A stretch of 39,088 nucleotides of DNA from a virus. Location: the IMG/VR virus record IMGVR_UViG_3300034374_007952, positions 1 to 39,088 of that record, one strand, 5' to 3'. Below the pieces are notes generated by a model that had not been told where the DNA came from, did no database searches, and was given only the letters and a program-made list of their open reading frames with translations. Made by a program: the position numbers and the translations under genes. Shown here piece after piece: positions 1 through 39,088 of the stretch (within the stretch, counting starts at the first letter, position 1; each line of letters starts with the position of its first letter).

Positions 1-66
1 GCCGAGAGGTGGTTTCATTCTGAAAAACCCTTTGTCATAGTTTACGGAACGTGGAACGCGAGTTAA
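1..66 (+). CDS. C-terminal end of an unidentified protein, cut by the window edge
   Basis: Frame 1 is open from the first base to a TAA at 64-66 and would encode the last 21 residues of a protein ending in GTWNAS. It overlaps the proposed GTG start of the terminase small subunit by 16 bases, which fits the overlapping style of this genome. Nothing in so short a piece identifies a family. It is in frame with the truncated primase gene at the other end of the window, but joining them would give only 79 residues, too short for a primase-polymerase. Twenty-one open codons can occur by chance, so this is tentative. Confidence 0.35.
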   Translation, partial: AERWFHSEKPFVIVYGTWNAS

Positions 67-434
67 CCTATTGTAAAAAGGTGTATGTATTGAAGAAGCC
101 AAAAATGCCTTCAGGTAAAGGTCCAGTTTTTAAAAAACAATGGAAAATTTTAGTTGATATAATCTACACCAAAGAAAACGTTCATGATAATTTATTCGAG
201 CAATTATCAATACTTTGTGACTTATATCAAGAATATCACGATCTTTCTAAGTTTATCAAAGAGAACGGTTACTCTTATGAAAGTGAAACTCGAAACGGTA
301 ATCAAGTAAAAAAATACCCTGAAGTAGATCAACGAAACAAAGTTCTATCGGATATTAGAATGTTTTCTAAAATGTTGGGTATAACTGCTGAAGGTAAGTA
401 CGTACCTGAAGATGATAATAATGAGTGGACATAA
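51..434 (+). CDS. terS: Terminase small subunit, P27-like
   Basis: The 127-residue product resembles P27-family small terminase subunits, which recognise phage DNA and hand it to the large subunit for packaging. The evidence is its size, its position just before the large subunit, and a helical C-terminal half (about residues 60-115) with the family pattern: a glycine-rich turn, then PEVDQRN, then a helix ending in a short LGIT segment. There is no ATG near the 5' end. GTG at 51 is the first start after the in-frame stop at 21-23, and GTG at 81 is an alternative; neither has a strong ribosome site. The stop lies inside the next gene, so an HNH gene separates it from its partner terL. The family call is moderately sure. 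Confidence 0.75.
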   Translation: MERELTYCKKVYVLKKPKMPSGKGPVFKKQWKILVDIIYTKENVHDNLFEQLSILCDLYQEYHDLSKFIKENGYSYESETRNGNQVKKYPEVDQRNKVLSDIRMFSKMLGITAEGKYVPEDDNNEWT

Positions 435-990
435 CCTAAGATGGAGGTTTGTACCTGGGTATGAAGGTTATTATAGAGTTTCAGATACAGGTGTTGTCGC
501 CAGTGTAGAAAGATTAGTAGTCACCAAGGATAGGCTAGGTAGACCTGCAAAAAGAAAAGTCAAAAATAAGATTTTGCGAACTCACATAAGTAAGAATGGA
601 GGTTACGAAACCGTTCAACTTTCTATGAATGGGAAAGCAAAATATTTCATGGTCCATCGTTTAGTTATGTTAGCGTTTGTTGGCCCTTTACCTGAAAATA
701 AAGAAATTAATCACAAAGACTTTAACCCTTTAAACAATCATTTAGAAAATTTAGAGTATGTCACCCATAAGGAAAACACTTTATACTCTTATGAGAACGG
801 CAGGTTTTATATCCCAAAAGGTCAAGAAAACGGTGCTACTAAAGTAACAGAACAACAAGTTAAAGAAATGACACAATTGAAGATAAACGGAATGAGTTAT
901 AGACAATTAGGTGAAAAATTTGGAATATCCCACACACAAGCTAGACGTATTTGCACCAGGGAGAATTGGAAGCACTTAGATGTTGAATAG
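412..990 (+). CDS. HNH homing-type endonuclease with NUMOD4 and C-terminal HTH
   Basis: This is a 192-residue free-standing HNH endonuclease of the homing type. Residues 11-27 carry the NUMOD4 pattern WRFVPGYEGYYRVSDTG. Residues 81-118 are the HNH core, with VHRLV (H82), INHKD (H101, D103) and the NNHLENLE segment. Residues 142-182 form a helix-turn-helix (YRQLGEKFGISHTQARRI) that probably contacts target DNA. Such proteins usually cut a homologous allele lacking the gene so that it spreads. It overlaps terS by 23 bases and terL by 11, so it lies between two genes that normally touch. The true start may be ATG 421 rather than 412, and neither has a good ribosome site. A packaging role like that of the small HNH proteins of cos phages is less likely, because NUMOD4 marks selfish nucleases. 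Confidence 0.88.
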   Translation: MIIMSGHNLRWRFVPGYEGYYRVSDTGVVASVERLVVTKDRLGRPAKRKVKNKILRTHISKNGGYETVQLSMNGKAKYFMVHRLVMLAFVGPLPENKEINHKDFNPLNNHLENLEYVTHKENTLYSYENGRFYIPKGQENGATKVTEQQVKEMTQLKINGMSYRQLGEKFGISHTQARRICTRENWKHLDVE

Positions 991-2659
991 TAAACAATAC
1001 CCCAATTGCGCTAGAGCTTTTAAATACGCTGAAAAAATACTCAGTGGTGAAATTGCATCGTGCTGGCAAATTAAAGCAAGTTGCGAACGCTTTAAACGAG
1101 ATTTAGAAAACCCTAAATTCTATTTTGATTTTGATAAAGCAGAAAGAGCTTGTAGATTACTTCAAAAATTTCCGCACATTAAAGGACCGCTTGCAGGTCA
1201 ACCATTACTATTAGATGACTGGCAGTTATTTATTCACGTTAATGTTTTCGGGTTCATGTGGGCAAATGGAAAATCGAAAGGTTTTAGAAGATTCACAAAA
1301 GTTTTTGTTTTATGTGCCAGAAAAAACGGCAAAACAGCGTTATCATCACCTGTCGGTCTTTATTCTTTAGCACTTGATGGAGAATCAGGGGCAGAAGTTT
1401 ATTCCTTGGCCAGTAAAAAAGATCAAGCAAGAATTGTATTTGATACATCTAGAGAACAATTAAAAAGATCGCCTTCGTTCGCCAAGAAAACTGGGACTGA
1501 ATTATTTCGCCACCATATTGAGAACGATAGAACAGCTTCAGTATATAAACCGCTTGCTAGTGACTCTAATTCTCTGGATGGCCTAGGTCCATCTACGGTT
1601 ATTTTTGACGAAGTGCATAGTTTTAAAGATCGAAACCTTTATGGTGTTATGGAAACTGCTGTAGGTGCGAGAAAACAACCTCTACTATGGGCCATTTCAA
1701 CCGCTGGTTTCGACGATACTGGAATATGTTACGAGCTTCAGACCGATTTAGAGAAAGTTTTAAAACAAGAATATGAAGATGATTCTCAATTCGGGATGAT
1801 TTATACAATCGATAAAGATGATGATTTTCGTGATAAGAGTTGTTGGATTAAGGCCAACCCTAATTTAGGTGTATCGGTTTCAGAAGAATATATACAAGGG
1901 ATGGTTGATAAAGCTATTCGACAACCTGGAAACAAAAACAACGTTCTAACTAAACACTTCAATATATGGTGTACAGCTAGTGAAAACCTTTTCGACATGC
2001 TTGCTTTCGACGATTGCGCGGTAAAAGATTTAAAAAGAGAAGATTACTTAAAGACAGCTTGTTATGCAGGGATAGATTTAGCTTCAAAAATTGACTTAAC
2101 TGGTTTTGTTTATATCCACAAAAAAGATGATCTTTACTATTTGTTTAGTGATGCTTTCTTACCCGAAGCTGCAATCGAGAATAGTAAAAACGCTTCTTAT
2201 CCTGCATGGGTAGAAGAAGGCCATCTTATATCAACCAAGGGTGAAGCAATTAATTACAACACTCTAGGAGATTATTTTTTAGACGAAGTGGATAGTAAAA
2301 CAGTTAGGGAAAGCTTCTATGACCCTTGGTCTGCTAGTCAGTTTTCGCAAACGATGAGTGCTGAAGGTATCGAAATGACTGAATTTAAAATGAATACAGG
2401 TAATGTTTCGGAACCGTTAAAATTTTTGGATGCTATTATAAGGGAAAGAAAACTAAGGCACAACGGATGCCCTGTGTTACGATGGTGTTTCGGCAACGTA
2501 GTTGTAAAAGAAGACCATAATGGTAATATTTATTTTCGGAAAGCTCATGCAAAATTCAAAATTGACCTTGCCGTAGCCGCGACGATGGCCATAGCGGGAT
2601 GGATTGGCGAGCAAGAGGAAGAGTCAGTTTACGAAAAACGTGGCATTATCGTTCTTTGA
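980..2659 (+). CDS. terL: Terminase large subunit
   Basis: This 559-residue packaging motor pumps DNA into the prohead and cuts concatemers. The N-terminal ATPase shows a variant Walker A, CARKNGKT at 112-119, and Walker B, TVIFDE at 206-211. The C-terminal RNase H-like nuclease shows its three acidic motifs: AGIDLASKIDLT (D366), FYDPW (D448) and KIDLAVA (D529). Length and motif layout match the Terminase_1 family that accompanies HK97-type heads. The ATG at 980 overlaps the end of the HNH gene, so translation is probably coupled. Both domains look intact, and I see no sign that the neighbouring endonuclease gene has damaged it. Confidence 0.96.
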   Translation: MLNSKQYPNCARAFKYAEKILSGEIASCWQIKASCERFKRDLENPKFYFDFDKAERACRLLQKFPHIKGPLAGQPLLLDDWQLFIHVNVFGFMWANGKSKGFRRFTKVFVLCARKNGKTALSSPVGLYSLALDGESGAEVYSLASKKDQARIVFDTSREQLKRSPSFAKKTGTELFRHHIENDRTASVYKPLASDSNSLDGLGPSTVIFDEVHSFKDRNLYGVMETAVGARKQPLLWAISTAGFDDTGICYELQTDLEKVLKQEYEDDSQFGMIYTIDKDDDFRDKSCWIKANPNLGVSVSEEYIQGMVDKAIRQPGNKNNVLTKHFNIWCTASENLFDMLAFDDCAVKDLKREDYLKTACYAGIDLASKIDLTGFVYIHKKDDLYYLFSDAFLPEAAIENSKNASYPAWVEEGHLISTKGEAINYNTLGDYFLDEVDSKTVRESFYDPWSASQFSQTMSAEGIEMTEFKMNTGNVSEPLKFLDAIIRERKLRHNGCPVLRWCFGNVVVKEDHNGNIYFRKAHAKFKIDLAVAATMAIAGWIGEQEEESVYEKRGIIVL

Positions 2660-2692
2660 CGTTTAGAATTAAAGATATTATAGGGGAAAAAC

Positions 2693-3400
2693 ATGGATGG
2701 CCTACTCAAGCTAAATAATAAAAGCTCGTTTCGAGTTGTTAACAGAAGTCAAACCAAAGCTGAAATTATAATTTATGACGAAATCGGACCTTACGAATTT
2801 TTCGATCAAGTCTCAGCTAAGATGGTTGATAAAGAACTAAAAGCTCTACCTGATACTGTAAACGATATTGAAGTTAGACTCAATAGCCCTGGTGGCGATG
2901 TGTTTGAAGGCTTCACCATTTATAATCGTTTAAAGCAACATAAAGCCAAAGTCACAATTTATGTTGATGGACTTGCTGCCTCGATTGCTTCAATCATAGC
3001 GATGGCAGGTGACGACATTATAATGGGTGAAGGCGCACTCATGATGATTCACAAACCTTGGACCTGGACCGCTGGCAATAGTTCTGAACTTGAAGAAACT
3101 ATTGACCGTTTGATGGATATTGAGGAACAATTAGTCAAGGTATATCAGAAAAAAACTGGTTTAGATCGGTCTGAAATTAAGTCTATGCTTGCAAAAGAGA
3201 CTTGGATGGACGGTGATCAAGCATTAAGTCAAGGTTTTGTCACTGAATTATTTCAAAGTGAAGAAACCATTGCTGCTTCAGCTATTGATAAATCAGTTTG
3301 GATTAAACATAAGCCAAAAGTTAAGGATAACAATTTGGCCAACAAGGAAAAGTTGAACGATTTCAAAAAGAATATTCAAGAGTATCTAGCTCGTACTTAA
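2693..3400 (+). CDS. Head maturation protease, ClpP-like
   Basis: This 235-residue serine protease has the ClpP fold and would cleave scaffold segments during prohead maturation. The sequence shows the oxyanion strand LNSPGGDVFEG at 63-73, the nucleophile in DGLAASIAS (S97) and the catalytic histidine in MMIHKPW (H120). The acidic third member is probably in the helical part after residue 130. The ATG follows a good ribosome site, GGGGA, eight bases upstream. It lies between terL and the capsid gene. In the textbook HK97 order the portal would come before it, but here the portal is downstream at 5742. The last 40 residues are lysine-rich and specific to this phage. Confidence 0.94.
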   Translation: MDGLLKLNNKSSFRVVNRSQTKAEIIIYDEIGPYEFFDQVSAKMVDKELKALPDTVNDIEVRLNSPGGDVFEGFTIYNRLKQHKAKVTIYVDGLAASIASIIAMAGDDIIMGEGALMMIHKPWTWTAGNSSELEETIDRLMDIEEQLVKVYQKKTGLDRSEIKSMLAKETWMDGDQALSQGFVTELFQSEETIAASAIDKSVWIKHKPKVKDNNLANKEKLNDFKKNIQEYLART

Positions 3401-3453
3401 CGTAGCGACTTTTGAGTTTTTTTGGATTTTAAAATATCTATAAGGAGATAGAA

Positions 3454-4749
3454 ATGAAAGAAAAATTGGAAAAACTTAGAGCGCGAATGGGTGAAATTTC
3501 TAACGCTCTTAAAGCATTTGACAACGTTGATAATTTCTCTGACGAGCAAATCAATGAAATTAACGAGCTTAATGGTGAGTTTAAAAATCTTGCTAAACAA
3601 GCTGACGCACTTCAAGCTACTATTGACATTCAGGCACAAGCTTCAGCATCAACTAGAGTTGCTGCTCCAGTAGCTCCTGTTGTTAATCAAGTTCCAGCGG
3701 GTCAAGGTGCTAGAACAAGTAACCACTACGACAAGACCATGGGGTTCAAAAACTTTGGTGAGTTTGCTGGTGCCGTTGCTGATATTTCAAAAGGTAAAAT
3801 TCACAATAACTTCAACAACTCTACAGCTTACGAGCTAGCCGGAGAGGATGGAGGAGTCCTTATTCCAACTGACTTTATGTCGGATATTAGAGAGAAAGTA
3901 ACCTCAGATGAATCTCTATTACCAAGAACTTCAAACTTCACTACTTCAAGTAACCACATGTCTGTACCTACAGATGAGAAGGAACCTTGGAACGGTGGTA
4001 TTACTGCTTCATGGCTTGGAGAAGGTCAACAGTATACAGCTAGTAAGCAAGAGTTAGGTCAAGCTAACTTTAGACTTCACAAGCTTGGTGCTTTGGTTAA
4101 GTGTACTGACGAGCTTCTAGAAGATGCTTCAGCACTTGAGTCTTACATTAGACGTAAAGCTCCTAGTGCAATCGTTCACAAGCTTAACGATGCTATTATT
4201 GCTGGCGACGGTTCTGCTAAACCAAGTGGTATCATCAACAGTGGTTTTACTTTTGAAGTAGCAAAAGAAGGCGGTCAAACGGCTGACACTATTGTTTACA
4301 ACAATATCATCAAAATGGAAGCTAGATTACTTCCTCAGTCTGCTGGTAGAGCGGTTTGGCTTGCTCATCCACAAGTTAAAGAGCAACTTCGTCAACTACA
4401 AGACTCTAACGGTAACTTGATTTACATGAACGGTGGTCAATTCGCTAACGCTGCTGCACCAGGGTTTGACACTCTTCTAGGTAAACCAGTTGTTTATATG
4501 ATGGGTTCAATGCCTCAATTAGGTAACTCAGGTGACTTAATCTTGGCCGACCTTGATTACTATTACTCGGTACTTAAAACTTCTGCGATTACTCAAGATG
4601 TTTCAACACACTTGTTCTTCGACAGAGATATTACAGCTTTCAAATTCACTATGAGAGTTGATGGTAAGTGTCCATTTAAGGCCCCTGTAACAACTCAGAA
4701 CGGAAGTTTTGATATGTCAGGTTTCGTTAAATTGGCCGAAAGAGCTTAA
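3454..4749 (+). CDS. Major capsid protein, HK97 fold
   Basis: This 431-residue protein builds the icosahedral shell. Residues 1-60 are a charged coiled coil like the HK97 delta domain, which acts as an internal scaffold and is removed by the protease. Residues 60-105 are an Ala/Pro/Gln-rich linker where cleavage would be expected. The rest has the HK97 core pattern, including GGVLIPTDF near 129, the E-loop region around TASWLGEGQQYTASK and the C-terminal P-domain and A-domain segments. A strong ribosome site (AAGGAGAT) sits eight bases before the ATG, as expected for the most abundant protein. A terminator hairpin follows directly at 4762-4794, so its mRNA end is defined. Confidence 0.95.
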   Translation: MKEKLEKLRARMGEISNALKAFDNVDNFSDEQINEINELNGEFKNLAKQADALQATIDIQAQASASTRVAAPVAPVVNQVPAGQGARTSNHYDKTMGFKNFGEFAGAVADISKGKIHNNFNNSTAYELAGEDGGVLIPTDFMSDIREKVTSDESLLPRTSNFTTSSNHMSVPTDEKEPWNGGITASWLGEGQQYTASKQELGQANFRLHKLGALVKCTDELLEDASALESYIRRKAPSAIVHKLNDAIIAGDGSAKPSGIINSGFTFEVAKEGGQTADTIVYNNIIKMEARLLPQSAGRAVWLAHPQVKEQLRQLQDSNGNLIYMNGGQFANAAAPGFDTLLGKPVVYMMGSMPQLGNSGDLILADLDYYYSVLKTSAITQDVSTHLFFDRDITAFKFTMRVDGKCPFKAPVTTQNGSFDMSGFVKLAERA

Positions 4750-4761
4750 TAAAATAATCGG

Positions 4762-4794
4762 GGTGTTGGTCTTCGGGTCAACATCTCATTTTTT
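4762..4794 (+). terminator. Intrinsic terminator after the capsid gene
   Basis: The arms GGTGTTGGTC (4762-4771) and GGTCAACATC (4776-4785) pair over ten positions, three of them G-U, around a TTCG tetraloop closed by C-G. A T-rich tail (TCATTTTTT) follows at 4786-4794. It sits 12 bases after the capsid stop codon. It probably ends or attenuates the capsid message, leaving the downstream head genes at a lower level. Confidence 0.85.
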
Positions 4795-4817
4795 AAAAAA
4801 TTTTAAGGAGAACAGAA

Positions 4818-5330
4818 ATGAGTGATAATAAATTTTATGCAGAAAAAATCGGTTCAAAGCAGGTATCTGCACCTGCTGATTTAAACGGCGCTGCTGTAAC
4901 TGGTGCTAGAGTTAGTACAGATACAGGTAGTCGAGTAGCTGTTGAGCTTTCCTTTGGTGCAAGTGCCGCTGCTACAATTGATGTTTCTTTTCAGCAACAT
5001 GATGCCGCTGCTGGTGGTAACTCAAAAGCTCTTACCATTCAAGGTAACTACTATGTTAAGTCTGGTGCTGATACTAAGTTTACTAAGACTGAAATTCGTC
5101 CAGATGATTCAGGACTTTCAGATAGTGTTAGTTTAGCTGCTGATTTTGGTGGCGACGGTTCTGCTGGTGGCATCGTTGTTTTCGATTTCCCTGCTGAATT
5201 TCTTGATGCTAACGGTGGTTTCAACCATCTTTCAGTTAACGTTGCTGACTCAACAGCGATTAAAATCATGTCAGGTGTTTATCATGTATCTAACGTAGAT
5301 CATGAACCTGCTTATGATCTAGACCTTTAA
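4818..5330 (+). CDS. Probable capsid decoration or head structural protein
   Basis: I do not recognise the family with certainty. The 170-residue product starts at an ATG with a strong ribosome site (AAGGAGAA), is rich in Ala, Gly, Ser and Asp, and alternates hydrophobic and polar residues as beta-sandwich proteins do. It has no signal peptide or membrane segment. It lies alone between two strong terminators and directly follows the capsid gene, the usual place for decoration proteins that cap the shell. The acidic, small-residue composition also fits a capsid-surface protein. A role as a soluble head-assembly factor cannot be excluded. Confidence 0.6.
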   Translation: MSDNKFYAEKIGSKQVSAPADLNGAAVTGARVSTDTGSRVAVELSFGASAAATIDVSFQQHDAAAGGNSKALTIQGNYYVKSGADTKFTKTEIRPDDSGLSDSVSLAADFGGDGSAGGIVVFDFPAEFLDANGGFNHLSVNVADSTAIKIMSGVYHVSNVDHEPAYDLDL

Positions 5331-5336
5331 TCAACG

Positions 5337-5358
5337 AAGGGGCTTCGGCCCCTTTTTT
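5337..5358 (+). terminator. Intrinsic terminator after the decoration gene
   Basis: GGGGC (5339-5343) pairs perfectly with GCCCC (5348-5352) around a TTCG tetraloop, extended by AA/TT, and is followed by six T residues (5353-5358). It starts seven bases after the preceding stop codon. This is the clearest rho-independent terminator in the window. Confidence 0.93.
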
Positions 5359-5384
5359 CTTTACCGTTACCTGGGAGACTCTAA

Positions 5385-5732
5385 GTGAGTAGTAAAAAAG
5401 TTAAGTTATATTTTACGCGGGATTGTCCCACTTCAACAATTACTTATAAAGCAGGAAACATTTACGAGATTGAACTTTTGAACGAAGGTTCAATGGATCG
5501 ATGGACTCGAAGAGGTTGTATTCTACCTGAAGAAGCTCCTGAAAGACTTAAAGCAAATGAACCTGTATCTGAACCTGAAGTAGTGGAACCGCCTAAAGAC
5601 GATCCACCTGCTGAAGAACCTACTGTAGAAGAACCTGAACAGGAATCTGAAGAGGAAGAACCTACTGTAGAAGAACCGGAGAAACCTGCAAAACAATCTC
5701 CGAAAAATAAAAGAAACAACAAAAGAAATTAG
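5385..5732 (+). CDS. Small head-region protein with acidic Pro/Glu tail
   Basis: The 115-residue product has a GTG start with a GGGAG ribosome site eight bases upstream. Residues 1-50 form a small globular domain with a pattern seen in short phage head proteins (KLYFTRDCP, YKAGNIYEIE, RWTRRGCIL). Residues 55-100 are an almost uninterrupted run of Glu, Pro and Val containing the direct repeat EEPTVEEPE. The last 15 residues switch to Lys/Asn-rich and very basic. The acidic region is probably disordered. It lies between the decoration and portal genes, so a head-assembly or portal-associated role is plausible. The function is not known to me. Confidence 0.65.
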   Translation: MSSKKVKLYFTRDCPTSTITYKAGNIYEIELLNEGSMDRWTRRGCILPEEAPERLKANEPVSEPEVVEPPKDDPPAEEPTVEEPEQESEEEEPTVEEPEKPAKQSPKNKRNNKRN

Positions 5733-5741
5733 GTCTAAATA

Positions 5742-7013
5742 ATGGGTATCTTGTCCTTCCTGAATCGGAAAAAATACGTAGAAGCTCAACCTAGAGTCAA
5801 TTCTAGAATGGTTATCCCTTCTGGTGGTATATATGTGACTGAAGACACCGCTATGCAGGTCGCTGCCTTTTATAGGGGTGTCACATATATATCAACTCAG
5901 ATAGGTAAACTCCCTTGGCGTGTTAAAAACAAAGACAACGAGATACAAGATCGAAACAAAGTAGATCAAATTCTAAGACTTACACCTAACCCTGAAACAA
6001 ACTCTATGATGTTGAGAATGTTTCTTATTCAGCAAGCGTTGATATATGGAAATGGATACGCTGAGATTGAAAGGGATAATGTAGGTAGAGTCGTTGCCTT
6101 ATGGCCAATGTTGTCCAGGGACGTACAACCTGTAAGGTTGGCGGGAACAAACGAATTAGTTTATCGAATAGTCGGTGGTGGACTTAACGGTGCCACCGAT
6201 ACTTTTTTAAGAAAACAAAACATTTTTAAATTGGCCAATTTTCACACCAAAGACGGTATTCACGGTCTAGGTTTGATTGAGTTCGCTTCTGAGACTCTTG
6301 GAACTGCCAAGGGTGCAGATCAATTCGCCAATTCATTATTTTCCAACGGTGGTATGCCTTCTGGTGTTTTAAAGACCGATAGGACTTTATCGGAAGAAGC
6401 AAGCGGAAGAATAATCGAGAGTTGGAAAACTTCTCACGGTGGACGCAAAGTCGGTGGAACTGCCTTACTTGAAGAAGGTTTAAGTTACGAAGCGATTTCT
6501 CACGATCCACAAGTATTACAATTTTTAGAATCAAGAAAATTCTCTGTATTAGAATTAGCAAGGTTTCTAGGTCTTCCACCTACTAAACTTTTCGACACTA
6601 ATGCAGCGACATTTAATAATATTGAAAACGCTAACCTTGAAGTAGCCACTGACACTTTAGATGCATGGGCGAGAAACCTTGAAACTGAAGCTGACGTAAA
6701 ATTATTATCAAACGGTTTCGGTGGTAATAGAACTGAAATTGATCTTCAAGCTGTTTTTCGTGGTGACATGGAGACTCGTTCACAATACTTTACGAGACTC
6801 ATGCAAGCTGCTGCCATTACTCCTAATGAGATACGTATTGCTGAAGGTAAGTCGCCTTACAAAGGTGGCGATAGGTATTACGTGGCCACTAACAATTACA
6901 CACCTGCTGATAAAGTAGACGAGTTGTTAGAATCTCAGACTTCATCGAATCAGCCTAATCCTGAAGAGACAGAGTTAAACAACGCAGCGATAAAATATTT
7001 TAACAAAAACTAA
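5742..7013 (+). CDS. Portal protein
   Basis: This 423-residue protein belongs to the HK97-type phage portal family, which forms the twelve-subunit ring through which DNA enters and leaves the head. Recognisable segments are the N-terminal AAFYRGVTYISTQIGKLPWRV, then LTPNPETNSMM, then ALIYGNGYAEIERD in the wing and clip region, and ARFLGLPPTKLFD followed by NIENANLE in the stem and crown. Length is normal for the family. The ribosome site is modest (AGG, nine bases before the ATG). Its place after the capsid gene is unusual compared with the common terminase-portal-protease-capsid order. The C-terminal 40 residues are polar and probably disordered. Confidence 0.94.
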   Translation: MGILSFLNRKKYVEAQPRVNSRMVIPSGGIYVTEDTAMQVAAFYRGVTYISTQIGKLPWRVKNKDNEIQDRNKVDQILRLTPNPETNSMMLRMFLIQQALIYGNGYAEIERDNVGRVVALWPMLSRDVQPVRLAGTNELVYRIVGGGLNGATDTFLRKQNIFKLANFHTKDGIHGLGLIEFASETLGTAKGADQFANSLFSNGGMPSGVLKTDRTLSEEASGRIIESWKTSHGGRKVGGTALLEEGLSYEAISHDPQVLQFLESRKFSVLELARFLGLPPTKLFDTNAATFNNIENANLEVATDTLDAWARNLETEADVKLLSNGFGGNRTEIDLQAVFRGDMETRSQYFTRLMQAAAITPNEIRIAEGKSPYKGGDRYYVATNNYTPADKVDELLESQTSSNQPNPEETELNNAAIKYFNKN

Positions 7014-7042
7014 ACTCGTTATACACGCAGTAGGTTTGAGTA

Positions 7043-8791
7043 GTGAAACTGAATAAAACAGTTATCTTGGCGTTAATCGACGCTATCATTAACGATAAAA
7101 TTGATTCTGGGATACTCAGTAACAAGAGAGGTCCGAGAGGTTTTCGCGGTAAAGACGGTGAAGACTTTGACTTCGATGAACATAAAGCTCAAATTCTACA
7201 ATTCGTTAAACAATCTGTTATTGAACAAAAAGCAGAGTTCAGACTAACAGAAGATGAAATACGAGAAATCAAATTAAAATTTAACGAACTTTCCCTAGAT
7301 GATATTGAATCTCTTAAAGGTAATCGTGGACCTAGAGGTTATCCAGGTAAAGACGGTGAAGACTTTGACTTCGATGAACATAAAGAAAAGATATTTAATC
7401 AACTTATAAATCTCATCGATCAAAACATTGATGAATTAAAAGTTAAATATTCTGATTTATCTGATGAAGATAGAGAATCCTTGCGCGGTCAACGAGGTTA
7501 TCGCGGTCAAAAAGGTAAACCGGGTAAAGACGGTCAACAAGGCAAGTCGGCTTACGATGTTTGGTTAGAGTCTAATGAAGGCACTGAAGAAGATTTTTTA
7601 AATTCTCTTAAAGGTGAGAAGGGTGAATCGGGTGAGCAAGGTAATAGAGGTCTTAGAGGTTTCAAAGGTCTTAAAGGTGAATCCGGTGAAAATGGTCTTT
7701 CAGCTTACGAGATATGGTCACAAAACAATGAAGGTACTAAAGAAGATTTTTTAAATTCTCTTAAAGGTGAGAAGGGTGAAAAAGGCGATCAAGGTGAACA
7801 AGGTTATCGAGGTCAAAAAGGTCGTCGAGGTGTTACAGGTGAGAAGGGTGATCAAGGCGAGCGTGGTGTACGCGGTCCTTTAGGTCTTCCAGGTATTCAA
7901 GGCAGAAATGGACGAGATGGTGAAGACGGTAGAGATGGTCAAGACGGACAAGACGCGCCAGTTATCGACGAGATTAAACTAAAGAAAAAAACTAATAATA
8001 AATTTGCTATAGAATTTAGTTTCAGCGATGGATCAATTATTGAAACTAATAGTATCGCTATGGCCTCTGTCACGACCATATATAATTCGTTCGCTGCTAC
8101 AGGTGGTGGCGGTGGTGGATTATCTTCAATACCTATCTTATTAGATGGTACACTTATAGGTAACGCTGAATCTATTAACTTTCTCGACTCAACTGTTGAA
8201 GTTGATGGAACTGACCCAAATCAAATAAACGTAACACCTTTAACGAAAGTGACACTCTTTGAAGAGGGTGTTGAGGTTGGTGATTGTTTTAACAAGATAG
8301 ACTTTTGCGGTGATAACGTAACAGTTGCTTCAAGTACAGTCATAGCCGATTGGCCAGATTTATCTTCCGTTACAACTATGGCAGGTTTCGGTGACGAGAC
8401 TAGAGCTAAAGTTTTATTTAGTAACGATGCTCAAAGATTATCTAAAACGTTTACAGCAGGTGAAGATATTACTGCCTTTCAATATGTAAGATTAGGTGTA
8501 TCCCAGGAGGTATTTGTCGCTACTAATAATGCAACTTTTGAAGACGCTAAAGTTAGAGGACTTGCTTTGAACGCAGGACTTACAGGTGAAAATATATCAG
8601 TATTATTATTTGGTTTAGATGATGCCAACTCTTTTAATTTCACTATTAACAATCCGTTCTTTTTAGGAGTTAACGGAGCAGCAATTCAAAACCCGCCAGT
8701 TACGGTCGGTGAGTTTGTCGTTGAGTTGGGTGAATCTCTTGGTAACGGTGTAGTCTTTAATGATATTCAGACACCACAGGAGATTGTATAA
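7043..8791 (+). CDS. Collagen-like virion protein, probable head or tail fibre
   Basis: This 582-residue protein starts at a GTG. Residues 28-300 contain blocks of collagen-type Gly-X-Y triplets rich in Lys, Glu, Asp, Gln and Arg. They are broken by two copies of a spacer with GEDFDFDEHK and by two copies of the phage collagen-associated unit SAY(D/E)(V/I)W..NEGT.EDFLNSLKG. Residues 300-400 form a beta-rich linker with six consecutive glycines. The C-terminal 130 residues resemble the small barrel domain that also makes up the next gene product. A trimeric stalk carrying a globular tip is expected. It sits between portal and neck genes rather than with the tail fibre, so a fibre on the head or neck is possible. 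Confidence 0.85.
   Translation: MKLNKTVILALIDAIINDKIDSGILSNKRGPRGFRGKDGEDFDFDEHKAQILQFVKQSVIEQKAEFRLTEDEIREIKLKFNELSLDDIESLKGNRGPRGYPGKDGEDFDFDEHKEKIFNQLINLIDQNIDELKVKYSDLSDEDRESLRGQRGYRGQKGKPGKDGQQGKSAYDVWLESNEGTEEDFLNSLKGEKGESGEQGNRGLRGFKGLKGESGENGLSAYEIWSQNNEGTKEDFLNSLKGEKGEKGDQGEQGYRGQKGRRGVTGEKGDQGERGVRGPLGLPGIQGRNGRDGEDGRDGQDGQDAPVIDEIKLKKKTNNKFAIEFSFSDGSIIETNSIAMASVTTIYNSFAATGGGGGGLSSIPILLDGTLIGNAESINFLDSTVEVDGTDPNQINVTPLTKVTLFEEGVEVGDCFNKIDFCGDNVTVASSTVIADWPDLSSVTTMAGFGDETRAKVLFSNDAQRLSKTFTAGEDITAFQYVRLGVSQEVFVATNNATFEDAKVRGLALNAGLTGENISVLLFGLDDANSFNFTINNPFFLGVNGAAIQNPPVTVGEFVVELGESLGNGVVFNDIQTPQEIV
7148..7385 (+). repeat. Two perfect 40-base direct repeats, 198 bases apart
   Basis: Positions 7148-7187 and 7346-7385 are identical over 40 bases and encode GKDGEDFDFDEHK in the collagen-like gene. 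The offset of 66 codons keeps frame. Identity at synonymous positions suggests recent duplication or gene conversion. Confidence 0.9.
7588..7780 (+). repeat. Two perfect 40-base direct repeats, 153 bases apart
   Basis: Positions 7588-7627 and 7741-7780 are identical over 40 bases, encoding the EDFLNSLKGEKGE segment. The offset of 51 codons keeps frame. Together with the upstream pair it makes the collagen-like gene prone to length variation by recombination. Confidence 0.9.
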
Positions 8792-9228
8792 TGTCTTTTT
8801 GGGTAATAGGACAAAAGAAAGTCGGTGGACAAAAGGTTTTAACTGAACCTGTTAATATCGGTAACGCTAATGTTGTGTTAGTAGATGTCCCTTGTGAAGC
8901 AAGTGTTTACGTTGGTGCTGTGGTTATTATGAAAGCAATAGGAGAAGCTAAAAACGCTCTAGCAGATAATATCAGTAACGCTAACGTTCTAGGAATTTGC
9001 GAAAGTAAATCATCTGCTACAGTTTGCAATGTGAGAGTCCTTGGTAAATCGGAAAGTATTTTTACAAGTCTTGATGTGACCAAAGAGTATTTTTTAAGTC
9101 CAACAGTTCCGGGCGCTATACAAACGACGATACCTACTAACGTAGGTGAAGTTGTCGTTAAAATAGGACAACCTTTTAGTGCTACTTCAATGGTTGTTCT
9201 CAAAGGTCAAATGTTGGAGAGAGAATGA
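8791..9228 (+). CDS. Small beta-barrel virion protein related to the collagen-like C-terminus
   Basis: The 145-residue product appears to be a paralogue of the last 130 residues of the preceding collagen-like protein. Both run through a segment of the form A-x-V-Y-V-G-A-V-V, a G-(I/L)-(C/A) strand, a YFLSP or PFFLG turn, and then VGE(V/F)VV(K/E)(I/L)G(Q/E). This pattern resembles the DUF2190-like barrel found in phage capsid-decorating proteins. The ATG overlaps the previous stop (TAATG) and has an AGGAG ribosome site, so the pair is co-translated. It could provide free copies of the fibre tip or cap capsomers. The assignment rests on pattern similarity seen by eye. Confidence 0.6.
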   Translation: MSFWVIGQKKVGGQKVLTEPVNIGNANVVLVDVPCEASVYVGAVVIMKAIGEAKNALADNISNANVLGICESKSSATVCNVRVLGKSESIFTSLDVTKEYFLSPTVPGAIQTTIPTNVGEVVVKIGQPFSATSMVVLKGQMLERE

Positions 9229-9434
9229 TACAGACAAGAGACTTATGGATTGCTGCTTTTATAATTAATCAAGGCGAAAAACTTGTTAAGTTTGAGGTTA
9301 TTTCTAGAGGTAAAGCTAAGTTTTACTTCAACATCTCTGACGAGCGATATAATGAATTAAAGTTAAAGTTTTTTCAAGGTGATCTAAGTAAAATAAAACA
9401 AACCATGGAAGAACTTAAAGACCTAGCGTATTAG
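9225..9434 (+). CDS. DUF5659-like small protein
   Basis: The 69-residue product matches the DUF5659 pattern: an N-terminal TRDLWIAAFIINQGEKLVKF, a central beta hairpin (KAKFYFNIS) and a C-terminal helix containing FFQGDLSKI ending in KDLAY. Such proteins occur singly in phage structural regions and have no known function. The start overlaps the preceding stop (ATGA) with a GGAGAG ribosome site. It has no signal peptide or membrane segment, although residues 8-14 are hydrophobic. Its place in the accessory virion module suggests a structural or assembly role. Confidence 0.65.
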   Translation: MIQTRDLWIAAFIINQGEKLVKFEVISRGKAKFYFNISDERYNELKLKFFQGDLSKIKQTMEELKDLAY

Positions 9435-9446
9435 GAGATTATTGTT

Positions 9447-9521
9447 ATGGTTACACTTAAAGGTTTTAATTATGAAATAAACCTTGCTAATATAGAAACA
9501 CCGAGTAAATCGAAGAGGTAG
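9447..9521 (+). CDS. Possible 24-residue micro-ORF
   Basis: An ATG with a good AGGAG ribosome site nine bases upstream opens a 24-codon frame (MVTLKGFNYEIN at its start) that fills most of the gap between two genes. It ends three bases before the next ATG, so it could couple translation. No similarity is recognisable, and it may not be a functional peptide. Confidence 0.4.
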   Translation: MVTLKGFNYEINLANIETPSKSKR

Positions 9522-9524
9522 GCA

Positions 9525-10007
9525 ATGTCGGAAAAATTTCTGTACGTCAAACCTTCGGGTACTTACGGTGAAAAAGAAGGTTTTGAGATTGCCGATCACA
9601 TCGACGAATCTGCTGGACCCGCTGATAGTGGCAAACCTGTAGTTCTCAATAATGACGGTAAAATTGATCCGAGTATGGTTGATATACTTTGGACTAAAAA
9701 AACCGAAACCGCTACAGCATCAAGTGTTACAAATATCGACTTAACTTCGATAGATAATTTTATAAGTTTAGATTACATTTATACAATCTGGACAGATGAT
9801 AAAACTAAAGTTCGTTCCGCGTACATGAGAGTTATAAGAACTTCAGCTACAGATACCAAGGACTCGGTACACGGTAGGTTAAGAGTGGGAATGTTAAACG
9901 TAAATGTTAATGTGAATGTGGTTGCTGGCCAAGCACAATTACAAGTTACTAACAACGAAACTTTTAATGTAAACGTAGAGGTCGCAAGACTTCAACTAGG
10001 AGGATAA
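9525..10007 (+). CDS. Unrecognised structural protein of the accessory virion module
   Basis: The 160-residue product begins with a short segment (FLYVKPSGTYGEKEGFEIADHIDES) typical of linkers in phage fibres and baseplate-like proteins, followed by GKPVVLNNDGKIDPSMVD. This resembles the start of fibre domains that bind a partner before a beta-sandwich. Residues 55-160 are beta-rich, with a Val/Asn-alternating stretch (LNVNVNVNVV). The start has a modest AGAGG site. No enzyme motif is visible. It probably belongs to the virion, since all its neighbours appear to, but no family can be named. Confidence 0.6.
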   Translation: MSEKFLYVKPSGTYGEKEGFEIADHIDESAGPADSGKPVVLNNDGKIDPSMVDILWTKKTETATASSVTNIDLTSIDNFISLDYIYTIWTDDKTKVRSAYMRVIRTSATDTKDSVHGRLRVGMLNVNVNVNVVAGQAQLQVTNNETFNVNVEVARLQLGG

Positions 10008-10008
10008 A

Positions 10009-10710
10009 ATGGCAAGAACAGGATTTACAATTGAAAAATTTTTGCAGATGGTATCTGAGAACGGAGATTCAGGGGCAACCCTTCTTTTCGGTTCAGGTGC
10101 GCCAGGTGGAGATACAAATGCTCAGGATGCTGCCGAACTGGGGTCAGGGTATCTTAGAACTGACAACTTTGAGTTTTATCAAAAACTCGCAAATGCAGGT
10201 GCCGCCGCTGACTGGTACAGCTACGGCTCTCTTTATACTGTTCTTGGAATCTCTAAGGGCGATGTAGACTTAGGAACTTTTACTGGTGGAATTGTTACTG
10301 ATAATTCTGATGTACGAACGGTAATCCAAGACTTAATTGATTATATTACTAGTAATATTGTTGAAGACCTTAGTGAAGACGGTGTAACTACTGTCACGAC
10401 TATTGATGAAGAATTGGTAGATAACGTATGCGCTGTTCACTATTTTGTTTGCGTATCCTTGGCCGATGACCCTGCACGAAGACAATCTTTCTTCGTACAT
10501 GCTATGCATGATGGAACGGCTTCTGCTGACGCTGCTAATATTGATGACAATGTTTATTCTAAAAACAAGCATGGTGCCACATTTGACTATAGTTTAACTG
10601 TGGAGCTTTCTGGTACTGGTGCTGCTCAGGAGATGCAATTAAGAGTTGCTTCAACTGAGACAAACGGAGTAGACGTTCGCGCTAGAAAAGTAGGACAGGT
10701 ATTATTCTAG
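10009..10710 (+). CDS. Unrecognised structural protein
   Basis: The 233-residue product starts one base after the previous stop, with a strong GGAGG site. Residues 22-75 have the glycine-rich pattern FGSGAPGG...GSGYLRTDNFEFYQKLANAG...DWYSYGS. This is a phage fibre motif in which a data-like segment precedes W-x(2,4)-GS. The remaining two thirds alternate polar and hydrophobic residues and end in VRARKVGQVLF. The next product repeats the glycine-rich layout (FSGAGVPNF, then SANDWISMGSS), which suggests related proteins. A role as a head or neck appendage is inferred from position only. Confidence 0.6.
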   Translation: MARTGFTIEKFLQMVSENGDSGATLLFGSGAPGGDTNAQDAAELGSGYLRTDNFEFYQKLANAGAAADWYSYGSLYTVLGISKGDVDLGTFTGGIVTDNSDVRTVIQDLIDYITSNIVEDLSEDGVTTVTTIDEELVDNVCAVHYFVCVSLADDPARRQSFFVHAMHDGTASADAANIDDNVYSKNKHGATFDYSLTVELSGTGAAQEMQLRVASTETNGVDVRARKVGQVLF

Positions 10711-10711
10711 A

Positions 10712-11278
10712 ATGATAGATTCTAATAAAAGTTTTGATGTAGATTCGGGGTTAGGGCCAGGAGGCCCTGACAACCCAAAACTATTTAGTGGTGCAGGAGT
10801 TCCTAACTTCATTGCTCCTATTGGTTCTGTTTGTTTCGATACAGATGGAACCAAATACAAATTCGTTGGACCTTCGGCGAACGATTGGATTTCAATGGGT
10901 TCAAGTCTCATCGGGGCTTTAGGATATTCGTGGACTGACGGAAAATCTTTCCCGTATTTATTTACTGACAGCAATAACTACACAACAGTTTCAAAATTTG
11001 TATGGCCGGGTAGTGATATGTTCGGCGATCTATCTCAGATATATTTAAACAAAGCAGTTAAAAATGCAGTAAAAGATTGCGCTGTTAGAGTGTACGATGT
11101 GACAAACAATCAAGTGATTACCGAGATAACATCATTCAATAACACTGATTTTATGCCCAGCGATATGGGTGCGATACTTAATACTCCCACAAGCGGAGTT
11201 GCCGTTTGGGAAGTACAAGCTAAACGTAACGTATCAGGTGGCGAAGCTAGAATATCAACTATACTTTTGGTGAATTAA
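10712..11278 (+). CDS. Unrecognised structural protein with fibre-type N-terminus
   Basis: The 188-residue product has an N-terminal motif also seen in the previous gene: FSGAGVPNF, then GSVCFDTDGTKYKFVGPSAND, then WISMGSS. This layout is typical of segments that anchor phage fibres. Residues 75-188 are probably a beta domain ending in ISTILLVN, a hydrophobic strand. The ribosome site is weak, and the ATG follows the preceding stop by one base. It is likely part of the same assembly as its neighbours. I cannot assign a family. Confidence 0.58.
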   Translation: MIDSNKSFDVDSGLGPGGPDNPKLFSGAGVPNFIAPIGSVCFDTDGTKYKFVGPSANDWISMGSSLIGALGYSWTDGKSFPYLFTDSNNYTTVSKFVWPGSDMFGDLSQIYLNKAVKNAVKDCAVRVYDVTNNQVITEITSFNNTDFMPSDMGAILNTPTSGVAVWEVQAKRNVSGGEARISTILLVN

Positions 11279-11838
11279 TGGAAAAAGTAATTAAATACAG
11301 ACTATATTGCGAAACAGATTCTAAGTATGAGTACGTCATACTAGAAGAAGACGATGCAGCACCGACAACTTGTCCAACGAACCCGACACACATTATTACC
11401 GCTGACTCTGTAACGGCAGTAGATGAATTATTTAAAACAGTTAGTAAGGTTGAAGAAGAGATACCCGCTGGAGGCGCATCTAATGAGTTCGTTGGATTTC
11501 AATTTACGGCCACAAAAGATACTACGACTACGCAGGATTTTAAAATTCCTGTGGATTTTCATCTCAGAAACGGCGATATTGAGTGTGTCAATAACGTCGC
11601 TTGTGATTCTGTTTCTTTTAAGATCGTTGACGTTGATGGGATTGCCTATCCTGCAGGAACCGTGCTTAAACAGTACGTTCACAATATCAATATACCTACT
11701 AATGGATACTATGAGTTCCCCACAAATAAGAAAACAGTATTAAACTTAAAGGACTTCTACCTAAGAGTTGAGTACACCTCAAAGGGTACGGTCAACGATG
11801 TGACAGTTCTTTGTAATATGAGAGGGATGGACGCATGA
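11278..11838 (+). CDS. Unrecognised structural protein with a CP-type N-terminal domain
   Basis: The 186-residue product begins with about 45 residues of a small domain found in several phage virion proteins: YRLYCETDSKYEYVILEEDD, PTTCPTNPTH, then ITADSV. The paired cysteines C10 and C32 could hold a metal or be structural. Residues 70-186 are beta-rich and resemble a receptor-like or decoration domain (VGFQFTATKDTTTTQDFKI). Its start overlaps the previous stop (TAATG), and its own stop overlaps the next start (ATGA), so it is translationally coupled on both sides. The function is unknown. Confidence 0.6.
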   Translation: MEKVIKYRLYCETDSKYEYVILEEDDAAPTTCPTNPTHIITADSVTAVDELFKTVSKVEEEIPAGGASNEFVGFQFTATKDTTTTQDFKIPVDFHLRNGDIECVNNVACDSVSFKIVDVDGIAYPAGTVLKQYVHNINIPTNGYYEFPTNKKTVLNLKDFYLRVEYTSKGTVNDVTVLCNMRGMDA

Positions 11839-12344
11839 GAACTGTAACTCTTTATTTTACAAAACCAAGAAAATGGAAATTGTTTTCAGCATTAATCTCT
11901 TGGCGATTAGGTACAGTTTACAGTCATGTAATGGGAACGGTTGAAGAACCTGAGTTTAACTTTTCAAGGGTTTATCAAGCTTCCAGAGGTGACATAAACA
12001 CTATTAAGTTTTCAAACTTTTTTGCTAAATGTAAACTAATTAAGAAGTGCGTTGTTGAAATGACTGAAGATCAATATAAACGTGCGATAGTATTCTTAGA
12101 AGAACAGACAGGAAAAGGTTACGGTGAATGGACCGCTCTTGCTGCTACTTTTAAACTTCTAAGAAAGTTAGGTATCGGGAGAAACGGTGACAGTGAATAC
12201 ATTTGTTCTGAGTATATGGCCCGCATGATGGAGGTCGCTTTTCACGAAGACTTCTCAGGACAAAGAAAACATACCGACTACGTAGACCCTTTAGAATTTG
12301 AAAGAATATTAAAAGAAAAAGGTTTCAAGGTAATTGAAATCTAA
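11835..12344 (+). CDS. Papain-like cysteine hydrolase candidate (YiiX/C92-like)
   Basis: The 169-residue product shows the circularly permuted papain layout of YiiX/C92-type NlpC/P60 relatives, with histidine first and cysteine last. SHVMG (H31) follows a strand and a small helix, VYQAS (Q48) supplies a polar residue, and EYICSEYMARMM places C124 at the start of a helix. Such enzymes cut amide bonds in peptidoglycan or other acyl substrates. The gene sits at the end of the accessory virion module and before the connector genes, so it could be a virion-borne cell-wall enzyme or a processing enzyme. No signal peptide is seen. The family call rests on residue pattern and needs a profile search. 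Confidence 0.65.
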   Translation: MRTVTLYFTKPRKWKLFSALISWRLGTVYSHVMGTVEEPEFNFSRVYQASRGDINTIKFSNFFAKCKLIKKCVVEMTEDQYKRAIVFLEEQTGKGYGEWTALAATFKLLRKLGIGRNGDSEYICSEYMARMMEVAFHEDFSGQRKHTDYVDPLEFERILKEKGFKVIEI

Positions 12345-12356
12345 TCGGAGATAAAA

Positions 12357-13058
12357 ATGGCAATGTTAGTTAGTTTAGGAGATATGAAAACTTACTTAGG
12401 CGAGACTGGTGCCACATTCGATGCCTTTCTTACTCAGCAGATAACCGTGGTCAGTGATGCGATTGAAGGTTATACCGCTAGAGTTTTTGCGAGTACGGCT
12501 TATGTTCAGACCTATTATTATCAAGATTATACAGATGATTTTGCTCGTCGTTATCTATACTCTTTTCATTATCCTTTAACAGCGATAACTCAAATACAAG
12601 AGATTGAAAAAGACGACGATGGAAACGATACAGTAACAGCAACTTTAACAGCAAATGAATTTTTATTCAAACCTGAAACTGGTAAAATTTATAAAACTGA
12701 AGCGAACGGAACTAGATTAAACTGGTTTCAATGTAGAGCTACAAATTCAAGAATAGAAGTTTCTTATAATGCTGGTTTTGCTACAACTCCAACACCTGTT
12801 GAACAAGTTGTTTACGATTTAGTGGAGCAACAATACAACAAAAAGAAAGCGGGAGTAGCGATTAACTTCGGTAAAGGTGTTCAAAGAATATCAGTACCAG
12901 GGGTAATGTCTCTCGACTTTGACTACACTCTTACATCTAACGAAAGAAAATCTAAATTCGGAATGATTCTCGGTGATCACGGAAACGTATTAGATCAATA
13001 CGCAAGCGAAAGATCATTAGGCGGGTTAGGTGAGATAAGGGAGAACTATGTCTCTTAA
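12357..13058 (+). CDS. Head-tail connector (gp6-like adaptor)
   Basis: The 233-residue product is a head-tail adaptor of the HK97 gp6 / phiE125 gp8 type. These proteins form a ring under the portal. The N-terminal helices contain LGDMKTYLG and IEGYTARVFAS. A central beta part follows with YPLTAITQIQEIE and FQCRATNSRIEVSYNAGFA, then the helix PVEQVVYDLVEQQYNKKKAG, a clear family signature. The ribosome site CGGAG lies eight bases before the ATG. The 30-residue C-terminal extension after the helix, ending in GEIRENYVS, is unlike the shortest members. Its place before the stopper and tail genes supports the call. Confidence 0.85.
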   Translation: MAMLVSLGDMKTYLGETGATFDAFLTQQITVVSDAIEGYTARVFASTAYVQTYYYQDYTDDFARRYLYSFHYPLTAITQIQEIEKDDDGNDTVTATLTANEFLFKPETGKIYKTEANGTRLNWFQCRATNSRIEVSYNAGFATTPTPVEQVVYDLVEQQYNKKKAGVAINFGKGVQRISVPGVMSLDFDYTLTSNERKSKFGMILGDHGNVLDQYASERSLGGLGEIRENYVS

Positions 13059-13368
13059 AGCTGCCTTTAAATTTGTGATAAACCTTCAAGGACATGAAGT
13101 GCGACTTCAACGAACCAAGGACGGTTTAGATGTGACTATAAAAATGGCACCTTCTAACTACTTTAGGTTCACTGAAACAGTCGAAGAGTTAAACGTAAAA
13201 GGTAACGAGTACGTAATAAGCAAAGATGATTTAGACACATTAAGTTTCCCTAAACCTAGAAGAGGCGACACGATTATAGACAATGACTCAGGTGTTTTAA
13301 CAATTAAAAGAGTTGTTGAAATGCGATCCCTTGGTGAACTATTAGGTTACAGAGTTAGGACAGGGTAA
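13048..13368 (+). CDS. Head-closure or stopper-like protein
   Basis: The 106-residue product is small and beta-rich (KFVINLQGHEVRLQR, then GDTIIDNDSGVLTIKRVVEM), the size and fold expected for a stopper that closes the portal channel. It overlaps the connector gene by 11 bases and the following gp10-like gene by one (TAATG), as connector-stopper-completion sets do. No specific family motif is recognisable, so the call rests mostly on position. A minor tail-completion role is the main alternative. Confidence 0.6.
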   Translation: MSLKAAFKFVINLQGHEVRLQRTKDGLDVTIKMAPSNYFRFTETVEELNVKGNEYVISKDDLDTLSFPKPRRGDTIIDNDSGVLTIKRVVEMRSLGELLGYRVRTG

Positions 13369-14195
13369 TGACAGTAAGTATTAAAGTAGAAGAAAGAGGT
13401 AAAAACACACCTGCATATAACATCAATGCTGACTTAAAAGGTGAGCAAACGTTAGGTGAACTCTTAGAATTTACTAAAGACCTTTTAATATCCACAGCAC
13501 AAACAGTGCTAAAGGAAGAACAAGCACAAGGTTTCGACGACGACCCTAGAGTTAAAGTCGATAATAGATTTAATAAACCTGTAGAAGCTGTTAAACCTTT
13601 AGGTCGAATTCAATATTTTGCTAAAGTAGACGTTACTGAAGCATTGCTTGGAATGTATGCGATCATAGAAAAGAATAGCCCTGTTGATACAGGTACGTAT
13701 AAACGACATAATATAGTTTATGTAAACGGTCTTGAAGTAGCTAGATCAATGACGACCCTGCAAGCTTATCTAGGTTTCAAGGCAAGAGAAGGTTTTAATT
13801 CAGGTGATGAGATAAGATTTATTAACGTCACTCCTTACGCTCGTAAACTAGAAACCTTCGGTGTACGAAGAGAAACTAGAGGTAAGAACAAAGGAACCAA
13901 TACTCCTAGAGATAGAAAATCTAGAGAGAGCAAGCGAAGACCGGGTAAATTTATTACTAGACCTTCAGGTGCTTATGCTTTTTCATTTAGAGCAATAAAG
14001 CGCAAGTTTTCTGCTGTAGGTGAATTTTTAAAATTTGTTTATATGGTTAACGGTACTAGAGGAATAACCATACTAGGACCAGATGGGGAACCTGCTAAAT
14101 TTGCAGGTAAAAATGGTAGACCATATCTATATCCGTCAATAGTATTAAGATTATCAGGTGAAGGAATACTGAGAAGGGAGCAAGACCTTGAGTAG
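13368..14195 (+). CDS. HK97 gp10-like tail completion protein
   Basis: The 275-residue product contains the gp10 signature SPVDTGTYK near residues 105-113, followed by strands ending in NVTPYARKLETFG, as in HK97 gp10-like proteins that complete the head-tail joint. Residues 170-200 are an Arg/Lys/Ser-rich stretch (TRGKNKGTNTPRDRKSR) not seen in short family members. The protein is longer than the usual 130-190 residues because of this insert and a 90-residue N-terminal extension. Start and stop both overlap neighbours. The gp10 assignment is good, and the role of the extensions is not clear. Confidence 0.8.
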   Translation: MTVSIKVEERGKNTPAYNINADLKGEQTLGELLEFTKDLLISTAQTVLKEEQAQGFDDDPRVKVDNRFNKPVEAVKPLGRIQYFAKVDVTEALLGMYAIIEKNSPVDTGTYKRHNIVYVNGLEVARSMTTLQAYLGFKAREGFNSGDEIRFINVTPYARKLETFGVRRETRGKNKGTNTPRDRKSRESKRRPGKFITRPSGAYAFSFRAIKRKFSAVGEFLKFVYMVNGTRGITILGPDGEPAKFAGKNGRPYLYPSIVLRLSGEGILRREQDLE

Positions 14196-14646
14196 TTCAA
14201 ACGTAAGAACTGAAATAAAAAACTTTTTGTCAACTAATCTACCTGCTGAGAATTACATCGATCTAACAGCTAAATACGATACTATCGATGATATGATAAG
14301 CGATGAAGGTTTAGGTGTTGACGACCCATGGGTAGGTATCCAATTCATTGGCGCAACGGAAATACCTCAAACAATATCGTCCAACAATACCACAGGGTGT
14401 TACAGAGAAGAAGGGTCAGTTTTTCTCCATGTCGTCGCTAGAGTAAGCGTAAATGGAACCTTGGCAGATGATATATTGGCCCGGTGCGAGACTTTACGAA
14501 ACTTATTAAGAGGAAGTAGAATAAACAGTATAGTCATTGAGTCTGTTTCACCTCCTAATTTTGAACTCGGTGCTACACTTGATATGGAAGGTGGATATAC
14601 TTCGGCTTCAGTGATCATTGATTATTATAGCGATTTGAATTTGTAG
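14188..14646 (+). CDS. Tail terminator protein
   Basis: The 152-residue product begins with a TTG, with GGGAG eight bases upstream, and overlaps the gp10-like gene by eight bases. Its layout matches tail terminators (lambda gpU / DUF4128-type): an N-terminal helix (VRTEIKNFLSTNLP), a strand pair with WVGIQFIG, then GSVFLHVVARVSVNG followed by a helix with ARCETLRNLLRG, and a C-terminal strand ending in SASVIIDYYSDL. This family caps the tail tube and stops its growth. Location directly before the tube protein supports the call. Confidence 0.8.
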   Translation: MSSSNVRTEIKNFLSTNLPAENYIDLTAKYDTIDDMISDEGLGVDDPWVGIQFIGATEIPQTISSNNTTGCYREEGSVFLHVVARVSVNGTLADDILARCETLRNLLRGSRINSIVIESVSPPNFELGATLDMEGGYTSASVIIDYYSDLNL

Positions 14647-14663
14647 AATAAAAGGGAGTTTAT

Positions 14664-15848
14664 ATGTCGTCAGCAAATTTAGTGCGATTAACAGCAATCG
14701 AAGAAACAGTTTACGGTGAAACACCTGTGGCTGGAAATTTTAAAACAGCAAGATTCACTTCAGAAGCTCTATCGGGTACACCTGATACGAGTGAATCTCA
14801 AAGTATCAGGACGGATCGGCTCTCTTCAGGACAAGTTGTAGTAGGCTTAACCGTTGGCGGTGATGTAAACTCTGAACTTGCCAAGGAAGATATTACAGAC
14901 GACTTCATCGAATCAGCAATGTATTCATCATGGGATGCTAAAGCTCCTGTCGCGGTTGATTTAACAATCGATACCACAGCAAAAACTATTGTTAGGGCCG
15001 CAGGTGACTGGACTGTTGATGTTGAAGTAGGAGATGTTTTAACACTTACTGCTTTTGCTGACTCCAATAACAACACCGAAGTAATGGTTACTGAAGTTCA
15101 AAACGCTACGACTATTAGATTCTCTGGACCTGACACAATGGTTGATGAAGTCGGCGTAGGTACTTCATATCAAATCGCTGACGAGATTGAGATTGGTATT
15201 ACTCAAAAATCTTTCTCAATGGAAAAAGCATTTTTAGACCTTACTGACAAGGCCATCAATTATCGAGGTATGATTGTTTCGACAATGAACCATAGTGTGA
15301 CTTACGGTGAAATCGTAAACAGTACATTTGGTTTCCAGGGCAACGACTATCAACCTGTAGAAGCTGCTGCCAATTTCATAACAGACGGTAGGACAATCGA
15401 TAGCCCTGCCACAAGTAACTCACTCAACGGTTCCGTTGATATGCCTTTTTTGATCAATAATGCAAGTGGAACTTTAGATACTTCAGATTTTTGTATTCAG
15501 TCAGTTGACTTAAACCTCAATAATAACGCAACAGCCCAGACATGTGTGGGACAAGCTGCCCCAGATTCATATAACGCGGGTACTGCACAAATTGAAGTAT
15601 CTTTGACAGCTTATCTTGCCAACGAGAACTGGGCCATGTTAGCAAAGAAACTAACTCAAGACCCTATTTCTCTAGGGTTCATTGTAAAAAATTCAGATGG
15701 TTTCTACGGATTCTTTCTTCCTGCGGTGCAGCTATCGTTTGAAGACCCTGCGTCAACTGGGATCAACCAAGATGTATTTTTAAATATGACAGGTGTAGCC
15801 AAAGTTGGCGCAAGTAACGAGAAATCGCTTAAAATGTTTAGAAGTTAA
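14664..15848 (+). CDS. Major tail tube protein
   Basis: The 394-residue product is a tail tube protein of the Phage_tube_2 type. The start is typical: ANLVRLTAIEETVYGETP, then FTSEALSGTPDTSESQSIR. Next come the DRLSSGQVVVGLTVGGDVNSEL segment and a long beta domain with FQGNDYQP and SFSMEKAFLD. The C-terminal third, with SLTAYLANENWAMLAKKL, closes the second barrel. Length is within the two-domain range for the family. The ATG follows an AAGGGAG site. It is separated from the chaperone gene by a 110-base gap with a long hairpin, so expression may be tuned independently. Confidence 0.88.
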   Translation: MSSANLVRLTAIEETVYGETPVAGNFKTARFTSEALSGTPDTSESQSIRTDRLSSGQVVVGLTVGGDVNSELAKEDITDDFIESAMYSSWDAKAPVAVDLTIDTTAKTIVRAAGDWTVDVEVGDVLTLTAFADSNNNTEVMVTEVQNATTIRFSGPDTMVDEVGVGTSYQIADEIEIGITQKSFSMEKAFLDLTDKAINYRGMIVSTMNHSVTYGEIVNSTFGFQGNDYQPVEAAANFITDGRTIDSPATSNSLNGSVDMPFLINNASGTLDTSDFCIQSVDLNLNNNATAQTCVGQAAPDSYNAGTAQIEVSLTAYLANENWAMLAKKLTQDPISLGFIVKNSDGFYGFFLPAVQLSFEDPASTGINQDVFLNMTGVAKVGASNEKSLKMFRS

Positions 15849-15860
15849 TTTATAAGAAAA

Positions 15861-15920
15861 GGTTTCAGGGAGGTCGGCCCTAACATCTGCTCGATCTTCG
15901 TCTACGACTTCTCTGAAACC
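15861..15920 (+). other. Long intergenic hairpin after the tail tube gene
   Basis: Positions 15861-15875 pair with 15906-15920 over 15 positions, including two G-U pairs, around a 30-base loop. This is most of the 110-base gap between the tube and chaperone genes. There is no run of T after it, so it is not a standard intrinsic terminator. An mRNA 3'-end stabiliser or a processing site is more likely. Confidence 0.7.
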
Positions 15921-15958
15921 CTCCCTCATTATTTACGTTATTGTTAAAGGAAAGTTAA

Positions 15959-16357
15959 ATGAAATCAAATCTTCACAGTTTTTACGCAACAAATGGTGAC
16001 ATGGAATCTTCTGGAATCTGGTTTAGAATTTCTGAAGAATTACAATTTAGAGTACGTCGATTCGGTGGCAAGAACTCGGACAAAGTTAGACAGGCCATCG
16101 CAAAATATAACAAACCATATACCCTTCAAATTCAAAAAGGAACTCTAGACCCTGACCTAGAAACAGAACTAATGACGAAAGCTTTTGTCGAGTCGTGTTT
16201 GACTGATTGGAAAGGTGTAGAAATTGACGGTGAACCTCAAGAATTTTCAACTGAAAAGGCGATTGAACTTTTAATCGAACTTCCAGAATTGACAAATGAA
16301 TTAATCGCTCACGCACAAAAAATAGACAACTACAAAGTAGAATTGGGAAACTCTTAG
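15959..16357 (+). CDS. Tail assembly chaperone, gpG-like
   Basis: The 132-residue product is the short form of the tail assembly chaperone. It lies between the tube and tape measure genes, the invariable place of the lambda G/T pair. The sequence is acidic and helical, with FRISEELQFRVRRFGGKNSDKVRQAI in the middle and a C-terminal helix rich in Glu and Leu. It would bind the tape measure protein before tube polymerisation. The ATG follows an AAAGGA site. Its last codons contain the slippery sequence, so a fraction of ribosomes make the longer gpGT protein. Confidence 0.87.
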   Translation: MKSNLHSFYATNGDMESSGIWFRISEELQFRVRRFGGKNSDKVRQAIAKYNKPYTLQIQKGTLDPDLETELMTKAFVESCLTDWKGVEIDGEPQEFSTEKAIELLIELPELTNELIAHAQKIDNYKVELGNS

Positions 16358-16683
16358 CGACCTACTTAGAGTGGCAACTCAAGTGGGGAAATAAACTAGA
16401 GTTCTATTATAGTCTACTTCAACGTGGGAAAATAAAGGAAGGGGCCGAAGAACCTAATATAGGACCTTTTAGTATTTACCTAGAGTATTTCTTTGAGCTA
16501 GATACCTGTAGAAACGGTATGTCTAATGGGCCAATTCCTTTTACTGACATACATAACTTTGCTACGATTAAAGGGATTCAAGACTTTGACGAGTTTCTTT
16601 ACTTAGTGCGAAAACTCGACGATATTATTATAAAACATCGAGATAAAGATAATGGCCCCTCCAAAGCAAACAAGAGTAATTGA
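15959..16683 (+). CDS. Frameshifted tail assembly chaperone, gpGT-like
   Basis: A -1 shift on the heptamer G GGA AAC at 16345-16351 joins residues 1-131 of the gpG-like protein to an open frame running from CTC at 16351 to TGA at 16681-16683, giving about 241 residues. The T part reads LLATYLEWQLKWGNKLEF and ends after FLYLVRKLDDIIIKHRDKD. It has no independent start of its own at the right place and overlaps the tape measure gene by 32 bases, as in lambda. In lambda the G-T fusion bridges the tape measure and tube subunits. The frames, heptamer register and position agree fully. Confidence 0.9.
16345..16387 (+). promoter_or_regulatory. Programmed -1 frameshift signal
   Basis: The slippery heptamer GGGAAAC (16345-16351) sits in X-XXY-YYZ register with the gpG frame. 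Nine bases later a hairpin spans 16361-16387. CCTACTT (16361-16367) pairs with AAGTGGG (16381-16387), with one G-U pair. After one bulged A, GAGT (16369-16372) pairs with ACTC (16377-16380) around GGCA. The zero-frame stop TAG lies at 16355-16357 inside the spacer. All elements of a standard signal are present. Confidence 0.93.
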
Positions 16684-19204
16684 TATTAAAGTCATCTCTA
16701 CTGGAGATGGAACACTCAGAAAAATATCAAGCGAAATGGGGAAGCTTAATCGTAACGTTAAGCGAGCTTCACAAGGCCTAGGGAGACTTCAGAACGCCTT
16801 TAGAGGTTTCATCGCTGCTTTCGGTGTGAGAGAGATTGCAAAGGCCGCAGACGAGTTTCAATTATTAGAAGATAGAATTGCAGTTTTTACGGGTTCTAGT
16901 GAAAAAGCTAGAGATGTATTTGGACAGATACGTGCCGCCGCCGCTGCTACCAGAACTTCAGTCGCATCCCTTGGTGAAATCTACAACAGGGTAGCTTTAT
17001 CAACTGAGGAACTTGGTTTAAGTAGTGAACAAGTCGTAGCGGTTACAACAGCTTTACAGCAAACCTTTAGGTTATCAGGTTCTACCATAGCGGAAAGTAC
17101 CGCCTCAACAATCCAATTGACGCAGGGTTTAAGTGCTGGCGCACTGCGTGGTCAAGAATTACGCTCGGTGTTAGAATCCAATGCTGTATTTGCAGGAATA
17201 CTTTCTGAAGAGTTAAACGTTGCTAGAGGTGACTTAATTAAATTCGCTGAAACAGGCGGGATCACAAGTGAAAGAGTCCTTCAAGCATTGGCCAAGAACT
17301 TTGATGAAATAAACAAAAAAGCTGGACAATTAAGAATTACTTTCGAGCAAGCTGCTACTTTAGGCTTGGATAGATTAAAGCAAGCGGTTAATGAACTTAA
17401 CCAAGAGTTTGGGATTGCTTCTAAATTCGCCAAAGGTGTTGAGTTTACTGTTGATAATTTAAAAGAGTTGTTCGGTATAATTGCAGGGTTTGTAGCAAGT
17501 AAAGCATTGGTTAGATTAGGTGAACAACTCCAAACTTTTACACTTGCTTCAGCTTCGGCCAAATTCCTTAGTTCCGCGAACGCTTTAACCGCTGCTTTAG
17601 TAGGTTTAGGTTTCGCTGCTGCCAAGGCAAATAAAGCAAGTAACGAGGCGTTAGCTTCTGAAACATTATTGCAAAGATCGACTAGACTAACTAAAGAGAT
17701 TAAAACTCAAAGTGAGTTAATAGCGAATATTAGGAAATTACCTAACACTGGTGAGTTTATAGGTAGCGATGAGCAAATTAAAAAAGGTGAAAAAAATCTT
17801 ACGCTTTTAAGAAGACAATTAAAAGAAACTAGGCAATTACTAGATCAAGGTTTAACAGTTGACCCTAAAACTTTCAAAGGTAGCCCAACCGATATTCTAA
17901 AAAACGCCGCCGCCGATTTAGACAAAGCAACTTTAAACTTCGAGAAAGGTGTACCGACACTTAAAGAATTAAATACTTTATTCATCGCTAACAGGATCAG
18001 CGTTGAAGAATACGACAAAGCTTTAAACAAACTTCAAATAGACAAACTCAACGAGTCCTTCAAGAAAGGCACTATAGATCGTAAAGACCTTGTAAAAGGT
18101 CTTAAAAAACTAGCTGACGAATTAAACAAAAGTGAAGTCACTAAAACTCTTACGGACATTAATGCCGAGTTTAGGAAAACTGGTGACGTAGATAAGTACA
18201 ATAAAGCGTTGCTAAGATTAGACACTGATCAACTCAATGACTCGTTTGACAGAGGTGAAATAAGACTAACTAAATTAAACAAAGGTCTTAAAAAATTAGC
18301 CGATGAAATTAGAAAGAACAAATTAGGTTTAACTTTAAAACAATTGAATCAACAGTTCAGTTTGACTGGTGACATTGATAGTTACAACGAATCTATACGG
18401 GCCATAAACTTAGAAAAATTAAATCAAGACTTCAGAGAAGGTATCATAACAGTAGATCAATACAGACAAGGTTTAATCGAATTAAAAGGCGAAGCGTTTA
18501 ATTTAGAATCAGCTTTCCTTGGTGTTCAAGATGGGTTAAACAGAGTCGCTAGAGATGCAGGTAACGTAGCGAAACAAGTATCTAACGGTATCCAACAAGC
18601 TTTCTCTAGATTAGAAGACTCGATAGTTGAGTTTACCAAGACTGGGAGATTTGAGTTCTCTAAATTTACTCAAGATATATTGAGTGACATAAACAGAATT
18701 ATTATTAGGGCCGCAATTATAGGACCATTGGCCAATGCTTTAGGTAGAGGTTTGTTCTCTGCAAGTGCAGGTTCACCTCAAACAATACAAAACAACGTTG
18801 GACCTTCAGCACCAAGTAACACCGCTTTTGCCGCTAACGGTATGGCGCTCAGGGGTGGTAACATAATACCTTTCGCTACTGGCGGTATCGTAACAGGTCC
18901 GACATTATTCCCGCTTAACGGTGGACGCACAGGTGTCATGGGTGAGGCGGGTGCCGAGGCAATCGTTCCTTTGAGAAGGGGTCGTGGTGGACGTTTAGGT
19001 GTTGATGCTTCAGGTGCAAGCAACGTTCAAGTAAATGTAATCAACAATACCGGAAGTGACGTAGACACTCAGGAAAGAATAAGCTCTGACGGAAGCAAGA
19101 TATTAGACATTGTTATCGGAAACACCGTTAGAGATGGTTTAGCTAACGGTGAGTTTGATCAAAGCTTCGGTGAGATATTCGGACTTCAACGACAAGGTAG
19201 ATAA
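16652..19204 (+). CDS. Tail tape measure protein
   Basis: This 850-residue protein sets tail length. Residues 1-260 match the phage tape-measure N-terminal domain (SGSTIAESTASTIQLTQGLSAGALRGQELRSVLE). Residues 270-330 are hydrophobic helices that probably enter the host membrane during ejection. Residues 437-613 hold three copies of a 60-residue unit. Residues 655-700 resemble the lambda gpH C-terminal region (FTKTGRFEFSKFTQDILSDI), and residues 761-775 carry GVMGEAGAEAIVPL, a common C-terminal signature. The ATG overlaps the gpGT frame. At 850 residues the tail would be moderately long, near 120-130 nm by the usual 1.5 Angstrom-per-residue rule, which is only a rough guide. Confidence 0.94.
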   Translation: MAPPKQTRVIDIKVISTGDGTLRKISSEMGKLNRNVKRASQGLGRLQNAFRGFIAAFGVREIAKAADEFQLLEDRIAVFTGSSEKARDVFGQIRAAAAATRTSVASLGEIYNRVALSTEELGLSSEQVVAVTTALQQTFRLSGSTIAESTASTIQLTQGLSAGALRGQELRSVLESNAVFAGILSEELNVARGDLIKFAETGGITSERVLQALAKNFDEINKKAGQLRITFEQAATLGLDRLKQAVNELNQEFGIASKFAKGVEFTVDNLKELFGIIAGFVASKALVRLGEQLQTFTLASASAKFLSSANALTAALVGLGFAAAKANKASNEALASETLLQRSTRLTKEIKTQSELIANIRKLPNTGEFIGSDEQIKKGEKNLTLLRRQLKETRQLLDQGLTVDPKTFKGSPTDILKNAAADLDKATLNFEKGVPTLKELNTLFIANRISVEEYDKALNKLQIDKLNESFKKGTIDRKDLVKGLKKLADELNKSEVTKTLTDINAEFRKTGDVDKYNKALLRLDTDQLNDSFDRGEIRLTKLNKGLKKLADEIRKNKLGLTLKQLNQQFSLTGDIDSYNESIRAINLEKLNQDFREGIITVDQYRQGLIELKGEAFNLESAFLGVQDGLNRVARDAGNVAKQVSNGIQQAFSRLEDSIVEFTKTGRFEFSKFTQDILSDINRIIIRAAIIGPLANALGRGLFSASAGSPQTIQNNVGPSAPSNTAFAANGMALRGGNIIPFATGGIVTGPTLFPLNGGRTGVMGEAGAEAIVPLRRGRGGRLGVDASGASNVQVNVINNTGSDVDTQERISSDGSKILDIVIGNTVRDGLANGEFDQSFGEIFGLQRQGR
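17960..18490 (+). repeat. Three protein-level tandem repeats in the tape measure
   Basis: Residues 437-494, 499-556 and 560-613 share the pattern LNxxF..(T)GD(I/V)DxYN(K/E)AL..L..(D)xLNxSF(K/D)(K/R)GxI, then a KGLKKLADE(I/L) helix in the first two and QGLIELKGE in the third. Unit length is about 61 residues. DNA identity is lower than protein similarity, so the duplication is old. Confidence 0.8.
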
Positions 19205-19557
19205 TGGCAGAATCATTCCCAGCTTCTTTACAGCAGAAATTTAACCAGGCAGGTTTTCAACTTACTTTCGGTGATAGTGCAATCGAGACACCTAATGAAG
19301 TTGGCCCACCTAAGAAACGTCAACGTTATACCAAAGAGTTCGATGATCTTAGAGGTACTATAGAACTTGAAAGAACTGATTACGCTGACTTTGAAACATT
19401 CTTCAAGACCACCTTGGCAGGTGGAACATTAACTTTTAATTATGACCACCCTATAAGCGGTGTCACAGGCGAATATCAATTTAAAGGTAGACCTTCCATA
19501 ACAACTCTAGGTGGAACATATTTTAGAATATCTTTTGTTTGGAGGCAGATTGCGTGA
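19204..19557 (+). CDS. Minor tail protein, gpM-like
   Basis: The 117-residue product follows the tape measure gene with a TAATG overlap, the place held by gpM in lambda. It is a compact beta-rich protein (FQLTFGDSAIETPNEVG, ERTDYADFETFFKTTLAGG, then TYFRISFVWRQIA). Size and order support a distal tail ring component at the base of the tape measure. Sequence similarity to lambda gpM itself is not obvious by eye, so the name rests on position, length and fold type. The end overlaps the next gene's start. Confidence 0.72.
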   Translation: MAESFPASLQQKFNQAGFQLTFGDSAIETPNEVGPPKKRQRYTKEFDDLRGTIELERTDYADFETFFKTTLAGGTLTFNYDHPISGVTGEYQFKGRPSITTLGGTYFRISFVWRQIA

Positions 19558-20024
19558 GAAGTTTAACTAATAATCTATTAGCGCAATTATACGGAGAAAG
19601 AAGTGACGACCCGCTTTTAATGCTTGTCACTCTTACTCACACTTCTTTTACAACTCTTAGGTTAGTTAACAATACTGAAGATGTTATCAGTAGAGGTAAC
19701 ACTCACATCGCTTTCCCTATGAGAATCAATCTACCTGCTGAAGACGGTGTTAATGTTTTAAAGTCACAAATACAATTCGATAATGTTTCATTAGATTTAA
19801 TAGATGAAATAAGATCGGTGACAACACCTATAGATACAACAATTGAATTAGTTCTTGCGAGTGACCCTGACACTGTAGAAATATCTTTTAATGAATTTAA
19901 GATAAGTAATGTTAGGTACGACAGCAGGGCCATCAACGCCGACTTATTTTTAGATGATTTTTTACATACTGAGTTAACAAGTGAACGATACACACCAACA
20001 ATTTACCCAGGGTTATTTACGTAA
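19554..20024 (+). CDS. Minor tail protein, gpL / DUF1833-like
   Basis: The start is GTG 19554, which has a full GGAGG site eight bases upstream (19541-19545). The upstream in-frame TTG at 19539 has none. The product is 156 residues. It resembles the DUF1833 or L-type tail-tip proteins that precede NlpC/P60 enzymes: DPLLMLVTLTHTSFTTLRLVNN at the start, then FPMRINLPAEDG and a C-terminal part with FLDDFLHTELTSERYTP. No Fe-S cysteine set like that of lambda gpL is seen, since the mature sequence has no cysteine. It would form part of the tail tip. Its end overlaps the next gene by 44 bases. Confidence 0.7.
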   Translation: MRSLTNNLLAQLYGERSDDPLLMLVTLTHTSFTTLRLVNNTEDVISRGNTHIAFPMRINLPAEDGVNVLKSQIQFDNVSLDLIDEIRSVTTPIDTTIELVLASDPDTVEISFNEFKISNVRYDSRAINADLFLDDFLHTELTSERYTPTIYPGLFT

Positions 20025-20370
20025 GTTTGTAGGAATACCTTACGAAGATAAAGACTGTTACGAATTGGTTCAATATTTTTACGATGATATATTTGGTATC
20101 AAATTAGAAAAACTTTACGGTAGTATTAGACCTACAAAAAAAGAAACAGAACAATTAGTGAACGATCAGCTAGAAGGTTTTGAAGAAGTTACAACACCTA
20201 GGATGGGTGACATAATGTTAATCAGAATCGTAGGTCTTACTTGTCATATCGGAGTTTATATTGACGAGAATCGTTTCCTTCATTCTAGGCAAGGTGTTGG
20301 TAGTAGTCTAGAACGTTTCGATAAATGGACTAAAAGAATTGAAGGTTATTACAGATGTCGAAAGAAATAG
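19981..20370 (+). CDS. NlpC/P60 tail-tip endopeptidase, gpK-like
   Basis: The 129-residue product is an NlpC/P60 cysteine peptidase that opens the cell wall during infection. The catalytic cysteine is C26 in DKDCYELVQYFY, the histidine is H89 in LTCHIGVYI, and H101 after NRFL is the likely third residue. The family order of tail genes (L-K-J) matches lambda. The GTG start at 19981 has a weak ribosome site but lies inside the previous gene. It lacks the JAB domain of full-length lambda gpK, as do many gpK-like proteins in other siphoviruses. Its own end overlaps the J-like gene by 16 bases. Confidence 0.87.
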   Translation: MNDTHQQFTQGYLRKFVGIPYEDKDCYELVQYFYDDIFGIKLEKLYGSIRPTKKETEQLVNDQLEGFEEVTTPRMGDIMLIRIVGLTCHIGVYIDENRFLHSRQGVGSSLERFDKWTKRIEGYYRCRKK

Positions 20371-23300
20371 TAGTTAGGAAAAACCCTTTAAGTACCGATA
20401 GCAAAGTCTTGGTTGTGAAAGATGATGCAACAATCGAAGAAATGTATGAAGAGGTTTTAAAAGCTAATAAATTACCAAGGGAAGGATACGACAAATACTT
20501 CAAAGTTTATATTGGAGGTCATGAAGTATATAGAAGGTATTGGAAAACCTCTAAACCTTTACAAGGTAAGTCAGTATTATTCGCCGTAACACCTAGAGGT
20601 GGTGAAGGTGGTCAAATATTTAAGCAAGTTGCCATTATAACTATCACCGCTGTTGTTGCTGTCATAACTTCCCCTGCTGGTGGCGCGGCCTTCGGTACAG
20701 GTACAGGTGCGGCCTTCGGTTCAGCACTTGCCACCGCTGGTGCGGCAATCGGTTCCACGCTTTTATTTAATGCTCTAATACCACCTCTCAACAACGCTTT
20801 GGGTTTCAACGCTTCTGAGGCAGATGGTTTTTCTAATTCACAAAGTTTCTCTATTACGAATCAAAACAATCAGAGTAGAAAACTAAGAACAGTACCTAAA
20901 GTTTATGGGACACATAGAATATTCCCTGTCCTTGCTGCAAACTTTTATTTAAGTTCCGAAGCTGACCCTGACAACAACGGTGCTTTGTCTAACTACTTTT
21001 ACGCTATTTATGACTTCGGACTCGGACCCTTGGCACTCGATCAATTTAGAATAGGTGAAACGCTTTTATCTGAATTTTCTCAAGTTGATTTTAGGTTGGT
21101 GGATTTAAACAAACCTGGAGTAGAAGAAGGTATATGGGATCAAGCTTTAAGTAATAATTTTCAACTTTATAAAGGTGATGTAACACAACAATCAATTGGT
21201 GTTGCTATTAACGCTAACGAAAACAATCCAGGTCCACCGCCAGTAGACGATTATCAAGTTGTAAGAAACGCTACACCTAATACGAACAGTGAAGAACAAG
21301 AAATAAGTTTAATTCTTAATCTGCCTAACGGTTTGTTCTCAGTCTTTGAAACAGGTGCGATTAGAAATAGTCAAATAGATTTAAAGGTTGAATTTGCTGA
21401 AGTAGGTACGGAAGACTATAGAAATTTTGATGATCTTGTTTTTGTTAACGATTTCAATAGTAGCTTACAAGCTTTTAATAAAGAAATTTTAGCTAACTCA
21501 TTTTCTAATAACTCTTTTACTTTACTTAGTACTTTTCCAGCGGACAAAAACCTTCAAGCAAGTATAGTAGGAAACGCTTTTATTTTTCCTGAAGGTTTAG
21601 AAAACCCTGAAGCTTCTTATTATGATATAGCAGAACAGAGTATAGGGATATTAAAAGGTAACATATACTCTTTCAACATAAGTGCTGACATACATGTACC
21701 TACCGTAGGTGAACTTATTTACATTAACGGTCAAGAAATGTTCACGATCACATTTATTAACTTTAACGGTACACAAAACGCTTGGAATATAATAACTACA
21801 CCTGCTAAATTTACTGTGACCATAGCTTATGATTTAGTTCGTACACCTAATGACCCTGCTGCAATATTCACAGCTACAGCAACTCAAAGAGTTCACACAA
21901 ACAACATACTTGAAGACGGTGGTTCGACTTCGGTTATGAAAGTTAAGAGTTCCGAAAACGGAATAATAACAATCGATAACTTACAGACACCCAACTCTAA
22001 TGTAACTGTCATTTTTAAACCAAAAACTCTAAACGATGTTAAGGTAAGATTAACTAGAAAAAACACAAACCATAATTTTACCTTCCAGAGAAACGATGCT
22101 TTAACGTGGTCGATATTAACAACTCGTTTTGACACCAACCCCATAGTTACAACTAAACGTCACGTTTTTATGGAAGTGCGAATCAAGGCGACAGATCAAT
22201 TGAACGGAGTTATTGAAAACTTGTCGGCCATTGCTACATCTGTTTTAGATGTTTATGACGGAGCCAATTGGTCTAAACAAATCACCCAAAACCCTGCATG
22301 GGTCTTAGCAGACCTTTTAACAGGTGAAGTAAATAAAAGAGCTATCGCACAAAATAGATTAGATGCGGACTTATTAAAAGAATGGGCAGATTTTTGTGAC
22401 GAGATACCAACAGCACCGCCTAATATATCAACTTTCTCACAACCAAGGTTTCAGTGTAACTTCGTATTAGACTTCAACACAACTTTAACTCAACTAATAG
22501 ATAGAGTTACAAACGCCGCACAAGCTAGACTTACTGTAGTAGATGGTAGATACGGTGTGCTTATAGATAGAGCCAAGACAACACCTGTACAAGTTTTTAC
22601 ACCTCGTAACTCTAACAATTTTTCTTCTACAAGAGTCTACAGTGAGATACCTGACGGACTAAGAATAAATTATGTAGATGCTGGTAGTGGTTTTGAGATA
22701 AGACAAGAAACTGTTTTCAACGATGGGTTCGATGCTACAACAGCGGTGGACTTTGACGAGTTAGACACCTTCGCTGTAACAAACTCAGAACAAGCGTTTA
22801 GGTTTGGTCGTTATATGTTAGCTCAGTTGAAGTTGAGACAAGAGACTATAACTATAGATGTTGACTTTGAACACTTGGTTTGTACTAGAGGTGACTACGT
22901 AGTCATCACTCAAGATGCAATGAGAGTAGGAGGTGTACCCGCTAGAGTAATTAATGTAGCAGGTAATGTCGTAACTATTGACGCTCCCTTCGCAACTGAA
23001 CCAGCTACTAGTTACGGTTACAGGTTTAGAAATGCTACTTCAGGTGTAACAGCGGTAGCAACAATGACTATTACAGATGAAGTAACTGCTACTCTCGATG
23101 GCCTTATACCAAACGTAGGCGACTTAATAATATGGGGGGAAATATCTCAAGTAACTTACGATTGTATTGTAAAGACTGTTTCACCTAATAGAAATTTAAC
23201 CGCTACTCTTACATTAGTTGAAAAGAACGATGCGATCTTTGATGCTGAATCATCTGTTAACATTCCAGATTACAACCCGCAATTATCTACAATTCAAGAC

Positions 23301-24701
23301 GAGAACTTAACACCTCCTACGGAAGTGGTTAACCTCGCTGTAACAGGTAACACTTTTGATTGCGATGGTAACGACTATGTTTACTTCATCGATCTTGAAT
23401 GGGAAGCTCCAACAAGCGGGACGTTTGAAGCGTTTGAAATATATGTAAACTCAGGTCAAGGTTTTTACTTAGATGGAACAAGTACAACACTTAATTACCG
23501 TCATACCGTAGATCAAACTTTCCTTGGTGATGTTCATTCATTTAAAGTTCTCGCCGTAAGTCCTACAGGTTCTAAACTTCAATTAGGTAACGTAAGTGCT
23601 GTTACATCAACTCCAACCGCCAAGAGTACACCGCCTAGTGACGTTGACGGTTTATTCATTAACATCACTAACCAAACTATGCAGTTAACGTGGTCGCTTG
23701 TAGCAGACTGTGATGTTCAAAAATATCAGCTAAGATACGCTCCATCTCTGACAGCTATATGGGAACAATCAGTTTTCTTAGTGGACATTGATAAAAATAC
23801 AAATACCGCAAACGTTCAAGCTCGTACAGGTTCATACTTCATAAAAGTGATTGACTTTAATGGGAACGAATCAACTAACGAAGCGATAGCCATTACATCT
23901 ATTCCAGAACTTTTCGACCTTAACGTTATCGAAGAGACAGACGACTTTCCAACACTACCTGGAAGTTTAGATCGAACTGTTGACTTCGGTGGAACTTTAT
24001 TACTTGCTGAAACTGCACCAACTATTTACGAACCTGAAGGGTTCTATTTTTACGAAGACTTTTTAGACTTAGGTGATATTTTCACCGTTCGTCTTCAGTC
24101 CTTGGTAACTGCTGAAGGTTTTAGTGATGCTGACTTAATGGTTAATTGGGTGACACTCGATACGGTAGCTCAACTTGCTACCACAACTGTCGCGGACTGG
24201 GACGTTGTAACAGAATATCGAGCTAGAGACACGCCTTTTGCAATGGCGAACTGGACTTCACTTGATATAATCGATCCGATAAGTGAAGGCGACCCTGATG
24301 ATTTTACAGCATGGATACCTTTCACTATCGGAGATTTCACAGGCCGCATCTTCCAGTTTCGTGTCAGATTAATCAGTAACAATCCAGTGGTTACGCCGCG
24401 TGTCTTTGACGCTGTTATTCGATCTGACATGCCCGATAGGGACGTAAGTTTCGAGAACTTAACATCGGTCATTCCAGGTTCTACTACTGTAACGTACTCA
24501 CCAGGCTTTAAGGGACCAGGCACAACACCTGCAATTCAGATAACACAAGACAATGCAAGTCAGGGTGATTACTATGTAATTAGTAACAAAACGTTAGACG
24601 ACTTTGATATTGATTTCTTCGACAAAAATGATGTTAAAGTTGTGAGACAGTTTGACGTATTGGCCAAGGGATTTGGGTTTAAATCAGGCGCTACAATTTA
24701 A
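20355..24701 (+). CDS. Central tail-tip protein, gpI-gpJ-like fusion
   Basis: This 1448-residue protein is the central tip that contacts the receptor. Residues 1-80 look like the ubiquitin-like domain of lambda gpI (EIVVRKNP, LVVKDDATIEEM, then SVLFAVTPRGGEGG). Residues 90-145 are a glycine/alanine-rich hydrophobic segment typical of gpI and J N-termini. Residues 170-220 carry the J-like pattern RTVPKVYGTHRIFPVLAANF. The middle is the tail-hub region, with the barrel QARLTVVDGRYGVLID near residue 725. Residues 990-1185 hold two fibronectin type III-like domains. The last 260 residues differ from lambda J and are likely to bind the receptor. There is no separate gpI gene, so a fusion is inferred. 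Confidence 0.86.
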   Translation: MSKEIVVRKNPLSTDSKVLVVKDDATIEEMYEEVLKANKLPREGYDKYFKVYIGGHEVYRRYWKTSKPLQGKSVLFAVTPRGGEGGQIFKQVAIITITAVVAVITSPAGGAAFGTGTGAAFGSALATAGAAIGSTLLFNALIPPLNNALGFNASEADGFSNSQSFSITNQNNQSRKLRTVPKVYGTHRIFPVLAANFYLSSEADPDNNGALSNYFYAIYDFGLGPLALDQFRIGETLLSEFSQVDFRLVDLNKPGVEEGIWDQALSNNFQLYKGDVTQQSIGVAINANENNPGPPPVDDYQVVRNATPNTNSEEQEISLILNLPNGLFSVFETGAIRNSQIDLKVEFAEVGTEDYRNFDDLVFVNDFNSSLQAFNKEILANSFSNNSFTLLSTFPADKNLQASIVGNAFIFPEGLENPEASYYDIAEQSIGILKGNIYSFNISADIHVPTVGELIYINGQEMFTITFINFNGTQNAWNIITTPAKFTVTIAYDLVRTPNDPAAIFTATATQRVHTNNILEDGGSTSVMKVKSSENGIITIDNLQTPNSNVTVIFKPKTLNDVKVRLTRKNTNHNFTFQRNDALTWSILTTRFDTNPIVTTKRHVFMEVRIKATDQLNGVIENLSAIATSVLDVYDGANWSKQITQNPAWVLADLLTGEVNKRAIAQNRLDADLLKEWADFCDEIPTAPPNISTFSQPRFQCNFVLDFNTTLTQLIDRVTNAAQARLTVVDGRYGVLIDRAKTTPVQVFTPRNSNNFSSTRVYSEIPDGLRINYVDAGSGFEIRQETVFNDGFDATTAVDFDELDTFAVTNSEQAFRFGRYMLAQLKLRQETITIDVDFEHLVCTRGDYVVITQDAMRVGGVPARVINVAGNVVTIDAPFATEPATSYGYRFRNATSGVTAVATMTITDEVTATLDGLIPNVGDLIIWGEISQVTYDCIVKTVSPNRNLTATLTLVEKNDAIFDAESSVNIPDYNPQLSTIQDENLTPPTEVVNLAVTGNTFDCDGNDYVYFIDLEWEAPTSGTFEAFEIYVNSGQGFYLDGTSTTLNYRHTVDQTFLGDVHSFKVLAVSPTGSKLQLGNVSAVTSTPTAKSTPPSDVDGLFINITNQTMQLTWSLVADCDVQKYQLRYAPSLTAIWEQSVFLVDIDKNTNTANVQARTGSYFIKVIDFNGNESTNEAIAITSIPELFDLNVIEETDDFPTLPGSLDRTVDFGGTLLLAETAPTIYEPEGFYFYEDFLDLGDIFTVRLQSLVTAEGFSDADLMVNWVTLDTVAQLATTTVADWDVVTEYRARDTPFAMANWTSLDIIDPISEGDPDDFTAWIPFTIGDFTGRIFQFRVRLISNNPVVTPRVFDAVIRSDMPDRDVSFENLTSVIPGSTTVTYSPGFKGPGTTPAIQITQDNASQGDYYVISNKTLDDFDIDFFDKNDVKVVRQFDVLAKGFGFKSGATI

Positions 24702-24719
24702 TTAAACGGAGTTATATAC

Positions 24720-27700
24720 ATGGCAAGCGGATCAATCTTTTCAGACATTAACCCGGCAACAACGTCGGGTACACAATTAGCGACAATTCTAAATGATTTT
24801 AAAGATGCTGTACGTGCAGGATTTTGTACCAATGGTGGGTCAAGACCTACTAATTTAGGTACTGGTGGTTATTGGATCGACCAACAAAACGATCCGATCT
24901 GGTCTTACAAAATGTTTGACGGTACAACCGATAGAGAAATATTTCAACTTAACACCACAACTGGTGCAGTTACTATTTCATCATCTGGTGAACAATCAAC
25001 TATTACTAAAATTTCCGACGATGCTTTAGGGCCAGTATTAAAGTTTTTAAAAGCTCGTACAACTGGCGATCAAACTCAAGACGGTGATTCGATTGGTGAC
25101 ATTGAGTTCACAGCGACTAACGATGCTGCTGGTGAAGAGTTATCGATGCGAGTTCGAGTCGTAGCTACCGATAACGCTACAGTCGGAGCGCATGGTTCAG
25201 ACATGACAATTGAAGGTACTCCTGACGGTGGTGCTACAATGTCTGAGATTATTAGAGTGAAGGGCGATGGTAAAGTTGGCCTAGGTACTTCTACACCTGG
25301 CGAGAGACTTCATGTTAACGGAGCTTCAAGTAACACTAACGCTAAAATTCAAAACACTGAAGACTCTACAACAGCACCGAAAGTTGCGTTAAAGAAAAGT
25401 CGTATTGCTGGAAGTGGACAGACTCAAACAAGTGATGAGCTAGGTAACGTTGATTTCCTTGGTACTGATCAAAACGGTGCTGAAGTAGTCGTTGCTAGAG
25501 TCAAGTCCGTAGCTGCTGAGAACAGTACCGATACTCAACATGGTGGTACTTATGAGATTCAAACTGTAGCAAACGGAGCAACTGCACTAGTCGCAAGATT
25601 ATCAATCGACAACGCAGGTAAAGTTACAATCTCAGGTGATCTTCAGGTCGATGGAACCACTACTACAGTTAATTCTACAACCTTGGATGTGACAGATTCC
25701 AATGTGACTCTCAATAAGGGAGGAAACGCTGCGAGTGGTGTAGATGCTGGTATCACTGTAGAGATGAGTGATGCTACAGATGTAGTTATTGAACACAACA
25801 CCGCTCTTGCTTCAAAATGGCAAGCAGGTGAACAAGGTTCTGAAGCTGAAGTAACAACTGTTTCACACACTCAAACGTTAACGAATAAAACCATTAACGG
25901 CGGGGTTTACGATCTACTGGAAATGGTTCAACAGACGACTCCTGCCAATCCAGCAGCGGGAAGATTTAAACTATATTTCAAGAGTGATGGGAATCTTTAT
26001 AAACTCGACAGTGCCGGAACCGAAGCGCAAGTAGGCGGCGGTGGTGGCGGTTCTGCTTTAGAGATTAAAGATGAAGGTGTCACTGTTGATGCTGCGGTTA
26101 CAGAAATTAATGTAACAGGTGGTGGTGCTACGGCGGTTCAATCTTCTCCTGGGGTAGTTCAAATTAATATCCCTGGCGGCGGCGGTAGTATAAACCTGGC
26201 AGAGCATTTTAACTTGTACTCGGCCGTAGTCACAAATAACGGTACAGCCGCTATAACAACTCAATCGCAAACATTTGTTCAATCAGTAAACAGAACTGCT
26301 TTGGGTGTGGTGGATGTAGTTTTCACTCCAGGCTTTTTTTCTCAAATACCTACAGTTCACGCTACTATTAACGAGCAAGATTCGAATGGTGACGAAGGTT
26401 GCTTTATATCAGCTATAACTACTTCGGGTTTCACTCTGAATACAACTGCTGATAGTGCCGCCTTTGACCAAGACTTCTCTTTTGAGTGTATGAGACAAGG
26501 GACTGATTATGATACTTCAGCTTCTAACACTAACTTCTACGGTGCCGTTATTGATAACAACGGAGCAACAGCTAGTGTCACCTCTCAGTCTCAGTCGTTT
26601 ATACAGTCTGTTACTAGGACCGCTACAGGTACAGTAGATGTTGTATTTAATACTTCTTTCTTTGGTCAAGTACCTGCGGTTTACGGGTCAATTAATAACT
26701 TGGCATTGCAAGGTGATGAAGGTGTATTCTTTCAATCTGTAACGGCGGCGGGTTTAACGTATAGAACTACAGCAGACAGTATTGCACACGATGTACCTAT
26801 AACCATTCATGTGGCCAGACAAGGCGCGGACTTACAGGGAAACCTAACCAATGAAGAGAGTTGTTTTGCTGCCAAGATTCAAAACAATGGAACGTCTACT
26901 ATAACCTCTCAAGGTCGCACGTTCATACAAAGTGTCAGTAGAACAGGCTTAGGTGTAACTGACGTAACTTTTACTCCTGGTTTCTTTACTGCCATACCTT
27001 CACTTACTGGTGCCATAGAGCAAACAGCTACCAATGGCGATGAAGGTTTATTCATCTACAACATAACTACTTCCGGCTGTACTTGTGAAACAACTGCTGA
27101 TAGTGCGCAATTCGATCAAGACTTTACATTGAGTGCCATCCGTCAAGCTTCTGATTATATAATCCCTAGTGGTGGTGGAACTACTGTAGTTAACGTAGTA
27201 GAAGATTACTATAGGCAATCAGGTTTTGTTTCTAAAAACGGAAGTAATCAATGTTTACTTAAAACAGTTGAGGATAATAATTCTCCGACTTTATTTACTT
27301 ACACTGAACCGGGTGGAGATCATTCTCGATTTACTTTTGTTGAAGCTGCATCTTTCCATTGTTCTTTCTCAACTACTGGTGCAGACAACTCACAGTTCAT
27401 TGAATGGTATAACTCAAGTGATAGTTTAATTTCTAGTTCTTCTGACAGTGTAAACAGCACAGGCGATAAAACTTGTAAGGCCTTAGTGGGTCAAGCTGAT
27501 GTAGGTGATTATTTAGTTGCAGTTTCCTTAGTAAGTCCTGCTGATAGTGCCACAGATGTTAACTTCTCTCTGAAAGCTTTAGATACCGCATTAGATTCTA
27601 ATGTTGAATCCATAGGTTACAATGGGTTCACTTCAAGAAACGGTGGCGGTGACGTTCTATTTAAAACATTGGTTCAAGATTCAGGTTCTCTTAAAGTTAG

Positions 27701-28532
27701 TGATTCAGCGACAGATCACACTCGTTACGAATTCACACAAATTTGTGACTTTGAGGTTATGGCTTCAACACAAGTGGTAACTAGTACAACCGTCGCGCTT
27801 ATATGGAAGAACTCTTCCGATGTTGAAATAGCTAGAGCGCAAGACGGTCAACCTAACGGATGTACTCAATTAGCAGGAAGGGCAGCAGTAGGTGATTACA
27901 TAATTGTAAATATGAGTGCTAACCCTGATGATAATTTAAGAACAAGTTTTCATGTCAACGCTTATCCTGTTAGCGATACCGCTAGAACAACTCACTTAAT
28001 GATGTTTAGTGATAATGATGGTTATAACTCAAGCCGATACTTGTTACAGAATCAGATCGTAGATACCGCGGGTGGATTAGTTACAAAGTCTGAAACAGGC
28101 TCCTACACTAGATTCACATTCGATAGTGCTTGTAGGTTTAGTACTGGTACAAGTTATGAAGGGTCTAACCAAGCAGTAGGTCAATTTGCCGGACCTGAGC
28201 TTTACACTAGTGGTGATGTACTTAAATGGAGAGGTGTTGATAGGGGTGCTAATGGTGTTTCAGCAGGTAACATGGTCGGTTTTGCAGATGCAGGAGACTA
28301 CCTAGTTTATCATAGTGATACAGGTGACTCATCTAACAGTACAAGTACAAACTTTTGGGTATACGCAAGTAACCCCGGTACTAAAACAGTAAGCGATGGT
28401 AACGGTTTCCTTGGTGTTATTTCTTCTGACCCTGTATCTCCCACCAACGGAGAATCTTGGATTAACAGTACCGATAAGAAACATAAGTTTAGATTCGGTG
28501 GTACTACATTTAGTTCAGCCGCATATACATAG
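24720..28532 (+). CDS. Tail fibre protein with repeated domains
   Basis: This 1270-residue fibre starts with an N-terminal anchor (SIFSDINPATTSGTQLATILNDFKDAVRAGF) after a CGGAG site. Residues 101-311 hold two stalk units with the fibre pattern VGLGTSTPGERLHVNG and ISGDLQVDG. Residues 320-395 contain TLDVTDSNVTLNKGG and SHTQTLTNKTINGG, common in marine phage fibres. A Gly-rich hinge at 438-445 leads to three copies of a 100-residue domain and then three of a 120-residue domain. The end (PTNGESWINSTDKKHKFRFGG) resembles many phage fibre tips. No chaperone or S74 peptidase is visible. Host range is probably set here and in the J-like protein. Confidence 0.88.
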   Translation: MASGSIFSDINPATTSGTQLATILNDFKDAVRAGFCTNGGSRPTNLGTGGYWIDQQNDPIWSYKMFDGTTDREIFQLNTTTGAVTISSSGEQSTITKISDDALGPVLKFLKARTTGDQTQDGDSIGDIEFTATNDAAGEELSMRVRVVATDNATVGAHGSDMTIEGTPDGGATMSEIIRVKGDGKVGLGTSTPGERLHVNGASSNTNAKIQNTEDSTTAPKVALKKSRIAGSGQTQTSDELGNVDFLGTDQNGAEVVVARVKSVAAENSTDTQHGGTYEIQTVANGATALVARLSIDNAGKVTISGDLQVDGTTTTVNSTTLDVTDSNVTLNKGGNAASGVDAGITVEMSDATDVVIEHNTALASKWQAGEQGSEAEVTTVSHTQTLTNKTINGGVYDLLEMVQQTTPANPAAGRFKLYFKSDGNLYKLDSAGTEAQVGGGGGGSALEIKDEGVTVDAAVTEINVTGGGATAVQSSPGVVQINIPGGGGSINLAEHFNLYSAVVTNNGTAAITTQSQTFVQSVNRTALGVVDVVFTPGFFSQIPTVHATINEQDSNGDEGCFISAITTSGFTLNTTADSAAFDQDFSFECMRQGTDYDTSASNTNFYGAVIDNNGATASVTSQSQSFIQSVTRTATGTVDVVFNTSFFGQVPAVYGSINNLALQGDEGVFFQSVTAAGLTYRTTADSIAHDVPITIHVARQGADLQGNLTNEESCFAAKIQNNGTSTITSQGRTFIQSVSRTGLGVTDVTFTPGFFTAIPSLTGAIEQTATNGDEGLFIYNITTSGCTCETTADSAQFDQDFTLSAIRQASDYIIPSGGGTTVVNVVEDYYRQSGFVSKNGSNQCLLKTVEDNNSPTLFTYTEPGGDHSRFTFVEAASFHCSFSTTGADNSQFIEWYNSSDSLISSSSDSVNSTGDKTCKALVGQADVGDYLVAVSLVSPADSATDVNFSLKALDTALDSNVESIGYNGFTSRNGGGDVLFKTLVQDSGSLKVSDSATDHTRYEFTQICDFEVMASTQVVTSTTVALIWKNSSDVEIARAQDGQPNGCTQLAGRAAVGDYIIVNMSANPDDNLRTSFHVNAYPVSDTARTTHLMMFSDNDGYNSSRYLLQNQIVDTAGGLVTKSETGSYTRFTFDSACRFSTGTSYEGSNQAVGQFAGPELYTSGDVLKWRGVDRGANGVSAGNMVGFADAGDYLVYHSDTGDSSNSTSTNFWVYASNPGTKTVSDGNGFLGVISSDPVSPTNGESWINSTDKKHKFRFGGTTFSSAAYT
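26208..27158 (+). repeat. Three copies of a 100-residue fibre domain
   Basis: Residues 497-597, 605-704 and 714-813 share A(V/K)(V/I)xNNG(T/A), a TSQ(S/G)(Q/R)(S/T)F(I/V)QSV(T/S/N)RT strand, VVF(T/N)(P/T)(G/S)FF, NGDEG or QGDEG, TTADS and a RQG(T/A)D or RQASD end. The copies are diverged at the DNA level. They probably stack as repeated blades along the fibre. Confidence 0.85.
27201..28370 (+). repeat. Three copies of a 120-residue fibre domain
   Basis: Residues 828-953, 963-1082 and 1094-1217 share a start of the form Q-S-G-F-x-S-(K/R)-N-G, a DH(S/T)R(F/Y)xF strand, and an end with VGDY(L/I)(V/I) or AGDYLV. The third copy is the most diverged. This second repeat family follows the first directly and forms the distal part of the fibre. 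Confidence 0.75.
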
Positions 28533-28540
28533 GACTAATT

Positions 28541-28675
28541 ATGAAGACAATAGCTTTTGGTATCTTAACTACAATGCTAACAGGGTTACTCGCTTGGGCG
28601 GGTAACACTATAGTAGAGCTAGAGTCTAGGGCCACAAAGCTAGAGCTTCATAAGACCTATATACATAAAAAATAA
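28541..28675 (+). CDS. 44-residue single-membrane-segment protein of the lysis cassette
   Basis: An ATG with an AGGA site seven bases upstream starts a 44-codon frame in the gap after the tail fibre. Residues 4-23 are hydrophobic (IAFGILTTMLTGLLAWAGN), followed by a charged helix (VELESRATKLELHKTYIHKK). One segment with a charged C-terminal tail fits a small holin-accessory or antiholin protein next to an endolysin gene. A signal-anchor leader is the alternative. The start follows the fibre stop by eight bases, and a weak terminator follows its own stop. Confidence 0.6.
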   Translation: MKTIAFGILTTMLTGLLAWAGNTIVELESRATKLELHKTYIHKK

Positions 28676-28677
28676 AC

Positions 28678-28699
28678 GAGGGGTGTAAAGCCCCTCTTT
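28678..28699 (+). terminator. Possible weak terminator before the endolysin gene
   Basis: GAGGGGT (28678-28684) pairs with GCCCCTC (28690-28696), one pair being T-G, around GTAAA, then TTT. The stem is strong but the T run has only three bases, so it probably attenuates rather than ends transcription. Confidence 0.5.
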
Positions 28700-28713
28700 A
28701 AAGGTTAACGACA

Positions 28714-29136
28714 ATGCCAAGTTTCGGTTCAAGATCACAACGTAGACTGGAGGAGCTTCACGAAGACCTCCAGTTAATTTTACTAACGGCAATCAAGCAC
28801 GTTGATTTTTCAATACTCGAAGGTCATAGAGATAAAGATACTCAAAATGAATACTTTCATGCAGGTAAGTCAAAACTTAAATGGCCTTTAAGTAAACACA
28901 ATAAGAAACCATCAGAAGCGGCTGACGTTCTACCTTACCCATTTGCGCAAGCTGATTGGAGTAACTACAAAAGGTTCTATTACCTTGGTGGTATTTTAAT
29001 TGCTACAGCGGAGATGCTTTACGCTGAAGGTTTGATAGAACATAAACTTCGTTTCGGTGGTGACTGGGATATGGACGACGATTTAGATGATCAAAAATTT
29101 AATGATTTACCTCATGTAGAATTGGTGGAAGTATGA
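28714..29136 (+). CDS. Endolysin, M15-type zinc peptidase
   Basis: The 140-residue product is a peptidoglycan peptidase of the M15 (VanY / T5 Lys-like) family. The start (SQRRLEELHEDLQLILLTAI) and FSILEGHR are typical. The zinc ligands are H62 in LSKHN, D71 in SEAADVLP and H134 in LPHVEL. The usual SxAVD is written SEAAD here, which keeps the aspartate. RFGGDWD near residue 113 is a family signature. The gene is the core of the lysis cassette, lies after the fibre, and overlaps the holin start (ATGA). No signal peptide is seen, so export depends on the holin. Confidence 0.93.
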   Translation: MPSFGSRSQRRLEELHEDLQLILLTAIKHVDFSILEGHRDKDTQNEYFHAGKSKLKWPLSKHNKKPSEAADVLPYPFAQADWSNYKRFYYLGGILIATAEMLYAEGLIEHKLRFGGDWDMDDDLDDQKFNDLPHVELVEV

Positions 29137-29303
29137 AACATTTATGGCAAGACAGAAGGTACTCGGCGTGTATTCTAGGTATAATAGGTTTAGTGTTCCT
29201 TGGTTATACCAAGGGTACTGACGTAGGCGTTCCGTTATCTACCATCTGTATCGGGTTAGGTGCTGCGAACGCTTATCAAAAGAAGGGTGCTAATGACAAA
29301 TAA
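29133..29303 (+). CDS. Putative holin, two membrane segments
   Basis: A 56-codon frame starts at an ATG that overlaps the endolysin stop by four bases. Residues 12-26 (ACILGIIGLVFLGY) and 31-46 (VGVPLSTICIGLGAANAY) are hydrophobic, and the N-terminus is charged (KHLWQDRR). The C-terminus (QKKGANDK) is basic. Two segments, small size, charged ends and translational coupling to the endolysin make a class II-like holin the best guess. The topology is inferred from composition only. It is too short for a general gene caller to be sure of, but coupling and position support it strongly. Confidence 0.72.
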   Translation: MKHLWQDRRYSACILGIIGLVFLGYTKGTDVGVPLSTICIGLGAANAYQKKGANDK

Positions 29304-29790
29304 AGCTACTTTAGGTATTTACATTGGTATAGGTTTAACAGTTGCTTTTCTAGCTGGCCGATTTTCTACACCTGAAAAAGTAAAGATCGAGAAAGTTGAA
29401 GTTGTTAAACTTGTAGAACGTGAAGACCTAAAAGAAGCAATTAAAAAAGACGAAACGAAAGAGATAACAACTGAAGTGATCGAGAAGAAAGATGGGACAA
29501 AGATTACCAGAACTAAAACTCGAATCGTCAATAAAGATCAAACTAAAAAGTACAAAACGAAATCAAAAGATTTAAGTAGCGAGAAACGAGAGAGTAAATT
29601 AGTTGAGAACCGCGCTCGTAATCGAATCACTCTGTTAAAATTCGCACCAGAGTCGTTACGTGATTTCAGGGAAGTAAATAGAAACTTTGGAATTATGTAT
29701 CAACATGAGTTTTTTTTGAATATTCATGGCGTAATTGGTGCTAAGATTAATAAGTTCGAACCATTTGTAGGAATAGGGATTAGTTTCTAA
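29293..29790 (+). CDS. Spanin-like inner-membrane protein
   Basis: The start is ATG 29293, with an AGAAGGG site six bases upstream, giving 165 residues. Residues 6-22 form one membrane segment. Residues 28-110 are a Lys/Glu-rich coiled coil (VKIEKVEVVKLVERED, KTRIVNKDQTKKYK), as in inner-membrane spanins that bridge to the outer membrane. The end is unusual: HGVIGAKINKFEPFVGIGISF alternates and finishes in phenylalanine, like outer-membrane beta strands. A spanin role is inferred from topology and place after the holin. A virion protein is the alternative. No lipobox-bearing partner gene is seen. Confidence 0.6.
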   Translation: MTNKATLGIYIGIGLTVAFLAGRFSTPEKVKIEKVEVVKLVEREDLKEAIKKDETKEITTEVIEKKDGTKITRTKTRIVNKDQTKKYKTKSKDLSSEKRESKLVENRARNRITLLKFAPESLRDFREVNRNFGIMYQHEFFLNIHGVIGAKINKFEPFVGIGISF

Positions 29791-30044
29791 TGAGCTTCAC
29801 ACCTGAAGAGACACGACAAATTGTAGCTGATATAGCGACGATTAAAACAAAGGTTGAAGGGATTAGTAATAACTTACCTGAAATTAAAAGCGATGTTAAA
29901 AAGAATACTAAGCACCGCTTTAAAGTAAATTCTATTTTGGCGTTGTTGACGTTTTTAATCCCAGTCTATCTGAAGTTTTTTCACAAACCTCACCTAGCAA
30001 AACAAGTGAAGAACCCTCCCTCAGTGTCGAGAGATAACCCTTAA
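29790..30044 (+). CDS. XhlA-like holin accessory protein
   Basis: The 84-residue product overlaps the previous stop by one base (TAATG). Residues 5-40 form a helix (QIVADIATIKTKVEGISNNL), then a Lys-rich turn, and residues 46-64 are a membrane segment (VNSILALLTFLIPVYLKFF). This N-terminal coiled coil plus C-terminal anchor matches XhlA-type proteins, which assist holin action. The last 20 residues are basic and Pro-rich. Its last 113 bases overlap a leftward gene. Function is inferred from topology. Confidence 0.6.
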   Translation: MSFTPEETRQIVADIATIKTKVEGISNNLPEIKSDVKKNTKHRFKVNSILALLTFLIPVYLKFFHKPHLAKQVKNPPSVSRDNP

Positions 30045-30159
30045 CATCGTAAGGATAAGTTTTGTACTCACCAATTTTAACCCATCTATTTTTGACTTTT
30101 TTAAAAAACTGTAAAAGCCTTTTTCTACCGCAACGATTAATGGTGTATCCTATCTCCAT
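29932..30159 (-). CDS. Small basic protein, unrecognised
   Basis: The leftward frame encodes 75 residues and overlaps the metallopeptidase stop by ten bases, so it is probably co-translated. It has Lys/Arg-rich patches (NRCGRKRLLQFFKKVKNRW) and a YPYDVKGYLSTLREGSS end region. The pattern looks like a real small DNA- or RNA-binding protein rather than a random frame, but no family is evident. It converges on the XhlA-like gene and overlaps its last 113 bases on the other strand. It could be spurious. Confidence 0.45.
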   Translation of the reverse strand: MEIGYTINRCGRKRLLQFFKKVKNRWVKIGEYKTYPYDVKGYLSTLREGSSLVLLGEVCEKTSDRLGLKTSTTPK

Positions 30160-30458
30160 TTCACAGACTTCCCTATCGACATATAGAGAAGTTCACCGAT
30201 TAAATCGATAAAAGGTTCATTATCACATAGTTCTTCTTGCCGAGCGTGATCTAACAAAGCGTGGGCATATTCATGCCAAAACGTTTGCTCGACCTGTTCA
30301 ACAGCTATCTCATTACCATTGACTTGCGTTTGTACAAATATTTCATTGGAGTAACACCTGTAAAGGCCTGTACAACCTTCTTTAGGGATATTCTGGACTA
30401 TTTTTACTTTGATAGTTTGGCCACCGAGTTTGACCTGTCTGGGGATATTGTAGGACAT
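30150..30458 (-). CDS. HExxH zinc metallopeptidase, ImmA/IrrE-like
   Basis: The start is the ATG at 30458-30456, with GGAGGA eight bases upstream on the minus strand, giving 102 residues. The zinc site is WHEYAHALLDHA (H62, E63, H66), and an acidic residue in NEPFIDLIGEL (E81 or E89) is the likely third ligand. The order of strands before the site (IKVKIVQNIP, then GLYRCYSNEIFVQ) fits small phage ImmA/IrrE-type peptidases, which cleave repressors in mobile elements. No repressor gene is adjacent. It forms the leftward arm of a divergent pair with a nuclease gene. Confidence 0.82.
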   Translation of the reverse strand: MSYNIPRQVKLGGQTIKVKIVQNIPKEGCTGLYRCYSNEIFVQTQVNGNEIAVEQVEQTFWHEYAHALLDHARQEELCDNEPFIDLIGELLYMSIGKSVKWR

Positions 30459-30550
30459 CGTAATTCCTCCGTACCTTAATGATACCAAGGTGAGATGTGT
30501 CGGTTCTATAGGGAGTTTAAGTCAGGTATATAGTAGAGTGGTTTACTTGT

Positions 30551-30580
30551 TTGTTAAGTAATCTTTCAAGTGCGTATAAT
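30551..30580 (+). promoter_or_regulatory. Sigma70-type promoter for the PD-(D/E)XK gene
   Basis: TTGTTA at 30551-30556 and a perfect TATAAT at 30575-30580 are 18 bases apart. The ATG of the nuclease gene starts six bases after the -10 box, so an mRNA from this promoter would be leaderless. A weaker leftward promoter (TTAACA, 16 bases, TACTAT at 30557-30530) overlaps the -35 region and could drive the metallopeptidase gene. Confidence 0.75.
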
Positions 30581-30585
30581 TAGAT

Positions 30586-30969
30586 ATGTCCTATATAAAC
30601 GGAAATATAGCTGAGATTCAATTCTTGCTTGAAGCTACTAAGAAAGGACTACTAATATCTAAACCTCAATCATCCTATAGCGTTTACGATTACATTGTTG
30701 ACAACGGTAAGAAGATGTTGAAGCTTCAAATCAAGTCATGTTTCCTAAACGGTCCACGATTTGGAACAAATGTATGTAAAGGTAAATCAGTTAAGAAATC
30801 GTACACTAAAGACGATTGTGACATAATAATTATATTTATTGCTAAACATTTAATCTGGTTTTTTATACCTGTTGAGGAACTTCTCACCATTAAGAAAATT
30901 ACACTATTACCTTTCGGTGATTCAAAGTGGAACAAGTATAGGGAAGATTGGGCCTCACTATTACAATGA
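30586..30969 (+). CDS. PD-(D/E)XK endonuclease, resolvase-like
   Basis: The 127-residue product has the compact PD-(D/E)XK layout of PDDEXK_5 / I-Ssp6803I-like nucleases: INGNIAEIQFLLEATKKG with E10, YSVYDYIVDNG with D35, and LQIKSC with Q48 and K50. A hydrophobic strand, DIIIIFIAKHLIWFF, follows. The gene has its own promoter and no Shine-Dalgarno sequence, which suggests leaderless translation. It stands between lysis and replication genes with a metallopeptidase opposite. A role in recombination, in breaking host or competing DNA, or as a selfish nuclease is possible. Confidence 0.78.
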   Translation: MSYINGNIAEIQFLLEATKKGLLISKPQSSYSVYDYIVDNGKKMLKLQIKSCFLNGPRFGTNVCKGKSVKKSYTKDDCDIIIIFIAKHLIWFFIPVEELLTIKKITLLPFGDSKWNKYREDWASLLQ

Positions 30970-30976
30970 GGCGTTT

Positions 30977-31054
30977 ATGATTGATTGTTGGTATTGTTGG
31001 TACTTATACGAAATGACTTTCCTTATTCAATACAGTGAGTACGTTACAGTTTAA
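30977..31054 (+). CDS. Possible 25-residue micro-ORF
   Basis: An ATG five bases after a GAGG site starts a 25-codon frame (MIDCWYCWYLYEM at its start), seven bases after the nuclease stop. It is very rich in Tyr, Trp and Cys. Its end overlaps the leftward winged-helix gene by 11 bases. No family is recognisable, and it may not be expressed. Confidence 0.3.
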   Translation: MIDCWYCWYLYEMTFLIQYSEYVTV

Positions 31055-31286
31055 CCTTGTTAACAATAACCTTACCGTTAACTGTCTCTTTCTTTAAAGT
31101 CCACGCTAAGTTGTAATGCTTGCACTTATCTATAATACGCCTAACACTATTTCCAATACTGATAGTATCATCGAAAGGTTTGTCATCTTCTTTGGTAAAT
31201 ACTACTTTACTTATCTGTCGCAAGCTCATTCGTTTCTTACCGATAGCTTTAATAATCTTCCATTCTCTCTCACTAAAATTGTTCAT
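31044..31286 (-). CDS. Small winged-helix or HTH protein
   Basis: The 80-residue product is a compact DNA-binding protein: FSEREWKIIKAIGKKRMSLRQISKVV has a helix-turn-helix, and RRIIDKCKHYNLAWTLKKE is followed by a short beta wing, VNGKVIVNKVKL. The start overlaps the polymerase stop by one base (TAATG) with a GGGAG site, so it is the last gene of the leftward replication operon. It could regulate the operon or help replication. The family cannot be named. Confidence 0.68.
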   Translation of the reverse strand: MNNFSEREWKIIKAIGKKRMSLRQISKVVFTKEDDKPFDDTISIGNSVRRIIDKCKHYNLAWTLKKETVNGKVIVNKVKL

Positions 31287-33241
31287 TAATTGCTCCCGAT
31301 AATAAGTTTCTTGGTTTCTTCAGTGTAGTAATCCCAGTCAACATCATTCCAATCAAAATCAGAAGCTACATTACACTGTTTTACTTTACGACCAGATTGA
31401 ATAGATGTTTCTCTTGTAGTGTACTTACTCTTGTTCCCTGTATGAACGCGAGCATCCCAAACATCTTTACCAATTTCCTTCATTACCTCATTGAAATATT
31501 CATCTTTTAATTTATTCTTTCTTTTGTATTGACCTTCTTCACCTTTAGGGGGTGAAATCTTTTTCATAGGTTGTCCCGCTATCGATACATAATATCTACA
31601 GGTCTTTTGTTGTTGTTCATCGCCTATAAATAATTTACTGCCACCAGGCGTTTTGTAACGTAACATGAAATCAAACGGATCGGTGATAAGCCTTATTGCA
31701 ACTTCTACCGGCCAAGACTCGGTATGAACTTTCTCAACAGCTTTCTTACTTGCTAAATTTGAATAATCTTTGTTCCAAAAACCATCGTAGTCTTCAATAC
31801 ATGTTGGGTACTGATAAGCTCCTTTACGTTTTAGCTTACCGTCCATTGTCTCGGCCATGTAATTGTTAACGTCACGAATCCACATACGAGAGTAATCGAC
31901 ACGTTCTAATTCAAGACCTGTCATGTTCTCCCACTCTTTACACCATATCTCAAATAACCAAATATACTCTTTATTGATACGTATTGTGATACCGTCAGTA
32001 TTCCCTTGGATCAACTCACAGTCAGGTAACAAGTCCATCATTTCTACCAATTGAAGAATCTGAAGTTGACCATTACAAGTAATCTGCAACATAGTCTTTG
32101 GATCATAGAGCGGTGAATAGGTGTTATTGAAGTTACCATACGCACCGTTACCTGCGAGCTTTAAAGCTTTGTTACGACTTGTTCCCTTTGCATATTGACC
32201 TCTATCCTTCTTAACTTGCGCATAGGCCATTGTAAAAGACTCACCAAGATGTTCAGGACCGAAACCATTAGCAATAGCGACACTCGGATACATTGCAGCA
32301 ACGTCAATATCAATGATTTGATGGGTTTCATCTGTATAAAATATTTTATTTTCTGCTGAAGCATGTACACCACCTATACCAAAATGAAAACGTAAACCAG
32401 ACAAGCTATGTTCTATAGCAGGTTTCTCGCTTGAACCAAAATATACAACTTGTCTTTTAAACCATGTCAAAACTTTTTCAAATATTTCAGTTCTAAAATA
32501 AATCTTCGGTAAAATAATATCTTTCAACTCAACGACAGTTCTGATCGACTGTCTAGGTTTTCCACCAGCGTAACACTTGTCTTTACCGATTCTATTAATA
32601 AGATAAGACGTACCAATTTTTACGTCTGAATAATTTAAAACATCACCTTTTAAAATACCATCGTCCACGTACTCTCTTCTAAGATCGATGTGATGTTTGT
32701 TATACAAGAAAAACTTTTCAGTCTCTATAACATCGTGAACGTTGTATTCACGAAGATGATCTTTCTCTTGGTCATTGAGTGATCTTATATCATACGGTAA
32801 GTCTTGTAACGAATCGGATCGCATGGCAAACTGTAACGCTTTTAACGATGTTGCTTTCATCTTGTTATCAAAGTGACAAACTTTCATAATATCAATTTGC
32901 GGTATAATACGATTGTAGACACCTATGTTCTTAACTCTCGCTCCATAACTCTGAGACTTAATAATTCTATTAGCGATTTCACTAGCTCTTTGAAATGTGA
33001 AAGGGTGCGAATTAACTAAAAAATCGTGAAGAATATTGTAATCGAAACCAACATTATTATAACCAACCATTTCAATGTTGAGATTTTTTAAGTAACCAAG
33101 GAAATTAAAAAGCTCTGTCTTTTGATTAACTCTATCTGAAATCTCATACAATTGTACGTCTGTTGAATTTGTAAACTTCCCACAAAACGTAAAAATGTTA
33201 GGAAAGGTTTCTAAGTCATAAGTATAATATTGTCGTTCCAT
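31286..33241 (-). CDS. Family B DNA polymerase with 3'-5' exonuclease
   Basis: The 651-residue replicative polymerase (ATG 33241; GTG 33244 or 33247 also possible) shows exonuclease motifs I to III: YDLETFP (D9, E11), GYNNVGFDYN (D67) and YNVHDVIE (D170). The polymerase motifs are A, DVAAMYPS (D313), B, KLAGNGAYG (K361, Y368), and C, GNTDGI (D416). Motif C has Asn in place of the first Asp of the usual DTD. That is seen in some phage enzymes and leaves the key aspartate. The domain order and length are those of phage family B enzymes. It is the fourth gene of the leftward replication operon, after the SSB and nuclease genes, and is preceded by a hairpin. Confidence 0.93.
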   Translation of the reverse strand: MERQYYTYDLETFPNIFTFCGKFTNSTDVQLYEISDRVNQKTELFNFLGYLKNLNIEMVGYNNVGFDYNILHDFLVNSHPFTFQRASEIANRIIKSQSYGARVKNIGVYNRIIPQIDIMKVCHFDNKMKATSLKALQFAMRSDSLQDLPYDIRSLNDQEKDHLREYNVHDVIETEKFFLYNKHHIDLRREYVDDGILKGDVLNYSDVKIGTSYLINRIGKDKCYAGGKPRQSIRTVVELKDIILPKIYFRTEIFEKVLTWFKRQVVYFGSSEKPAIEHSLSGLRFHFGIGGVHASAENKIFYTDETHQIIDIDVAAMYPSVAIANGFGPEHLGESFTMAYAQVKKDRGQYAKGTSRNKALKLAGNGAYGNFNNTYSPLYDPKTMLQITCNGQLQILQLVEMMDLLPDCELIQGNTDGITIRINKEYIWLFEIWCKEWENMTGLELERVDYSRMWIRDVNNYMAETMDGKLKRKGAYQYPTCIEDYDGFWNKDYSNLASKKAVEKVHTESWPVEVAIRLITDPFDFMLRYKTPGGSKLFIGDEQQQKTCRYYVSIAGQPMKKISPPKGEEGQYKRKNKLKDEYFNEVMKEIGKDVWDARVHTGNKSKYTTRETSIQSGRKVKQCNVASDFDWNDVDWDYYTEETKKLIIGSN

Positions 33242-33251
33242 CACCACTTCT

Positions 33252-33311
33252 TTAAAAATGCCCCTCCCTCAATAACTGCTACATTACTCTTTCAAGGAGT
33301 GAGGGAGAGGC
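33252..33311 (-). terminator. Hairpin with T run upstream of the polymerase gene, leftward
   Basis: Read leftward, an 11-base arm (33311-33301) pairs with 33270-33260 with one mismatch around a 30-base loop, which itself contains ACTC/GAGT arms. It is followed by ATTTTT near 33259-33254. This fits an attenuator between the SSB-like gene and the polymerase gene that lowers polymerase expression relative to the SSB. Confidence 0.65.
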
Positions 33312-33341
33312 GATATTAAAACTCTGCGCCTAGAGTATTAA

Positions 33342-34328
33342 CTAAGGTGTAGGCATACCGTGTTGAGGTAAGGCTCCCGGTGCGCCCAGTTGAGGACCGC
33401 CAATCACATTCGCTTGTTGGAGGTTTGGATCAACTGCTGGCATTTGCGCACCAGGAGTGGGTGTGTGTGTCCCTGGTAATCCCTGTTGTGGTAATTGATT
33501 ATTAGTTTGTGGAAGACCTTGTGCAGGTGCTTGACCTTGTTGTGGGTTCATGATGTGACCTGGCAATACGTTATAGTTCGGGTCAGCAGCGGGGAAACCT
33601 TGTGCAGGTGCTTGACCTTGTTGCGGTAGTCCCTGTTGTGGAAGACCTTGTGGTGGTAATGCTGCTGCACCAGGAGCTTGTACACCTGTATCAACTTCCA
33701 TCTGCCCAGCGTAAGACGGTGCTGTATTACCGAAAACTTCATCACCTGAAGGAGCATTAATAATCGCTTTACCAGCGGCAACAAGTTGAACGAATACAGG
33801 GTTAACGTAAAGACCTGCTTTACCTTGCCCTTTAGCAGGATGAGCTTTCACGTTAAGTTGAACATTAACGTAGTCACCACACTTAATTCCTTGGTTCGTT
33901 AAAACGTTCTCGCCGTTTTGCCAAACGTAAAACTTTGGCGGGATACGAGTTGTACAAGCAATAACAATATGGTTCTTGTAACCTTCTTTGTTGGCCAAGG
34001 GATTACCGTTCCTATCTACATCAACGTCACCATCTTTAATTTTAAGAGGGAAACCGTTAGGAAGTTGAGTAGCACCGTTAAAAAGTGTCATTGCCTCGTT
34101 ATAAAGAGTTTGATAAGCGGTTGTGTACTGTTGAGTGTTTTGATTCGTTGCCGGATCAAGTTTAGGGATTGCCAACCCAAAACCGTATTCAACAACTGGT
34201 GTACCGTCAGCGTTAAACTCTGGTTGATTCGTTTGAAAATTCTTTTTTTGTTTGCCTTCAAATAGTGATCCACCAACCCAAACGATTCTACCTTGAGTTA
34301 ATAGATTTGTTCCGTTTCCTTCAGACAT
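33342..34328 (-). CDS. DUF2815-like ssDNA-binding protein with Pro/Gln tail
   Basis: The 328-residue product begins with a DUF2815-like domain (residues 1-190) of the kind thought to bind single-stranded DNA in phage replication: GRIVWVGGSLFEGK, VEYGFGLAIPKLD, then GDYVNVQLNVKAHPAKGQGKAG. Residues 218-328 are a low-complexity Pro/Gln/Gly/Ala tail with repeats of QGLPQQG and QGQAPAQG, ending in LPQHGMPTP. Most SSBs end in an acidic tip, and none is present here. The strong GGAGG site and first position before the polymerase hairpin agree with a high-copy protein. Its start overlaps the nuclease gene by eight bases. Confidence 0.8.
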   Translation of the reverse strand: MSEGNGTNLLTQGRIVWVGGSLFEGKQKKNFQTNQPEFNADGTPVVEYGFGLAIPKLDPATNQNTQQYTTAYQTLYNEAMTLFNGATQLPNGFPLKIKDGDVDVDRNGNPLANKEGYKNHIVIACTTRIPPKFYVWQNGENVLTNQGIKCGDYVNVQLNVKAHPAKGQGKAGLYVNPVFVQLVAAGKAIINAPSGDEVFGNTAPSYAGQMEVDTGVQAPGAAALPPQGLPQQGLPQQGQAPAQGFPAADPNYNVLPGHIMNPQQGQAPAQGLPQTNNQLPQQGLPGTHTPTPGAQMPAVDPNLQQANVIGGPQLGAPGALPQHGMPTP

Positions 34329-35433
34329 TTACTACCTCCATTTTTGGTTCTTCTTTTCCGAAAACATTATCTGCTAATTCTTTTGCGCTTTTCTTCTCTA
34401 GCTTAACACCGATGAAATGTTTCTCTGCTAGTTGATTAATTAAATCTTTATGTACGCCAGCCTTTTGCGCCTTCCCTGGTGTCATAATAGTTCTTTCTGT
34501 AATGTCCTTTCCTGTCATTAACTTAATAGCTTCAGGAGTAACACCACTTTTCCATTTCCGATTACTAAACCTTTGCGTTTGAACATAACCAGGAATGATA
34601 CCGCCTTGCTTGATTCTCATTGTTGCTAATTCAACCAAGGAGTCTTGTTTAATTTTTAAAACTTCTTCAGCACGTTTAATGTGATCAAGTTGTTTCGACA
34701 ATTCATCGTTGTTAATCGAGTCTTGATGGAAGTCAGTTGAAACTTCTAAAGCACGATGAAACAAACGATTAAAAGCGGGGCAAGCTTCAGCAGCACCGGG
34801 GCAATACTTACAATGTTTAGAGGTTGTTAACTCTTTATTACCGTTAACAATCTCATTCATTCTATCTTCAATTTGTTTTTTGTAATCACACAATTGTTGA
34901 TAAGTAATCACCCATGTACGACTTGAACCGTCTTCATGATGCGCCCTTGGTTGATGTATCGTCAATGAAATTTTATCGAACGCTCGCCCTCGTCTTATGA
35001 CTTCCCCAATAGCATAACCGATAAGCTGCCAATTCTCTTCAACTTCAACAATACCAAAACCATATTTCAAATCTTCAACACAAAGAGTACCTTCATGATC
35101 AACGAAAGAAACATCTGGTCTTCCCTTAATCCAAACACCAACTTGAGTTTGCCAATTGATCTTCACTTCACAGAGAATTGCTGAATCTACAGCGTTTCTC
35201 GACATAACATCTTGTACAATTGGATCGATGTAAAACTTCATGTCGTCATCGATGTGAACTCCATTGTTGGCGATAACAGGTATCTCTTCACCAAGTAACT
35301 TCTTTTCAAAATATTCACCCGCTGCTGTTCCTTCTTTGTTGAATACAGTATCCGTATCGACTTCAGGAAATTGCAAGTGCATGAAACCAGCGCACACCAT
35401 TGGTCGTGCTAGTTTTGAACATGATATTTTCAT
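34321..35433 (-). CDS. DUF2800 Cas4/RecB-like nuclease
   Basis: The 370-residue product is a DUF2800 nuclease with a PD-(D/E)XK core: GRPDVSF (D107), then CVEDLKYGFG (D121, K123) followed by the QLIGYAIG helix. A cysteine cluster (C208, C211, C218 in CKYCPGAAEACPAF) together with C5 or C14 near the N-terminus resembles the 4Fe-4S cluster of Cas4 and AddB nucleases. It probably trims DNA ends for recombination or replication with the SSB-like partner next door. The stop overlaps that gene's start, and its own start overlaps the upstream gene's stop. The last 30 residues are Lys/Glu-rich. Confidence 0.88.
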   Translation of the reverse strand: MKISCSKLARPMVCAGFMHLQFPEVDTDTVFNKEGTAAGEYFEKKLLGEEIPVIANNGVHIDDDMKFYIDPIVQDVMSRNAVDSAILCEVKINWQTQVGVWIKGRPDVSFVDHEGTLCVEDLKYGFGIVEVEENWQLIGYAIGEVIRRGRAFDKISLTIHQPRAHHEDGSSRTWVITYQQLCDYKKQIEDRMNEIVNGNKELTTSKHCKYCPGAAEACPAFNRLFHRALEVSTDFHQDSINNDELSKQLDHIKRAEEVLKIKQDSLVELATMRIKQGGIIPGYVQTQRFSNRKWKSGVTPEAIKLMTGKDITERTIMTPGKAQKAGVHKDLINQLAEKHFIGVKLEKKSAKELADNVFGKEEPKMEVVNV

Positions 35434-36089
35434 TATTGAACCTTAGTGATAATCCCTCTAGTCGTCCAATCATCAAAAAGAACTTGTTTACTCTCATTAG
35501 TGATTGACCAAATCTCTTCAACTTTAAAATACGTTTTAAGTTCGTTGATATAAGATTGTTGAAGTTTGTTCGCGCTGATTAACTGTGCAACGACCATGGG
35601 AAATTGATTCGTGAATGTATCAAGTGTATGAGCGTTCGCCACAGGCATTGAAGGTGATGGTGGTGCGGCGGTTGTTGGTACAGGTTCAGTTGTTCCATTT
35701 ACTACATTACCATTCAACAACTCAGCTTTGACTTGATTAAATAAATCTTTATCAACACCTTTTCTTTTCTTCCAAACACCTTTAGTAGTTTGAGTTTTAG
35801 AACTTGCGTGAATCCTTTTATCCCACGGTAAACCTTCAGCATCTACTTCTTCTGTTGTTGAACTTTCTACAGTTTCAGGAGCTTTGAATTGTCCCGCTGG
35901 TGTTGTATCCAATTCTAATTTAATTTCATCTGCTTTAGGGTTTTCAAAAACATCTTCACCTTGAGGCGTTGTTAAAGCGGGAGCAGGTGCCTCACCTAGA
36001 AACCCATCGAGTTCGTTTTTAAGACTCGATACTTTACGTGCTAACGCGGGTAATGTGTCGGCCTTTAGTGTAATAGTATGTACACTCAT
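35433..36089 (-). CDS. Unrecognised replication-operon protein
   Basis: The 218-residue product is first in the leftward replication operon and has a strong AAAGGAGACT site. The N-terminal 80 residues are acidic and Pro/Thr-rich. Residues 82-113 hold a conserved phage pattern, DAEGLPWDKRIHA, ending in WKKRKGVD, which is found in proteins of replication regions in several phages and has no known function. Residues 125-150 are a Pro/Thr/Ala linker, and the C-terminus is a helical domain (VVAQLISANKLQQSYINELK). No catalytic motif is seen. It may recruit the nuclease or polymerase. Confidence 0.62.
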   Translation of the reverse strand: MSVHTITLKADTLPALARKVSSLKNELDGFLGEAPAPALTTPQGEDVFENPKADEIKLELDTTPAGQFKAPETVESSTTEEVDAEGLPWDKRIHASSKTQTTKGVWKKRKGVDKDLFNQVKAELLNGNVVNGTTEPVPTTAAPPSPSMPVANAHTLDTFTNQFPMVVAQLISANKLQQSYINELKTYFKVEEIWSITNESKQVLFDDWTTRGIITKVQ

Positions 36090-36124
36090 TTTCAGTCTCC
36101 TTTAGAAAAAATCTCAGTATTAAA

Positions 36125-36153
36125 TAAATAAATAAACGCTTGCCAATCGTCAA
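36125..36153 (-). promoter_or_regulatory. Putative promoter of the leftward replication operon
   Basis: Read leftward, TTGACG (36153-36148) and TATTTA (36130-36125) are 17 bases apart. The -35 box is good, and the -10 box is weak and lies in a TAAA repeat. It faces the AAAGGAGACT ribosome site of the first gene. This is the only gap upstream of the five-gene operon. Confidence 0.5.
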
Positions 36154-36169
36154 GAAAATATTTCATAGT
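36140..36169 (+). promoter_or_regulatory. Putative promoter of the rightward replication operon
   Basis: TTGCCA (36140-36145) and CATAGT (36164-36169) are 18 bases apart. The helicase ATG at 36177 lies eight bases downstream and has no Shine-Dalgarno sequence, so the transcript could be leaderless. It shares the 88-base divergent region with the leftward promoter. Confidence 0.45.
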
Positions 36170-36176
36170 GATCAAT

Positions 36177-37838
36177 ATGATCAACCTTAGACCTTACCAA
36201 GAGAATCTGAAAACAGATATTTATAATGCCTGGGACGCTGGTTATAAAAATGTTATGGCACGTAGCGCAACGGGGTCTGGTAAAACTATCCTCATGTGCG
36301 CAATCGTTAAAGAGTGTTTAGAGCAAAACATTTCAACAGCTATGATTGTTCATCGTAAAGAACTCGTTCAACAAATCTCATTAACTCTAGCTAAGTTCGA
36401 TATAAAACATAATATTATAGCTTCAAGAAAAGATGTTAGAGGTATTATCGCCGCTCAACGTAGACTTTACGGTAGGCAATTTTACGATCCTGATTCCTTG
36501 GTGACTGTAATATCTGTTGACACCTTAATAGCTCGTTACGATTTATATAAGAATTGGGCGAAAGGTGTTAACCAATGGTTCATTGATGAAGCCGCTCACG
36601 TTTTAAAAGAAAACAAATGGGGTAAAGCCGCTGCGTATTTTGAAAACGCTAGAGGACTTGGTGTAACTGCAACACCTGAAAGACTTGATCGTAAAGGTTT
36701 AGGTTCACATGCAGATGGTGTATTCGATACAATGGTTGAAGGACCGCCTATAAGATGGTTTATCGACAATGGTTATCTTAGTAAATATAAAATCGTCATA
36801 CCTCGATCCGATTATAAAAACTTTTTAAAAGAAGCTTCAGACAAATCAGACTTCTCAAAACAAGCAATGAAACAAGCTTCAAAGAAATCGCAAATTGTCG
36901 GTGACGTTGTTGAAAATTATTTAAAATTTGCCAAGGGTAAGCAGACAATAGTTTTTACTACCGACATTGAGACAGCTAAAGACATGCAAGCTAAATTTAT
37001 AGAAGCTGGCATACCCGCTAAAGAGTTAAACGGTACTACTAACGACAGGGAAAGATTAGAAGGGATATTAAAGTTTGAAGAGAAAAAAATAAAAGTTTTA
37101 ATCAATGTTGACCTCTTTGACGAAGGCCTGGACGTTCCCGGTATTGAGTGCGTTTCAATGTGTAGACCTACTAAGAGTTTGGGTAAGGTTCTCCAAATGC
37201 AGGGACGCGGGTTAAGAGTAGCTGAAGGTAAAGATCACCTTATAATCATTGATCACGTAGGTAATATAGCAGGTCCGAACGGTCACGGTCTACCTTGCAA
37301 AAAAAGAGAATGGACCCTTGATAGAATTAAAAAGACCGGGCAGAAAATAAACTTCCTTCGTATCTGTTCAGACGTTATGTGCAACTCACCTTATGATAGA
37401 GCGTTAACCGAGTGTCCCTGGTGTGGAACAGAAGCACTAAAATCTTCACGCACCAATGGTCCAAGTGAGAGAGTGTTACCAGAACAAGTAGATGGTGATT
37501 TGTTTTTAATCGACCCTGAAACATTGAGGGAAATTGAGGAAGGTGCTGTACTTGAAAGTCCCGCTCACATGGCAGAAAGGGTAGGACATGCGGCGGGTGC
37601 GGGGGCAGCGTTACGGGCCATGAAAAATCAAAACGACAGAATAGAAACTCAAGGCAAGTTAGGTGAAGCAATCGCTAAAGCTGCTGGTGTCCTTAAAACT
37701 CATTACGGTTATAGCGATAGATCAATACATAAAAAGTTTTATATTTGTTTTGGTATGACGATAACCGAAGCGTTGGGTGAAAAGAAAGTTGACATGGAAA
37801 AGTTAATAGTGAAGTTAGAAAACAACGAGATGTTATGA
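36177..37838 (+). CDS. SF2 DEAH-type helicase with zinc ribbon
   Basis: The 553-residue product (556 if GTG 36168 is used) is a superfamily 2 helicase of the SSL2-like type. Motif I is ATGSGKT at 31-37, motif II is DEAAH at 137-141, motif III is TATP at 164-167, and motif VI is QMQGRGLR at 340-347. A zinc ribbon follows with cysteines C397, C402, C413 and C416. The C-terminal 80 residues include LKTHYGYSDRSIHKKFYICFG, a helical tail seen in phage replication helicases. It would unwind DNA or help start replication. It begins the rightward replication operon. Confidence 0.92.
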   Translation: MINLRPYQENLKTDIYNAWDAGYKNVMARSATGSGKTILMCAIVKECLEQNISTAMIVHRKELVQQISLTLAKFDIKHNIIASRKDVRGIIAAQRRLYGRQFYDPDSLVTVISVDTLIARYDLYKNWAKGVNQWFIDEAAHVLKENKWGKAAAYFENARGLGVTATPERLDRKGLGSHADGVFDTMVEGPPIRWFIDNGYLSKYKIVIPRSDYKNFLKEASDKSDFSKQAMKQASKKSQIVGDVVENYLKFAKGKQTIVFTTDIETAKDMQAKFIEAGIPAKELNGTTNDRERLEGILKFEEKKIKVLINVDLFDEGLDVPGIECVSMCRPTKSLGKVLQMQGRGLRVAEGKDHLIIIDHVGNIAGPNGHGLPCKKREWTLDRIKKTGQKINFLRICSDVMCNSPYDRALTECPWCGTEALKSSRTNGPSERVLPEQVDGDLFLIDPETLREIEEGAVLESPAHMAERVGHAAGAGAALRAMKNQNDRIETQGKLGEAIAKAAGVLKTHYGYSDRSIHKKFYICFGMTITEALGEKKVDMEKLIVKLENNEML

Positions 37839-37918
37839 AAGAAAAATGGAAAAACATTAAAGGTTGCGAAGCTTACTACAATGCTTTTTTAACGTTGCAC
37901 GGATACACACCATGGTAG
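37835..37918 (+). CDS. Possible 27-residue micro-ORF
   Basis: An ATG overlapping the helicase stop by four bases (ATGA) opens a 27-codon frame (KEKWKNIKGCEAYYNAF near its start). It overlaps the next micro-ORF by seven bases. The coupled layout and the lack of stop codons favour a real peptide, but no family is evident and the ribosome site is weak. Confidence 0.42.
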   Translation: MKEKWKNIKGCEAYYNAFLTLHGYTPW

Positions 37919-37980
37919 ATCAAATAACACTTGAAGCAATTATTGTAGCAGTAATAATATTTTTATTCATAATCAAATAA
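37912..37980 (+). CDS. Possible 22-residue membrane peptide
   Basis: A 22-codon frame overlaps the preceding micro-ORF. After a short polar start (MVDQITLEA) it is one hydrophobic stretch, IIVAVIIFLFIIK. It would be a single-pass membrane peptide, unusual in a replication operon. A regulatory or host-membrane role is possible, and it may be a chance frame. Confidence 0.4.
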   Translation: MVDQITLEAIIVAVIIFLFIIK

Positions 37981-37991
37981 GGAGACTTAAA

Positions 37992-38390
37992 ATGACCAAA
38001 GCGTTAGACAAACAAGTAGGTGGAAACCACTACAAGAATTTTAAATTTCAACCAGCGGAGTTTATCATCGCCAACAACCTTGGCTTTTGTGAAGGTAATG
38101 CGATCAAATACATCTGTCGTTACAAACTTAAAAACGGTGTTGAAGATTTAAAGAAAGCGAAACATTACATTGAGATGTTGATTGAGGAAGAAGAAGGTGT
38201 CAAAGTCCCTGGTAGATCACTCTATGATGGTGACTGTCTACCAAAGCTACCGAAGATACCTTCACCGTCAGTACCAGAAAAACAGATTAACGAAAAATTA
38301 AAAAAGATTAGAGAAGACCTTCAAAAACAACATTCGCAAGCTTTAGAAAAAGAATTTGCTAAAGAACTTAATCCGAGTCTACATGTATGA
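37992..38390 (+). CDS. DUF3310 protein, T7 gp1.7-like
   Basis: The 132-residue product starts at an ATG with a strong AAGGAGA site. Residues 6-66 are the DUF3310 domain: KQVGGNHYKNFKFQPAEFI, FCEGNAIKYICRYKLKNG, then DLKKAKHYIEMLI. Members include T7 gp1.7, associated with nucleotide phosphorylation. The C-terminal half is a lysine-rich helix (QINEKLKKIREDLQKQH) not part of the domain. It belongs to the replication block between helicase and VRR-NUC. The biochemical role in this phage is not shown by sequence. Confidence 0.88.
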   Translation: MTKALDKQVGGNHYKNFKFQPAEFIIANNLGFCEGNAIKYICRYKLKNGVEDLKKAKHYIEMLIEEEEGVKVPGRSLYDGDCLPKLPKIPSPSVPEKQINEKLKKIREDLQKQHSQALEKEFAKELNPSLHV

Positions 38391-38779
38391 AAGATGAATC
38401 AACAGTACAGCAGGAAGCGCAACTTTACGCTCGTTCCAAAGATTGTTTTTTAATGAGAAATAATTGCGGGGCCTTCAAAGACGAAACAGGTCGTATGGTC
38501 CGTTACGGTCTTGGAAACATTTCTAAACAACACCAAGAAAACTCAGCTTCTAGCGACCTTATCGGTTTCACTCGTATACTTATTACCCCTGACATGGTTG
38601 GTAAAACCTTAGCGGTTTTCACCGCTGCTGAATGTAAAAAAGAAGCTTGGAACCCTGATAAAAAATTTGACAAACGAGAAAGAGCGCAACTTAACTTCAT
38701 TAATTGGGTGGTTATGAATGGAGGCTACGCAGGATTTATTAATTCTGTTGACAGTTTCGGTAATATTCTACCAAAATAA
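38387..38779 (+). CDS. VRR-NUC endonuclease
   Basis: The 130-residue product is a VRR-NUC type PD-(D/E)XK nuclease, which cuts branched or structured DNA. Motifs are E10 in QQEAQLYA, D57 in ASSDLIGF, and E82-C-K84 in AAECKKEAW, followed by DKRERAQLNFINWV and GGYAGFINS, typical of phage members. The ATGA overlap with the DUF3310 stop gives coupling. It would act on replication intermediates, like its neighbours. The next gap holds an unusual RNA or DNA structure. Confidence 0.92.
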   Translation: MKDESTVQQEAQLYARSKDCFLMRNNCGAFKDETGRMVRYGLGNISKQHQENSASSDLIGFTRILITPDMVGKTLAVFTAAECKKEAWNPDKKFDKRERAQLNFINWVVMNGGYAGFINSVDSFGNILPK

Positions 38780-38785
38780 ACTTCT

Positions 38786-38867
38786 ACCTAGTGGATAGAT
38801 TTTCCTGATCCGTCAATTGAAAGAGTGAATTAAGTCTCCACTTTTCCACTAGGTTTCTAAGAGACTT
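38786..38867 (+). promoter_or_regulatory. Interleaved inverted repeats, pseudoknot-capable
   Basis: A perfect ten-base inverted repeat, ACCTAGTGGA (38786-38795) and TCCACTAGGT (38845-38854), is interleaved with a seven-base pair, AAGTCTC (38832-38838) and GAGACTT (38861-38867). The order A-B-A'-B' gives either a long-loop H-type pseudoknot or two competing hairpins. It fills most of the 135-base gap before the primase gene. A T-rich stretch follows B'. A regulatory leader, terminator switch or DNA-level origin structure is possible. Confidence 0.7.
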
Positions 38868-38914
38868 TTAATGAGGCTTAAAAACAATATGAAATTAAAC
38901 CAGGATAAAACACT

Positions 38915-39088
38915 TTGAGCATTTGGAAGTTCTTTCCAGCTACTCTCACGCCCGATGGACGTAAAGTACCAGTCAAGGGTTTTAAATGGCGCGAAGATTG
39001 TTCAAGCGACCAAGGCGTTATTAATTCTTGGTCAACTCAATACCCTCAACTAAAATTCTACGGACTCCCGACTGGCCCTGATAACGAC
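38915..39088 (+). CDS. Primase-polymerase N-terminus, cut by the window edge
   Basis: A TTG with an AGGA site ten bases upstream starts a frame that runs to the last base: 58 codons. The pattern VPVKGFKWREDCSSDQ, then INSWSTQYP and FYGLPTGPDND is that of phage bifunctional primase-polymerase (prim-pol) N-terminal domains, which make primers and often carry a helicase fusion. Residues after this, including the catalytic acidic pair, are outside the window. It completes the rightward replication block. The length of the whole gene is not known. Confidence 0.85.
   Translation, partial: MSIWKFFPATLTPDGRKVPVKGFKWREDCSSDQGVINSWSTQYPQLKFYGLPTGPDND

Follow-up and report, generated by a model that had tools for sequence, protein, structure and literature searches.

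A very probable programmed −1 frameshift yielding two tail assembly chaperones, and a candidate stimulatory hairpin, in a phage genome

The window analyzed here is the whole virus record IMGVR_UViG_3300034374_007952 (39,088 bases), with the genes, slip site, stop, and adjacent hairpin described below all on its plus strand. A G/T gene pair in two overlapping frames sits between the tail tube gene (14664–15848; PF18906 Phage_tube_2, E = 2.4e-31) and the tape measure gene (16652–19204; PF20155, E = 2e-40, and PF09718, E = 1.2e-18). Gene G (15959–16357) opens with the ATG at 15959, closes with TTG GGA AAC TCT TAG, and encodes in 132 codons the zero-frame product, a 132-aa tail assembly chaperone matching the families phrog_313 (E = 1.4e-22) and phrog_8233 (E = 1e-18); no Pfam family, lambda's included, matched the G part above cut-off. 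As the initial annotation had proposed, the heptamer GGGAAAC (16345–16351) is in exact register for a −1 tandem slip, i.e., it is read G_GGA_AAC, and the zero-frame stop TAG (16355–16357) begins 3 nt later. A 7 + 4 bp hairpin, the candidate stimulator, follows at 16361–16387. Counted from the heptamer, the −1 frame (the T part, 16345–16683) comprises 112 codons, namely GGG, AAA, and 110 more, before the TGA at 16681–16683, so that the earlier count of 110 open codons, running into the tape measure gene, was exact for the portion past the slip. This T part scored above the curated threshold of PF23812 Phage_TAC_18 (29.6 bits, cut-off 27), matched phrog_3817 (E = 5.3e-12), and also matched phrog_8233 further along that profile (positions 187–251 of 271, E = 6.9e-5).

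Two further features flank the pair. The end of the T frame overlaps the start of the tape measure gene (ATG at 16652) by 32 nt, and with that start lying 32 bases ahead of the T end (16652–16683), translation of both may be coupled. Upstream, a 16-bp hairpin between the tail tube gene and G (15861–15920), as stable as which 8 of 200 shuffles folded, could shape expression between these two genes; Stenotrophomonas phage Sonora has an annotated terminator at the matching position.

The slip site stands out within the window. Across the 33 listed plus-strand ORFs (10,476 codons), 73 in-register XXXYYYZ heptamers were found, and only GGGAAAC at 16345 has a −1 frame that extends beyond the stop of its ORF. 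Comparison with L023, a 60%-identical relative, indicates which frame is coding: over the initial 60 codons of T, the two sequences differ 17, 10, and 31 times at codon positions 1, 2, and 3 of the −1 frame, which carries 16 synonymous and 20 non-synonymous codon changes. The same bases give 2 synonymous and 35 non-synonymous changes when read in the zero frame, and 9 and 32 in the +1 frame. The −1 frame of the T part is thus coding.

We evaluated conservation of the signal in two sets of relatives. With tblastn, G matched 297 phage records at E ≤ 0.01 and T matched 24 at E ≤ 0.1, every one at <60% identity; of the 14 GenBank records fetched, four have joined chaperone products and one has no annotation. 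The joined (j2) products are those of Sonora, RcSimone-Hastad, RcRudolph, and Siara, and are noted as frameshift products in Sonora and Siara. Searches with single proteins yielded solely two other public contigs, which are identical to the window from the tail tube gene through the end of the tape measure gene and hence carry no information on conservation, and a scan of genome contigs with P0001 found no relative. Among alignment-based searches, the diversity of a 14-member alignment (A1) made it unsuitable as a query, and a 7-member subset (A2) worked. The resulting first, wider set held 92 other loci (13 GenBank phages, 78 IMG/VR loci, and L023), from which 12 duplicates and one locus without a stop (L083) were dropped to leave 79 distinct relatives, with L016 outside the count. 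The second search started from alignments of the subclade to which the window belongs and yielded 51 distinct relatives, of which the last few are distant. The two sets share five members, L027–L030 and L023, the last being the contig of L131 and having the same sequence as L130 around the stop.

Overall, 75 of the 79 distinct relatives in the wider set carry a heptamer in register no more than 90 nt from the G stop, with ≥99 open codons behind it in the −1 frame (in L038 this frame runs to the contig end). The heptamer is GGGAAAC in 45 of them, AAAAAAC in 24, and another sequence in 6, although one of these six, L034, has GGGAAAC too; the stop directly follows the heptamer in 48 of the 75. 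The four exceptions retain T open in the −1 frame. At the G stop, L070 and L076 have A_AAA_GAC before the stop and L031 has A_AAA_AGC, while L080 shows no recognizable slip site there and retains a T-like −1 frame. In the subclade set, a mechanical scan found a heptamer in 51 of 51 relatives, with a complete long −1 frame behind it in 49. The heptamer of L144 opens only three codons, yet a T-like frame follows its stop, and in L158 the −1 frame is cut by the contig end.

With the signal, its register and conservation, the coding −1 frame, the family matches, and the gene order established, we infer the slippage itself, along with its rate, the effect of the hairpin, and the role in assembly. 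Programmed −1 ribosomal frameshifting very probably makes two tail assembly chaperones from this one gene; we consider the frameshift close to certain because nearly all relatives of both sets (75 of 79 and 49 of 51) keep the heptamer and the long open −1 frame behind it. Under this mechanism, most ribosomes would read GGA AAC TCT TAG and release gpG (132 aa), while a small fraction would slip back by one base on G_GGA_AAC, their tRNAs re-pairing with GGG AAA. The slipped ribosomes would bypass the TAG and continue in the −1 frame as far as 16683, for a predicted gpGT of 131 + 110 = 241 aa. By analogy with lambda, G would coat the tape measure protein, the T domain would recruit tail tube subunits, and the G:GT ratio would matter.

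Two other routes to a T product were weighed against ribosomal slippage. T might be made as a separate protein, through internal initiation or reinitiation after the G stop and without any frameshifting, as the separate "tail chaperonin" gene annotated with a start downstream of the G stop in several GenBank relatives would have it. We consider this very unlikely: the T frame contains no ATG, GTG, or TTG between 16300 and 16519 (ATT codons are present), so an internal start would lose most of the first 58 T residues, and conservation of the heptamer would go unexplained. Still less probable is a change of frame by transcriptional slippage on a homopolymer, with the ribosome playing no part. 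The run of six A in the AAAAAAC of 24 of the 79 relatives would suit such a process, but transcriptional slippage generally needs longer homopolymer runs, and the window offers runs of three G and three A only; in addition, relatives with either heptamer type preserve its register and its nearness to the stop.

Given a frameshift at the heptamer, the next element to consider is the hairpin. Folding of 16352–16400 returned the structure described in the initial annotation, at 16361–16387 after a nine-base spacer, with 7 bp, a one-base bulge, 4 bp, and a 4-nt loop. The fold has an energy of −14.2 kcal/mol, and 3 of 200 dinucleotide shuffles were equally stable; for a longer, 76-nt fold, 9 of 200 shuffles were as good. 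As the null for folding we permuted synonymous codons of the T frame while keeping the protein, a null that is less clean in relatives whose stop lies 24–51 nt past the heptamer, since the permutation there also touches zero-frame coding sequence. Across five 40-nt windows at offsets 0–12, 36 of 4000 such permutations reached −14.1 kcal/mol in any of them, while a 54-nt window gave a weaker result (p = 0.053).

The same null was applied across the family. In the wider set (61 clusters), the mean z at 3 and 6 nt past the heptamer was −1.59 and −1.64, respectively; it was about 0 at 24 nt and mostly between 0.1 and −0.4 elsewhere save for a second dip at ~60 nt. These values, like the counts of representatives given for this set, include L034 folded from a second, unlikely heptamer instead of its GGGAAAC. 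The excess structure in this set begins 0–9 nt after the heptamer and is strongest in the first 10 nt, with z ≤ −1.5 near the heptamer in 40 of 61 representatives vs 15 of 61 at control offsets 24–30. For the subclade, L144 and L158 were left out before folding, and the mean z over 43 clusters was −1.11 (se 0.23) at 4 nt past the heptamer against a background that is not flat, with further dips at 96 nt (−0.71) and 240 nt (−0.62). Of the 43, 22 pass near the heptamer, compared with 10 and 9 at two groups of control offsets.

Whether these structures share one register was evaluated from alignments. RNAalifold detected no common structure in alignment A3, i.e., the 51 of the 75 relatives that align without gaps. 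Alignment A6 covered 44 of the 52 subclade sequences (41 distinct, window included; L144, L158, and L175–L180 left out), and part of the subclade keeps the window's register: across the 44 sequences, 71% of cells were paired for the window's own outer seven pairs, compared to 31–48% when the register was slid, and 61% were paired when this outer register was extended to 13 pairs, compared to 34–46% when slid. The covariation scores of the 13-pair and outer-seven registers were reached by 2 and 6 of 500 shuffles, while pairs changed on both sides were no better than in shuffles (172 and 199 of 500). Pairing in the subclade is partly fixed by conserved codons.

Taken together, a hairpin after the slip site looks favored, and not accidental, in this virus group. 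In the window it probably slows the ribosome over the heptamer and thereby raises slippage. We hold this role with reserve because L023 and L027 lack a hairpin just after the heptamer (as judged by folding), there is no RNAalifold consensus, covariation is modest, and pairing is partly codon-fixed. The earlier description of the hairpin as a candidate stimulator therefore remains plausible and is statistically favored (36 of 4000), without extending to all relatives. A possible though less likely reading is that the frameshift is real and the hairpin has no role in it: the rate would be set by the heptamer, either by itself or together with the nearby stop, and the hairpin would be a by-product of the sequence. 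The two hairpin-free relatives and the missing consensus fit this reading as well, as does the lack of clear structure just past the heptamer in 21 of 62 cluster representatives (window included), whereas the rarity of an equally stable fold among protein-keeping permutations of the window and the family mean z of about −1.6, peaking within 10 nt of the heptamer, speak for a stimulator. One point counts against the frameshift as such: in E. coli, A_AAA_AAC is much less slippery than A_AAA_AAG, according to the sections consulted of PMC5009743, from which we would expect that a C-ending heptamer may rely more on a stimulator.

Beyond the adjacent hairpin, a second long hairpin within the T coding sequence, ~62–99 nt past the heptamer, was seen in L010, L014, L085, L097, L102, L104, L007, and others; Acinetobacter phage HD01 is among the phages with such a site. 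The mean z at offset 60 was about −1.0 over the 61 clusters, with 27 of 61 representatives at or below −1.5. When sequences were folded one by one, the two commonest registers (offset sums 161 and 156) started near +62 in 13 and 7 of 51 sequences, the rest being scattered; another register considered for this hairpin was wrong, with 39.5% of its cells paired. The window has no second hairpin, and for its subclade the mean z falls just slightly at this offset (−0.41, se 0.18). The signal for pairing of the two hairpin loops with each other was only weak (z = −0.44, se 0.13).

On the other side of the slip site, Shine-Dalgarno (SD)-like 4-mers are concentrated 10–12 nt upstream of the heptamer (46 in 62 representatives). 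We take these sites as mostly protein-driven, since little excess remains after codon permutation (z = −0.53, se 0.11), with 1 of 62 reaching p = 0.05 alone. A strong SD-like site was found upstream in 36 of the 62 representatives, 21 of which also have a hairpin. The hairpin-free L023 has an SD-like site; the window has none upstream of its heptamer, its best anti-SD duplex reaching −0.6 kcal/mol. The relation between SD energy and hairpin z (Spearman −0.33, p = 0.009; −0.22, p = 0.08 with SD z; both uncorrected for kinship) points to a trade-off. One could imagine a modular RNA signal setting the family's frameshift, made of the heptamer, the adjacent hairpin, often an SD-like site, and, in many members other than the window, a second hairpin at ~62 nt. 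This second hairpin could hold frameshifted ribosomes so that those queuing behind them back up as far as the slip site, with feedback on the G:GT ratio; alternatively, it could pair with the first hairpin. We regard this scheme as speculative and rather improbable.

The window's site is a member of the lambda G/GT-type tail chaperone frameshifts, i.e., of a known kind. The initial label "lambda G-T type" applies to the arrangement and the likely mechanism and does not extend to sequence homology with lambda gpG, as G has no Pfam match above cut-off. In both systems, overlapping frames located between the genes for the major tail protein and the tape measure encode two forms of the chaperone. 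The lambda heptamer is GGGAAAG, whereas that of the window ends in C, and the window has a clear hairpin downstream. The portions of PMC5009743 at hand describe for lambda, as proposed here, a −1 slip near the end of G and a fused long form, with a G:GT ratio of about 30:1, G binding the tape measure protein, and T binding the tube protein. Two genes of a phage tail assembly chaperone cluster similar to that of HK97 show 6 and 7% frameshifting (PMC3711429, in part).

Closer relatives are the Stenotrophomonas phages Sonora and Siara, the Rhodobacter phages RcSimone-Hastad and RcRudolph, and Pseudomonas phage M6, which have homologous G and/or T with the tail tube gene upstream and, like the window, GGGAAAC in register, at a G identity to the window of 28–33%. 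Unlike the window, Sonora, Siara, RcRudolph, and M6 have an extra tail gene between T and the tape measure gene, and Sonora, Siara, and M6 have the second hairpin; the stop comes 30 nt after the heptamer in Sonora and 39 nt after it in M6, vs 3 nt in the window. The three-part −1 signal of E. coli dnaX, comprising an SD-like site, a heptamer, and a hairpin (PMC3711429, sections consulted), offers a further comparison: the window shares the heptamer and has the downstream hairpin, and differs in having no SD-like site about 10 nt upstream.

A previous search for downstream structure over a range of window sizes and offsets gave ambiguous results (PMC10885494, in part), and the consulted portions of PMC5009743, PMC10885494, and PMC3711429 contain no statement that hairpins are general at tail chaperone frameshift sites, nor any of a second hairpin. 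Within this analysis, novelty may lie only in the excess of structure across the family and in the second hairpin.

For this phage, the analysis adds the long tail chaperone to the annotation, and the site is a clean one for testing what sets the G:GT ratio. The question of stimulators in tail chaperone frameshifting can be tested with natural pairs that have and lack the hairpin, e.g., the window and L023. Averaged over both sets of relatives (61 and 43 clusters, with five members in common), RNA structure immediately past the slip site exceeds what the protein requires.
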